Assembly: GCA_012727895.1 (NCBI GenBank)
Contig: JAAYGG010000039.1
Location: forward strand, 1 to 39,864
Reading direction: 5' to 3'
From: Bacillota bacterium
GTDB taxonomy: Bacteria; Bacillota; UBA4882; UBA10575
Length of the DNA stretch: 39,864 nucleotides
This document shows positions 1-39,864 of this stretch, piece after piece. How positions within the stretch are numbered: the first letter of the stretch is position 1; each line of letters begins with the position of its first letter. The notes beneath the pieces are model-generated. The model was not told the DNA's origin and searched no databases. It saw only the letters and a program-made list of their open reading frames with translations. The translations under genes and the position numbers were made by a program.

Positions 1-17
1 AGGATGAGCCGGAATCT

Positions 18-110
18 GTTTTTAGCCTACCTATGAGGAATTGAAACTTGCTGGTTGGCGCAGCCCCTGAGCTAAGGCGCCCGTTTTTAGCCTACCTATG
101 AGGAATGAAC
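18..110 (+). CRISPR. Leader-distal end of a CRISPR array (one full and one decayed repeat)
   Basis: A 30-bp repeat at 18-47 begins GTTTTTAGCCTACC and ends GAATTGAAAC. It recurs at 83-110 with the first 23 bases intact and a damaged 3' end (GAATGAAC). The 35-bp stretch between them (48-82) is the last spacer. A 3' GAAAC end and a degenerate terminal repeat are typical of the leader-distal end of type I arrays, so the array is read left to right and most of it lies before the window. Bases 1-17 are the end of another spacer. No cas gene is visible, so the subtype is not assigned. Confidence 0.8.
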
Positions 111-121
111 CATCAAAAGAT

Positions 122-154
122 AAAACCCCGCCCAAAACTGAGCGGGGTTTTTTT
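122..154. terminator. Strong hairpin terminator after the CRISPR array
   Basis: A perfect 10-bp stem, AAAACCCCGC (122-131) with GCGGGGTTTT (142-151), closes a 10-base loop and runs into seven T on the + strand. The 5' A tract makes it workable on the minus strand too, so it can end both the CRISPR transcript and the convergent nitroreductase transcript. Confidence 0.85.
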
Positions 155-175
155 GCGCGGTCGTGAACGAACGTG

Positions 176-202
176 GTTGCCCTGCCTATGGGAGATTGAA
201 AC
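176..202 (+). repeat. Isolated degenerate CRISPR-like repeat
   Basis: The segment ending CCTATGGGAGATTGAAAC resembles the 3' 22 bases of the array repeat at 18-47 with four substitutions and a shortened 5' part. It lies beyond the terminator and has no partner, so it is probably a decayed repeat or a relic of a sister array with a related repeat. Chance similarity is not fully excluded. Confidence 0.5.
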
Positions 203-260
203 AAGATGAGGCGGTAAACTCAAAATCTACCGCCCTCAGATTTTTACTAATTAAGATTCT

Positions 261-770
261 TTATTTCCAGGTAACAATCTCCTCAAGACTCTTTCTTTTT
301 TTATCAGGGATTTTTTCGTCATCAGGATAACCCAGTGGCAACAGGGCGATTACTTCCAGATTCTCCGGTAACTCCAGTATTTTGTGACAGCGCTCAGCAT
401 CAAAAGCACAGACCCAACAAGTACCCAACCCCAGGTCAGCAGCGGCAAGGGCCATATGTTCGATGGCAATCGCCAGATCAACATCACAGTGATCTTTGCC
501 GTCCGCCCTCTTCCAGGAGAGAGAATGATCCCCGCAGGCGGCAATAACAACCGGCGCCTTTCTAAACCAATTCCGCGGGTAGGTCTCTGCTACTTTGTTT
601 TTGATTTCTTCATCATCGGCAATGACAATGAAGTGCCACGGTTGATAATTGCAGGCGGATGGCGCATTTCTGGCTGCTTCCAGCACTTGGAGAATCTTCT
701 CCTTTTCCACCGGCCTATCTTTATAATTCCTCACAGAATACCTCTTCTTAGCAAGTTCCAAAAAAGACAA
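261..770 (-). CDS. FMN-dependent nitroreductase family protein
   Basis: The 169-residue product is a compact nitroreductase-fold oxidoreductase that would bind FMN and use NAD(P)H to reduce nitro, quinone or related substrates in the cytoplasm; the true substrate is unknown. The N-terminal KKRYSVRNY is the FMN phosphate-binding signature of the family, followed by APSACNYQPWHF, which lines the FMN pocket. DLGLGTCWV and ALLPLGYP near the C-terminus are also typical. The start is TTG at 768-770: a GGAGGG ribosome site lies 8 bases upstream and a good promoter further up. It is a single-gene unit, flanked on its 3' side by the hairpin at 122-154, and is visibly less GC-rich than the genes that follow. 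Confidence 0.88.
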   Translation of the reverse strand: MSFLELAKKRYSVRNYKDRPVEKEKILQVLEAARNAPSACNYQPWHFIVIADDEEIKNKVAETYPRNWFRKAPVVIAACGDHSLSWKRADGKDHCDVDLAIAIEHMALAAADLGLGTCWVCAFDAERCHKILELPENLEVIALLPLGYPDDEKIPDKKRKSLEEIVTWK

Positions 771-802
771 CTTAACTTCCCTCCTTTATCGTCTTTTCTT
801 TA

Positions 803-831
803 ATATTATCCTTTCCAGGTAATAAACTCAA
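803..831 (-). promoter_or_regulatory. Promoter of the nitroreductase gene
   Basis: Read on the minus strand: TTGAGT (826-831), a 17-base spacer, then TAATAT (803-808). The predicted start of transcription is near 796, giving a leader of about 25 bases with the GGAGGG site. Confidence 0.65.
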
Positions 832-1012
832 CTGTGATCCGCATAATGCCACCACTAATCCAACCTCTTTTAAACAGGAAAACATATAAAAGAGCAGCAG
901 GAAAAACTGAAGAAAAAGCAAATCTTTGTTTTACCGGACCGTTGCCGTCTGTCTGCCTTAATGGCACAGAGATGGCGCAATACGGGATAATGGGAAAAGG
1001 CGGTGGAGAGTT

Positions 1013-1819
1013 ATGGCAGAACAGCAGAGGTTTTCTTTGCCCCGCCTCTACAACCGGAAGATACTGAAGGCGCTCCGGGAATTCGAGATGCTGGACCCGG
1101 GGGACCGGATCCTGGTGGGCTTTTCCGGGGGGAAAGACAGCGCCCTTCTCCTTTACGCCCTGGTGGTCTTGGCCCGTTACGGGGTGGTGGAGGGGGAGGT
1201 GGCCGCTCTTACCGTCGACCCGGGGATGGAACCCCTTGACCCGGAGCCGCTGGCGGAGTACTGCCGTTTACTCGGGGTCAAGCATTATCTGGTGAAAGCA
1301 GAGATCGGGCGGGCGGTGGCCGGGTATGACGATCCCTGCGCCCGCTGTTCATACCTGCGGCGGGGGCTTGTTTGCCGGTTTGCCAGGGAGCACGGTTATA
1401 ATAAAGTAGCCCTTGGCCACCATCATGACGACGCGGTGGAGACTTTTCTCATGAGCATCCTGTACTCCGGGCAGATCCGCACCTTTATGCCCAAGTCCTA
1501 CCTGGACCGGACCGGGGTGACGGTAATCCGGCCCCTGGTGTACTTGCGGGAACGGGAGATAAAAAAGGCCGTAGATTTTTTGCCTTTTACCCCTGTAAAG
1601 CCGGTTTGTTCGATTGCGGGTACCTCGTACCGGCAGAAAGTCAAGGATTTGCTGAGGGAACTCACCCGGGACCGCCGTTGGGTCTATACCAACCTGGCGG
1701 CGGCAATGCGCGAGGGAAACCCCATCCAGCTTTGGCCGGCCAAACGGTCGCCGGGCATTTTGAAGGTTACTTCCGGGGAGATTACTTCTGAGGTTGACGG
1801 GGGTCCCGGCCCGGACTAG
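1013..1819 (+). CDS. TtcA-like PP-loop ATPase, tRNA 2-thiolation type
   Basis: This 268-residue protein belongs to the N-type ATP-pyrophosphatase superfamily, TtcA/TtuA branch, which adenylates a tRNA base and inserts sulfur. The PP-loop GFSGGKDSALLL is at about residues 36-47. CARCSYLRRG supplies the CxxC pair and PVCSIAGTSYRQ the third cysteine expected for the [4Fe-4S] cluster of TtcA-type enzymes. ALGHHHDDAVET is the conserved PP-loop family segment. A GGTGGAG ribosome site stands just upstream of the ATG. In Firmicutes such proteins are often of unproven specificity, so tRNA-cytidine-32 thiolation is only the best guess. It converges on the minus-strand activase operon. Confidence 0.8.
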   Translation: MAEQQRFSLPRLYNRKILKALREFEMLDPGDRILVGFSGGKDSALLLYALVVLARYGVVEGEVAALTVDPGMEPLDPEPLAEYCRLLGVKHYLVKAEIGRAVAGYDDPCARCSYLRRGLVCRFAREHGYNKVALGHHHDDAVETFLMSILYSGQIRTFMPKSYLDRTGVTVIRPLVYLREREIKKAVDFLPFTPVKPVCSIAGTSYRQKVKDLLRELTRDRRWVYTNLAAAMREGNPIQLWPAKRSPGILKVTSGEITSEVDGGPGPD

Positions 1820-1910
1820 GCAACAAAAGAGCGGGCTTCCCAGTTTACCGGGTTGCCGGGCACGCGGCCAGGGTCTCCTCGGGATGAGGGCAAAGAGGGG
1901 CAAAAATGAA

Positions 1911-2900
1911 CTACCCCACCTCCTGGGTGGCGGCGGCTTCCGGTACGCTCTGGGACCATTTGCCGCAACGGTCGCCGAAATAGGCGACGATTTTGCCGCC
2001 GCGGCGCAAGACCGCCAGTTCGCAGTTGTTGGCGCAGTCATGGCACCTCTCGCCGGTGGTGGCGATCTCCTCTTCGCAGAGGCTCCAGCCGACGAAGTTG
2101 GTAGGAGCGCCGGAGTTGACAAATTTCTCCCGGACCAGGAGGGCGGCGCCCAAGGCGCCCATCACGTCATAGTATTCGGGGGTAATCACCTCGTAGCCCA
2201 GGATCTTCTCGAAGGCCCGGCGAATGCCGCGGTTGGCGGCGACCCCGCCCTGGAAGATGACGGGCGGGAGGATCTCCTTGCCTTTCCCCACATTATTTAA
2301 GTAGTTTTTGACCAGCGCCTCGCAAAGGCCGGCGGCGATATTATTGATCGGGTGGCCGATCTGCTGCTTATGGATCATGTCCGACTCGGCAAAGACAGCG
2401 CAGCGCCCGGCGATGGCCACCGGGTCGTCGGCGGTCAAGGCCAATTCGCTGAATTCCTCGATGCTTATCCCCAACCTGGCTGCTTGCTGGTCAAGGAAGG
2501 AACCGGTACCGGCCGCGCAGATGGTGTTCATCGCGAAATCGATGGCGATCCCGTCCCGGATGATGATGATCTTCGAGTCCTGGCCGCCGATTTCAATAAC
2601 GGTCTGCACGTCGGGCCGGTAATAAAGGGCGGCCACGGCGTGGGTGGTGATTTCGTTCTTGATCAGGTCGGCGCCCACCAGTAAGCCGGCCAACCGCCGG
2701 GCGCTGCCGGTGGTCGCCACCCCGGAAACCTCGCTTCCCCCGGCGGCTTCTTTCATCCTCTTGAGGCCCTCCTGGACCGTCTGGAGCGGCCGGCCGCTGG
2801 TCCGCAGGTATATTTTGTCGATGACATTCCGGTCCTCGTCCAGTAATACCAGGTTGGTACTGACGGAACCGACGTCAATGCCTAAAAAGAGCTTCGGCAT
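1911..2900 (-). CDS. BadF/BadG/HgdC-type acyl-CoA dehydratase activase with Cys-rich tail
   Basis: The 329-residue protein is an ASKHA-fold ATPase of the 2-hydroxyacyl-CoA dehydratase activator family, which couples ATP hydrolysis to low-potential electron transfer. Visible signatures are GIDVGSVSTN (phosphate 1), IEIGGQDSK, NTICAAGTGSF with the cluster-ligating cysteine, GRCAVFAESDM with the second cysteine, and FQGGVAANRG (adenosine motif). Unlike plain HgdC (about 260 residues) it carries a C-terminal extension of some 70 residues with CHDCANNC and a further cysteine (GDRCGKW), likely another metal or Fe-S site. It is the last gene of a three-gene operon, five bases after the preceding stop, with a GAGGAGGAT ribosome site. 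The substrate cannot be deduced. Confidence 0.85.
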   Translation of the reverse strand: MPKLFLGIDVGSVSTNLVLLDEDRNVIDKIYLRTSGRPLQTVQEGLKRMKEAAGGSEVSGVATTGSARRLAGLLVGADLIKNEITTHAVAALYYRPDVQTVIEIGGQDSKIIIIRDGIAIDFAMNTICAAGTGSFLDQQAARLGISIEEFSELALTADDPVAIAGRCAVFAESDMIHKQQIGHPINNIAAGLCEALVKNYLNNVGKGKEILPPVIFQGGVAANRGIRRAFEKILGYEVITPEYYDVMGALGAALLVREKFVNSGAPTNFVGWSLCEEEIATTGERCHDCANNCELAVLRRGGKIVAYFGDRCGKWSQSVPEAAATQEVG

Positions 2901-2905
2901 GCCTT

Positions 2906-4021
2906 TTATCCTCCTCGACCTTGACGTTCGTACAATTTCCTGTTTTTGATGAGATCCACAAAGGCCTCGACCCGGGTTATGACCCCGGTGCCGGAGGCAT
3001 GTTCATCCAGGAGCAGGGAGAGGGTGGGGAACCGTTTTTCCCTGCTGATTTGCTGGATTAGCGCCATGGCGGTTACCTCTGGCATGCACCCGAAGGGGGC
3101 CAGGTGAATCAGGCCGTCATAGCCTTTGTTAAGAGCCTCTACGGTGTGGGCCACCGATTCCACGGCGTGCCCGCCGACAAAGCGGGAGAGATAGGGGCGG
3201 GCCAGGTCCAGGTATTTTTTTTGCCAGTTGACCCGGAGCATGCTGAGGAAGACGGCTTTTTTAAACCAGTCCCAGAAATAGATGGTCCTTTCCACCTCAA
3301 TCCCGGCCAGGCTCAGGTATCTTTCCAGGTGGAAGTTGACGCCCGGCTCCAGGACCATAAAGAACTCGCCGGTGATCATCAGGCGGAAGATCTCCTCCGG
3401 CTCTTCCCTGGGGAAGCTCTCGAGCTTCTCCACGGTTTCCCGGAGGATCCGGTCGATCTCTCCGCTGCCGGCGGCATTGTCGATCTTCCGTACAAAAGCC
3501 GCTTTTTCCTCCCAGAGCTTCTGCCGCCACTCCCTGCTCAAGTACGGGGCAAGGGCCGGGACCATCCTTTCGATTTTCTCCAAAGCCATCAGTTTTTTGT
3601 AGCCGATATAGAGGGCATACGGGAGGCGGCGCCAGGCCCCGTCCCCTAAAAAGCGGATAAATATATCAAGCACTTCCCCCAGGTGTTCCCTGGGCGGTTC
3701 CAGGACGACAAACTCCAGGTCAGAGCCGAGGCTGTGGAGGATCTCCTTTTGGACTTCACCGTAGAGGCCAAAACGGCAAGGCCCGACCCCGCCGACCATG
3801 AAGATGACCTCCGGCTCCTGCGGCAGGATCTGCAGGTAGCTGCCGACATTCACCTTCAGGGGCAAGCAGGCAAATTCCGGCGTATGGCTGCTCCCCAGCA
3901 TCAGGGTTTCCTTGGAAACCGGCGGGGGCATAATCACATCAAAACCCAGTTCCAGCATGATGCTTTTTATGGGGATAATCGCCGTGCCCATTTGGGCCAC
4001 GGAAGCTTTATACCGCGGCAT
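2906..4021 (-). CDS. Acyl-CoA dehydratase-related protein (second subunit of activase cluster)
   Basis: The 371-residue product resembles the C-terminal region of the large activase-related proteins found beside BadF-type ATPases in Clostridia (2-hydroxyacyl-CoA dehydratase D-component-like fold). Notable segments are EFACLPLKVNVGSY near residue 53, VGGVGPCRFGLYG near residue 80, HLAPFGCMPEV, and LLDEHASGTGVITRVEAF at the C-terminus. The cysteines in these three segments are probable Fe-S ligands. It overlaps the upstream gene by 14 bases and has a GGAGGAAGG ribosome site. The last two motifs recur in the upstream gene (LDEHTGRAGLETRVEAF), so the two are distant paralogues and may form a heterodimer. 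Function is unknown beyond this family link. Confidence 0.75.
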   Translation of the reverse strand: MPRYKASVAQMGTAIIPIKSIMLELGFDVIMPPPVSKETLMLGSSHTPEFACLPLKVNVGSYLQILPQEPEVIFMVGGVGPCRFGLYGEVQKEILHSLGSDLEFVVLEPPREHLGEVLDIFIRFLGDGAWRRLPYALYIGYKKLMALEKIERMVPALAPYLSREWRQKLWEEKAAFVRKIDNAAGSGEIDRILRETVEKLESFPREEPEEIFRLMITGEFFMVLEPGVNFHLERYLSLAGIEVERTIYFWDWFKKAVFLSMLRVNWQKKYLDLARPYLSRFVGGHAVESVAHTVEALNKGYDGLIHLAPFGCMPEVTAMALIQQISREKRFPTLSLLLDEHASGTGVITRVEAFVDLIKNRKLYERQGRGG

Positions 4022-5006
4022 TTTCCTTCCTCCAGTGCAACAGGTCGATAAAGGCCTCGACCCGGGTTTCCAGGCCGGCGCGGCCGGTATGCTCGTCCAG
4101 GGTCAGGTTGAGCAAGGCCGGCGCTGCGGCCATTCTGCCCATATACTTTGCCAGCAGTTCGCCGGTGATCGCGTCCGGCCCGCAGAGGCAGGCGGTGAGA
4201 AAGATGATCCCGTCCACCGGTTCGGCGGTGGAGTAGTGAAGCGCCGCTGCCAAGAGCTGTTGGCCGAGGGGCCAGAAGACCTCCTTGCCCTGGCCGGGCC
4301 AGAGTTTCCCCTGCACGGAAGGGGGGATCGTCTCTTTGGTGTAGACCCGCACGTTTTTTGTGCGGAGCAGCGCGAGGACCTGCTGGTTCAAGGCTTCATC
4401 GTAAACCAGGTAGGGATGGCCGAGGACGGCGATTTTGAGGCCGGAGGGGTGTTCTTCCGGCACTGCGGGCGCCGGCGGTTCCGCTGTTCTTTCCCTGCCA
4501 AGGCGGGCGGCGGCTTCCACCGGGTTATAACCGGCGGCCCACAGCTGCTGGAAGGCGCTTTGTTGCCGGCAGGCTTCTTCCCAGGCCGCGCGGAATTCTT
4601 TCTTTTTCACCCCTGGCAAGATGCCGGTCACCCCTTTCCACCAGGGGCCGGGCTGCGGCAGATCCTTTTCGTCCAGATCATGCCAGAACTCGACGGCCCG
4701 GGGGAAACGGTGTTTTACCAGATCATGTAAGGCTTTGAGCTTGGGGCAGAAGTGCCCGCGCTTGCCCCAACGGCCAAAGGCAGGGGAGAAGATGAGGTCA
4801 ACACGGTTTTCCAGGTAGGCCAGGTGGCCGTAATGGACCTTCACCGGCAGGCAAAATTCGTCGAGGGCCAGTTCCAGCCCTTGCTGGAGGATGGCCGGTG
4901 TGGTGGGGGGCGAAAGCAGGCAGTCGACCCCCAGTTCCCGCCAGAAGGTGGTCCAGAAGGGGCTATAGTAATAGAAAAAGAGTGAACGGGGAATTCCCAG
5001 GAGCAT
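4008..5006 (-). CDS. Acyl-CoA dehydratase-related protein, DUF2229-like (first gene of cluster)
   Basis: The 332-residue product starts with LLGIPRSLFFYYYSPF, the N-terminal signature of DUF2229-type activase-related proteins, followed by DEFCLPVKVHYGH and SPAFGRWGKRGHFCPK with conserved cysteines. A variable linker near residues 165-195 precedes a second Rossmann-like half ending in FLTACLCGPDA and LDEHTGRAGLETRVEAFIDLL. A GGGAGG ribosome site stands 6-8 bases before the ATG. In many Firmicutes these modules and one or two ATPase modules are fused into one very long polypeptide; here they are three separate, tightly coupled genes. The pathway is unknown. Confidence 0.72.
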   Translation of the reverse strand: MLLGIPRSLFFYYYSPFWTTFWRELGVDCLLSPPTTPAILQQGLELALDEFCLPVKVHYGHLAYLENRVDLIFSPAFGRWGKRGHFCPKLKALHDLVKHRFPRAVEFWHDLDEKDLPQPGPWWKGVTGILPGVKKKEFRAAWEEACRQQSAFQQLWAAGYNPVEAAARLGRERTAEPPAPAVPEEHPSGLKIAVLGHPYLVYDEALNQQVLALLRTKNVRVYTKETIPPSVQGKLWPGQGKEVFWPLGQQLLAAALHYSTAEPVDGIIFLTACLCGPDAITGELLAKYMGRMAAAPALLNLTLDEHTGRAGLETRVEAFIDLLHWRKENAAV

Positions 5007-5514
5007 AAGATTCCTCCCTTATAAGCGCAAAGCTTTCCAATTCGGCGTTGCCGGCCTTGCGGCAAAACTCTGCTTTAAGGAGCTTATTCCCTTCTTTCTT
5101 TTCCGTACCGGGGAAGAAAATCCTGCCGTGGGAAGGAATTTTTCCTTCCGGTTCCTTTCCGTTCCGGGGCCGGCAGCGGGGCAGTCCATATCTGGGGTTT
5201 TATGGGAAAGGAATTTTTTTGCCTGCGTCGAAATAGTATTTTATGATCTTGGCCTTTCCGCGCCAACCAGGGTTTCCTGGAGAAAAAGCGGGCGACGGAG
5301 AAATACTAAGATAAAGCTGGTTGGATAGATCAATTTCAAGAGGCTGTGCATCCTATTGGCTCTTTCTGGCAATAATTTCAACAAGGTATTTAGCACTTCA
5401 ACAGAGTATAAGGAAGGTAGTAAGGCATGATTCTGGGGGTTTTGGCAAAGCCTCTATTTTGAGGAAGGAATTTCCGGGGAACATAAACTTCAGATCTTCC
5501 GGGAGGTGGCGGTT
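5007..5514. other. Intergenic region of about 500 bp with stem-loop potential
   Basis: No convincing gene is present. Visible structures are a palindrome GGAAGGAATTTTTCCTTCC around 5131-5149, and two mutually exclusive pairings: CCAACCAG (5263-5270) with CTGGTTGG (5317-5324), versus CCAGG (5267-5271) with CCTGG (5276-5280). The latter could be the core of a leader RNA for the downstream ndoAI-ndoA pair. No terminator with a clear T tract is seen. Confidence 0.35.
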
Positions 5515-5787
5515 TTGATTAACCGGCGGGTGGTCGTTATCGTGCCAGATACCTTGCTCAAAGAGGTGGATGAGGTTTGCCGGGAGTACGGGAGCAGAAG
5601 CGCGTTTGTCAGGGAGGCCTTAAGGTATTTGCTGGAGAAGCGCCTTTTGGAAGAAAGACGGGAACAAATGGCCGAGGGTTATCGTAAAATGGCAAGAATA
5701 AACCAGGAACTGGCTGAGGAAGGCCTGGCAGACGATGCCGGCATTATGGATGAATACTTGCAGAGCCTGGTAAGCGGGGGAAAATAG
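5515..5787 (+). CDS. ndoAI: EndoAI-type ribbon-helix-helix antitoxin
   Basis: About 90 residues. The N-terminal RRVVVIVPDTLLKEVDEVC followed by SRSAFVREALRYLLEKRL is a CopG/MetJ-type ribbon-helix-helix DNA-binding domain, and the C-terminal tail (EEGLADDAGIMDEYLQSL) is the flexible part that occupies the toxin in Bacillus EndoAI/EndoA complexes. It neutralises the downstream RNase and probably autoregulates the operon. A GTG at 5506 is possible, but the GGGAGG site at 5501-5506 would overlap it; TTG at 5515 has proper spacing and is preferred. In Bacillus this pair follows alr; here alr is about 9 kb away. Confidence 0.85.
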   Translation: MINRRVVVIVPDTLLKEVDEVCREYGSRSAFVREALRYLLEKRLLEERREQMAEGYRKMARINQELAEEGLADDAGIMDEYLQSLVSGGK

Positions 5788-6141
5788 TTGCAGGTCAAAC
5801 GCGGAGATCTTTTTTTTGCCAACCTTAATCCGGTCGTCGGCTCGGAACAGGGTGGATTGCGGCCGGTTTTAATCATTCAAAATGACATCGGGAACAGTTA
5901 CAGCCCCACCACGATTGTGGCGGCTGTCACCTCCCGGATCAAGCGGGCAAAATTACCCACCCATGTGGAGATTAAGAAAAACAACAGCCCGCTGGAGCGG
6001 GATTCGGTTATTCTCTGCGAACAACTGCGGACTATTGACAAGCGAAGGCTGACGGAGAAGATCGGCCACCTGGATGCGGAGACAATGAAAAAGGTCAATA
6101 CCGCCCTGGAGATCAGTTTGGAACTCATCCCTTTACATTAA
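5788..6141 (+). CDS. ndoA: EndoA/MazF-family mRNA interferase
   Basis: 117 residues, the usual MazF length. The sequence [36 protein letters not shown] and AKLPTHVEI closely follows Bacillus EndoA; the arginine in GGLRPV and the SRI/THVE region belong to the MazF active site. The enzyme cuts single-stranded mRNA at short motifs when freed from its antitoxin. The start is TTG directly after the antitoxin stop codon (5785-5787), a coupling typical of this operon, with a G-rich ribosome site inside the antitoxin 3' end. Confidence 0.92.
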
Positions 6142-6170
6142 CCTTTTTGCGCTGTGTGCATGTAACAATC

Positions 6171-6187
6171 GTGTATACCGTGTATAC
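6171..6187. repeat. Duplicated GTGTATAC motif
   Basis: GTGTATAC occurs twice separated by one base (6171-6178 and 6180-6187); each holds the self-complementary GTATAC. It lies between ndoA and gltX and could be an operator or a chance repeat. Confidence 0.3.
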
Positions 6188-6252
6188 AACGGGATTTCCG
6201 GAAGGAATTTTGGAGGCGATGCCGAAGGAGTAAGAGTATTTTTGCGAATGGG

Positions 6253-7716
6253 GTGTTGCTGTTGGCGGCAAGAGTTAGAGTGAGATTTGCTCCAAGTCCC
6301 ACTGGATACCTCCATATCGGTGGTGCGCGAACGGCCCTTTACGATTGGCTTCTGGCCAAGAAGGAGAAGGGTCTTTTTCTTCTGCGCATTGAAGATACGG
6401 ACCGCTCGCGCTATGTCCCGGAGGCGATGGAGGATATTATGGAGAGCCTGCGCTGGCTGGGGCTCCACTGGGACGAGGGGCCGGATGTGGGCGGCCCGGC
6501 CGGGCCTTACCAGCAGTCGGAACGGGTTGAGCTTTACCGGCGGCATGCCGAGGACCTGGTGGCCCGGGGCAAGGCCTATTACTGCTTTTGCCCCCCGGAA
6601 CGCCTGGAGGAACTGCGGCGCTCCGGTTATGGCTATGACGGGCATTGCCGGGAGTTGCCCGCGGAGGTTTGCCGGGAATATCTTGAAGAGGGGAAAAAGG
6701 CGGTTATCCGCTTTAAGATACCGCAGGAGGGGAAGATCACCGTCCGGGATTACCTGCGGGGAGAGATGGTCTTTGACCTGCAGACCCTGGATGATTTTGT
6801 CCTCCTCAAATCGGACGGGTTTCCCACTTACCACCTGGCGGTGGTCGTTGACGACCACTTGATGGAGATTTCCCATGTCATGCGGGGGGATGAATGGCTG
6901 CCCAGCGTCCCGCGGCATATCCTCTTATATGAGGCCTTTGGCTGGGAACCGCCGGTCTTTATCCATCTCCCGGTTTTGCTGGCCCCGGACGGCAAGGGAA
7001 AACTAAGTAAAAGGCACGGGGCGACCAGCCTCCGGGAGTACCGGGAGAAGGGCTACCTGCCGGAAGCGGTCAACAACTTCCTTCTCCTTTTGGGCTGGCA
7101 TCCCCCGGATGACCGGGAGGTTCTCACAATGGAGGAGGCGGCGGCGGTCTTTTCCCCGGAGCGCATCAACACCTCGCCGGTGGCCTTTTCCCTGGAGAAA
7201 CTCGACTGGCTTAACGGGGTCTACATCCGGCAGCTGGCCCCGGAGGATTTGGCCGCCCGGGCCTTGCCTTTCCTGCAGAAAGATGGGGTTTTGCCCGACC
7301 CCTGCCCGCCGGAGCGCTTTGCCTACCTGGTCCGGATTATCCCGCTGGTCCAGGAGAGGTTGAAGCTCCTCTCGGAGATCAGCCAGCAGACCGCCTATTT
7401 CTTCCAGGAGGAGATCCCCGTCCCGCCCCCGGAACTCCTGGTCGGGAAGAAAAGCTCCGCCGGGGAGACCCGGGAGCTTCTGGCTGCGGCCCTCAAGGCC
7501 CTGGAAGGGGTGGAGGACTTCTCCGCCGCCGCTTTAGAGGAGGTTCTGCGCGGGCTCGCCGCGGAACTGGGGATAAAACCCGGGCCCCTCTTTATGCCGA
7601 TCCGGGTGGCGATCACCGGGAGAACAGCCACGCCCGGTCTTTTCGAGACCATGGAGGCCATAGGAAAACCGCGGGTTCTCCAGCGGATCCGGGCCGCCAT
7701 TGAAGGGCTGGCTTAG
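6253..7716 (+). CDS. gltX: Glutamyl-tRNA synthetase
   Basis: A class I aminoacyl-tRNA synthetase of about 485 residues, the standard GluRS length, charging tRNA-Glu (and, if no GlnRS exists, tRNA-Gln) with glutamate. VRFAPSPTGYLHIGGART carries the HIGH motif (HIGG) and GKGKLSKRHGA the KMSKS motif (KLSKR). YCFCPPE and GHCRE provide cysteines of the zinc-site region, LRIEDTDRSR and HLAVVVDDHLMEISHV are GluRS family blocks, and the C-terminal anticodon-binding helical domain is complete. Three starts are possible: GTG 6253, TTG 6256 and TTG 6262; the last gives the more usual N-terminus (MAARVRVRFAPSPTG) and is preceded by GGGGTG. It may be discriminating or not; this cannot be read safely. Confidence 0.96.
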   Translation: MLLLAARVRVRFAPSPTGYLHIGGARTALYDWLLAKKEKGLFLLRIEDTDRSRYVPEAMEDIMESLRWLGLHWDEGPDVGGPAGPYQQSERVELYRRHAEDLVARGKAYYCFCPPERLEELRRSGYGYDGHCRELPAEVCREYLEEGKKAVIRFKIPQEGKITVRDYLRGEMVFDLQTLDDFVLLKSDGFPTYHLAVVVDDHLMEISHVMRGDEWLPSVPRHILLYEAFGWEPPVFIHLPVLLAPDGKGKLSKRHGATSLREYREKGYLPEAVNNFLLLLGWHPPDDREVLTMEEAAAVFSPERINTSPVAFSLEKLDWLNGVYIRQLAPEDLAARALPFLQKDGVLPDPCPPERFAYLVRIIPLVQERLKLLSEISQQTAYFFQEEIPVPPPELLVGKKSSAGETRELLAAALKALEGVEDFSAAALEEVLRGLAAELGIKPGPLFMPIRVAITGRTATPGLFETMEAIGKPRVLQRIRAAIEGLA

Positions 7717-7783
7717 AAGAAATTTTGGGAAGGATTTAAAAGGGCTTTGAATTGGGAAAGACCTGGGAAAGGAGGTGAAAAAA

Positions 7784-8299
7784 GTGGCAAAAACAGCCGT
7801 GCTGGTGATTGCGGAGAAGATCTTCCGGGATGAGGAGTACCTGGTCCCCAAAGAGGTGCTGGAAAAGGCGGGGATCAAGGTCGTGACCGCCTCGACCACC
7901 ACCGGATGGGCCGAAGGGAAACTGGGCGCCCGGGTGCGGCCGGATATCTTGCTCAGCGAGGTAAAGGCGGAGGAGATTGACCTCCTGGTCTTTGTGGGCG
8001 GCGGCGGGGCCGAGCAGTACTTTGACGATCCGGTGGCCCATGGCCTGGCCAAGGCGATGGTCGCCGCCGGGAAGCCGGTGGCCGCCATCTGCATTGCCCC
8101 GGTGATCCTGGCCCGCGCCGGGCTGCTTGAAGGGAAGAGGGCTACGGTCTATGTTGACGGGGCCGGAGAGTTGGAAAAGGCCGGCGCTGTTTATACGGGG
8201 AAACCCGTGGAGACCGACGGCTTGCTGATTACAGCGAACGGGCCGGAGGCTGCGGCGGATTTCGGCAAGGAACTGGTTGCCTGTTTGCAACAGGAGTAG
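7784..8299 (+). CDS. DJ-1/PfpI family protein
   Basis: 171 residues of the DJ-1/ThiJ/PfpI glutamine-amidotransferase-like fold. The N-terminal KTAVLVIAEKIFRDEEY holds the conserved glutamate that hydrogen-bonds the nucleophile, FVGGGGAEQYF is the second family block, and AAICIAPVILARAGLL is the nucleophile elbow with its cysteine. Members include deglycase or chaperone-like, glyoxalase III and protease-like proteins, so the reaction is not assigned. GTG at 7784 is chosen because AGGAGG (7770-7775) is 8 bases upstream; an in-frame GTG at 7775 overlaps that site. It may be cotranscribed with glmM, 22 bases downstream. Confidence 0.85.
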   Translation: MAKTAVLVIAEKIFRDEEYLVPKEVLEKAGIKVVTASTTTGWAEGKLGARVRPDILLSEVKAEEIDLLVFVGGGGAEQYFDDPVAHGLAKAMVAAGKPVAAICIAPVILARAGLLEGKRATVYVDGAGELEKAGAVYTGKPVETDGLLITANGPEAAADFGKELVACLQQE

Positions 8300-8321
8300 G
8301 AGAGGAGGAGCAACAGCTTAG

Positions 8322-9659
8322 ATGGGACGTTTTTTTGGTACGGATGGCGTAAGGGGGGTGGCCAACCGGGACTTAACGCCGGAACTCGTTTTCCAACTGG
8401 GCAGGGCCGCGGCCCATGTCCTCTTAAAGGGGAACGGCCGCATGCTGGTGGGGCGTGATACCCGCCTTTCCGGGACGATGCTGGAGGCCGCCCTGGTGGC
8501 CGGGATTACCGCGACCGGCGTTGATGTGGAGCTTTTGGGGGTAATCCCAACTCCGGCCGTGGCCTACCTGACCGGACAGGGGGAAAAGACCGCCGGCGCC
8601 ATGATCTCCGCCTCCCATAACCCCATTGCCGACAATGGGATTAAGTTTTTTGATTGCGAGGGGTACAAACTCAGTGATGAGACGGAGGCGGAGATCGAGG
8701 CCTGCCTGGAAGAGGAGGCGGCGGCGCAGATCCCCAGGCCGGACGGAACCGGGGTGGGCCGGGTCTTTGCCGTAAGCCGGGCGGAAGACGAATACCTGGA
8801 TTTTCTCAGCCGGACGGTGAAGGAGAGGTTTGACGGCCTGACGGTCGTGGTCGACTGCGCCTATGGCGCCACTTACCGGGTGGCCCCCCGGATCCTGGAG
8901 GCTTTGGGCGCCCGGGTCTATGCCTTGCACGCGGAGGACGACGGTTCCCGGATCAACGTGGACTGCGGTTCCACCAACCCGGAGAAACTGCGCCGGGCGG
9001 TGCTGGAGAAAGGGGCGCAGGTGGGCCTGGCCCACGACGGGGACGGGGACCGGGTGATCGCCGTGGACGAAAAGGGCGAAGTGGTGGACGGCGATGCGAT
9101 TATGACCGTTTGCGGCCTGCAGATGCTGGCGGAAGGCCGGTTGTCCCGGCGGACCATCGCCGCTACGGTCTACAGTAACCTGGGACTCACCGAGACCTTC
9201 AAAGCGGCCGGGGGGGATGTGTTGATCACCGGCAATGGCGACCGCTGGGTCTTGGCGGCCATGCGCGAAAACGGGCTGAACCTGGGTGGGGAACAATCGG
9301 GCCATATTATCTTCCTTGACCACAACACCACCGGAGACGGGGTTCTTACCGCCCTGCAGCTCTTGGCGGTCCTGGTCCGGACCGGGCAACCCCTTTCACA
9401 GTTGGCCGGGCGGTTGAAGAGGTTTCCCCAGCTTTTGGAGAACGTGCGTGTAGCCCGGAAAGAAGGCTGGGAGGAGAACGGGGCGATCCAGGAGGCTATT
9501 GCCAGGGCAAAAGAGCGCCTGGGCGAAACTGGGCGGATCTTTGTCCGCGCTTCCGGCACCGAACCGTTGATCCGGGTAATGGTTGAGGGGCCGGACCGCG
9601 ATCTCCTCGCCTCTTTACTGGCGGAGGTCACCGGTGTCATCAACCGTGAGTTGGCCTGA
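8322..9659 (+). CDS. glmM: Phosphoglucosamine mutase
   Basis: 445 residues, the normal GlmM length. It interconverts glucosamine-6-phosphate and glucosamine-1-phosphate for UDP-GlcNAc and hence peptidoglycan. MGRFFGTDGVRGVAN is the N-terminal signature, SASHNPIADNGIKFF holds the phosphoserine, DGDGDRVIAVD is the Mg-binding loop, GGEQSGHIIF the sugar-binding loop and RASGTEPLIRVMVE the phosphate-binding loop. A GAGGAGGAG site precedes the ATG. Directly downstream come the glmS ribozyme and nagB, which places the producer and the consumer of GlcN6P side by side. Confidence 0.97.
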   Translation: MGRFFGTDGVRGVANRDLTPELVFQLGRAAAHVLLKGNGRMLVGRDTRLSGTMLEAALVAGITATGVDVELLGVIPTPAVAYLTGQGEKTAGAMISASHNPIADNGIKFFDCEGYKLSDETEAEIEACLEEEAAAQIPRPDGTGVGRVFAVSRAEDEYLDFLSRTVKERFDGLTVVVDCAYGATYRVAPRILEALGARVYALHAEDDGSRINVDCGSTNPEKLRRAVLEKGAQVGLAHDGDGDRVIAVDEKGEVVDGDAIMTVCGLQMLAEGRLSRRTIAATVYSNLGLTETFKAAGGDVLITGNGDRWVLAAMRENGLNLGGEQSGHIIFLDHNTTGDGVLTALQLLAVLVRTGQPLSQLAGRLKRFPQLLENVRVARKEGWEENGAIQEAIARAKERLGETGRIFVRASGTEPLIRVMVEGPDRDLLASLLAEVTGVINRELA

Positions 9660-9669
9660 CCCCTATTAA

Positions 9670-9713
9670 AACAACAAGTTTTGCAAAACCTGTTTTCAGT
9701 AAAACTTGTTGTT
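9670..9713. repeat. Long inverted repeat between glmM and the ribozyme
   Basis: AACAACAAGTTTT (9670-9682) pairs perfectly with AAAACTTGTTGTT (9701-9713), and two further pairs (G-U, C-G) extend the stem inward. An AAAAC/GTTTT hairpin sits in the loop. No T tract follows on the + strand. A second 7-bp hairpin, GAAGCAC (9719-9725) with GTGCTTC (9739-9745), follows directly. They may end the glmM message, protect its 3' end or insulate the ribozyme. Confidence 0.6.
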
Positions 9714-9745
9714 CCGGAGAAGCACTTTTTGGGAAATCGTGCTTC

Positions 9746-9884
9746 GAAATAAGCGCCTGGACTTGGAGGAGCTCCAAGTTGACGAGGAGGGGGATCTCGA
9801 ATTATCGGCGGGTGACCCCCGGTGGGCCCACAACCGCTAAAGGATCTACAAAACCCGCCGGCGACGGCGGGGACAAAAGGATCC
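9746..9884 (+). ncRNA. glmS self-cleaving ribozyme (GlcN6P-activated) upstream of nagB
   Basis: The sequence matches the glmS ribozyme core block by block. AAGCGCC at 9751-9757 places the cleavage site between A9752 and G9753. P2 is a perfect 8-bp stem (9761-9768 with 9772-9779), directly followed by GTTGACGAGG. ATCGGCGGGTGACCCCCGG (9804-9822) forms the nested pseudoknot core and ACAACCGCTAA the P3 side. P4 is CCCGCCG/CGGCGGG (854-860/865-871 in the 9 kb numbering) capped by a GCGA tetraloop, and GGATC (9842-9846) pairs with GATCC (9880-9884). The known role is cleavage of its own mRNA when glucosamine-6-phosphate is high, leading to mRNA decay. What is odd is the gene it controls: nagB rather than glmS. 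Confidence 0.93.
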
Positions 9885-9913
9885 GGGTGGGCACTTAATG
9901 AAGGAGGAATCCG

Positions 9914-10768
9914 ATGGAGGTTATTATAAAGAAAAACTATGAGGAGATGAGCAGATACGCAGCGGAGCTCATCGCCGGGCAGATCAGAAAAAACCCCCGT
10001 TTGGTTTTGGGTTTGGCCACCGGCGCGACTCCGGTTGGCACTTATAAGGAGCTCATCCGGATGCACCGGGAGGAAGGGCTGGACTTTTCCCAGGTGATCA
10101 CCTTTAACCTCGATGAATACCTGGGGGTGGGGATCGACCTTAGTAAACCCTACCACTTGGACCAGAGTTATGCCCGGTTTATGCACGAGGAGCTCTTTGC
10201 CCATATTAATGTCAAACCGGAGAATATTCATATTCCGGACGGCCTGGCCCCGGACCCGGAAGAATTCTGCCGCCAATATGAAGAGGCGATTAGAGAGGCC
10301 GGCGGGATTGACCTGCAGGTCCTCGGGATCGGGCGGGACGGGCACTGGGCCTTTAATGAACCCGGTTCCTCCCTGGCCTCGCGCACACGGGTCCAGGCCT
10401 TGACCAAGGAGACGCTGGATGATAATTATGCGAGTTTTTACAGGCAGGCCGGGATTGCGCGGGAGGAGATGCCGCATTTTGCGATTACCATGGGGATCGG
10501 CACGATCCTGGAAGCCCGGAGCATTCTCATGCTCGCCAACGGGAAGAAAAAAGCCAAAGTGGTGGCGCAAGCGCTGGAGGGGCCGGTGACATCCCAGGTC
10601 ACCGCTTCCGCCATCCAGTTGTTCAGCGGGAAGGCCACGATTGTCCTGGATGAGGAGGCGGCTTCGGAGTTAAAGAATATCGAGTACTACCGCCATGTTG
10701 AGAAATTGCAAGCGGAATTGGCGGCGGGACGCCGGGGAAAACGGGTCCCGGAGGGGGTTGCGGGTTGA
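9914..10768 (+). CDS. nagB: Glucosamine-6-phosphate deaminase/isomerase, likely biosynthetic here
   Basis: 284 residues, slightly longer than usual NagB (240-266) because of a C-terminal basic tail. The enzyme reversibly converts GlcN6P and water to fructose-6-phosphate and ammonia. LGLATGATPVGTYKEL is the phosphate-binding segment, TFNLDEYLGV carries the conserved aspartate, and GIGRDGHWAFNEPGSS holds the catalytic Asp-His-Glu set, all intact; SRTRVQ follows as in true NagB. The AAGGAGG ribosome site is 6 bases before the ATG. It occupies the place that glmS normally has: downstream of glmM and behind a glmS ribozyme. A ribozyme that destroys the message when GlcN6P is abundant makes sense only if the gene makes GlcN6P, so I infer that it works in the amination direction. 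Confidence 0.93.
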   Translation: MEVIIKKNYEEMSRYAAELIAGQIRKNPRLVLGLATGATPVGTYKELIRMHREEGLDFSQVITFNLDEYLGVGIDLSKPYHLDQSYARFMHEELFAHINVKPENIHIPDGLAPDPEEFCRQYEEAIREAGGIDLQVLGIGRDGHWAFNEPGSSLASRTRVQALTKETLDDNYASFYRQAGIAREEMPHFAITMGIGTILEARSILMLANGKKKAKVVAQALEGPVTSQVTASAIQLFSGKATIVLDEEAASELKNIEYYRHVEKLQAELAAGRRGKRVPEGVAG

Positions 10769-10786
10769 GGAACCTTGCGGGGTTGC

Positions 10787-11194
10787 TCAGTTGTTAACCG
10801 GGAAAAGAAGGCCTGCGCGGAGGTCGAAGGCGGCCTCCGCCAGCAGGTCGTTCCCTTCCGTCACCGTAATCTGCAAAAGATGGGGGCCCGGGCCGGGCAG
10901 GGCGGGGGTGGAAAGGTAGAACTCGGCCATGATCGTCCCTTCCGGCCGGATCGCGATCATTAACCGTTTCCCCGGTTCAATCCCCCAGCGCGGGGGCGGG
11001 GTGATGGTCAGCCATCCCTCCACCCGCCGGCCGGTTTTATTCTTAAGGAGTAAAAAGAGTTCGCTCAGGGAACCCGGGGGAGATAAAGGTTTCTGGTACT
11101 GCAGGACCGGGTGGATCTTATCGGTTTTTCCCCCGTCCACCGGGGACAGGGTTACACGCCCGGTTTCAGAAAGGCGGCGTCGCTTTTTTCTCAT
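10787..11194 (-). CDS. Unrecognised small protein with Ig-like beta pattern
   Basis: 135 residues, no family recognised. A basic N-terminus (MRKKRRRLSETGR) leads into alternating hydrophobic segments such as LSELFLLLKNKTGRRVEG, GWLTITPPPRWGIEPGKRL and HLLQITVTEGNDLLAEA, the pattern of one NEW3/CARDB-like beta-sandwich. There is no signal peptide, so it is probably cytoplasmic. The start is supported by GGGGGG 7 bases upstream and by a strong minus-strand promoter at 11240-11268. It runs tail-to-tail with nagB, 18 bases apart, and is divergent from the CDF gene. Confidence 0.6.
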   Translation of the reverse strand: MRKKRRRLSETGRVTLSPVDGGKTDKIHPVLQYQKPLSPPGSLSELFLLLKNKTGRRVEGWLTITPPPRWGIEPGKRLMIAIRPEGTIMAEFYLSTPALPGPGPHLLQITVTEGNDLLAEAAFDLRAGLLFPVNN

Positions 11195-11239
11195 TCGCTT
11201 TCCCCCCTGCGGCAGGGCCGCACCTGTGGCTGCGTTTTT

Positions 11240-11268
11240 ATTATAGCCCAAAGGGAGAAAATTCTCAA
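11240..11268 (-). promoter_or_regulatory. Promoter for the small gene at 10787-11194
   Basis: On the minus strand, TTGAGA (11263-11268), a 17-base spacer and a consensus TATAAT (11240-11245). It is well placed for the downstream ATG at 11194. Confidence 0.75.
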
Positions 11269-11321
11269 GAAAGGAAAGAAATCCCGTCTCGATCCGACGA
11301 AAAAAAGGTCCTCTTTTTTTC

Positions 11322-11350
11322 TTCACAGCGGCGCAAAAATAGGATATAAT
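11322..11350 (+). promoter_or_regulatory. Promoter of the CDF exporter gene
   Basis: TTCACA (11322-11327), a 17-base spacer and consensus TATAAT (11345-11350). Transcription would begin near 11357, giving a structured leader of about 105 bases. Confidence 0.75.
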
Positions 11351-11364
11351 CATGTCATGGTTAA

Positions 11365-11442
11365 GGCCCGTTTGCGGGCGGCAGGAGAACCGGGCCCTGT
11401 GGGGCGCAGGCTGTGCGCGCGAACCCATGGGCTTTTATTTTT
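11365..11442 (+). promoter_or_regulatory. Candidate metal-responsive attenuator/riboswitch in the CDF leader
   Basis: Two structures compete. GGCCCG (11365-11370) can pair with CGGGCC (11391-11396). Alternatively GCCC (11394-11397) with GGGC (11429-11432), TGGG/CCCA (11400-11403/11424-11427) and GCGCA/TGCGC (11404-11408/11414-11418) make a long hairpin that ends in TTTTATTTTT (11433-11442), a terminator. A further hairpin GCCCG-TTTG-CGGGC followed by GGCAGG lies inside. The arrangement suggests transcription attenuation of a metal exporter. The NiCo (czcD) riboswitch is the family to compare, but I cannot confirm its consensus by eye. Confidence 0.5.
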
Positions 11443-11462
11443 CTTGAAGGGACGGGTTTGCG

Positions 11463-12434
11463 GTGCGGGGTTTCTTCGACACGCGCGCGGGTGCGCGTAT
11501 GCCGCGGGAGAGGAAGGCAAAGGAGGAGAAAACGGGATACCGGACCGACCTGGGGTTGCTCGAGGCGGTGGTGAGTATCGCCGGCAACCTTTTCCTCTTC
11601 ACCGTGAAACTTATTATCGGCATCGCCATCGGGAGTATGGCCGCGATCGCCGATGCGGTCCATACCTTTTCTGATATTGCCTCGTCGATCGTGGTCTTTG
11701 TCGGGTTCAAGATCAGCGGGAGAGAGCCGGATTCAGAACATCCCCACGGACACGGCCGGATGGAGAACATCGCCACTTTGGTCATTGCCGTTCTCTTGGT
11801 TGTGACCGGGCTGGAACTGGTGGTTTCCGCGGTGAAAAGGCTCTTTGCCCCGCAGGTGGTGGGCGGGGGCTGGTGGGTTTCAGCAGTCTTCATCTTTGCC
11901 GCCCTTTCTAAGGAAGCAATGGCCAGGTTCGCTTTTAAACTTGGGAAAGAGATTGATTCCGAGGCCCTCGTGGCCGACGGCTGGCACCACCGGGCCGACG
12001 CCGTTTCCTCGTTTTTGGTGGCTGCCGGGAACATTGTGGCGGTCAGGGGCTGGTACCAGGTGGACTCCCTTTTGGGAGCGGCCGTTGCCGGGCTGGTCAT
12101 CTATACCGGGTGGAAACTGGCCCTCTCTTCCGGCAACCGGTTGCTGGGGGCCTCGCCCTCACCGGAGATGCTCGCCAAGATCCGGGAGGAGGCTGTGACG
12201 GTGGAGGGGGTCAACCGGGTCCATGGGATCCAGGTCCATGACTACGGGTTCCACCAGGAGATCTCCTTGCATATAGAAGTACCGCCCGGGCTGGATCTGG
12301 CCGCCGCCCACCAAGTGGCGGATGAGGTCGAGAAGAAACTGGCCCGGGTTTTGGGCGCCGGGGTCGTGGTTCACGTGGATATTGATTCGCAGGCGGGGGA
12401 GCCCGCCACACCGCCTGGGCCCGCTGGGGAGTAG
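11463..12434 (+). CDS. Cation diffusion facilitator (CDF) family metal exporter
   Basis: 323 residues, standard CDF size, an inner-membrane divalent metal/proton antiporter. Membrane segments begin at VVSIAGNLFLFTVKLIIG. The metal site is formed by DAVHTFSDIASS (helix 2) and WHHRADAVSSFLVAAG (helix 5), each with the family's aspartate/histidine set, and HPHGHGRMENIA is the cytoplasmic His-rich loop typical of Mn/Fe/Ni-type CDFs. The C-terminal metallochaperone-like domain is complete (VNRVHGIQVHDYG and HVDID). The start is GTG 11463 behind GAAGGGAC. Metal specificity is unknown. The leader upstream suggests control by the exported metal. Confidence 0.9.
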   Translation: MRGFFDTRAGARMPRERKAKEEKTGYRTDLGLLEAVVSIAGNLFLFTVKLIIGIAIGSMAAIADAVHTFSDIASSIVVFVGFKISGREPDSEHPHGHGRMENIATLVIAVLLVVTGLELVVSAVKRLFAPQVVGGGWWVSAVFIFAALSKEAMARFAFKLGKEIDSEALVADGWHHRADAVSSFLVAAGNIVAVRGWYQVDSLLGAAVAGLVIYTGWKLALSSGNRLLGASPSPEMLAKIREEAVTVEGVNRVHGIQVHDYGFHQEISLHIEVPPGLDLAAAHQVADEVEKKLARVLGAGVVVHVDIDSQAGEPATPPGPAGE

Positions 12435-12559
12435 CAGGAAAACCGGGTTGTTTGTCGAAAAAGCAATATGGCTGAACCCGCGGCGCCGGTGGATGCGGCA
12501 GCCGCGTATCTATGATGAAGAGAATTTGCTAGAGACCGGGAAAGGCGGGAATTGGGAGA

Positions 12560-13348
12560 ATGGCCCTGAGTTATCAGGAGTTTAAGAAGCAGGCCTCCGA
12601 GTTGTGCGGTATCGACCTTTCGCTTTACAAGAGCAAGCAGTTGGACAGGAGAATTAATTCCCTGATGAACCTGTGGCAGGTGGATAATTACGATGAGTAT
12701 CTCCGGATCCTGAAGACCGACCCCCAACGGTTCCAGATCTTCTTGAAAAGGTTGACAATTAATGTTTCCGAGTTTTTCCGGAATCCGGACTGCTATTTTT
12801 ACCTTTGGGAGAAGGTCCTCCCCGAATTATTACAGGAAGGCCGGCGCCTGAAGATCTGGAGCGCCGGGTGTGCCACTGGTGCGGAGCCTTACTCGGTGGC
12901 GATTATCCTGAATGAATTGGATGCCCTGCACCGTGCAGAGATCCTCGCCACCGATGTGGACGCCGTGGTGTTGAAACGGGCCCGCGAGGGGGTTTACCCC
13001 CCCAATGAGGTGAAGTCCCTTCCCCAGGAATTGCTGGAGAAGTATTTCCGGGAAGAAAGGGGCTTCTACCACCTGTTGCCGGAGATAAAAAACCGGGTTA
13101 ATTTCCAGCACCACAACCTGTTGCTGGATCCTTTCCCCATAGGTCTTGACCTGATCCTCTGCAGGAATGTGGTGATCTATTTTTCCGAAGAAGCCAAGGA
13201 CGAACTCTACCGCAAGTTCCACCGCTCCCTGCGCAACGGCGGTTACCTGCTGGTCGGCGGGACTGAACCGCTCCTGAGCTACAGGAAGTTGGGGTTTGAA
13301 AGCGTCCGTTATTCCTTTTATAAGAAAGTGGCAGCGGCGGAGCTTTAG
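12560..13348 (+). CDS. cheR: CheR-type MCP-glutamate methyltransferase
   Basis: 262 residues. CheR transfers methyl groups from S-adenosylmethionine to glutamates of chemoreceptors during adaptation. The N-terminal helical domain (residues 1-75) ends in RLTINVSEFFRNP. The SAM-binding domain starts with WSAGCATGAEPYSVA, followed by LATDVD and DLILCRNVVIYFS, then GGYLLVGGTEP. No other chemotaxis gene is near, so it may serve a distant system or a Frz/Wsp-like pathway. It is followed one base later by acpS. Confidence 0.93.
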   Translation: MALSYQEFKKQASELCGIDLSLYKSKQLDRRINSLMNLWQVDNYDEYLRILKTDPQRFQIFLKRLTINVSEFFRNPDCYFYLWEKVLPELLQEGRRLKIWSAGCATGAEPYSVAIILNELDALHRAEILATDVDAVVLKRAREGVYPPNEVKSLPQELLEKYFREERGFYHLLPEIKNRVNFQHHNLLLDPFPIGLDLILCRNVVIYFSEEAKDELYRKFHRSLRNGGYLLVGGTEPLLSYRKLGFESVRYSFYKKVAAAEL

Positions 13349-13349
13349 G

Positions 13350-13739
13350 ATGGGGGGGTTTGCGATAATTATCAAAGGTATGGGCATAGATATAGTAGAG
13401 GTCTCCAGGTTCTCCCAGGCTTTGGCCCGTAGGGGGGAACGTTTAATAAAGAGGGTTTTCTCCCCGGATGAACGGGCAACCTGCGGCGCCTCCCCCCACC
13501 GTTTGGCGGCGCGTTATGCCGCCAAGGAGGCCTTTTACAAAGCCTTGGGGACCGGGATACGCCATTTCCGCTGGCGGGAGGTGGAGGTGAAGAACGACCG
13601 CTTGGGCGCGCCGTATCTTTCCTTCTCCAGCCGCCTTGCCGCCCATCTGGCGGCACTGGGGGTAAAAGCGACCCACCTTTCGCTCTCCCACAGCGGGGAC
13701 TACGCGGTGGCCCAGGTAATTCTGGAGGGAGAACAATAA
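13350..13739 (+). CDS. acpS: Holo-[acyl-carrier-protein] synthase
   Basis: 129 residues. It moves 4'-phosphopantetheine from CoA to apo-ACP. MGIDIVEVSRF carries the Mg-binding aspartate and RLAARYAAKEAFYKALGTG the conserved glutamate and lysine; LSLSHSGDYAVAQVIL is the C-terminal family block. ATG 13350 lies just after the cheR stop; a second ATG at 13380 would leave too short an N-terminal strand. The stop overlaps the nnr start (TAATG), so the two are translationally coupled. Confidence 0.93.
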   Translation: MGGFAIIIKGMGIDIVEVSRFSQALARRGERLIKRVFSPDERATCGASPHRLAARYAAKEAFYKALGTGIRHFRWREVEVKNDRLGAPYLSFSSRLAAHLAALGVKATHLSLSHSGDYAVAQVILEGEQ

Positions 13740-15229
13740 TGCGCCCGGTGCTTACCGCCGGTGAGATGAGGGCCATTGACCGGCGGGCGATGGAAGAGTA
13801 TAAGATCCCCGGTCTCATCCTTATGGAACATGCGGCCCAGGCGGTGGCCGGGGCGGTACGGGAGCGGTTTGCCCCGGTGCGGACGGCTGTTTTCGCCGGG
13901 ACCGGGAACAACGGCGGTGACGGGTGGGCCGTCGCCCGCCTGCTCCGGGCGGCCGGTTGGGAAGTGACGGTCTTTCATCCCGGGCAGGGGAGGGACCTGC
14001 CGCCGGATGCCACGGCCAACCGGGAGATGGCTTTACGTTTCGGTGTCCCGGACCGGCCATGGGACGAGGTTCTCGATGGATCCGGGCTGGGCAGGGAATA
14101 CGGGCTGGTTATCGATGCCTTGCTGGGGACGGGGTTCAGGGGAACGGTCACCGGCGACTATGCCCGTTTGATTGAGGCGATTAACGGGTCCGGGTTGCCG
14201 GTGGTCGCCGTGGATATCCCTTCCGGGGTGGAAGCGGATACCGGCAGGATCTCCGGGCCAGCGGTCCGCGCCCGGGTGACGGTGACTTTCGGCCGGCCCA
14301 AGGTAGGGCTGATGCTCTTTCCTGGACGGGAAGCCGCCGGGGAGGTGGTGGTGGATACCATCGGCCTGCCCGGGGCCTTGCTGGCGGAACCGTCCTCTTT
14401 TTATACCCTTGAGCCGGGGGACGCGGCGGCGCTCTTGCCCCCCCGGGTTCCCGACAGCCATAAGGGCACTTACGGGCGGCTTTTGGTCGTGGGAGGCAGT
14501 CCCGGCTTGACCGGGGCCCCGGTCCTGGCCGGCCTTGCCGCCCTCCGTTGCGGCACAGGCCTGGTCACCCTGGGTCTCCGGGAAGGCCTGGCGTTGCCGG
14601 AGAAACCGCCGGAGTTGATGACAGCCCCCTGGCCGGCTTTGCGCTGGGAGGATTTCCAGGCGGTGGTTATGGGGCCGGGGCTTTCCCGGGCGGCGGACGG
14701 GCAGGAACTCCTCTGGAGGCTGCTCCCGGCGGAACAGCCAAAGGTCCTGGATGCGGATGCCCTGAATTTGCTGGCAGGGGAAGAAGGTTGGTGGCAGCGG
14801 CTGCGAGGCCCGGCGGTGCTAACGCCGCACCTGGGAGAGATGGCCCGCCTTTGCGGGGTCAGCCCGGAGACGGTGCGGGCGGACCGCCTGGACCTGGCGC
14901 GGGAAAAAGCCCGCCAGTGGGGTGTGATCCTCATCCTGAAGGACGCCGTTACCCTTGTGGCCCCGCCGGAAGGTCCGGTCTATATCAATCCTACCGGCAA
15001 TTCCGGCTTGGCCACCGGGGGGACCGGGGATGTCCTGGCCGGCGTGATCGGGGGTTTACTGGCCCAGGGGCTTTCCCCGGAAAAAGCCGCAATTCTTGGA
15101 GTCTACCTCCATGGCGCCGCCGGCGACCTGGCTGCCGCTGAATTTGGCAAAGCGGGGATGATCGCCGGCGACCTCTTGGAAAAACTTGCGCTGGTCATTA
15201 AGAGGGGGACAGAATGTGGCACGATATGA
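13739..15229 (+). CDS. nnr: Bifunctional NAD(P)H-hydrate epimerase / ADP-dependent dehydratase
   Basis: 496 residues, a two-domain metabolite-repair enzyme. The N-terminal YjeF_N epimerase (about 1-215) has ILMEHAAQAV, AGTGNNGGDGWAVARLL and VAVDIPSGVEADTG. The C-terminal ribokinase-like dehydratase (about 225-490) has HKGTYGRLLVVGGS, LDADALNLLA, VLTPHLGEMARLCG and NSGLATGGTGDVLAGV, the last holding the catalytic aspartate and nucleotide loop. It restores NAD(P)H damaged by hydration. Order acpS-nnr-alr is the conserved Firmicutes arrangement. Confidence 0.95.
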   Translation: MRPVLTAGEMRAIDRRAMEEYKIPGLILMEHAAQAVAGAVRERFAPVRTAVFAGTGNNGGDGWAVARLLRAAGWEVTVFHPGQGRDLPPDATANREMALRFGVPDRPWDEVLDGSGLGREYGLVIDALLGTGFRGTVTGDYARLIEAINGSGLPVVAVDIPSGVEADTGRISGPAVRARVTVTFGRPKVGLMLFPGREAAGEVVVDTIGLPGALLAEPSSFYTLEPGDAAALLPPRVPDSHKGTYGRLLVVGGSPGLTGAPVLAGLAALRCGTGLVTLGLREGLALPEKPPELMTAPWPALRWEDFQAVVMGPGLSRAADGQELLWRLLPAEQPKVLDADALNLLAGEEGWWQRLRGPAVLTPHLGEMARLCGVSPETVRADRLDLAREKARQWGVILILKDAVTLVAPPEGPVYINPTGNSGLATGGTGDVLAGVIGGLLAQGLSPEKAAILGVYLHGAAGDLAAAEFGKAGMIAGDLLEKLALVIKRGTECGTI

Positions 15230-16406
15230 GAAGATGATCAGACCGGTCTGGGCGGAGGTGGATCTGGAAGCGATCCGGGAGAATATCCGGCAAATCCGGC
15301 GGTTTACCGCTCGGGGAGGAAAGGCGCCGGAGATCATGGCCGTGGTTAAGGCCGAGGCTTATGGCCACGGCGCTGTGGCTACAGCCAGGGCGGCCTTGGA
15401 AGCGGGCGCCACCCGGCTGGGGGTGGCCATGCCGGAAGAAGGGATCCTCCTGCGGGAAGCCGGGATCGACTGCCCGATCCTGGTTTTTACGCCGCTCCTC
15501 CCGGACCAGGCGGAGGCCTTTCTGGAGTACGGGCTGACCCCGACCATTGCCGGGGAGGAGGGCGCCCGGGCGCTCTCGGCGGCCACGGGCAGGCACGGGC
15601 GGAAGGCCCGGGTGCATATTAAGGTCGATACCGGTATGGGGCGTGTCGGGGTCCCGCCGGCGGAGGCGCCGGGCTTGGCCCGGAAGGTTGCCGCCCTGCC
15701 CAACCTGGAAGTGGAAGGGGTTTATTCCCATTTCGCCACCGCCGACGAGGCGGATCTCTCCTTTGCCTACCACCAACTGGACCTCTTCAAGGAAGTCCTT
15801 AAGAACCTGGAAGAAGCAGGGGTGAAAATTCCCCTGAGGCATATAGCGAACAGCGGGGCCATTATCAACCTGCCGGAGAGCTATTTTGACCTGGTCCGGC
15901 CCGGGATTATCATCTACGGCCTCTACCCTTCGGAGGAAACGCCCCGCGACCGGCTGCCGCTCAAACCGGCCTTGTCGTTAAAGGCCCGGGTTATTCAGGT
16001 GAAGCGGGTCCCGCCGGGGACCGGGATCAGTTACGGCCAGATCTACCATACCCAAAAAGCAACAAACATTGTCACCCTGCCGCTGGGTTATGCCGACGGC
16101 TGGAGCCGATTATTATCGGGAAAAGCCCGGGTTTTGCTGAAAGGAAAGTCCTTCCCCCTGGTGGGCCGGGTCTGTATGGACCAGTGCATGGCCGATGTGG
16201 GGGACTTGGAGGTGGAACCGGGGGAAGAAGCGGTCTTAATCGGGCGCCAGGGAGAGGAAGAGATCTCTGCGGACGAAGTGGCCGGGCTTTTGGGGACAAT
16301 CAACTATGAAGTGGTCTGCATGCTCAGCGACCGGGTGCCCCGGGTTTGGTTGCACGCCGGTTCCCGGGAAAAAGATGAAAAAAAGATAAAAGTAGTTGAC
16401 AAATGA
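15216..16406 (+). CDS. alr: Alanine racemase
   Basis: 396 residues, fold-type III PLP enzyme that makes D-alanine for peptidoglycan. IMAVVKAEAYGHGAVA holds the PLP lysine, HIKVDTGMGRVGV and VEGVYSHFATADE line the barrel, RPGIIIYGLYP binds the phosphate, and GISYGQIY supplies the second catalytic tyrosine; MDQCM is the substrate-binding loop. GTG 15216 is chosen because AGAGGGGG lies 8 bases upstream; it overlaps the nnr end by 14 bases. The last codons contain the -35 box of the next promoter. Confidence 0.95.
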   Translation: MARYEKMIRPVWAEVDLEAIRENIRQIRRFTARGGKAPEIMAVVKAEAYGHGAVATARAALEAGATRLGVAMPEEGILLREAGIDCPILVFTPLLPDQAEAFLEYGLTPTIAGEEGARALSAATGRHGRKARVHIKVDTGMGRVGVPPAEAPGLARKVAALPNLEVEGVYSHFATADEADLSFAYHQLDLFKEVLKNLEEAGVKIPLRHIANSGAIINLPESYFDLVRPGIIIYGLYPSEETPRDRLPLKPALSLKARVIQVKRVPPGTGISYGQIYHTQKATNIVTLPLGYADGWSRLLSGKARVLLKGKSFPLVGRVCMDQCMADVGDLEVEPGEEAVLIGRQGEEEISADEVAGLLGTINYEVVCMLSDRVPRVWLHAGSREKDEKKIKVVDK

Positions 16407-16424
16407 AATATTTTTTGTTATTCT
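16396..16424 (+). promoter_or_regulatory. Promoter of the c-di-GMP-II riboswitch operon
   Basis: Consensus TTGACA (16396-16401), 17-base spacer and TATTCT (16419-16424). The -35 box lies inside the last codons of alr. Predicted transcription start is about 16431, some 28 bases before the riboswitch P1 stem. Confidence 0.8.
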
Positions 16425-16458
16425 CTTTAAAAGAGAAAAATTTCATCAGTGACCTTGG

Positions 16459-16553
16459 ATTAGCGAAGCAATGATCTCCAGGTAACATGTGGTCACTTGG
16501 CCTGGAAGGAGCGAGTAGTGAAACCGGCGCTAATGATTTGGCGTCGGTTTTTT
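16459..16553 (+). promoter_or_regulatory. Cyclic-di-GMP class II riboswitch with overlapping terminator
   Basis: The aptamer shows the class II landmarks in order: GCGAAGCAATGAT, then TCACTTGG, then GAGTAGTGAAACCGGC. P1 is a perfect 7-bp stem, ATTAGCG (16459-16465) with CGCTAAT (16528-16534). The expression platform is AAACCGGCGC (16521-16530) pairing with GCGTCGGTTT (16541-16550), one G-U, followed by a T run to 16553. It shares bases 16528-16530 with P1, so ligand binding should hold P1 closed, block the terminator and switch the genes on. This logic is inferred from the pairings. Confidence 0.88.
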
Positions 16554-16604
16554 GATGCTCGGAATTACCAGTGAGAGTAGATATTACAAGGGGGGGTATT
16601 GATT

Positions 16605-17099
16605 TTGAAGCGGACAAGCATTATCCTGTTGGCTTGCGTGTTAACCCTTTTGGTGGCCGGGACGGCAATGGCAGCTGAATATCAAGCCGACCATAAACTG
16701 AAGGTCACCGTCCCCGAAGAGATCAAGCTTGAATTGGCCCAGGCGGGCGAGACCATTGACCTTGGAGATATTACAGGAGCCGGTACATATTTGTCGGATA
16801 ACTCATTCACCTTGACGTACCGGTGCAACAAAAAAGTCGATTGGCAATTGAAAGTTGAGGGTACGAAGTTTACTAGCGGGGATGGGGAGGAATTGCCGGT
16901 TAGTGCGTTGAATATTAAGATCGAAGACGGCAGGAACTATAACATCCTGAGCCGTGAAGTTACCATTGATTCCCGCGCAGATACGGGGGCAAAGGAAAAG
17001 ACGATCGAGTTCCGTTACGAACTCCAGGTTGACAACTTCGATGATGTCTATGCCGGCGTATACACCAATACAGTCACTTACACGCTGTTTGTGCCCTGA
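16605..17099 (+). CDS. Secreted beta-rich subunit 1 (pilin-like candidate)
   Basis: 164 residues. A Sec signal peptide (to about residue 23, AMA|AE) is followed by a single all-beta domain. Features shared with the three other small secreted proteins of this locus: IDLGDITGAGTY near residue 51, a VDWQLKVEGTKF motif with Trp80, LPVSALNIKIEDG after it, and a C-terminus made of one last alternating strand (AGVYTNTVTYTLFVP). That ending resembles subunits of spore-coat-U/archaic chaperone-usher type, but I do not recognise a named family with certainty. TTG 16605 is preferred over 16599 because AAGGGGGG is 8 bases upstream. It is the first gene after the class II c-di-GMP switch. Confidence 0.75.
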   Translation: MKRTSIILLACVLTLLVAGTAMAAEYQADHKLKVTVPEEIKLELAQAGETIDLGDITGAGTYLSDNSFTLTYRCNKKVDWQLKVEGTKFTSGDGEELPVSALNIKIEDGRNYNILSREVTIDSRADTGAKEKTIEFRYELQVDNFDDVYAGVYTNTVTYTLFVP

Positions 17100-17132
17100 C
17101 TAAGCCAACCAAAACACGGGGGCATATAATAC

Positions 17133-17990
17133 ATGCATATAACAGATATAATGACGAAGCAAAAACCGTTACGAAAAAAACGGCAAAACTGGTATGCGCT
17201 TTTTCTGCTCACCTCTTTGGTGGGCTTTTTTGCCTTGACGGCGGGAACGGCGTTTGCCATGAATGTTTCGATCTCCCCGCCCCGCTGGGAAATAACGGTA
17301 GAACCCGGCGGCAATGTGGAGGGCACCTTTGAAGTAACCGGTGCGGCCGACCGGGATCTCCGGGTGAAGATCTATTTTCAAGACTGGCGGTTCAACCACA
17401 AGGGCGAGGTGGAGTTTTTACCCACCGTTGGTCCCCGTTCGGTTATTCCCTGGCTCCAGATTGAGCCCGCAGAAATGCTTGTTCCCGCCGGTGAAGAGCG
17501 GATCTTCAAGATTTTTGGAACTGTCCCGCCGGAGACGGCTGGCGGCGATTACTGGAGCGGCTTTTTTGTCGAGACGGTACCGGATGCCCCGCAAAGGGGC
17601 TCCGGGATGGTGGTGACCGGCCGGGTAGGCGGGGGCGTCTTCCTCACGGTCCGCGGGGAAGCAACAAAGGCGGGGAGAATAAAGGATTTTGCTGTCACGT
17701 GGGAAAACGGCCTTTCCGGCCGGGTGCTCTTTGCCAACCTCGGGGATACGCAATTGTACCCGTCCGGACGGGTGGAGGTCAGGGATAGCCGGGGGAAAAC
17801 AGTAAAAAGGCTCTCCCTGCCGGAAACGGTGGTTTTGCCCGGCGGCGAGCGGGAACTGGTCTTTGCAGAAACCATGGCCTTACCGGCCGGGGATTATGTG
17901 GTCCTGGCGATCCTGGACTACGGCGGCGAGAAATTATTGGGGGCCCAAGCCCTGTTAAAAGTGGACATACCGGAAGAAGAGGAAAGATGA
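17133..17990 (+). CDS. Exported PapD/WxLIP-like chaperone candidate
   Basis: 285 residues with a signal peptide (basic n-region, hydrophobic core, TAFA|MNV at about residue 42). The first Ig-like domain (about 43-150) runs SISPPRWEITVEPGGNVEG, KIYFQDWRF, EPAEMLVPAGEERIFKIFG and AGGDYWSGFFVE, the layout of the N-terminal domain of fimbrial chaperones and of DUF916-type WxL-interacting proteins. A second beta domain (about 165-275) includes PSGRVEVRDSRGKTV and PAGDYVVLAILDYGG. A soluble acidic tail follows. No membrane anchor is seen at the C-terminus, unlike WxLIP proteins, which favours a soluble periplasmic helper for the small subunits encoded on both sides. Function is inferred. Confidence 0.65.
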   Translation: MHITDIMTKQKPLRKKRQNWYALFLLTSLVGFFALTAGTAFAMNVSISPPRWEITVEPGGNVEGTFEVTGAADRDLRVKIYFQDWRFNHKGEVEFLPTVGPRSVIPWLQIEPAEMLVPAGEERIFKIFGTVPPETAGGDYWSGFFVETVPDAPQRGSGMVVTGRVGGGVFLTVRGEATKAGRIKDFAVTWENGLSGRVLFANLGDTQLYPSGRVEVRDSRGKTVKRLSLPETVVLPGGERELVFAETMALPAGDYVVLAILDYGGEKLLGAQALLKVDIPEEEER

Positions 17991-18004
17991 GGTGAGAGCG
18001 GGTG

Positions 18005-18556
18005 ATGAAAAAGAACCACCGACGCCCGCAGGAGGGTGCGTATAGATACACCGGCGCCCATGCGCGCAAGCGGGCGTGGGCGTGGCTGGCCGTCTCTCTT
18101 GTTCTGCTTTGTTCCTCCTCTGTATTTGCGGCCGAGTTTACCCTGAAATTTACGGTTCCGCCCCGCGCCGAGTTTTATCTCTCCACCGACTATGTTGACC
18201 TCGGCCTGCCGAAGACTGACGGCAGGGGTACTTATTTCGAAGGGAAGGATGTGGTCTTCCTTTCTTTCCGGACCAATATCCCTTCCCAGTGGAAGATCCA
18301 CATCTCGGGGAGGGATTTCCGGGGCCCGGCAGGGACTTCAATCCCCATCAGCCGTTTGCTGTGGAAAATAGGAACAGGAGAATACCGTTCCATGCCTTCC
18401 GAGGGGGAATCCGGGTTGGTGATGGATTGGCGTGACTTTACAGAGGAGATTCTCACCGGACAGCACCTCCCCATCTCTTACTACCTGGAGTTGACGGGCG
18501 ATGAATATGAAGGGGAGTATACCAGCATCATCACATATTCCCTGTTTTTACCCTGA
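18005..18556 (+). CDS. Secreted beta-rich subunit 2 (pilin-like candidate)
   Basis: 183 residues. The signal peptide has an unusually long basic n-region (RKRAWAWLAVSLVLL core, FA|AEF at about 42). The mature part repeats the family plan: YVDLGLPKTDGRGTYF, SQWKIHISGRDF with Trp96, IPISRLLWKIGTG, and a last strand YEGEYTSIITYSLFLP ending exactly at the C-terminus. ATG 18005 has better spacing to GGTGAG (17991-17996) than the adjacent GTG 18002. It is 14 bases after the chaperone candidate and surely cotranscribed. Confidence 0.72.
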   Translation: MKKNHRRPQEGAYRYTGAHARKRAWAWLAVSLVLLCSSSVFAAEFTLKFTVPPRAEFYLSTDYVDLGLPKTDGRGTYFEGKDVVFLSFRTNIPSQWKIHISGRDFRGPAGTSIPISRLLWKIGTGEYRSMPSEGESGLVMDWRDFTEEILTGQHLPISYYLELTGDEYEGEYTSIITYSLFLP

Positions 18557-18596
18557 TTTTCACCCCGGAAACGATTAGGAAAGAAGGTGAAGGGGT

Positions 18597-19085
18597 TTGT
18601 GGAAAAAGGTACCGGTCCTTTTGGCAATAGTGGTTATTCTCTTCCCGGGTGTGGCCTTTGGCGGGCTTTATGACTACGACCCTGAATTCAACGCCTGGTT
18701 GTTGCTTTTCCCCGGTGAGGTTAATCTGGGACTGCCGCAACGGCATCCATCCGGTGGCGACTATTGGGAAACAAGAAGCCCCCTTAATATTGCTTTCCAG
18801 TGTTTGCGGTTCAGGCGGGGCTGGCAGGTAAGTATTAACGGCGGGGATTTCAAGTCGGGAAATCATACCATCAGGCGTCAAGAGATGGAATGGCGGGTTT
18901 CTCCGGGCAACTATGAATCGATGAAACCTGCAGGCCAGGAGGTGATCCTTGCCCGGTCTCAGGACTACCCCGGGTACGAGTGGGGCTTGTTTTACTTCAT
19001 GCTTAATTTCCGGATGCTCCTCGACGAATGGGCGCCGGCCGGGGAATATAGCAGCGAAATGCGGGTAACATTTTTCTGCTGGTAA
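18597..19085 (+). CDS. Secreted beta-rich subunit 3 (pilin-like candidate)
   Basis: 162 residues, start TTG 18597 with GAAGGTGA 6 bases upstream. Signal peptide MWKKVPVLLAIVVILF ending VAFG|G. The mature protein follows the same plan as its neighbours (EVNLGLPQRHPSGGDYW, RGWQVSINGGDF with Trp76, MEWRVSPGNYESM), but is the most divergent: the end is AGEYSSEMRVTFFCW, aromatic-rich and with cysteine near the C-terminus (another, QCLRF, lies at residue 69), which could form a disulfide. It might be a tip or anchor variant. Last gene of the class II-switched operon. Confidence 0.7.
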   Translation: MWKKVPVLLAIVVILFPGVAFGGLYDYDPEFNAWLLLFPGEVNLGLPQRHPSGGDYWETRSPLNIAFQCLRFRRGWQVSINGGDFKSGNHTIRRQEMEWRVSPGNYESMKPAGQEVILARSQDYPGYEWGLFYFMLNFRMLLDEWAPAGEYSSEMRVTFFCW

Positions 19086-19127
19086 TGACAGGATCTTTTG
19101 TAACAGAAGGTTTTTCCATGGAGGGTA

Positions 19128-19156
19128 TTGACAGGACCTTCATTCTGATATATACT
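19128..19156 (+). promoter_or_regulatory. Promoter of the c-di-GMP-I riboswitch transcript
   Basis: Consensus TTGACA (19128-19133), 17-base spacer, TATACT (19151-19156). Independent of the upstream operon promoter; transcription start near 19163. Confidence 0.85.
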
Positions 19157-19211
19157 GGACTTACTAGACAACTGAATATTTGGATACCCAACGGGTAAGA
19201 TACAGTTGATT

Positions 19212-19339
19212 AACCTAAAGGTTTCCGAAAAGGCAAACCCGTCGAAAGGCGGGGACGCAAAGCTACGGATCTAAAGTGACGCGCAGTTCACCAGGATCGC
19301 CGGGCCGCCGAAGAACCTATTTTTTCTTCCCCGGTTTTT
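19212..19339 (+). promoter_or_regulatory. Cyclic-di-GMP class I (GEMM) riboswitch
   Basis: The GEMM signature is plain: AAGGCAAACC (19230-19239), CGAAAGG, GGGGACGCAAAGCTACGG (19251-19268), ATCTAAAG, and the second-stem strand GGATCGCCGGGCCGCC (19294-19309). P1 can form between AGGTTT (19219-19224) and GAACCT (19313-19318). A possible terminator uses CCGGG (19300-19304) with CCCGG (19330-19334) and GAAG (19310-19313) with CTTC (19326-19329), ending in TTTTT (19335-19339); it would need bases held by the folded aptamer, so ligand binding should turn the gene on. The aptamer is secure, the platform is inferred. Confidence 0.9.
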
Positions 19340-19371
19340 CCGGTGTTCCTGCCGGTAAAGGGGTGTTAAAA

Positions 19372-19869
19372 ATGATGGTGAAGAACCTCATGAAAACGGC
19401 AGGGCGGGCGCGTACAAGCGCCTTATTTTTTTCCCTTCTTTTAGTAATCGCGCTCTCCCTTCCGGTGCAAGCAGGACAGGAGTCCGCCGGTCACCGCCTG
19501 GCCGTACGGGTTCCGCCGGTACTCCAGGTAGAAACCGACGATTTTGAGTTGGTTTTTGCCCGGGGCCGCACGGTGGAACAGGCCAAGATCCGGATCCTCT
19601 CCAACCAAAAAAGCACGTGGCAACTGAGGATCAAAGGCGGAAATGGCGGGGAATTCCCGCTGGCGCGGGTGGAGTGGTCACTGGACGGGAAAGACTGGGC
19701 CGAACTTTCCTCGTTGCCTAGCCCGTTGTTGTCCGGAGGCCATACGGGAGGATGGCGGGAGATTGAGATCCATTTCCGGCTCACCCTTCCGGAAGAAAAA
19801 TCCGCCGTGGCGTCAATGGACGCGTCGGAATACCGTGTACAGCTGGCCTATGACCTGATCGTCTTCTGA
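19372..19869 (+). CDS. Secreted beta-rich subunit 4 (pilin-like candidate), c-di-GMP-I controlled
   Basis: 165 residues. Signal peptide core TSALFFSLLLVIALSL, cleavage near VQA|GQ at about residue 34. The mature domain has LAVRVPPVLQVETDDF, STWQLRIKGGNG with Trp83, FPLARVEWSLDGK, and a final strand ASEYRVQLAYDLIVF that reaches the C-terminus, as in subunits 1-3. AAAGGGG lies 8 bases before ATG 19372. It is alone behind its own promoter and riboswitch, so its level can be set apart from the other subunits. Tail-to-tail with the beta-barrel gene, 14 bases apart. Confidence 0.72.
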   Translation: MMVKNLMKTAGRARTSALFFSLLLVIALSLPVQAGQESAGHRLAVRVPPVLQVETDDFELVFARGRTVEQAKIRILSNQKSTWQLRIKGGNGGEFPLARVEWSLDGKDWAELSSLPSPLLSGGHTGGWREIEIHFRLTLPEEKSAVASMDASEYRVQLAYDLIVF

Positions 19870-19883
19870 CACTGTCGATTGGG

Positions 19884-22559
19884 CTAGAAATAGGTGAAAT
19901 CGATCTCGCGCTCTTCTTCGTAGAGCGGGAAGAGGAGTAAAAACGGGGTTGAGTCTTGCTCTATGGTCAGGAGAACCGGTTCGGCTGTGGTGAACCCGGG
20001 CAGGGTTTCGGCAACGGCCTCCAGGCGGTAACTGCCGGGGGAAAGGCCGGGCAGGAAGAAGGAGCCGTCCGGGTTTGTTGTCAAGGTGACGAGGGGTTCG
20101 TCGCCGCCCACCGGGTAAAGCAGGAGTTGTACCCGGCCGGCCGCCGGTTCATCCGGGTCGGGCAGGCCGTTTCTATTTTGATCGGTAAAGGCCAAGCCTT
20201 GCAGGTCCAGCGGCGGCAGGACGGGGACTTCTACAGCCAGGATCCGGTTTTCCTTCAGGCTAACCTGTTTTGCCGCAGGCGTAAGATAGCCAGTACCTTC
20301 CCTTGGGGAAAAGGCGAGGAGGTATTCGCCTTTTTTCAAACGGGAAAGGCGGAAATAGCCGCGATTATCGGTGACGGTTTTCTCCTCTCCGTCGAGGACA
20401 ACGGCGACCCCGGGGATTCCCGGTTCACCCGGGTCGAACTGGCCGTTCCGGTTCCGGTCCAGGAAAACCCGGCCTTCGACGCCTCCCCAAGGCGCCGGGA
20501 AGAAGTACAGGTCGCGGTGGAAGAGATAGAGTTCGATCTTGGATAAGGTGGTTTCCCTCTCCTCCAAGCGGGTGGTGGCCCGGAGCTGCAGGAAGGTGCC
20601 GGGGGTAAACCAATAGCCGGTGGCGGCCTGCAACGAATAGTAACCGGAGGTAAGAGGGGAATCGTGGAAAAAGATGCTGCCATAACCCTCCCAGTTTGAA
20701 TAGAGCAAGTGGTACCATCTCAAACCCAGGGCCAGGGGGGAGGAGAAGCCGGTGGGCGTATCCTCCCAGTGTTGCTCGTAGGCGGCTTCCAGGTAGGAAG
20801 AGGTAAAGAACCAACGGCGCAGGCGGCCGTAAACGCCCACGGTATCGGTGGCGCCTTTCCGGCTCCAGGAAAGGGCCGCCGTCCCCTGGAAGTCGTTGGC
20901 TGCCGGCTGCCGCCATTCGTTGGAGAAACCGAGTTCAGCGCCTTTCTCTATCTGGCCGTACAGGTCCTGCCTGTAGCGGAGGAGCAGGTAGGAACCGGAG
21001 AAAGAAAAGCGGTTTTGCAGGGTATAACTGGTCCGCGGTTTCCGGTCCACGGTGGCAACACGGAAGGTTGCCCCCGGTTCCAGGGTCAGGCGGGGAGAAA
21101 GGTAATATTCGATATTTAAATCGGCCGCGCCAAAACTCGTACCGTACCCGCCGGTATATGCGCTCTCGTCCTCCTCACCCGGCCAGTATTCAAAATGGAA
21201 GTTCCTCCCCCCGGAGAGGGAGGCGATAAACCGCCAGTCCAGCGCCGATCTTTGCAGGGAGAACTCGCCCTGGTTCAAAAGGCCGTTTTCATCAAAACCC
21301 AGGGCGTGCCGGTAAGTCCAGCGCCAATCCTGGAAAGCCACGGGGGAATAGCGGGTTTCCAGAACCCCGTGGAGACGGTATTCTTCCAAAGGAACCACCA
21401 GGAGCCAACGGAGGTTTTCTTTCGGCTGATCAATGATCCCCCCCAACCAGGTGGGGCCGAAGAAGTCTTGACCCGCGCCCAGCCAGAAACTCCAGGGTTG
21501 GGCGCCCCGGGATTGCAGGTAGAGGTTGGCCGCGCTCGATGGTGGAGAGATCAACCCGGGCCATCCGGAAGAGAACCGCCCGGCCTGCATATACCATTGG
21601 TCCCCGGTGAGCGCGAGGAAAAGAGCGGAAGGGGAGAAAAACCCCTCCTCACTCTCTCCGGCCAGGTAGAAGTTGTAGTGAAGCAAGGGATGGATTTCAC
21701 CGTTGAACCCGAGGGTGGTCGCCCAGTCAAGAAAGGATGCCGGGCCCCGGGGCGGGGCCAGGGTCAAACTGAAATTGGAGTAAAGCGGGATGAGGTTCTC
21801 CCTTTCTACGGGCTGGTGGGATCTCCGGACCACGATGGAGAACCGGTACTCCCCGGTGCTCGCTCCGGCATATTCATCTGCAGCCGCTGTTACCAGCAGG
21901 TACAAGGGATCGACGGTGCCGGCAGCGGCGGTTGGCGGGATAGTCACCTGGAGGTGGATAGTGCTCCTCTCACCCGGCGCCAGGGTAACACCGGCGGTCT
22001 CCAAATTCACCCGCCACCGCTTTTCCGAGACCGCCTGCAGGGTGAAACTCCGGGTGATGCTGCCATCGTTGACCAAGGTGACCGGGATCTGCACCATTTC
22101 TCCAGGCTGGCCGGTGATCCTCTCCGGGTACAGACAGGAGAAGCTGGTGGTAATACGGACCTTGGTGGTGAGGTTGTAGGAAGCGGAGAACTCCGGGCCG
22201 GTAAAACTCACGGCCAGGGAATCTCCGGTCCCGCCATAGGCGGTGTCGGGGATCCATACGGTAACCGCGAAGAGTCCTTGCCCGCCGGGGGGAATAGTAA
22301 TCTCTTCCTCACTTGTCAGCAACGGCCAGTCTTGCGCAGAAACGGCCGCCGCGGTGAGGGTCGTTCCGGTGGCGGATTGGTTCCGGATTTGAAATAGATA
22401 TGTAATAAATTCACCCGGTTCTCCCTCCTGTTCGGAAGGGACAGAAACAACCAGGGCGGGGGAGGAGATATCTTCCGCCTCCGCACCGTAAACCGGGGTG
22501 AAAAGCGAAAAAGCAAAAATCAATATTATGCTGCTTAAACAAGAAGCAATTTGTTTCAT
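19884..22559 (-). CDS. Large exported beta-barrel protein with Ig-like and SdrD-B-like domains (usher-like candidate)
   Basis: 891 residues. Signal peptide KQIASCLSSIILIFAFSLF, cleavage near VYG|AE at about residue 25. Residues 35-250 hold two NEW3/CARDB-like Ig domains (PGEFITYLFQIRNQS, PGEMVQIPVTLVNDGS). Residues about 255-690 are a long run of amphipathic, aromatic-rich strands (LHYNFYLAGE, DQWYMQAGRF, ANLYLQSRG, GAELGFSNEWRQ) as in an outer-membrane barrel. Two SdrD-B-like Ca-binding Ig domains follow (DRNRNGQFDPGEPG near 700; DQNRNGLPDPDEPA near 790). The last residues are DFTYF, with a terminal Phe. A barrel flanked by Ig domains beside a chaperone-like gene and small subunits suggests an exporter analogous to ushers, but no usher family signature is claimed. 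Start ATG 22559 follows GGGAGGA. Confidence 0.7.
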   Translation of the reverse strand: MKQIASCLSSIILIFAFSLFTPVYGAEAEDISSPALVVSVPSEQEGEPGEFITYLFQIRNQSATGTTLTAAAVSAQDWPLLTSEEEITIPPGGQGLFAVTVWIPDTAYGGTGDSLAVSFTGPEFSASYNLTTKVRITTSFSCLYPERITGQPGEMVQIPVTLVNDGSITRSFTLQAVSEKRWRVNLETAGVTLAPGERSTIHLQVTIPPTAAAGTVDPLYLLVTAAADEYAGASTGEYRFSIVVRRSHQPVERENLIPLYSNFSLTLAPPRGPASFLDWATTLGFNGEIHPLLHYNFYLAGESEEGFFSPSALFLALTGDQWYMQAGRFSSGWPGLISPPSSAANLYLQSRGAQPWSFWLGAGQDFFGPTWLGGIIDQPKENLRWLLVVPLEEYRLHGVLETRYSPVAFQDWRWTYRHALGFDENGLLNQGEFSLQRSALDWRFIASLSGGRNFHFEYWPGEEDESAYTGGYGTSFGAADLNIEYYLSPRLTLEPGATFRVATVDRKPRTSYTLQNRFSFSGSYLLLRYRQDLYGQIEKGAELGFSNEWRQPAANDFQGTAALSWSRKGATDTVGVYGRLRRWFFTSSYLEAAYEQHWEDTPTGFSSPLALGLRWYHLLYSNWEGYGSIFFHDSPLTSGYYSLQAATGYWFTPGTFLQLRATTRLEERETTLSKIELYLFHRDLYFFPAPWGGVEGRVFLDRNRNGQFDPGEPGIPGVAVVLDGEEKTVTDNRGYFRLSRLKKGEYLLAFSPREGTGYLTPAAKQVSLKENRILAVEVPVLPPLDLQGLAFTDQNRNGLPDPDEPAAGRVQLLLYPVGGDEPLVTLTTNPDGSFFLPGLSPGSYRLEAVAETLPGFTTAEPVLLTIEQDSTPFLLLFPLYEEEREIDFTYF

Positions 22560-22682
22560 TTTTTGGTATTCCTCCCATAGAGATGAATACTTCGAAAAAA
22601 AAACAAATAATCCTGCCGGCCTTCTGAAAAAGTTGTTCTCTTGAATTCTCATGAGCAAACCAATAAATCCTCCCTCCCTTTT

Positions 22683-22716
22683 GCCCGGTAAAAAACCGGG
22701 CGTTTTTCTTTTTTTT
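22683..22716 (+). terminator. Hairpin with T tract in the barrel/lipoprotein divergent region
   Basis: GCCCGGT (22683-22689) pairs with ACCGGGC (22695-22701) and is followed by GTTTTTCTTTTTTTT. It is oriented to stop + strand transcription, although no complete gene lies upstream on that strand within 2.8 kb; it is 65 bases before the lipoprotein start. It may be an attenuator, the end of a short RNA, or a barrier between divergent units. Confidence 0.65.
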
Positions 22717-22779
22717 GTTCTTTTTTGGCGGCGCGGGGAAGAATATTCCCAAGAAAGAATAATGGGAGGACGAGGTCTT

Positions 22780-23811
22780 TTGTTTACAGGCATCAAAAAA
22801 ATTCCCCTTTTTGCTCTGGTTTTTTTCCTTCAAGGCTGCCCCTTATGGGAATACCTGGAGCCGCCGGCGCCGGCGCCGGACGGCCCGCGGGGGGAGTTGA
22901 GCGAGGCCCGGGAGGTTATTTATTCTTTTTTGCATGCCAGGATCGCCGGTGAACCCGAAGAGGAGCTTAGGGCTTACTTGACTTCCGAAGCATGGAATGA
23001 TTACCGGGAAAACGGCCTGGCTTTGCAGGCTGCGGGGAGCCCCGGTTTTGTCGCCTGCCGCATCCAGGATGAGTCGGTACTTACGGACGGGCGGTTCGGT
23101 TTTACCGTTCTCATGCAGGAAGTGGTAGCGGACCCGCTGCGCGCTGAGAATCACACGGAGGATCTCATTGTCAGCTTTGATGAGGAGGAATACCGGATCT
23201 CCTCTGCCCGTTTGCTAAAGAGGACCCGGGTACGGGCGGAGGAGGCCGTGTTGACGTGGGAGAGGGAGGAGAACGGGAAGAAGAGGGAAACCCGGCTGAT
23301 CACCCTTACGGATCTGCCTCCGGAGACGGAGGGGCAAAGAGTCGGCAGGGAAGCTTACTCCACCTTGATTCTTTCGCCGTTGGAGAAGGGGATGGCCTTT
23401 GGCACGCGGGGGGAAAACGGGCTGGTGGCCCTTTTGAACTGGGAGGAATCGGGGCCCGCCGCGGAAAATCCTTTTCACCCGGTTGCGCTTTTGCCGGGCG
23501 GGGCCGCGGATCTGCTTATTTATTCTCCTGACGGGCGGTATCTGGCTGTAGAAACGGAGGACCAGGAGGGGAGCAGGGGGATTGCAGTCTATGAGACCGG
23601 GGGGGAACGGGAGGAGGTCGCGCTCGACCTCGAGGAGGATTTCCCACTGGACCTTTATACCCTGGCTTTGCGGCGTTGGGAGCCGCAGGGGAAGAGAATT
23701 TTGATCCGGGTTGATCCGCGCCGGGAGGGCGGCGAGGCCGACCAGGGGAAACTGGGTACCTGGTCGGTGGCGATTCCTTCGGGGGAAAAGGAGAAGTTGC
23801 TGGGGGGATGA
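22780..23811 (+). CDS. Lipoprotein with NTF2-like and beta-propeller-like parts
   Basis: 343 residues. The N-terminus FTGIKKIPLFALVFFLQGCP is a type II signal peptide with lipobox LQGC, so the protein is predicted to be lipid-anchored. Residues about 40-150 (AREVIYSFLHARIAGEPEEE, LTSEAWNDYRENG) look like an NTF2/DUF4878-type alpha-beta domain. The C-terminal half has PD40/WD40-like strands (LLIYSPDGRYLAVETED, GIAVYETGG). TTG 22780 is preferred because GGGAGGACGAGG precedes it; ATG 22762 is also in frame. It is divergent from the barrel gene. Function unknown. Confidence 0.68.
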   Translation: MFTGIKKIPLFALVFFLQGCPLWEYLEPPAPAPDGPRGELSEAREVIYSFLHARIAGEPEEELRAYLTSEAWNDYRENGLALQAAGSPGFVACRIQDESVLTDGRFGFTVLMQEVVADPLRAENHTEDLIVSFDEEEYRISSARLLKRTRVRAEEAVLTWEREENGKKRETRLITLTDLPPETEGQRVGREAYSTLILSPLEKGMAFGTRGENGLVALLNWEESGPAAENPFHPVALLPGGAADLLIYSPDGRYLAVETEDQEGSRGIAVYETGGEREEVALDLEEDFPLDLYTLALRRWEPQGKRILIRVDPRREGGEADQGKLGTWSVAIPSGEKEKLLGG

Positions 23812-23865
23812 GGAGCGGTTAATGGGGGTGAGCGAAGATTGGGGTGTAGTGGAAATGATGGCTCT

Positions 23866-24294
23866 TTGCCGGATTGCCGGCAGACGCGACGTTATAAGCG
23901 TCGCATGGCTGCGTTGCTCGGTCCGGGCGGTGCTCGAAGCTGGCGGGGGCTCCGGGAAACCGGCACCAAGGAATCCGGCCGGGCTACTAAGGCTCGGCGG
24001 GAAGGAAAACCGGGTACGTGGCTTACGGGACCTCCATGTCCCGGAAACCACCACGCCGCCTCCTGCGGCTTGCCCCGGTTTTCCCTCCCCCCTCGCCAAG
24101 CATGCCCAGGGCCGTCTTCCCAGGCTCCGGTTTCCCGGAGCCCCCGCCAGACGGGGAAATTTCGTGTAAGCCAAGGAATCCAACCGGATTGCCAAGGCTC
24201 CGTGCGAGCGACGAGTGACGAGTACCGAGCAACCAGTCAGCCTGCCGGCAATCCGGCAAGGGCACCCCCCGGCGCGCTGGGGTTGGGCGCCGGG
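23866..24294. repeat. Large imperfect palindrome, MITE- or REP-like element
   Basis: This roughly 430-bp non-coding stretch folds back on itself. Blocks on the left recur inverted on the right: TTGCCGGATTGCCGGCAG (23866-23883) with 24242-24259, GTTGCTCGGT (23913-23922) with 24224-24233, a perfect 24-bp block (23940-23963) with 24127-24150, and GGAAAACCGGG with CCCGGTTTTCC nearer the centre. A GC hairpin (CCCCGGCGC/GCGCCGGGG) closes the right side to 24294. Tandem GAGYRAC-like units lie at about 24206-24233. No protein-coding sequence is supported here. The remaining bases to 24491 show nothing clear. Confidence 0.7.
24243..24294 (-). repeat. 52-bp inverted repeat, copy A
   Basis: Identical in 51 of 52 positions to the reverse complement of 27505-27556. 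It contains a TGCCGG-CAAT-CCGGCA hairpin and a CCCGGCGC...GCGCCGGG hairpin. It forms the right end of the large palindrome. Confidence 0.85.
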
Positions 24295-24491
24295 GCTGAG
24301 TCTGGTTTTCTGCTGAGACGGGGGTATGGGTTAAGTACCGGAAGATGGGTGGTAAATCACAGGTCGCGCGTTAAGGGAGATGAGTTCCTAGAAGGATGAC
24401 CGGTATTCTTTGGGAAATCCCGGTTGCCGGGGGCGGGCGGGAATGATATACTTAAGGATGGAGTTGGTTTTGGTGTTTTTTCTTCCCAGGG

Positions 24492-25622
24492 TTGAGGAAG
24501 GCCTTTAACCATCCGGTATTCCAGGAACGGTGGGAGCAGGTGACCCGGGCGGCGCTGGCTCTCATCTTTTACCTTCCGGAAAGCCTCTGGCCCTATCTGC
24601 CCTTCCTGGGGACCGCCGTCTTTACCGGTGTGGGGATTCCCCTCCCGGCCGGCCTTTGGCTGGTGTGGGGCCTCCTTGCCACGCTGCGGGCGGCCGGTTG
24701 GGCAGGTTTGGGCTATTTCCTTAGAGAAGCCCTGGTTATCTTCACCGCCATCTCCTGCGGGTCTTTTCTCCGGCGGCAGGCGCGGGCCGGGCGGCAACCA
24801 TTGGGAATGGGTTTTTTCAGCCTTATTCTCCTGCCCATGGTGGTTTTAGGCCTGTTCCAGGCTGCGGCGGGACCGTTGGCCCCGCCTTCCTGGCTCGATC
24901 CCCAGCAGCGGCGGGTGGTTCCTTTTCGCATCACCGGTACATTGGACAACCCTAATCTCTTTGGCATGGTCCTGTCCTTCATTTTCCCGTTGCTCCTGGC
25001 CGCGATTGAGAGAACGGAACGGGGAATGGGACGCAGGCGGCTTTTTTATATCTTCGCCTGTTTGCTGCATGCCGCCGCCTTGCTTTTTACCTTTTCCCGC
25101 ACAGCCTGGCTGGCGGCAGTAACCGCGCTTCTGGTTTTCCAGGGGCGGGAGTGGAAGCCCCTGCTTTTACGCTTGGCAATCCTGTTTTTCTTTGTTTTTC
25201 TGGTTTTCCCGCCGTTACGGGCCAGGTTGTTCCCACCCGGTGGCCTGTGGCAGGACAGTACGGTGGCGTACCGCTGGCAAATCTGGGAAACCTCCTGGGA
25301 GTTATTCAAGGCAAATCCCTTGGGAACGGGGAGCGGCGGGTTCCGGCGCGCATTTTCCCAGCGCCGGTTTCCTGCTCTTCATGCCCATAACCAGTTGTTA
25401 CATATAGGCGTAGAACAGGGGATCCCCGGGGTGCTTCTTTTTTGCTGCGTGGCATACCTGGGGCTCTCCGGGCCGGTGAAAACCACGGGCCAGAGGGGGG
25501 CCCGGGCCGCCCTCTGCGGCCAGTTGGCGGCGGGTCTGACTGAGACCCCGTGGGCGGATCCCTTGCTCTTATTCCTTTTTTGGTGCGGATGGGCTTATTT
25601 GCGGGAGGCGGCTGATGGCTAA
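24492..25622 (+). CDS. O-antigen ligase-like (Wzy_C family) membrane protein
   Basis: 376 residues with about ten hydrophobic membrane segments. The conserved polymerase/ligase region is recognisable: RITGTLDNPNLFGMVLSF, FTFSRTAWLAAVTALLVF, then a large external loop and NPLGTGSGGFRRAF followed by HAHNQLLHIGVEQGIPGVLLF, with the family's histidine and arginine residues. Such proteins join or polymerise undecaprenyl-linked glycans outside the cytoplasmic membrane. TTG 24492 is the only reasonable start, with a weak ribosome site. It overlaps csaB by 8 bases, so it is likely to act on a cell-wall glycan together with CsaB and the GT26 enzyme. Confidence 0.8.
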   Translation: MRKAFNHPVFQERWEQVTRAALALIFYLPESLWPYLPFLGTAVFTGVGIPLPAGLWLVWGLLATLRAAGWAGLGYFLREALVIFTAISCGSFLRRQARAGRQPLGMGFFSLILLPMVVLGLFQAAAGPLAPPSWLDPQQRRVVPFRITGTLDNPNLFGMVLSFIFPLLLAAIERTERGMGRRRLFYIFACLLHAAALLFTFSRTAWLAAVTALLVFQGREWKPLLLRLAILFFFVFLVFPPLRARLFPPGGLWQDSTVAYRWQIWETSWELFKANPLGTGSGGFRRAFSQRRFPALHAHNQLLHIGVEQGIPGVLLFCCVAYLGLSGPVKTTGQRGARAALCGQLAAGLTETPWADPLLLFLFWCGWAYLREAADG

Positions 25623-26718
25623 GGTTTATCTATTCGGGTATTATGGCTTTGGCAATCTCGGCGACGAATTAATGGCCAGGTATTTTCTTTCCCAGATTCG
25701 TGAGGCCTTCCCCGAAACCGGGCTCGTGCTCTTAACCGGGGACCCCCGGTCACTCCCGGAGTTCGGGGAAGAACGGATCTCCCGGTGGAATCTGCCCCAC
25801 CTCGCCAAACTGTTGCAGCCGGGGGATCTCCTGGTGGGCGGCGGCGGCAGTATTTTTCAAGACGCCACCAGCAAAAGGAGCCTCCTTTATTATTTATCCC
25901 TCTTGAGCCTGGCCGACCGGAGGAAAGCCCGGGTGATGCTTTTCGGGCAAGGTTTTGGTCCTTTGTCGGCTCCGGGCGCGTGGGCCACCGGGCGGGCTTT
26001 GCGGAAGGTCAGGGCGCTCTCTTGCCGTGACCCGCTTTCCGCCGGGTTATTAGAGAAGATGGGGGTGACCTGCGACCGGTTCCGGGTGGGGGTGGACCCC
26101 CTTTGGGACCTGCCGGGGGCCGGACCGGCCGGGCTGCATAAGTATAAAGAAGAGAAAAAGCAGGGACCGCGGCCGGCCAGGAAGAAGAAACCGGCGGCGC
26201 CGCCGGTGATCGGGGTCTTTCTCCGCCGGGGCCGGGAGAAATACAAATATGCGTTGCTCAAAGCCGTGGAAAAGGAGTTTCCCGGGTCGGTACGCCTCTT
26301 TGCCCTGGCGCCCGGGGACGCCTTTGGCCTCCAGGGGCCGGCTGCAGCCGGCCGTCACCGCTACCGTCCTGCTGTTTTCCTGGAGAACCAGGAGCAATTG
26401 GAGAAGGCCTGTTCCGGCCTTTCCCTGGTAATCGGGGAGCGGCTCCACGGGTTGTTGTTCGCCGCCCGCCTGGGGGTTCCCGGCATCGGCTTGGGCGATG
26501 ACCCGAAGATCACCGTTTTCTGCCGCGAACTGGGTTGGCCCGCTTTTTCCTGGCAGGAGCCGGATCTGGGCGAGAAAATCCGGAAGGCGTTGGCTGATCT
26601 TTGGCCGTCCTATTCCCACATTCGCCAGGAAACCCTGGCCGTGCGGGAAAGGATGATGGCAACAGCCAGGGAGGACCGGTTATGGTTTTTGGAACGGATC
26701 AGGGAGGAACTGTGTTAA
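25615..26718 (+). CDS. csaB: CsaB polysaccharide pyruvyl transferase
   Basis: 367 residues. CsaB adds ketal pyruvate to the secondary cell-wall polymer that SLH domains bind. YLFGYYGFGNLGDELMARYF at the N-terminus, DLLVGGGGSIFQDATSKRS, LFGQGFGPL, SCRDPLSAGLL and IGERLHGLLFAARLGVP are the expected blocks; the ERLH histidine and nearby arginines are catalytic candidates. A basic, low-complexity insertion (KEEKKQGPRPARKKK near residue 180) separates the two Rossmann halves. An SLH protein is encoded 2 kb downstream, a fitting client. Confidence 0.92.
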   Translation: MAKVYLFGYYGFGNLGDELMARYFLSQIREAFPETGLVLLTGDPRSLPEFGEERISRWNLPHLAKLLQPGDLLVGGGGSIFQDATSKRSLLYYLSLLSLADRRKARVMLFGQGFGPLSAPGAWATGRALRKVRALSCRDPLSAGLLEKMGVTCDRFRVGVDPLWDLPGAGPAGLHKYKEEKKQGPRPARKKKPAAPPVIGVFLRRGREKYKYALLKAVEKEFPGSVRLFALAPGDAFGLQGPAAAGRHRYRPAVFLENQEQLEKACSGLSLVIGERLHGLLFAARLGVPGIGLGDDPKITVFCRELGWPAFSWQEPDLGEKIRKALADLWPSYSHIRQETLAVRERMMATAREDRLWFLERIREELC

Positions 26719-26719
26719 A

Positions 26720-27478
26720 ATGGGGAAAGAAACCACGGTTTTGGGCCTGCCGGTGCACGCCGTCACGATGGCGGAGGCGGTGGCAGAGATCCGGCAGGCG
26801 CTGGTTACAGGAAGACGGATGCGGGTGATCACCCTCAACCCCGAGATGGTGATGGCCGCCCGGCGACAACCTGAACTCGACGCCGCGCTGCGCCAGGGGG
26901 ATTTGGTTGTCCCCGACGGGTACGGCGTTGTTTGGGCGCTCCGGCGTTCCGGCTGTAAAGGGTTGGAGCGGGTCGCCGGGGTCGACTTGGTGGAGAGCCT
27001 TTTTGCCGCCGGCGTCCCCGGAGGGCTCCGCGCCTTTCTCCTAGGTGGCGCCGCCGGGGTGGCGGAGGCAGCGGCCACACGGATCACCGCCCGCTGGCCG
27101 GGGGTGCGCGTGGTAGGAACGGCCCATGGTTATTTTCCACCCCCGGACGAAGACGAAGTAATCCGGAGGATTAATGCCGCCCGCCCCCAGTTGCTATTGG
27201 TGGGGATGGGCCTGCCCCGCCAGGAGGTCTGGCTGGCGGAGAACTGGGCTAAACTCCAGGTGACGGTGGGGATTGGCGTGGGAGGCGCTTTGGATCTTTG
27301 GGCGGGAAGGGTGAAGCGTGCTCCCCACTTGTGGCGGAAGGGCAGGCTGGAATGGTTATACCGGGCCCTGCAAGAGCCGGCCCGCTTCCGGCGGTTGCTG
27401 GTCCTGCCGGGTTTTATCCGGCTGGTGTGGCGGGAGATCAGGTTGGCCAAGCGGGCTCTTAAAGTGTTGGCAGAGTAG
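26720..27478 (+). CDS. tagA: WecG/TagA/CpsF family (GT26) glycosyltransferase
   Basis: 252 residues. GT26 enzymes such as TagA/TarA transfer ManNAc to undecaprenyl-PP-GlcNAc at the cytoplasmic face of the membrane. Conserved blocks are RVITLNPEMVMAARR, VVPDGYGVVWALRR (catalytic Asp in PDG), LLGGAAGVAEAAA, VVGTAHGYF, LLVGMGLPRQEVWL and VGIGVGGALDLWAGRVKRAP, with the membrane-associating basic C-terminus. It begins one base after the csaB stop. It probably makes the linkage disaccharide of the wall polymer that CsaB pyruvylates; the sugar is not proven. Confidence 0.9.
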   Translation: MGKETTVLGLPVHAVTMAEAVAEIRQALVTGRRMRVITLNPEMVMAARRQPELDAALRQGDLVVPDGYGVVWALRRSGCKGLERVAGVDLVESLFAAGVPGGLRAFLLGGAAGVAEAAATRITARWPGVRVVGTAHGYFPPPDEDEVIRRINAARPQLLLVGMGLPRQEVWLAENWAKLQVTVGIGVGGALDLWAGRVKRAPHLWRKGRLEWLYRALQEPARFRRLLVLPGFIRLVWREIRLAKRALKVLAE

Positions 27479-27504
27479 AATGAATACATAAAACCAAGCC
27501 CGGG

Positions 27505-27556
27505 CCCGGCGCTCAACCCCAGCGCGCCGGGGGGTGCCCTTGCCGGATTGCCGGCA
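27505..27556 (+). repeat. 52-bp inverted repeat, copy B
   Basis: Partner of 24243-24294 with one mismatch (position 27513). Together the copies bracket the three glycan genes. The following 50 bases contain ACGAG-type short repeats similar in kind to those next to copy A. Confidence 0.85.
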
Positions 27557-27619
27557 AAAAGCCGTCAGTACCACCCACTACCACTCAACGAGCCACGAGC
27601 AACGAGGAGGTGCCCCAGG

Positions 27620-28498
27620 TTGACCAAGCGCACCGGAGAAAGGCTCCGGCGGGAGCTTATGGACTATGCCGGTATTTTCATCGGGGCGAACCTGGCCGCC
27701 CTGGCCCTGGTCTGGTTTTTGATCCCCAACCGGATCGCCGCCGGGGGGGTGAGCGGGCTTGCCATCATCTTTTATCATCTATGGCGGTGGCCGGTAGGAC
27801 TGGTGATCTTTTTCTTGAATACCCCACTTTTCCTGGCTTATCTCCGTCTTTTCGGCCCCCGTCACTGGGTGAAGAGCTTCTTCGGCGCCCTGCTGCTGCC
27901 GGCGGCCGTGGCCTACTGGGAGGGGCTGGCGCAGCCGCTGACCACCGATCCACTGCTCGCCTCCTTATACGGCGGGTTCCTCGGCGGCTTGGGGATGGGC
28001 ATCGCCTTCCGGTACCGGGGGAATACCGGGGGTACCGATTTGGCCGCCCGGATCTTCTCCCACCTGGCCCCGGTCTCAACCGGATACGGGTTGATGCTCA
28101 TTGACGGTCTGGTGATCCTCCTGGCCGGGTTGATCTTTAAAACCCCCGAGATCATGCTCTACGCCATTATTGCTTTGGCGGTGACCGGGAAGACCATTGA
28201 TTTAGTTATGGAAGGTTTCAATTATTCCAAAGGCGCTCTCATCATCTCGGATCATGCCGAAGCCATTGCCAGGCGGGTGCTGAAGGAGTTAGGACGGGGA
28301 GTTACCGGCTTGAGCGGCCGTGGCCTCTATTCGGGCCGTGGCAAGGAGGTCCTCTTTTGTGTGGTCGGGCGGGGAGAAACAACCCGTCTCAAAGAGCTGG
28401 TCCGGGCCGAAGACCCCCGGGCCTTTGTGGTCATCGCCAATGTCCACGAGGTTTTGGGGGAAGGTTTCTCCGCAATGACGGATGAAGTTAACGATTAA
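27620..28498 (+). CDS. YitT family membrane protein (DUF161 + DUF2179)
   Basis: 292 residues. Five hydrophobic segments in the N-terminal two thirds (IFIGANLAALALVWFLIP, GVSGLAIIFYHLW, GFLGGLGMGIAFRYRGNTGG, IDGLVILLAGLIF) match the YitT/DUF161 membrane domain, and the C-terminus (KGALIISDHAEAIARRVL to VVIANVHEVLGEGF) is the soluble DUF2179 domain. The transported or sensed compound is not known. TTG 27620 is chosen since GAGGAGGTG is 8 bases upstream. Confidence 0.88.
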   Translation: MTKRTGERLRRELMDYAGIFIGANLAALALVWFLIPNRIAAGGVSGLAIIFYHLWRWPVGLVIFFLNTPLFLAYLRLFGPRHWVKSFFGALLLPAAVAYWEGLAQPLTTDPLLASLYGGFLGGLGMGIAFRYRGNTGGTDLAARIFSHLAPVSTGYGLMLIDGLVILLAGLIFKTPEIMLYAIIALAVTGKTIDLVMEGFNYSKGALIISDHAEAIARRVLKELGRGVTGLSGRGLYSGRGKEVLFCVVGRGETTRLKELVRAEDPRAFVVIANVHEVLGEGFSAMTDEVND

Positions 28499-28530
28499 AC
28501 GACCGGGTAGATTTCAAAAAAGAAAATATC

Positions 28531-28559
28531 TTGAGAATCAGGAAGGAATTTGTTTATGA
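28531..28559 (+). promoter_or_regulatory. Possible promoter of the SLH gene
   Basis: TTGAGA (28531-28536), 17 bases, TTATGA (28554-28559). The AT-rich stretch 28499-28631 has other near-matches (TAATAT at 28568), so the exact boxes are uncertain. Confidence 0.35.
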
Positions 28560-28631
28560 GCCGCGAATAATATAGTGGAAGGAGAGTATATATTTAGGGG
28601 CTATTAATTATCACAAAGGGAGGGATGAAAG

Positions 28632-29165
28632 ATGAAAAAAGCATTGGTCCTATTGGTTGCGGCGATAATGCTGTTCACTGCCGTACCGGTGGTATTGGGG
28701 GCATTTGAGGACTCCCCGAAACCTTCTCACTGGGTATATGACCAGTTTATGTTGGTCTATAACTCCGGATTACTTAAAGGGTATCCCGATGGGACCTTTA
28801 AGGGAGAAAGGCATGCCACCCGTTACGAAATGGTCGAATTAACCGCGAGAGTACTCCGGTTATTCGAAGCCAGGCTGTCAGAGGCAGTGGGCCTCACCGA
28901 GGATCAGGTCAAAGCCATCATCGCCGAAGAACTGGGCGAAGATACTGACGCAGGAAGACTGTACAATGCGTTAAAGGCTTTGGAGAAAGAATTCCGCGAG
29001 GATCTCGATGCCATGGGCGTCAGGGTAACCCTGCTGGAGACAAAGGTCGCCGAGATGGAAGAGAAAGTTGAAACCGCAGCAAAAGACGCCAAGAGCGCCA
29101 AAACCTTCAGCATCATCGGGATTATCCTGGGCGTGGTCGGGATCGCGCTTGGTCTTGGTTCCTAA
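28632..29165 (+). CDS. SLH-domain protein with coiled coil and C-terminal hydrophobic segment
   Basis: 177 residues. Signal peptide to about residue 23 (VVLG|AFED). One SLH domain follows (FEDSPKPSHWVYDQFMLV, NSGLLKGYPDGTFKGE, ATRYEMVELTARVL). Residues about 85-155 are charged and heptad-like (LEKEFREDLDAMG, LLETKVAEMEEKVETAAKD), a likely coiled coil. The last 20 residues (TFSIIGIILGVVGIALGLGS) are a glycine-rich hydrophobic helix. SLH plus coiled coil plus terminal membrane helix is the plan of Thermotoga Omp-alpha and, with a barrel instead of a helix, of OmpM tethers, on a small scale. SLH binding would depend on the pyruvylated polymer made by CsaB. GGGAGGG precedes the ATG. Single gene with its own terminator. 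Confidence 0.82.
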   Translation: MKKALVLLVAAIMLFTAVPVVLGAFEDSPKPSHWVYDQFMLVYNSGLLKGYPDGTFKGERHATRYEMVELTARVLRLFEARLSEAVGLTEDQVKAIIAEELGEDTDAGRLYNALKALEKEFREDLDAMGVRVTLLETKVAEMEEKVETAAKDAKSAKTFSIIGIILGVVGIALGLGS

Positions 29166-29224
29166 TCCCATCTGTTATTCATCTGAATACTAGAGGCGAA
29201 CGAATAGATTATTTAATAATAGGA

Positions 29225-29256
29225 GGGCCGTATTCCAATGCGGCCCGGTTTTTTTT
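29225..29256 (+). terminator. Terminator of the SLH gene
   Basis: GGGCCG (29225-29230) with CGGCCC (29241-29246), with an inner ATT/AAT pairing, followed by GG and eight T. Confidence 0.88.
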
Positions 29257-29265
29257 GGCAATTTC

Positions 29266-29294
29266 TTGACACCCTGGAGCGGGTATGTTAAATT
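29266..29294 (+). promoter_or_regulatory. Promoter of hisD-hisB
   Basis: Consensus TTGACA (29266-29271), 17-base spacer, TAAATT (29289-29294). It lies 24 bases before the hisD ATG, so the leader is short. Confidence 0.7.
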
Positions 29295-29317
29295 ATTCGT
29301 GACAGGGGGGGAGACCA

Positions 29318-30643
29318 ATGCGGATTTTAAAAACCGCTACAGACCTTGAAGAAGTCCGTTCGCTTTTGGCCCGCCGCCCGTTTTCTGTGAAAACAGAAGG
29401 AGAAATCCGCCGGACAGTTGAGGAGATTCTCTCCCGGGTGCGGCAAGAAGGCGACAAGGCTCTGGTGGATTTTACCAAGGCTTATGATGGTGTGGATTTA
29501 ACCGGCACCGGGATCAAGGTGAAAGAGGAGGAACTGCAGGCGGCCCGGGCCAAGGTGACGCCGGAGTTCCTTGATGCTTTGCGCACGGCGAAAGAGAATA
29601 TCCTCCATTATCACAGGCAGCAGGTTTCCCGCTCCTGGACGCTCTATGAGAAGGACGGGATTCTCCTCGGCCAGAGATATCTTCCTTTGGATTCAGCCGG
29701 GTTGTATGTCCCGGGCGGGACCGGCGGCAAGACGCCGCTGGTTTCCTCGGTTTTGATGAACGCATTGCCGGCGGTGGTCGCCGGGGTTTCCCGGATTATC
29801 ATGTGTACCCCGCCCAGGCAGGACGGGACGGTGGAACCGCATCTTCTCGTTGCCGCCCTTGAAACCGGGGTGACCGAGATCTATAAATTAGGCGGGGCGC
29901 AGGCCATTGCCGCCATGGCTTATGGTACGGAGACGGTGCCGCGGGTTGACAAGATTGTCGGGCCCGGCAATAACTATGTGACCATGGCAAAACAATTGGT
30001 CTACGGCGAAGTGGGCCTGGATTCCCTGGCCGGCCCCAGTGAGATCCTTATTGTTGCCGATGAGACCGCTTCCCCCCGGCTGGTGGCAGCGGATCTCCTT
30101 TCCCAGGCCGAGCACGGGCCGGTGGACGAGGCCGCGGCGATCCTCCTTACGCCCAGTGAGTGGCTGGTGGAGGAGGTAGCCCGGGAGGTGGAACGGCAGT
30201 TGGCGACGCTGCCCAGGAAAGAGATTGCCCGGGCCTGCCTGGAGAAGAACGGCGGTCTGGTTTTAACCAGGGATCTGGCGGAAGCGGTGGAACTCGCCAA
30301 TTTCTCCGCCCCGGAACATTTGGAGCTGATGGTGGCGGACCCCCATTACTGGCTGACCAAAGTCCGGCATGCCGGCGCCGTCTTTTTGGGGAGCTTTACT
30401 CCGGAGTCCGTCGGCGACTATGTGGCCGGGAGCAACCATGTTTTGCCCACCGGCGGTACGGCACGGTTCGCTTCCGCCTTGAGTGTTGATGATTTTGTCA
30501 AGAAGATGAGTATTGTGTCTTACAGCAGTGAAGGACTGGCGAAGTTCGGGCCGGCTGCCACAGTCCTGGCGCGCGTGGAAGGCCTGGAGGCCCACGCCCG
30601 GGCGGTGGATATCCGCCTGGAGGATAAGGAAGGGCGGGGATAA
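29318..30643 (+). CDS. hisD: Histidinol dehydrogenase
   Basis: 441 residues, normal HisD length, zinc enzyme for the last two oxidations of L-histidinol to histidine using NAD. Blocks seen: LYVPGGTGGKTPLVSSVLM, YKLGGAQAIAAMAYGT, KIVGPGNNYVTMAKQ, DSLAGPSEILIVAD, LLSQAEHGP (zinc ligands Gln and His), and NFSAPEHLELMV (catalytic Glu-His). ATG follows GGGGGGAG. The gene pairs with hisB only; other his genes must lie elsewhere. Confidence 0.97.
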   Translation: MRILKTATDLEEVRSLLARRPFSVKTEGEIRRTVEEILSRVRQEGDKALVDFTKAYDGVDLTGTGIKVKEEELQAARAKVTPEFLDALRTAKENILHYHRQQVSRSWTLYEKDGILLGQRYLPLDSAGLYVPGGTGGKTPLVSSVLMNALPAVVAGVSRIIMCTPPRQDGTVEPHLLVAALETGVTEIYKLGGAQAIAAMAYGTETVPRVDKIVGPGNNYVTMAKQLVYGEVGLDSLAGPSEILIVADETASPRLVAADLLSQAEHGPVDEAAAILLTPSEWLVEEVAREVERQLATLPRKEIARACLEKNGGLVLTRDLAEAVELANFSAPEHLELMVADPHYWLTKVRHAGAVFLGSFTPESVGDYVAGSNHVLPTGGTARFASALSVDDFVKKMSIVSYSSEGLAKFGPAATVLARVEGLEAHARAVDIRLEDKEGRG

Positions 30644-30645
30644 AA

Positions 30646-31236
30646 TTGACGAAAAGACGGGCGACGATTGAAAGGAAAACCGCAGAGACGAACATCACCC
30701 TCACCCTGGATCTGGACGGGGAGGGGCGTTATACGATCCAGACGGGGATTGGCTTTTTTGACCATCTCCTGACGCACCTGGCTTTTCAAGGCTGTTTTGA
30801 CCTGGAGATTAAAGCCGAGGGCGATCTGGAGGTCGATGCCCACCACACAGTGGAAGACGTGGGGCTGGTCCTTGGACAGGCCTTGACCGAGGCCCTTGGG
30901 GACAGGAAGGGGATCTCACGGTACGGCAGTGCCATCCTCCCCATGGATGACGCCTTGATCTTGGTTGCCGTGGATCTCAGCGGGCGCCCGCACCTCAGTT
31001 TTGACCTGCCTCTCGGCGGGGGGAAGATTGGCCCGCAGTTTGAAGCAGAATTGGCGCAGGAGTTTTTCGCGGCGTTCAGCAGGTCCGGGATCACCATCCA
31101 CCTGCAGCGGCTGGCCGGGGAAAACCGGCACCACCTGTTGGAGGCCGCTTTCAAAGCTGCCGGCCGGGCCCTGCGGGCCGCGGTCGCCCTGGACCCGCGA
31201 CAGAAGGGCCTCCCTTCGACCAAAGGCTCTTTTTAA
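30646..31236 (+). CDS. hisB: Imidazoleglycerol-phosphate dehydratase
   Basis: 196 residues, monofunctional HisB. It dehydrates IGP to imidazole-acetol phosphate with two Mn ions. GIGFFDHLLTHLAFQG, VDAHHTVEDVGLVLGQAL, and the second metal-site repeat LAGENRHHLLEAAFKAAGRAL give the histidine/glutamate ligands. TTG start two bases after hisD, GGGGAT upstream, so translation is coupled. Confidence 0.97.
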   Translation: MTKRRATIERKTAETNITLTLDLDGEGRYTIQTGIGFFDHLLTHLAFQGCFDLEIKAEGDLEVDAHHTVEDVGLVLGQALTEALGDRKGISRYGSAILPMDDALILVAVDLSGRPHLSFDLPLGGGKIGPQFEAELAQEFFAAFSRSGITIHLQRLAGENRHHLLEAAFKAAGRALRAAVALDPRQKGLPSTKGSF

Positions 31237-31274
31237 AGGGGAGAACTGAGGAAAGGCTCTAAGGAGTGGTATTT

Positions 31275-33467
31275 TTGGAGAGTTTACTGGCGGATCTTAA
31301 TCCCGCACAACAGGAGGCGGTCTGTCATACAGAGGGACCGCTTTTGATTTTGGCCGGAGCCGGGAGCGGCAAGACCCGGGTCCTGGTTTACCGCATTGCC
31401 TACCTCCTGACCAAGGGGGTGCCCAGGGAGAACCTGCTGGCTGTAACCTTTACCAACAAGGCCGCGGAAGAGATGCGCGAGAGGGTTGGCAGCCTGGTCG
31501 GGGAGTGGGGGGAAGCCATCTGGATCAGTACTTTCCATTCGGCTTGCCTCCGGATTTTACGGCGGGAAGGGCCGGCCATCGGGATACCGAAGGATTTTAC
31601 GATCTTTGATACCCAGGACCAGCTGGTCCTGGTACGGGAAGTTTTGCGCGATCTAAACCTGAGCGAGAAGAATTTTCACCCCCGGGCGCTCCTGGCGGCC
31701 ATTTCCGCGGCAAAAAACAAACTGATCGGGCCGGAGGATTATGAGAAAAGTGCGGCGGATTTCTGGGCGAGCACCGTGGCCAAGGTCTACCCGTTGTACC
31801 AGAAGAAGCTCCGGGCCAATGCGGCGCTGGATTTTGACGACCTGATCATGTCCACGGTCCACCTTTTCCGGGAGCACCCGGCGGTCCTCGACCGGTACCA
31901 GGAGCGGTTCAGGTACATCATGATCGATGAGTACCAGGATACCAACCATGCCCAGTACGTCTTAACCCGGCAGCTGGCGGCGAAATACCGCAATCTCTGC
32001 GTGGTTGGCGACGACGACCAGTCGATCTATAGTTTCCGCAGTGCCGATATCCGGAATATCCTCGAGTTTGAAAAGGATTACCCGGAAGTGAAAATAATCA
32101 AACTGGAACAGAACTACCGTTCCACCCAGAATATCCTGCAGGCCGCCAATGAAGTGGTTAGCCATAATTTTTACCGGAAAAAGAAGACCCTTTGGACGCA
32201 GAATGAGCCGGGCCCGCCGGTTTTCGCCATGCGGGCGGCGGATGAAAAAGAAGAGGCCTGGCTGGTTATTTCCGAGATTGAGCGGCTTGTGGCCACCGAG
32301 GGTTATTCCCTCTCCGACTGTGCCCTCTTGTACCGGACCAACGCCCAGTCCCGTTCCTTCGAAGAGGTGCTGGGGCAGAAAGGCCTTCCTTACCAGGTTG
32401 TCGGAGGGCTCCGCTTCTACGAGCGGAAAGAGATCCGGGATATCCTGGCTTACCTGCGCCTGGTGCATAACCCCCAGGACCGGGTGAGCCTGCGGCGGGT
32501 GATTAACGTCCCGCGGCGGGGGATCGGGGAGGGTACAGTGGAACGTTTTCTTACCTTCCTCGATGAAAACGGGTTTTCCCTCCTGGAAGGGTTGGAACGG
32601 GCGGCGGAGGCGCCGGGGCTTACCGGCCGCGCGGTCAAAGCCCTAAACGGGTTTCACCGTTTTTTCCGGGAAATTTATGACCAACGGGATCAGCTTCCCG
32701 TTTCCCGGTTAACCAAGGAGATCCTGGAGAAATCGGGTTACCTCCGGGAACTCCGGGAGGAGGATACGGTGGAGGCCCGGAGCCGCCTGGAGAACCTCGA
32801 TGAATTTCTCGCCTTGACCTCCGGGTTTGAAATGAGCAGCAGTGACGATCCGTCTCTTGCCCGGTTTTTGGAACAAGTGGCCCTGGTGGCGGATGTGGAC
32901 CATTACGACCGGGAGCAGAACGGGATCACCCTGATGACGATCCATTCTGCAAAAGGGCTGGAGTTCCCCGTGGTCTTTCTGGTGGGAATGGAAGAGGGGA
33001 TCTTCCCCCACAGCCGGAGCCTGATGGAAACCGCGGAAATAGAGGAGGAGAGAAGACTCTGTTACGTGGGGATGACCAGGGCCAAGGAGAGGCTGTATTT
33101 GACCTATGCGCTGACCAGGACCTTGTACGGCGGGAGGCAGTTGGCCACCCCCTCCCGCTTTCTTAAGGAGATTTCCTCCCTTGAGGAGATCTCCCCTCTG
33201 CAGGTCTCCTCTTCGCAGGGATTCTCCGGCCCGGGTGGTTCCCGGCCGGTCCCGGCAGCGCCCGGGCAGGCAGTGGATAAGCCGGTCCTCTCTTTAGGGG
33301 ACGAGGTGGTCCACGCCAAATGGGGGCGGGGCGTTGTTGTCGCCCTCCGGGAGATGGATGGGGATACCGTCGTGACCGTGGCCTTTCCCGGCAATAACCT
33401 GAAACAGATACTGCTTTCCCTGGCGCCCTTGGAAAAGGTGGAGGAAGGGGCGGATTTTTCCAACTGA
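31275..33467 (+). CDS. pcrA: ATP-dependent DNA helicase PcrA (UvrD family)
   Basis: About 730 residues, superfamily 1A 3'-5' helicase for repair and replication. Motif I LAGAGSGKTRVL, Ia FTNKAAEEM, II DEYQDTN, III VGDDDQSIYSFR, IV LEQNYRST, V TIHSAKGLEF and VI YVGMTRAKE are all intact. The C-terminal part has the short Tudor-like domain (GDEVVHAKWGRGVVV) that binds RNA polymerase in Bacillus PcrA. TTG 31275 is preferred over GTG 31266, since AAGGAGTGG (31261-31269) is the ribosome site. No ligA follows, unlike the common pcrA-ligA order. Confidence 0.96.
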   Translation: MESLLADLNPAQQEAVCHTEGPLLILAGAGSGKTRVLVYRIAYLLTKGVPRENLLAVTFTNKAAEEMRERVGSLVGEWGEAIWISTFHSACLRILRREGPAIGIPKDFTIFDTQDQLVLVREVLRDLNLSEKNFHPRALLAAISAAKNKLIGPEDYEKSAADFWASTVAKVYPLYQKKLRANAALDFDDLIMSTVHLFREHPAVLDRYQERFRYIMIDEYQDTNHAQYVLTRQLAAKYRNLCVVGDDDQSIYSFRSADIRNILEFEKDYPEVKIIKLEQNYRSTQNILQAANEVVSHNFYRKKKTLWTQNEPGPPVFAMRAADEKEEAWLVISEIERLVATEGYSLSDCALLYRTNAQSRSFEEVLGQKGLPYQVVGGLRFYERKEIRDILAYLRLVHNPQDRVSLRRVINVPRRGIGEGTVERFLTFLDENGFSLLEGLERAAEAPGLTGRAVKALNGFHRFFREIYDQRDQLPVSRLTKEILEKSGYLRELREEDTVEARSRLENLDEFLALTSGFEMSSSDDPSLARFLEQVALVADVDHYDREQNGITLMTIHSAKGLEFPVVFLVGMEEGIFPHSRSLMETAEIEEERRLCYVGMTRAKERLYLTYALTRTLYGGRQLATPSRFLKEISSLEEISPLQVSSSQGFSGPGGSRPVPAAPGQAVDKPVLSLGDEVVHAKWGRGVVVALREMDGDTVVTVAFPGNNLKQILLSLAPLEKVEEGADFSN

Positions 33468-33489
33468 ATCCAGGCTTTAGCGGGAAGGA

Positions 33490-35442
33490 ATGAATAGGGA
33501 AGGGGAGAAGAACCTACTCAGGAAACTGGGGGGAAAGCCTTTGGTTAAATTGGCCGGTAACAAGTGGGTTCATGGATACGTACTCGTCTCGCTGATGGCG
33601 GTTCTTCTTTCCCCTTCCTTCCTCCCGGCGGCGGCCGGGGATACCCTGCCCCTGTTTTTTGAAGGGAAAGCCGTTAACGGGGAGGCTAGGATTTATCAGG
33701 GCAGTTTTTACCTGCCGCTTTCCTTTTTCTCCGAGTATTTGCATACCGCGGCGGTCTGGGATGAAGGAACCGGCAGGATCCAGTTGCAGGCCGGGGCTCA
33801 CCCCCTGACCATGCGGGAAGGGGCTGCCGAATTCTCCTGGGGCGGGGAGAAACGCCGCTTGTCCGCAGCTCCCCGGCAGGCTGAAGGGGGCCTTTGGCTG
33901 CCGGTGGAAGTCGCCAATTTCCTGGGCGTGCGGGAGATGGCCATTGGGGAATGGCTCTCCCTTTCCTGGGAAAAGAATTACCTCCTTTCCATCAGGAATG
34001 CGGATTACCAGGGGCGGCCGGCTTTTCTTTTCCAGACGGCGCGGCCCTTCACTTACAAAGCTTTTTTATTGGAAAAACCGGCCCGCCTGGTCATTGATTT
34101 TAAAGGAGTCGACTCCTACCCGCTGCTGGCCGGGGTGGAATTGGCAACATTGCCGCCGGTAACAGGGATCCGCAGCAGCATGTTTACGGAAAATACTATG
34201 CGGGTGGTCTTTGACCTTTCGCTGCTCTCCGGGTTCAGGATTGTCGAAGCGGCGGAGGACCCCACCAAACTCCAGGTGGTCTTTAACAGCCTGCTGACGG
34301 GGGCCGGTTGTTTGCCCGCGGGAAAAGAGGGGGGACCCCTGGTTTATGTGGAGACTTCCCACCCGGTTTCCAGCCGCTCCAGCTTCCTGCCGGAGCCGGA
34401 CCGGCTGGTGGTGGATATCTACGATGCGACGCTGGCCGGGGAGGCAATGACCATCCCCGGGGACGGCGACTGGGTCGAAGAGGTAAGGGTCAGCCAGTTT
34501 GACCCCAATACGATCCGCCTTGTTCTTTATATCAAAGATAACCGCGATTATGTGGTGGCCGCTGCCAACGACCGGCCCAACCGTTTGGAGATCAGGCCCG
34601 TCCAGGAGATTACCGGGATCGACTGGAATGACCGGGAAAAACGGCTCCGGATCAAGAGTACCGGGCCGCTGCAGGAAGAGATCACCAAGAGCCCCGGCGG
34701 CCTGGCGGTAGAGTTGCGGGATGCGGTCCTTAAAGATACGGCCCGGAGCGGCGCCAGTGGGGTCCGGGTGACGGCAACAGAACCGTCCGGGGTCAGGGTG
34801 GAGGTGGCGCTCCCGGAAGGCCGGGACTACGACTACCGGGTGGAGTTCGGGGACGGCAAAAGAGAGATGGTTTTGACCATAACCCAGTCGCCCCTTAGCG
34901 GGAAAGTGATTATCCTCGATCCCGGGCACGGGGGGGTCGATTCCGGGGCCATCGGCAGCCGGGGGACGCGGGAAAAAGAGATCAACCTGGACGTGGCTTT
35001 GCGGTTAAAGAGGAAACTGGAGGAGGCCGGGGCGCGGGTCATCATGACTAGGGAGGACGATTCCTATCTCGGCCTTTATGAGCGGGCGGCGGTGGCCAAC
35101 CGCTTCGACGGCGTCCTGGGCATCAGTTTGCACGCGAATTTTCACCCCAATTCGCAAGTCCGCGGGGTGGAGGTTTTTTACCACCCGGACCGGGCCAGCA
35201 GCCGGAAACTGGCGGAGTCCCTTTTTGCCAATATAACCAAAGAGACGGGGCTTACGGCGCGCTCCATCAAAGCCAACAAGGAGCTGGTCTTCCCCAGGGA
35301 GGTCCAGATGCCGTCGACCCTGGTGGAGATGGGGTTCCTCTCCAATTATCAAGAAGAGGAACTCCTGAGAAAAAGCGAGTTCCGGGAGAAATTGGCCGCC
35401 GGTCTTTTCCGCGGGATCCTCCATTACCTGGGCGGGGAATAG
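33490..35442 (+). CDS. AMIN-domain N-acetylmuramoyl-L-alanine amidase
   Basis: 650 residues, an exported peptidoglycan hydrolase. The signal segment VLVSLMAVLLSPSFLPAAAG follows an unusually long basic leader of about 30 residues. Residues 55-170 resemble the copper-amine-oxidase-N-type wall domain (GEARIYQGSFYLPLSFFSEYL). Two or three AMIN-like beta domains come next (RLVIDFKGVDSYPL, TMRVVFDLSLLSGF, RLVVDIYDATLAG). The catalytic Amidase_3 domain starts at VIILDPGHGGVDSGAIG; zinc ligands are His in DPGHGG, Glu in TREKEINLD, and His in GISLHANFHPN, with the catalytic Glu in STLVEMGFLSN. AMIN domains are best known from AmiC/AmiB of diderms but also occur in some Clostridia. Confidence 0.93.
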   Translation: MNREGEKNLLRKLGGKPLVKLAGNKWVHGYVLVSLMAVLLSPSFLPAAAGDTLPLFFEGKAVNGEARIYQGSFYLPLSFFSEYLHTAAVWDEGTGRIQLQAGAHPLTMREGAAEFSWGGEKRRLSAAPRQAEGGLWLPVEVANFLGVREMAIGEWLSLSWEKNYLLSIRNADYQGRPAFLFQTARPFTYKAFLLEKPARLVIDFKGVDSYPLLAGVELATLPPVTGIRSSMFTENTMRVVFDLSLLSGFRIVEAAEDPTKLQVVFNSLLTGAGCLPAGKEGGPLVYVETSHPVSSRSSFLPEPDRLVVDIYDATLAGEAMTIPGDGDWVEEVRVSQFDPNTIRLVLYIKDNRDYVVAAANDRPNRLEIRPVQEITGIDWNDREKRLRIKSTGPLQEEITKSPGGLAVELRDAVLKDTARSGASGVRVTATEPSGVRVEVALPEGRDYDYRVEFGDGKREMVLTITQSPLSGKVIILDPGHGGVDSGAIGSRGTREKEINLDVALRLKRKLEEAGARVIMTREDDSYLGLYERAAVANRFDGVLGISLHANFHPNSQVRGVEVFYHPDRASSRKLAESLFANITKETGLTARSIKANKELVFPREVQMPSTLVEMGFLSNYQEEELLRKSEFREKLAAGLFRGILHYLGGE

Positions 35443-35492
35443 GGTCTGCTATTTGACAGGTTCAATCCAGCGTGGTATTTGCAGTATTCTCA

Positions 35493-35522
35493 GTGGATTA
35501 ATGAGGCTCGTTGTGGTATAAT
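35493..35522 (+). promoter_or_regulatory. Extended -10 promoter upstream of the GlmL-like gene
   Basis: A perfect TATAAT (35517-35522) preceded by TG one base away (35514-35515), with a weak TGGATT -35 (35493-35498). A second candidate with consensus TTGACA lies at 35453-35458 with a poor TATTTG at 35476-35481. Confidence 0.55.
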
Positions 35523-35628
35523 TATCCTGTTTGGTTTTGAGTGGGACAGCCATGGCCGGTGCACGGCACAACGGCAAAAACAGTAAGGGACAGAAAGGCA
35601 AGAAAACGGCAAAGGACAGAAAGGGAGA

Positions 35629-37071
35629 ATGAGAGCTTACCTCCTGGTTGATTTTGGCAGTACACATACGAAAATGACCGCAGTGGACCTGGACGGACCG
35701 GCGGTTTTAGAGACCGCCGCCGCTCCCACCACTGTGGATGACGGGTTAATAAAAGGCTACTCCGAGGCTTACCGGCGGTTGACGGCGAAAACGGGGCCGT
35801 TAAAGTTCCAGAAGAAACTGGCCTGCAGCAGCGCGGCGGGGGGCTTGCGCATGGTCGCCGTCGGGCTGGTACCGGAGTTGACGGTGGAAGCGGCCAAGAC
35901 CGCCGCTTTGGGCGCCGGGGCCAGGGTGGTCGGGGTTTATGGTTACGAGTTAACAGCGGAAGAGGTTGCGGAGATAACCGGATTAAAGCCGGACCTTATC
36001 CTTCTGGCCGGCGGGACCGACGGCGGGAACAGGGAGACCCTCATCTACAACGCGCGCCAACTGGCAGAAAGCCGGCTGGAGGCGCCGGTGATTATTGCCG
36101 GCAACAAAAGCGCGGCCCCGGAAGCCGAGGATCTGCTGCGCGGGGCCGGAAAACCCTGTTACCGGGTGGCCAATGTCCTCCCGGAATTGGGCAGACTGAA
36201 TATAGAGCCGGCGCAAAAGGCGATCCGGGAGGTCTTTCTGGAACGGCTTGTGCGGGCGAAAGGCCTTGACCGGGTGGAAAAAGAGATCGACGGGATTACC
36301 ATGCCAACGCCGGCCGCGGTCTTGGCTGCCGCCTGCCGCCTGGCCGACGGTGACGGCCGCACACCCGGCCTGGGTGAATTGCTCCTGGTTGATGTGGGCG
36401 GGGCCACCACCGATGTCCACTCTGTGGCGGAGGGGCTTCCTACCCGGCCTGAGGTTTTCCTCCGCGGGCTGCCGGAACCGCGGGTCAAACGGAGCGTCGA
36501 AGGGGATTTGGGTTTACGGGCAAGTGCCGAGGCGTTATTGGAAGTGGCTTCCCCGGCGGTTGTGGCGCGCCTGGCCGGCCTCTCCGAAGAGCGGGTGCGG
36601 GAAGGGGCGGAGAAACGGCGGCGCCAACCGGGGTACCTGCCTGTAGATGAAGACGAGCGCCGGCTGGACGAGGCTTTAGCCTATTTGGCAGTGAAAATCG
36701 CCGTTACCCGGCATGCCGGGTCCATTGAAAAGGTTGTCACTCCGTACGGGGTTTCTTACTTACAGACCGGGAAGGATCTGACGGGGATCAGGAACGTAAT
36801 CGGCACCGGCGGGATCCTGGTCCACGGGCTGAGGGCCGGGGCGATCCTTGCAGGCGCCCGTTTCGATCCCGCTGTCCCGGAGAGCTTGAGACCGGTTTCT
36901 CCCCGCTTTTTTGTTGACCGGCAGTATCTCTTTTCCACTTTGGGCCTGTTGGCCGGGGAGCACCCCTATGAGGCATTTCACCTGCTGCGAGCGGCCATAA
37001 AAGAGGTCCGGCAAGAAGGGGCCGGTTTCCCGGGCGGGGAGAATAGCAGCCGGCAGGTACAGGCAGAATAG
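35629..37071 (+). CDS. GlmL/MutL-family actin-like ATPase
   Basis: 480 residues of the MutL/GlmL family (ASKHA fold), proteins encoded beside adenosylcobalamin-dependent glutamate or ornithine/lysine mutases and thought to repair or chaperone them. [19 protein letters not shown] is the phosphate 1 motif, [14 protein letters not shown] and [16 protein letters not shown] the phosphate 2 region, and [11 protein letters not shown] the adenosine motif. The usual partner genes are missing: it is followed by rph. It may serve a mutase encoded elsewhere, or have another client. Start ATG with GGGAG. Confidence 0.85.
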
Positions 37072-37129
37072 GGCGCACACGCGCATTTATCTGAATAATT
37101 GTAAAACAAAAAAGAGGATGGAGGAGAAG

Positions 37130-37903
37130 ATGGAACGTATTGACGGGCGGGGGGCCGAACAGCTACGACCGGTATCCATAACCAGGAATTTCTTGAAACA
37201 TGCCGAAGGTTCGGTCCTGATTGCGGTCGGTGAAACCAAGGTGATTTGCTCGGCAACTGTTGAAGACCGGGTACCGCAGTGGTTGCGGGGATGCGGCCAA
37301 GGATGGGTTACCGCCGAGTATGCCATGATCCCCCGGGCCACGCCCCAGCGGAATATCAGGGAGTCGACGAAAGGCAAGCCCAGCGGTAGGTCGCAGGAGA
37401 TCCAGCGGATGGTGGGCCGGGCGCTCCGGTCAGTGGTTAACCTGCCGGCGTTGGGAGAAAAAACCATCTGGATAGATTGCGACGTGATCCAGGCCGACGG
37501 GGGGACGAGGTCAGCGGCGATTACCGGTTCTTTTGTCGCCCTGGTGGACGCCCTGGCCACCATAGCCAAAACCCCTGACGAGCCTTTACCGGTTTATGAT
37601 TATTTGGCCGCCGTCAGCGTGGGGATTATTGACAATCAATTGCTGCTGGATTTGAATTATGCCGAGGATTCCGTAGCCTCGGTTGATATGAACCTGGTGA
37701 TGACCGGTAGTGGCCAGCTCGTTGAGGTACAGGCAACCGCAGAAGGGACTCCCTTTTCCCGCGAAGAATTCCAACGGCTGCAAGAGATCGGCGCCGCCGG
37801 GATCATGACCTTGATCAGTCTCCAAAAGGAGATATTGGCGGAATATGCGGAGAGGATTGGAGTGAGTGCAGGTGCCCAGGCTGGTGCTGGCCTCAAAAAA
37901 TAA
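37130..37903 (+). CDS. rph: Ribonuclease PH
   Basis: 257 residues, phosphorolytic 3'-5' exoribonuclease trimming tRNA 3' ends. [15 protein letters not shown] at the N-terminus, [39 protein letters not shown] (phosphate-binding arginine in GRSQEIQR) and [18 protein letters not shown] are the family blocks. ATG 37130 follows GGAGGAG; ATG 37118 is in frame but its site is too close. The 3' end overlaps the next gene, the common rph-rdgB arrangement. Confidence 0.97.
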
Positions 37904-38480
37904 GGGGAAACTCCGGGAGTTAAAAACGATGCTGGCCGGTTCCCCCTGGGAACTCTGTTCGGCTGCGGATTTCCCGGAACTGCCGCCGGTGGTGGAGGAT
38001 GGGAAGACTTTCCGGGAGAACGCGGTGAAAAAAGCAGTGACAGTCGCGGGAATACTTAAGGAATGGACATTGGCTGATGATTCCGGGCTGGAAGTCGACG
38101 CCCTGGACGGGGCGCCGGGGGTCTTTTCCGCCAGGTTCGCCGGGGAACCCGGGGATGACCGGAAAAACAATGAGAAGCTCCTCCGGTTGCTGGCCGGTGT
38201 CCCAATGGAGCAAAGGACCGCCCGGTTCCGCTGTGTCCTCGCCCTTGCCTCTCCCGAAGGGGAGGTATGGACCACCGAAAGGACCTGTGAAGGGTTGATC
38301 GGGCTGGCGCCCCGGGGCGACCAAGGCTTCGGTTATGATCCCTTATTTTACCTGCCGGAGCTCGGCGTAACCATGGCCGAACTCCCGGAGGAGAAGAAAA
38401 ACGCCATCAGTCACAGGGGAAAAGCCATGAAGGATCTGCTGGCGTACTTGAAGACGATCGCCCCGGACCGTATTGACTAA
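37866..38480 (+). CDS. rdgB: XTP/dITP diphosphatase (RdgB/HAM1)
   Basis: About 204 residues. It hydrolyses ITP, dITP and XTP to keep them out of nucleic acids. [14 protein letters not shown] is the N-terminal signature, [18 protein letters not shown] the metal-binding block with the catalytic aspartates, and [12 protein letters not shown] the purine-specific loop; AISHRGKAM closes the domain. Start is GTG 37866 or 37872; both have possible ribosome sites. Overlaps rph by 38 bases. The tRNA promoter starts inside its 3' end. Confidence 0.95.
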
Positions 38481-38501
38481 TATGAGAAATTCGCGTATAC
38501 T
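38473..38501 (+). promoter_or_regulatory. Promoter of the tRNA-Pro gene
   Basis: TTGACT (38473-38478), 17-base spacer, TATACT (38496-38501); the -35 box overlaps the rdgB stop codon. Start of transcription about 38508, eight bases before the tRNA. Confidence 0.82.
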
Positions 38502-38515
38502 GGTACTACAGGACT

Positions 38516-38592
38516 CGGGGTGTGGCGCAGTTTGGGAGCGCGTCTGCTTTGGGAGCAGAAGGTCCAGGGTTCAAATCCCTGCACCCCGACCA
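38516..38592 (+). tRNA. tRNA-Pro (UGG anticodon)
   Basis: A 77-base cloverleaf. Acceptor CGGGGTG (38516-38522) pairs with CACCCCG (38582-38588), discriminator A, CCA encoded (38590-38592). Anticodon stem TCTGC/GCAGA encloses TTTGGGA with anticodon TGG at 38550-38552. The T arm GGTTCAAATCC is canonical. Confidence 0.97.
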
Positions 38593-38619
38593 GTTATAAA
38601 AAAAGCGGCAATAAAAAAT

Positions 38620-38676
38620 CCGGGAAGCTGCTTTTTCCCGGTAGACATTAAGCCCTCCTATGGGGCTTATTTTTTT
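38620..38676 (+). terminator. Tandem hairpins after tRNA-Pro
   Basis: First hairpin CCGGGAA (38620-38626) with TTCCCGG (38635-38641). Second AAGCCC (38650-38655) with GGGCTT (38663-38668), followed by ATTTTTTT. The second is a regular intrinsic terminator for the tRNA transcript. Confidence 0.82.
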
Positions 38677-38757
38677 GCCTTCGGCCATTGTGTCGCGGCC
38701 ATCACGTTGGATTACCCCGCCCAATCCTTTGGATTGGCTCATCTCTGACGGAGATCA

Positions 38758-39171
38758 TTAAAGCAACTTTTTTATCTCCGTTATATAACTGTTATACATT
38801 TCTATGGTTTTGTCGATACTTTTATAGACTATTTCATTATCCACTTCTTCATATTCATGGACCAACCGGTTTCTTAATCCGGTAGAAGGCGCAATCTGTG
38901 CGGCGAATTCAGGTGATAAAACTCGGCAATCCGCCAAATCCATAAAAGAGCTAAAATAATCAGACGCTGCGGGTTTCCCCTTTTGCGACAGTATTATATT
39001 ATTAACGTCAAGCGCCAGATCAACAATTAACTGTATTAACCTTTCCACCGCGTACCGGGTTGTGAGGTTCTGCATATATGAGTTAAACTCGGCGGGCTTG
39101 ATAGCCTCCAATTCTTCCAGGTATTTTTTCATCTTGATCAGTTTTTCTGTGATAATATCTGCAGGCGGCAA
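38758..39171 (-). CDS. hepT: HepT-like HEPN toxin
   Basis: About 137 residues, all-helical HEPN domain of the HepT/DUF86 family, a ribonuclease of type VII toxin-antitoxin systems. The motif RNRLVHEYEEVD gives the R-x4-H-x-Y active site; the tyrosine is the residue that a MntA partner adenylylates in characterised pairs. YAVERLIQLIVDLALDVNN is the other family helix. An ATG at 39186 is in frame but lacks a ribosome site; TTG 39171 follows GGAGGG and is preferred. It is translated just after mntA. The sequence is AT-richer than the core genes, a sign of transfer. Confidence 0.88.
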   Translation of the reverse strand: MPPADIITEKLIKMKKYLEELEAIKPAEFNSYMQNLTTRYAVERLIQLIVDLALDVNNIILSQKGKPAASDYFSSFMDLADCRVLSPEFAAQIAPSTGLRNRLVHEYEEVDNEIVYKSIDKTIEMYNSYITEIKKLL

Positions 39172-39189
39172 CTGTTGTCCCTCCATTTC

Positions 39190-39558
39190 TCAGGGGAGGT
39201 TTAGTAAATAGTCTCTCCTCTTGTCCCGCAAGAATTTCGTCTCTGCATACCTGGCGAAAGCCCTTATTTTAAACCGCAAAAAACTCTCCTCTGATCCGTA
39301 AAGAATCCTTCCTTGTGATGCGGCTTCATATAAGAGAAGCGGGTTTGCCTTGTCCAGATTGACCAGGTCAATCCGGTCCTTTTTGAAGCAGAAGATTAAA
39401 TCCCGCAGCAGGTTAATTTCCTCTTCAGGCTGCAAAGGAGCTTCCGACAGATATCCCAGATCAATATCGCTCTCTTTGGTATGCCGCTTCGTACCATACG
39501 AACCGAAAACAATAAGCAGCCGTAAACGGTATTTTTCGGCAAGACGTTTTATATCCAT
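39190..39558 (-). CDS. mntA: MntA-like minimal nucleotidyltransferase antitoxin
   Basis: 122 residues. FGSYGTKRHTKESDIDLGYL is the nucleotidyltransferase signature GS-x10-D-x-D with both metal-binding aspartates. RIDLVNLDKANPLLLYEA provides the third aspartate (IDLV). In known HepT-MntA pairs the enzyme adds AMP groups to the toxin tyrosine to silence it. Order antitoxin then toxin, with the toxin start four to twenty bases on. AAGGGGAT lies before the ATG. Confidence 0.9.
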   Translation of the reverse strand: MDIKRLAEKYRLRLLIVFGSYGTKRHTKESDIDLGYLSEAPLQPEEEINLLRDLIFCFKKDRIDLVNLDKANPLLLYEAASQGRILYGSEESFLRFKIRAFARYAETKFLRDKRRDYLLNLP

Positions 39559-39753
39559 TTTGATCCCCTTATTCTATGTTTTTCAGGGCAAGAGGAGAAT
39601 TATTAGTGTTTTTCACAAAAAGAGTTCTCTGAATCTATCATAAGATTATAAGAGAAAAAGGTCAAGCAGTATTTTCCAGATAGTTTGCCAATTGTTTTTG
39701 TTAGTGTAAAATTACTGTAGGTCTTAGCAGGAAATAACTTATGGAAAAAAGAA
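39559..39753. other. AT-rich spacer upstream of HepT-MntA
   Basis: No gene seen. A weak + strand promoter may be formed by TTGCCA (39685-39690) and TAAAAT (39707-39712). The minus-strand promoter of mntA should also be here, but no clear consensus is visible. Confidence 0.3.
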
Positions 39754-39813
39754 GAGGAACCTCACATTCAGCGATGAATGAATCCCCCCTGAAGAAGGAG
39801 GCTGAGGTTCCTC
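39754..39813 (+). repeat. 11-bp inverted repeat before a truncated gene
   Basis: GAGGAACCTCA (39754-39764) is repeated inverted as TGAGGTTCCTC (39803-39813), ending directly at an ATG. The loop contains AAGAAGGAGG, so the hairpin could hide or expose the ribosome site. Such hairpins at the 5' end of a transposase gene are used by some insertion sequences. Confidence 0.6.
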
Positions 39814-39864
39814 ATGGATCTAATTCGTTTAGTAGAAGAGAAAATCCTTTCGGTAGTGAACGAA
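39814..39864 (+). CDS. 5' end of an unidentified gene (possibly a transposase)
   Basis: Seventeen codons, MDLIRLVEEKILSVVNE, run open to the window end. AAGGAGG lies 13 bases upstream. The fragment is too short to name. The preceding inverted repeat and the toxin-antitoxin neighbourhood suggest a mobile element, but this is only a guess. Confidence 0.4.
   Translation, partial: MDLIRLVEEKILSVVNE

Follow-up and report, generated by a model that had tools for sequence, protein, structure and literature searches.

Closest described systems

Chaperone-usher machinery builds adhesive pili in Gram-negative bacteria, and c-di-GMP is a biofilm signal. WxLIP proteins are surface proteins of monoderm bacteria and are defined by a C-terminal transmembrane helix. 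Chaperone-usher systems have been reported from Proteobacteria, Cyanobacteria and Deinococcus-Thermus (PMC4654587), and we found no report in the literature of such machinery in the diderm Firmicute lineage considered here. Riboswitches that respond to c-di-GMP are described from Clostridioides difficile, in which the class II switch Cdi-2-4 acts as an ON switch for type IV pili and the class I switch Cd1 as an OFF switch for flagella (PMC6366702).

We analyzed a 39,864-nucleotide stretch of DNA (the window) from a double-membraned Firmicute of anaerobic digesters. BamA-type Omp85 was encoded in 21 of 21 genomes and LpxC in 20 of 21, which identifies these as the genomes of LPS diderms; this envelope feature of the chaperone-usher pathway is therefore present. 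The source genome also encodes 10 GGDEF domains. We read one locus in the window as a fibre system of divergent chaperone-usher type, belonging to an LPS-diderm Firmicute, and give this reading a probability of about 0.7. The preliminary description, made from the DNA letters, had suggested a compact chaperone-usher analogue of a diderm Firmicute with RNA-level control by c-di-GMP, and the predicted barrel, the predicted pilin fold of p1 and the conserved gene set agree with that suggestion.

Layout and conservation of the locus

The locus comprises the following features (coordinates within the window):

16396..16424, + strand: sigma-70-type promoter of the p1 operon (TTGACA-17-TATTCT, extended -10), directly 5' of the class II aptamer
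16455-16538, + strand: c-di-GMP-II riboswitch aptamer (Rfam RF01786, 58.8 bits; gathering cut-off 53.5)
16522..16553, + strand: intrinsic terminator sharing the aptamer 3' strand (AACCGGCGCTAA / TTGGCGTCGGTT, then a T run)
16599..17099, + strand: p1, exported pilin-like subunit with the N-terminal donor-strand motif HKLKVTVP (predicted model, fold search, motif)
17133..17990, + strand: p2, exported two-domain PapD/WxLIP-like putative chaperone, with residues 165-173 as candidate donor strand (profile links)
18002..18556, + strand: p3, pilin-like subunit with donor-strand motif (profile comparison, motif)
18597..19085, + strand: p4, pilin-like subunit without N-terminal donor-strand motif (profile comparison, motif)
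19128..19156, + strand: sigma-70-type promoter of p5 (TTGACA-17-TATACT)
19219..19325, + strand: closing stem P1 (AGGTTT/GAACCT) with a T run at once after it, candidate ligand-stabilised terminator (OFF)
19223-19313, + strand: c-di-GMP-I(-GGC) riboswitch aptamer 5' of p5 (RF03167, 72 bits; cut-off 59)
19372..19869, + strand: p5, pilin-like subunit with donor-strand motif and its own promoter and switch (profile comparison, motif)
19884-22559, - strand (convergent): p6, exported, usher-like predicted outer-membrane barrel (predicted structure, fold search)

Across uninterrupted contigs, 12 genomes of the family keep the order (II)-p1-p2-p3-p4-(I)-p5 >< p6 unbroken. Conservation of the gene set, its order and both switches in these 12 genomes is beyond chance, and every complete family locus has the barrel gene tied to it. 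This gene-neighbourhood comparison, proposed at the outset, thus found barrel, p2 and subunits occurring together in relatives. Other families of the class carry shorter forms of the locus, in which both switches recur. Scanning genome contigs with a narrow alignment identified 12 loci, all in unclassified Bacillota or Hydrogenispora-like metagenome-assembled genomes.

Two promoters had been called strong in the preliminary description. TTGACA sites do stand just 5' of each switch; by count, however, promoter-like sites showed no excess over chance (3 found, 2.1 expected), so the promoter calls rest on position and strength.

Two c-di-GMP riboswitches of different classes

Both aptamers scored above their gathering cut-offs, in keeping with the original call of two c-di-GMP riboswitches of different classes. 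The class II switch is the sole one in this genome and holds the same place across the family; in nearly all family genomes, class II occurs at this locus only. An expression platform accompanies the aptamer: the element complementary to it in the overlapping terminator was found in 16 of 16 relatives, compared with 4.4% of shuffles. Class II is accordingly a predicted ON switch for the p1-p4 operon.

The aptamer 5' of p5 also reached 78.9 bits on the RF01051 model. Among class I loci, contact position G20 was present in 16 of 17 and A47 in 17 of 17, with C92 judged by eye; G20 and A47 are both present here. By its sequence, this aptamer is a c-di-GMP-I switch of the GGC variant, with c-di-GMP as the putative ligand. 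Stem P1 and its T run recurred in 16 of the 17 class I loci (10% of shuffles), and Shine-Dalgarno accessibility weakly favoured OFF in most of 16 loci. An alternative hairpin for class I paired in 92% of cells, with covariation not above chance. For p5, class I is likelier to act as an OFF switch, so that c-di-GMP would not simply turn the locus on. The earlier view that it does is kept for the p1-p4 operon, where class II is predicted ON, but not for p5.

Four related small proteins and the predicted pilin fold of p1

The small open reading frames p1, p3, p4 and p5 each encode a signal peptide, a motif centred on Trp and a final beta strand, as originally noted. Translation of p1 begins at a TTG (16599). 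For p5 the most likely start is 19372, given that the GTG further upstream (19276) falls within the aptamer. Profile comparison with hhalign related the four proteins at 96-99.8% probability, over full length except for p4-p5 (82 columns), and identifies them as paralogues.

The predicted structure of p1 (pLDDT 93.4) leaves the first 16 residues unpaired. When the model was compared with the PDB by Foldseek, the best 50 matches were all chaperone-usher pilins (best E 4.6e-5, TM-scores 0.3-0.5). The predicted fold of p1 is consequently that of a pilin (Ig-like). An alternating N-terminal motif, [LI]x[VF]x[VI]P, occurs in the p1, p3 and p5 types, within the unpaired region of the p1 model, and is absent from p4, which we consider a candidate tip or first subunit.

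Searches of p1-p5 against Pfam and NCBIfam returned no match above cut-off, and direct hhalign of the subunits with E. coli K-12 pilins gave nil. A p1-type relative nearly reached the SCPU cut-off (21.0 bits; cut-off 22.4), which speaks for the chaperone-usher reading. Whole genomes yielded no SCPU match, but the profile was equally silent on its control, so this result does not speak against SCPU proteins. Of the other Pfam searches recommended in the preliminary description, PapD_N (0 of 21 genomes) and Usher (0/41) came back empty.

The chaperone-like protein and the predicted barrel

As first described, p2 is exported and PapD/WxLIP-like: it is of two-domain size and has weak Fn3/WxLIP-type matches, and its putative link to PapD runs through a second locus. 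Profile comparison matched p2 to the second-locus chaperones at 99.9% (E 8e-37), and these in turn matched FimC at 71.6% (E 3.5e-5), with a score of 41.4 compared with a maximum of 20.5 in 60 shuffles. The second-locus chaperone adjoins a barrel with a FimD-like plug sequence; these barrels matched FimD at 90.4%, plug region included (score 64, compared with 28.2 shuffled), and gave nothing in profile comparison with LptD, FhuA or MetG. Direct hhalign of p2 with FimC and other E. coli K-12 chaperones was nil, and by way of the second locus p2 is a putative PapD-type chaperone. In the PDB, the sole meaningful match to the p2 profile was EfmWxLIP1, at an E of about 0.1 and collinear across 91-254. 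Relatives scored 19.6 bits on WxLIP_PGBD, below cut-off, and p2 itself ends in PEEEER, without a transmembrane helix.

The p6 model contains two Ig-like domains (36-244), then about 26 strands (256-700) and finally, at the C-terminus, two beta domains. Ushers, for comparison, comprise a barrel of about 24 strands that has a plug and periplasmic domains at both termini. The barrel flanked by Ig-like domains that had been described is thus retained in its predicted barrel and N-terminal Ig pair, whereas the C-terminal pair is SdrD_B in Pfam. The top Foldseek matches were the ushers FimD and PapC (E to 3.5e-12, about 800 columns), for a model with pTM 0.45 and at TM-scores of 0.21-0.28; several unrelated Ig-rich proteins also scored well. 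No plug was recognised in the model, direct hhalign with FimD and other E. coli K-12 ushers was nil, and p6 matched the second-locus barrels nowhere outside SdrD_B. Given neither detectable usher sequence similarity nor a recognised plug, the term usher rests on the fold comparison and the related second locus. Barrel relatives terminate in OmpA or LysM domains; this puts the C-terminal end on the periplasmic side, where ushers also have theirs.

A barrel in p6 and an Ig-like fold in p1 were both predicted and the gene set was conserved, the three points on which the preliminary description had staked its interpretation.

Alternative readings

The WxLIP resemblance of p2 invites a different account, a WxL/WxLIP-type surface complex in which p2 would hold WxL-like small proteins on peptidoglycan, p6 would be a separate porin or tether, and no fibre would be secreted. 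The EfmWxLIP1 match, the WxLIP_PGBD score and the W-x-L/W-x-I motif in common all fit such a complex, as does the prediction that WxLIP completes the WxL sandwich by a strand (PMC10599100). Nevertheless, the predicted p1 fold matches chaperone-usher pilins, with no WxL structure among the best 50 matches, and the complete family loci all come with a barrel gene. The WxL and WxLIP Pfam matches, moreover, all fall below cut-off, and p2 lacks the defining helix. We consider this account unlikely.

Alternatively, this could be an outer-membrane fibre or coat system proper, with p6 serving as anchor or platform instead of pore and the subunits leaving by another way. The lack of a recognisable plug or usher similarity in p6, the peptidoglycan-binding OmpA or LysM domains of its relatives, and the convergent orientation of its gene, outside the subunit operon, are in its favour; the ushers among the best barrel fold matches and the plug-bearing barrel beside the second-locus chaperone make it unlikely. 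Beta-sandwich folds also attract one another in fold searches, as the unrelated Ig-rich matches to p6 illustrate, and the genes could encode ordinary Ig-rich surface proteins that merely lie near c-di-GMP riboswitches and share no assembly machinery. Conservation of gene set and switches across families, the pilin-only match list for p1 and the donor-strand motif render this very improbable. Type IV pili, sortase pili and curli were dropped as candidates, no matching parts having been seen.

Proposed assembly and its control

If the locus is a chaperone-usher-type fibre system, p1, p3, p4 and p5 would reach the periplasm via their signal peptides, where p2 would cap each subunit, its strand 165-173 filling the gap of an incomplete Ig fold. 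Polymerisation would exchange the p2 strand for the extension at the N-terminus of the next subunit ([LI]x[VF]x[VI]P) during passage through the p6 barrel. Binding of c-di-GMP to the class II aptamer would break the overlapping terminator and turn the p1-p4 operon on. Since class I on p5 is likelier OFF, c-di-GMP would also alter how much p5 is present relative to the remaining subunits.

More tentatively, the locus may represent a separate chaperone-usher class native to diderm Firmicutes, bridging PapD and WxLIP, with two c-di-GMP riboswitches of opposite sign: class II switching the shaft operon on and class I switching off p5, a possible cap or end of fibre growth. If so, a single messenger would govern, through RNA, whether a pilus is made and how long it grows.

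Comparison with known systems

A distant version of chaperone-usher machinery across a diderm Firmicute class would bear on the age of that machinery and on the make-up of early outer membranes, as well as on any shared ancestry of PapD chaperones and monoderm WxLIP proteins. It also offers a testable case of fibre subunits placed under c-di-GMP through two riboswitch classes in one locus.

The locus resembles chaperone-usher systems (classical FimA/C/D; archaic Csu/CupE; alternative CFA/ECP) in its two-domain exported putative chaperone, its several paralogous pilin-like proteins with a donor-strand-like N-terminus, its predicted outer-membrane barrel with periplasmic beta domains in an LPS-diderm host, and fold searches that match p1 to pilins and p6 to ushers. 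It differs in giving no match to the Pfam models Usher, PapD_N and SCPU; in the two N-terminal Ig and two C-terminal SdrD_B domains of p6, which has no recognised plug; and in its Firmicute host and control by two riboswitches.

With the WxL/WxLIP clusters of Lactobacillales and Bacillales it shares an exported partner with two presumed Ig domains, encoded next to small beta proteins that have a Trp motif; p2 also resembles EfmWxLIP1 weakly in sequence. The WxL domain with two W-x-L motifs found no match in the small proteins at E up to 1, one Trp motif being held in common. The combination of DUF916, DUF3324 and a C-terminal transmembrane helix is absent from p2, which reaches WxLIP_PGBD with scores below cut-off only; here, moreover, there are an outer membrane and a barrel gene.

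Compared with Cdi-2-4 and Cd1 of C. difficile, the riboswitch classes are the same, but the machinery here is not that of type IV pili, and the two classes, which act at separate loci there, are brought together here in one pilus-like locus.

Architecture and conservation of the locus

Of the six genes in the region under study, five lie on the plus strand and p6 lies on the minus strand; signal peptides were judged by inspection to be present in all six products.

Promoters, riboswitches and genes of the studied region
16396-16424, +, promoter of p1 (TTGACA-17-TATTCT), ahead of the class II aptamer and p1-p4
16455-16538, +, c-di-GMP-II (class II) aptamer, 58.8 bits
16599-17099, +, p1, pilin-like subunit
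17133-17990, +, p2, candidate chaperone
18002-18556, +, p3, pilin-like subunit
18597-19085, +, p4, pilin-like subunit
19128-19156, +, separate promoter of p5
19223-19313, +, c-di-GMP-I-GGC (class I) aptamer serving p5, 72 bits
19372-19869, +, p5, pilin-like subunit
19884-22559, -, p6, predicted barrel gene, convergent to p1-p5

Elsewhere, the window holds a glmS ribozyme (9741-9894, 102.8 bits) and, at the contig edge, a CRISPR direct repeat (CRISPR-DR2; 18-47, minus strand). The window is a single contig from an assembly that spans 2.3 Mb and is 97% complete. Relatives bearing names are Bacillota MAGs, one labelled Hydrogenispora, and the isolate names AS08, AS09 and AS20 can be read as pointing to anaerobic digesters. 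Omp85 was found in 21 of 21 genomes searched and LpxC in 20 of 21, which marks these organisms as LPS diderms.

Relatives of p2 and p6 occurred in 29 and 27 of 61 genomes, respectively. The complete order, class II switch-p1-p2-p3-p4-class I switch-p5 facing p6, was intact in the window and in 11 other genomes of the family, one of which (G007) has a class II switch slightly below the gathering score (53.1 bits); contig ends interrupt two more family loci. Other families of the class have a shorter locus that keeps p2, p5, p6 and the class I switch, with class II in some.

Homologous subunits and the pilin-like fold of p1

Profiles of p1, p3, p4 and p5 retrieve one another (hhalign 96-99.8%). 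The p1 model is confident (pLDDT 93.4, pTM 0.83) and shows a beta sandwich whose first 16 residues are unpaired, and all of its best 50 PDB fold matches were chaperone-usher pilins or pilin domains, among them Caf1, FimF, FimG, FimA, CfaB, PapH and CsuA/B (best E 4.6e-5; TM 0.3-0.5). At the sequence level, a p1-type relative scored 21.0 bits against the Pfam model SCPU, below the cut-off of 22.4. Positions 9, 11 and 13 of the unpaired segment strictly alternate in the p1, p3 and p5 types, as would be expected of donor strands. Only the p4 type lacks this motif, in all relatives examined, and p4 might be the subunit that comes first or sits at the tip.

A second locus links p2 to FimC

No family model matched p2 above cut-off, and its profile gave a weak, collinear match to EfmWxLIP1. 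A separate chaperone-barrel locus, seen at L080 (G000:C40, 1136-5273) in the window's own genome and also at L082, L087 and L095, encodes a clear p2 homologue (99.9%). That chaperone family in turn matched E. coli FimC at 71.6% with a score of 41.4, the maximum in 60 column shuffles being 20.5; PapD_N and WxLIP_PGBD both score weakly on some members. In p2, a nearly invariant Arg164 precedes hydrophobic/polar alternation over residues 165-173, a pattern that resembles a donor G1 strand. No Rfam riboswitches were detected in the second loci scanned.

p6 is a candidate usher-like barrel

The p6 model, of moderate confidence (pLDDT 73.7, pTM 0.45), has a pair of Ig domains followed by about 26 strands that average 11.5 in length, and ends in two beta domains. 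FimD ranked best and PapC next among PDB folds (E to 3.5e-12, ~800 columns), with low TM-scores and unrelated Ig-rich proteins among the matches. The p6 sequence matched no usher and, apart from SdrD_B, nothing in the second-locus barrel. By profile, the second-locus barrel family matched FimD (90.4%, score 64; shuffles <=28.2) along 256 columns that take in the plug region, and did not match LptD, FhuA or MetG. Barrel relatives end in one OmpA domain or in LysM domains, placing the barrel C-terminus, as predicted from these domains, in the periplasm. One p6 relative of 1213 aa (L092:342-3980, G018:C5) carries a C-terminal OmpA peptidoglycan-binding domain, and the second-locus barrel of the window's genome has C-terminal LysM domains.

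Predicted riboswitch control

In 16 of 16 class II loci, compared with 4.4% of shuffles, the 3' strand of the aptamer is paired to a [CT]CGGTTT element that lies downstream, ahead of a T run; ligand binding and the terminator are mutually exclusive, predicting an ON switch. For class I, a T run immediately follows the closing stem in 16 of 17 loci (10% of shuffles), and Shine-Dalgarno accessibility is reduced in most loci when the aptamer is occupied. Covariation gives no help with the class I sign; OFF is more likely, less firmly than ON for class II. In C. difficile class II is ON and class I OFF, and signs vary elsewhere (PMC6366702).

Family membership and contact residues suggest c-di-GMP as the ligand of both switches, and the window's genome has 10 GGDEF domains. 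Genomes of the family have a single class II switch each, at the p1-p6 locus, except for one with a second candidate (52 bits); class I has additional sites besides p5, including C123:340-428 and C74:1586-1669 in the window's genome. Three tandem c-di-GMP-II aptamers lie within ~430 bases at G023:C245:2019-2446; p2 had no match in that genome. In one class I aptamer (L069:7741-7825, G014:C103) A replaces G20, a change known from cGAMP-accepting switches. At L076 (G021:C23) each of the two switches matches a variant family, one being class I-GGC and the other class II-GAG, and a shared altered ligand is conceivable.

A probable divergent chaperone-usher-type system

Given its parts list, its pilin fold and the second-locus bridge, we consider the p1-p6 locus best explained as a divergent chaperone-usher-type system, with a probability of roughly 0.7. 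Under this explanation p6 would be the secretion pore for the subunits, which would be joined by donor-strand exchange and form a fibre. A non-exhaustive literature search turned up no chaperone-usher system described from diderm Firmicutes. The family-based names of function used here rest on established knowledge of the chaperone-usher pathway.
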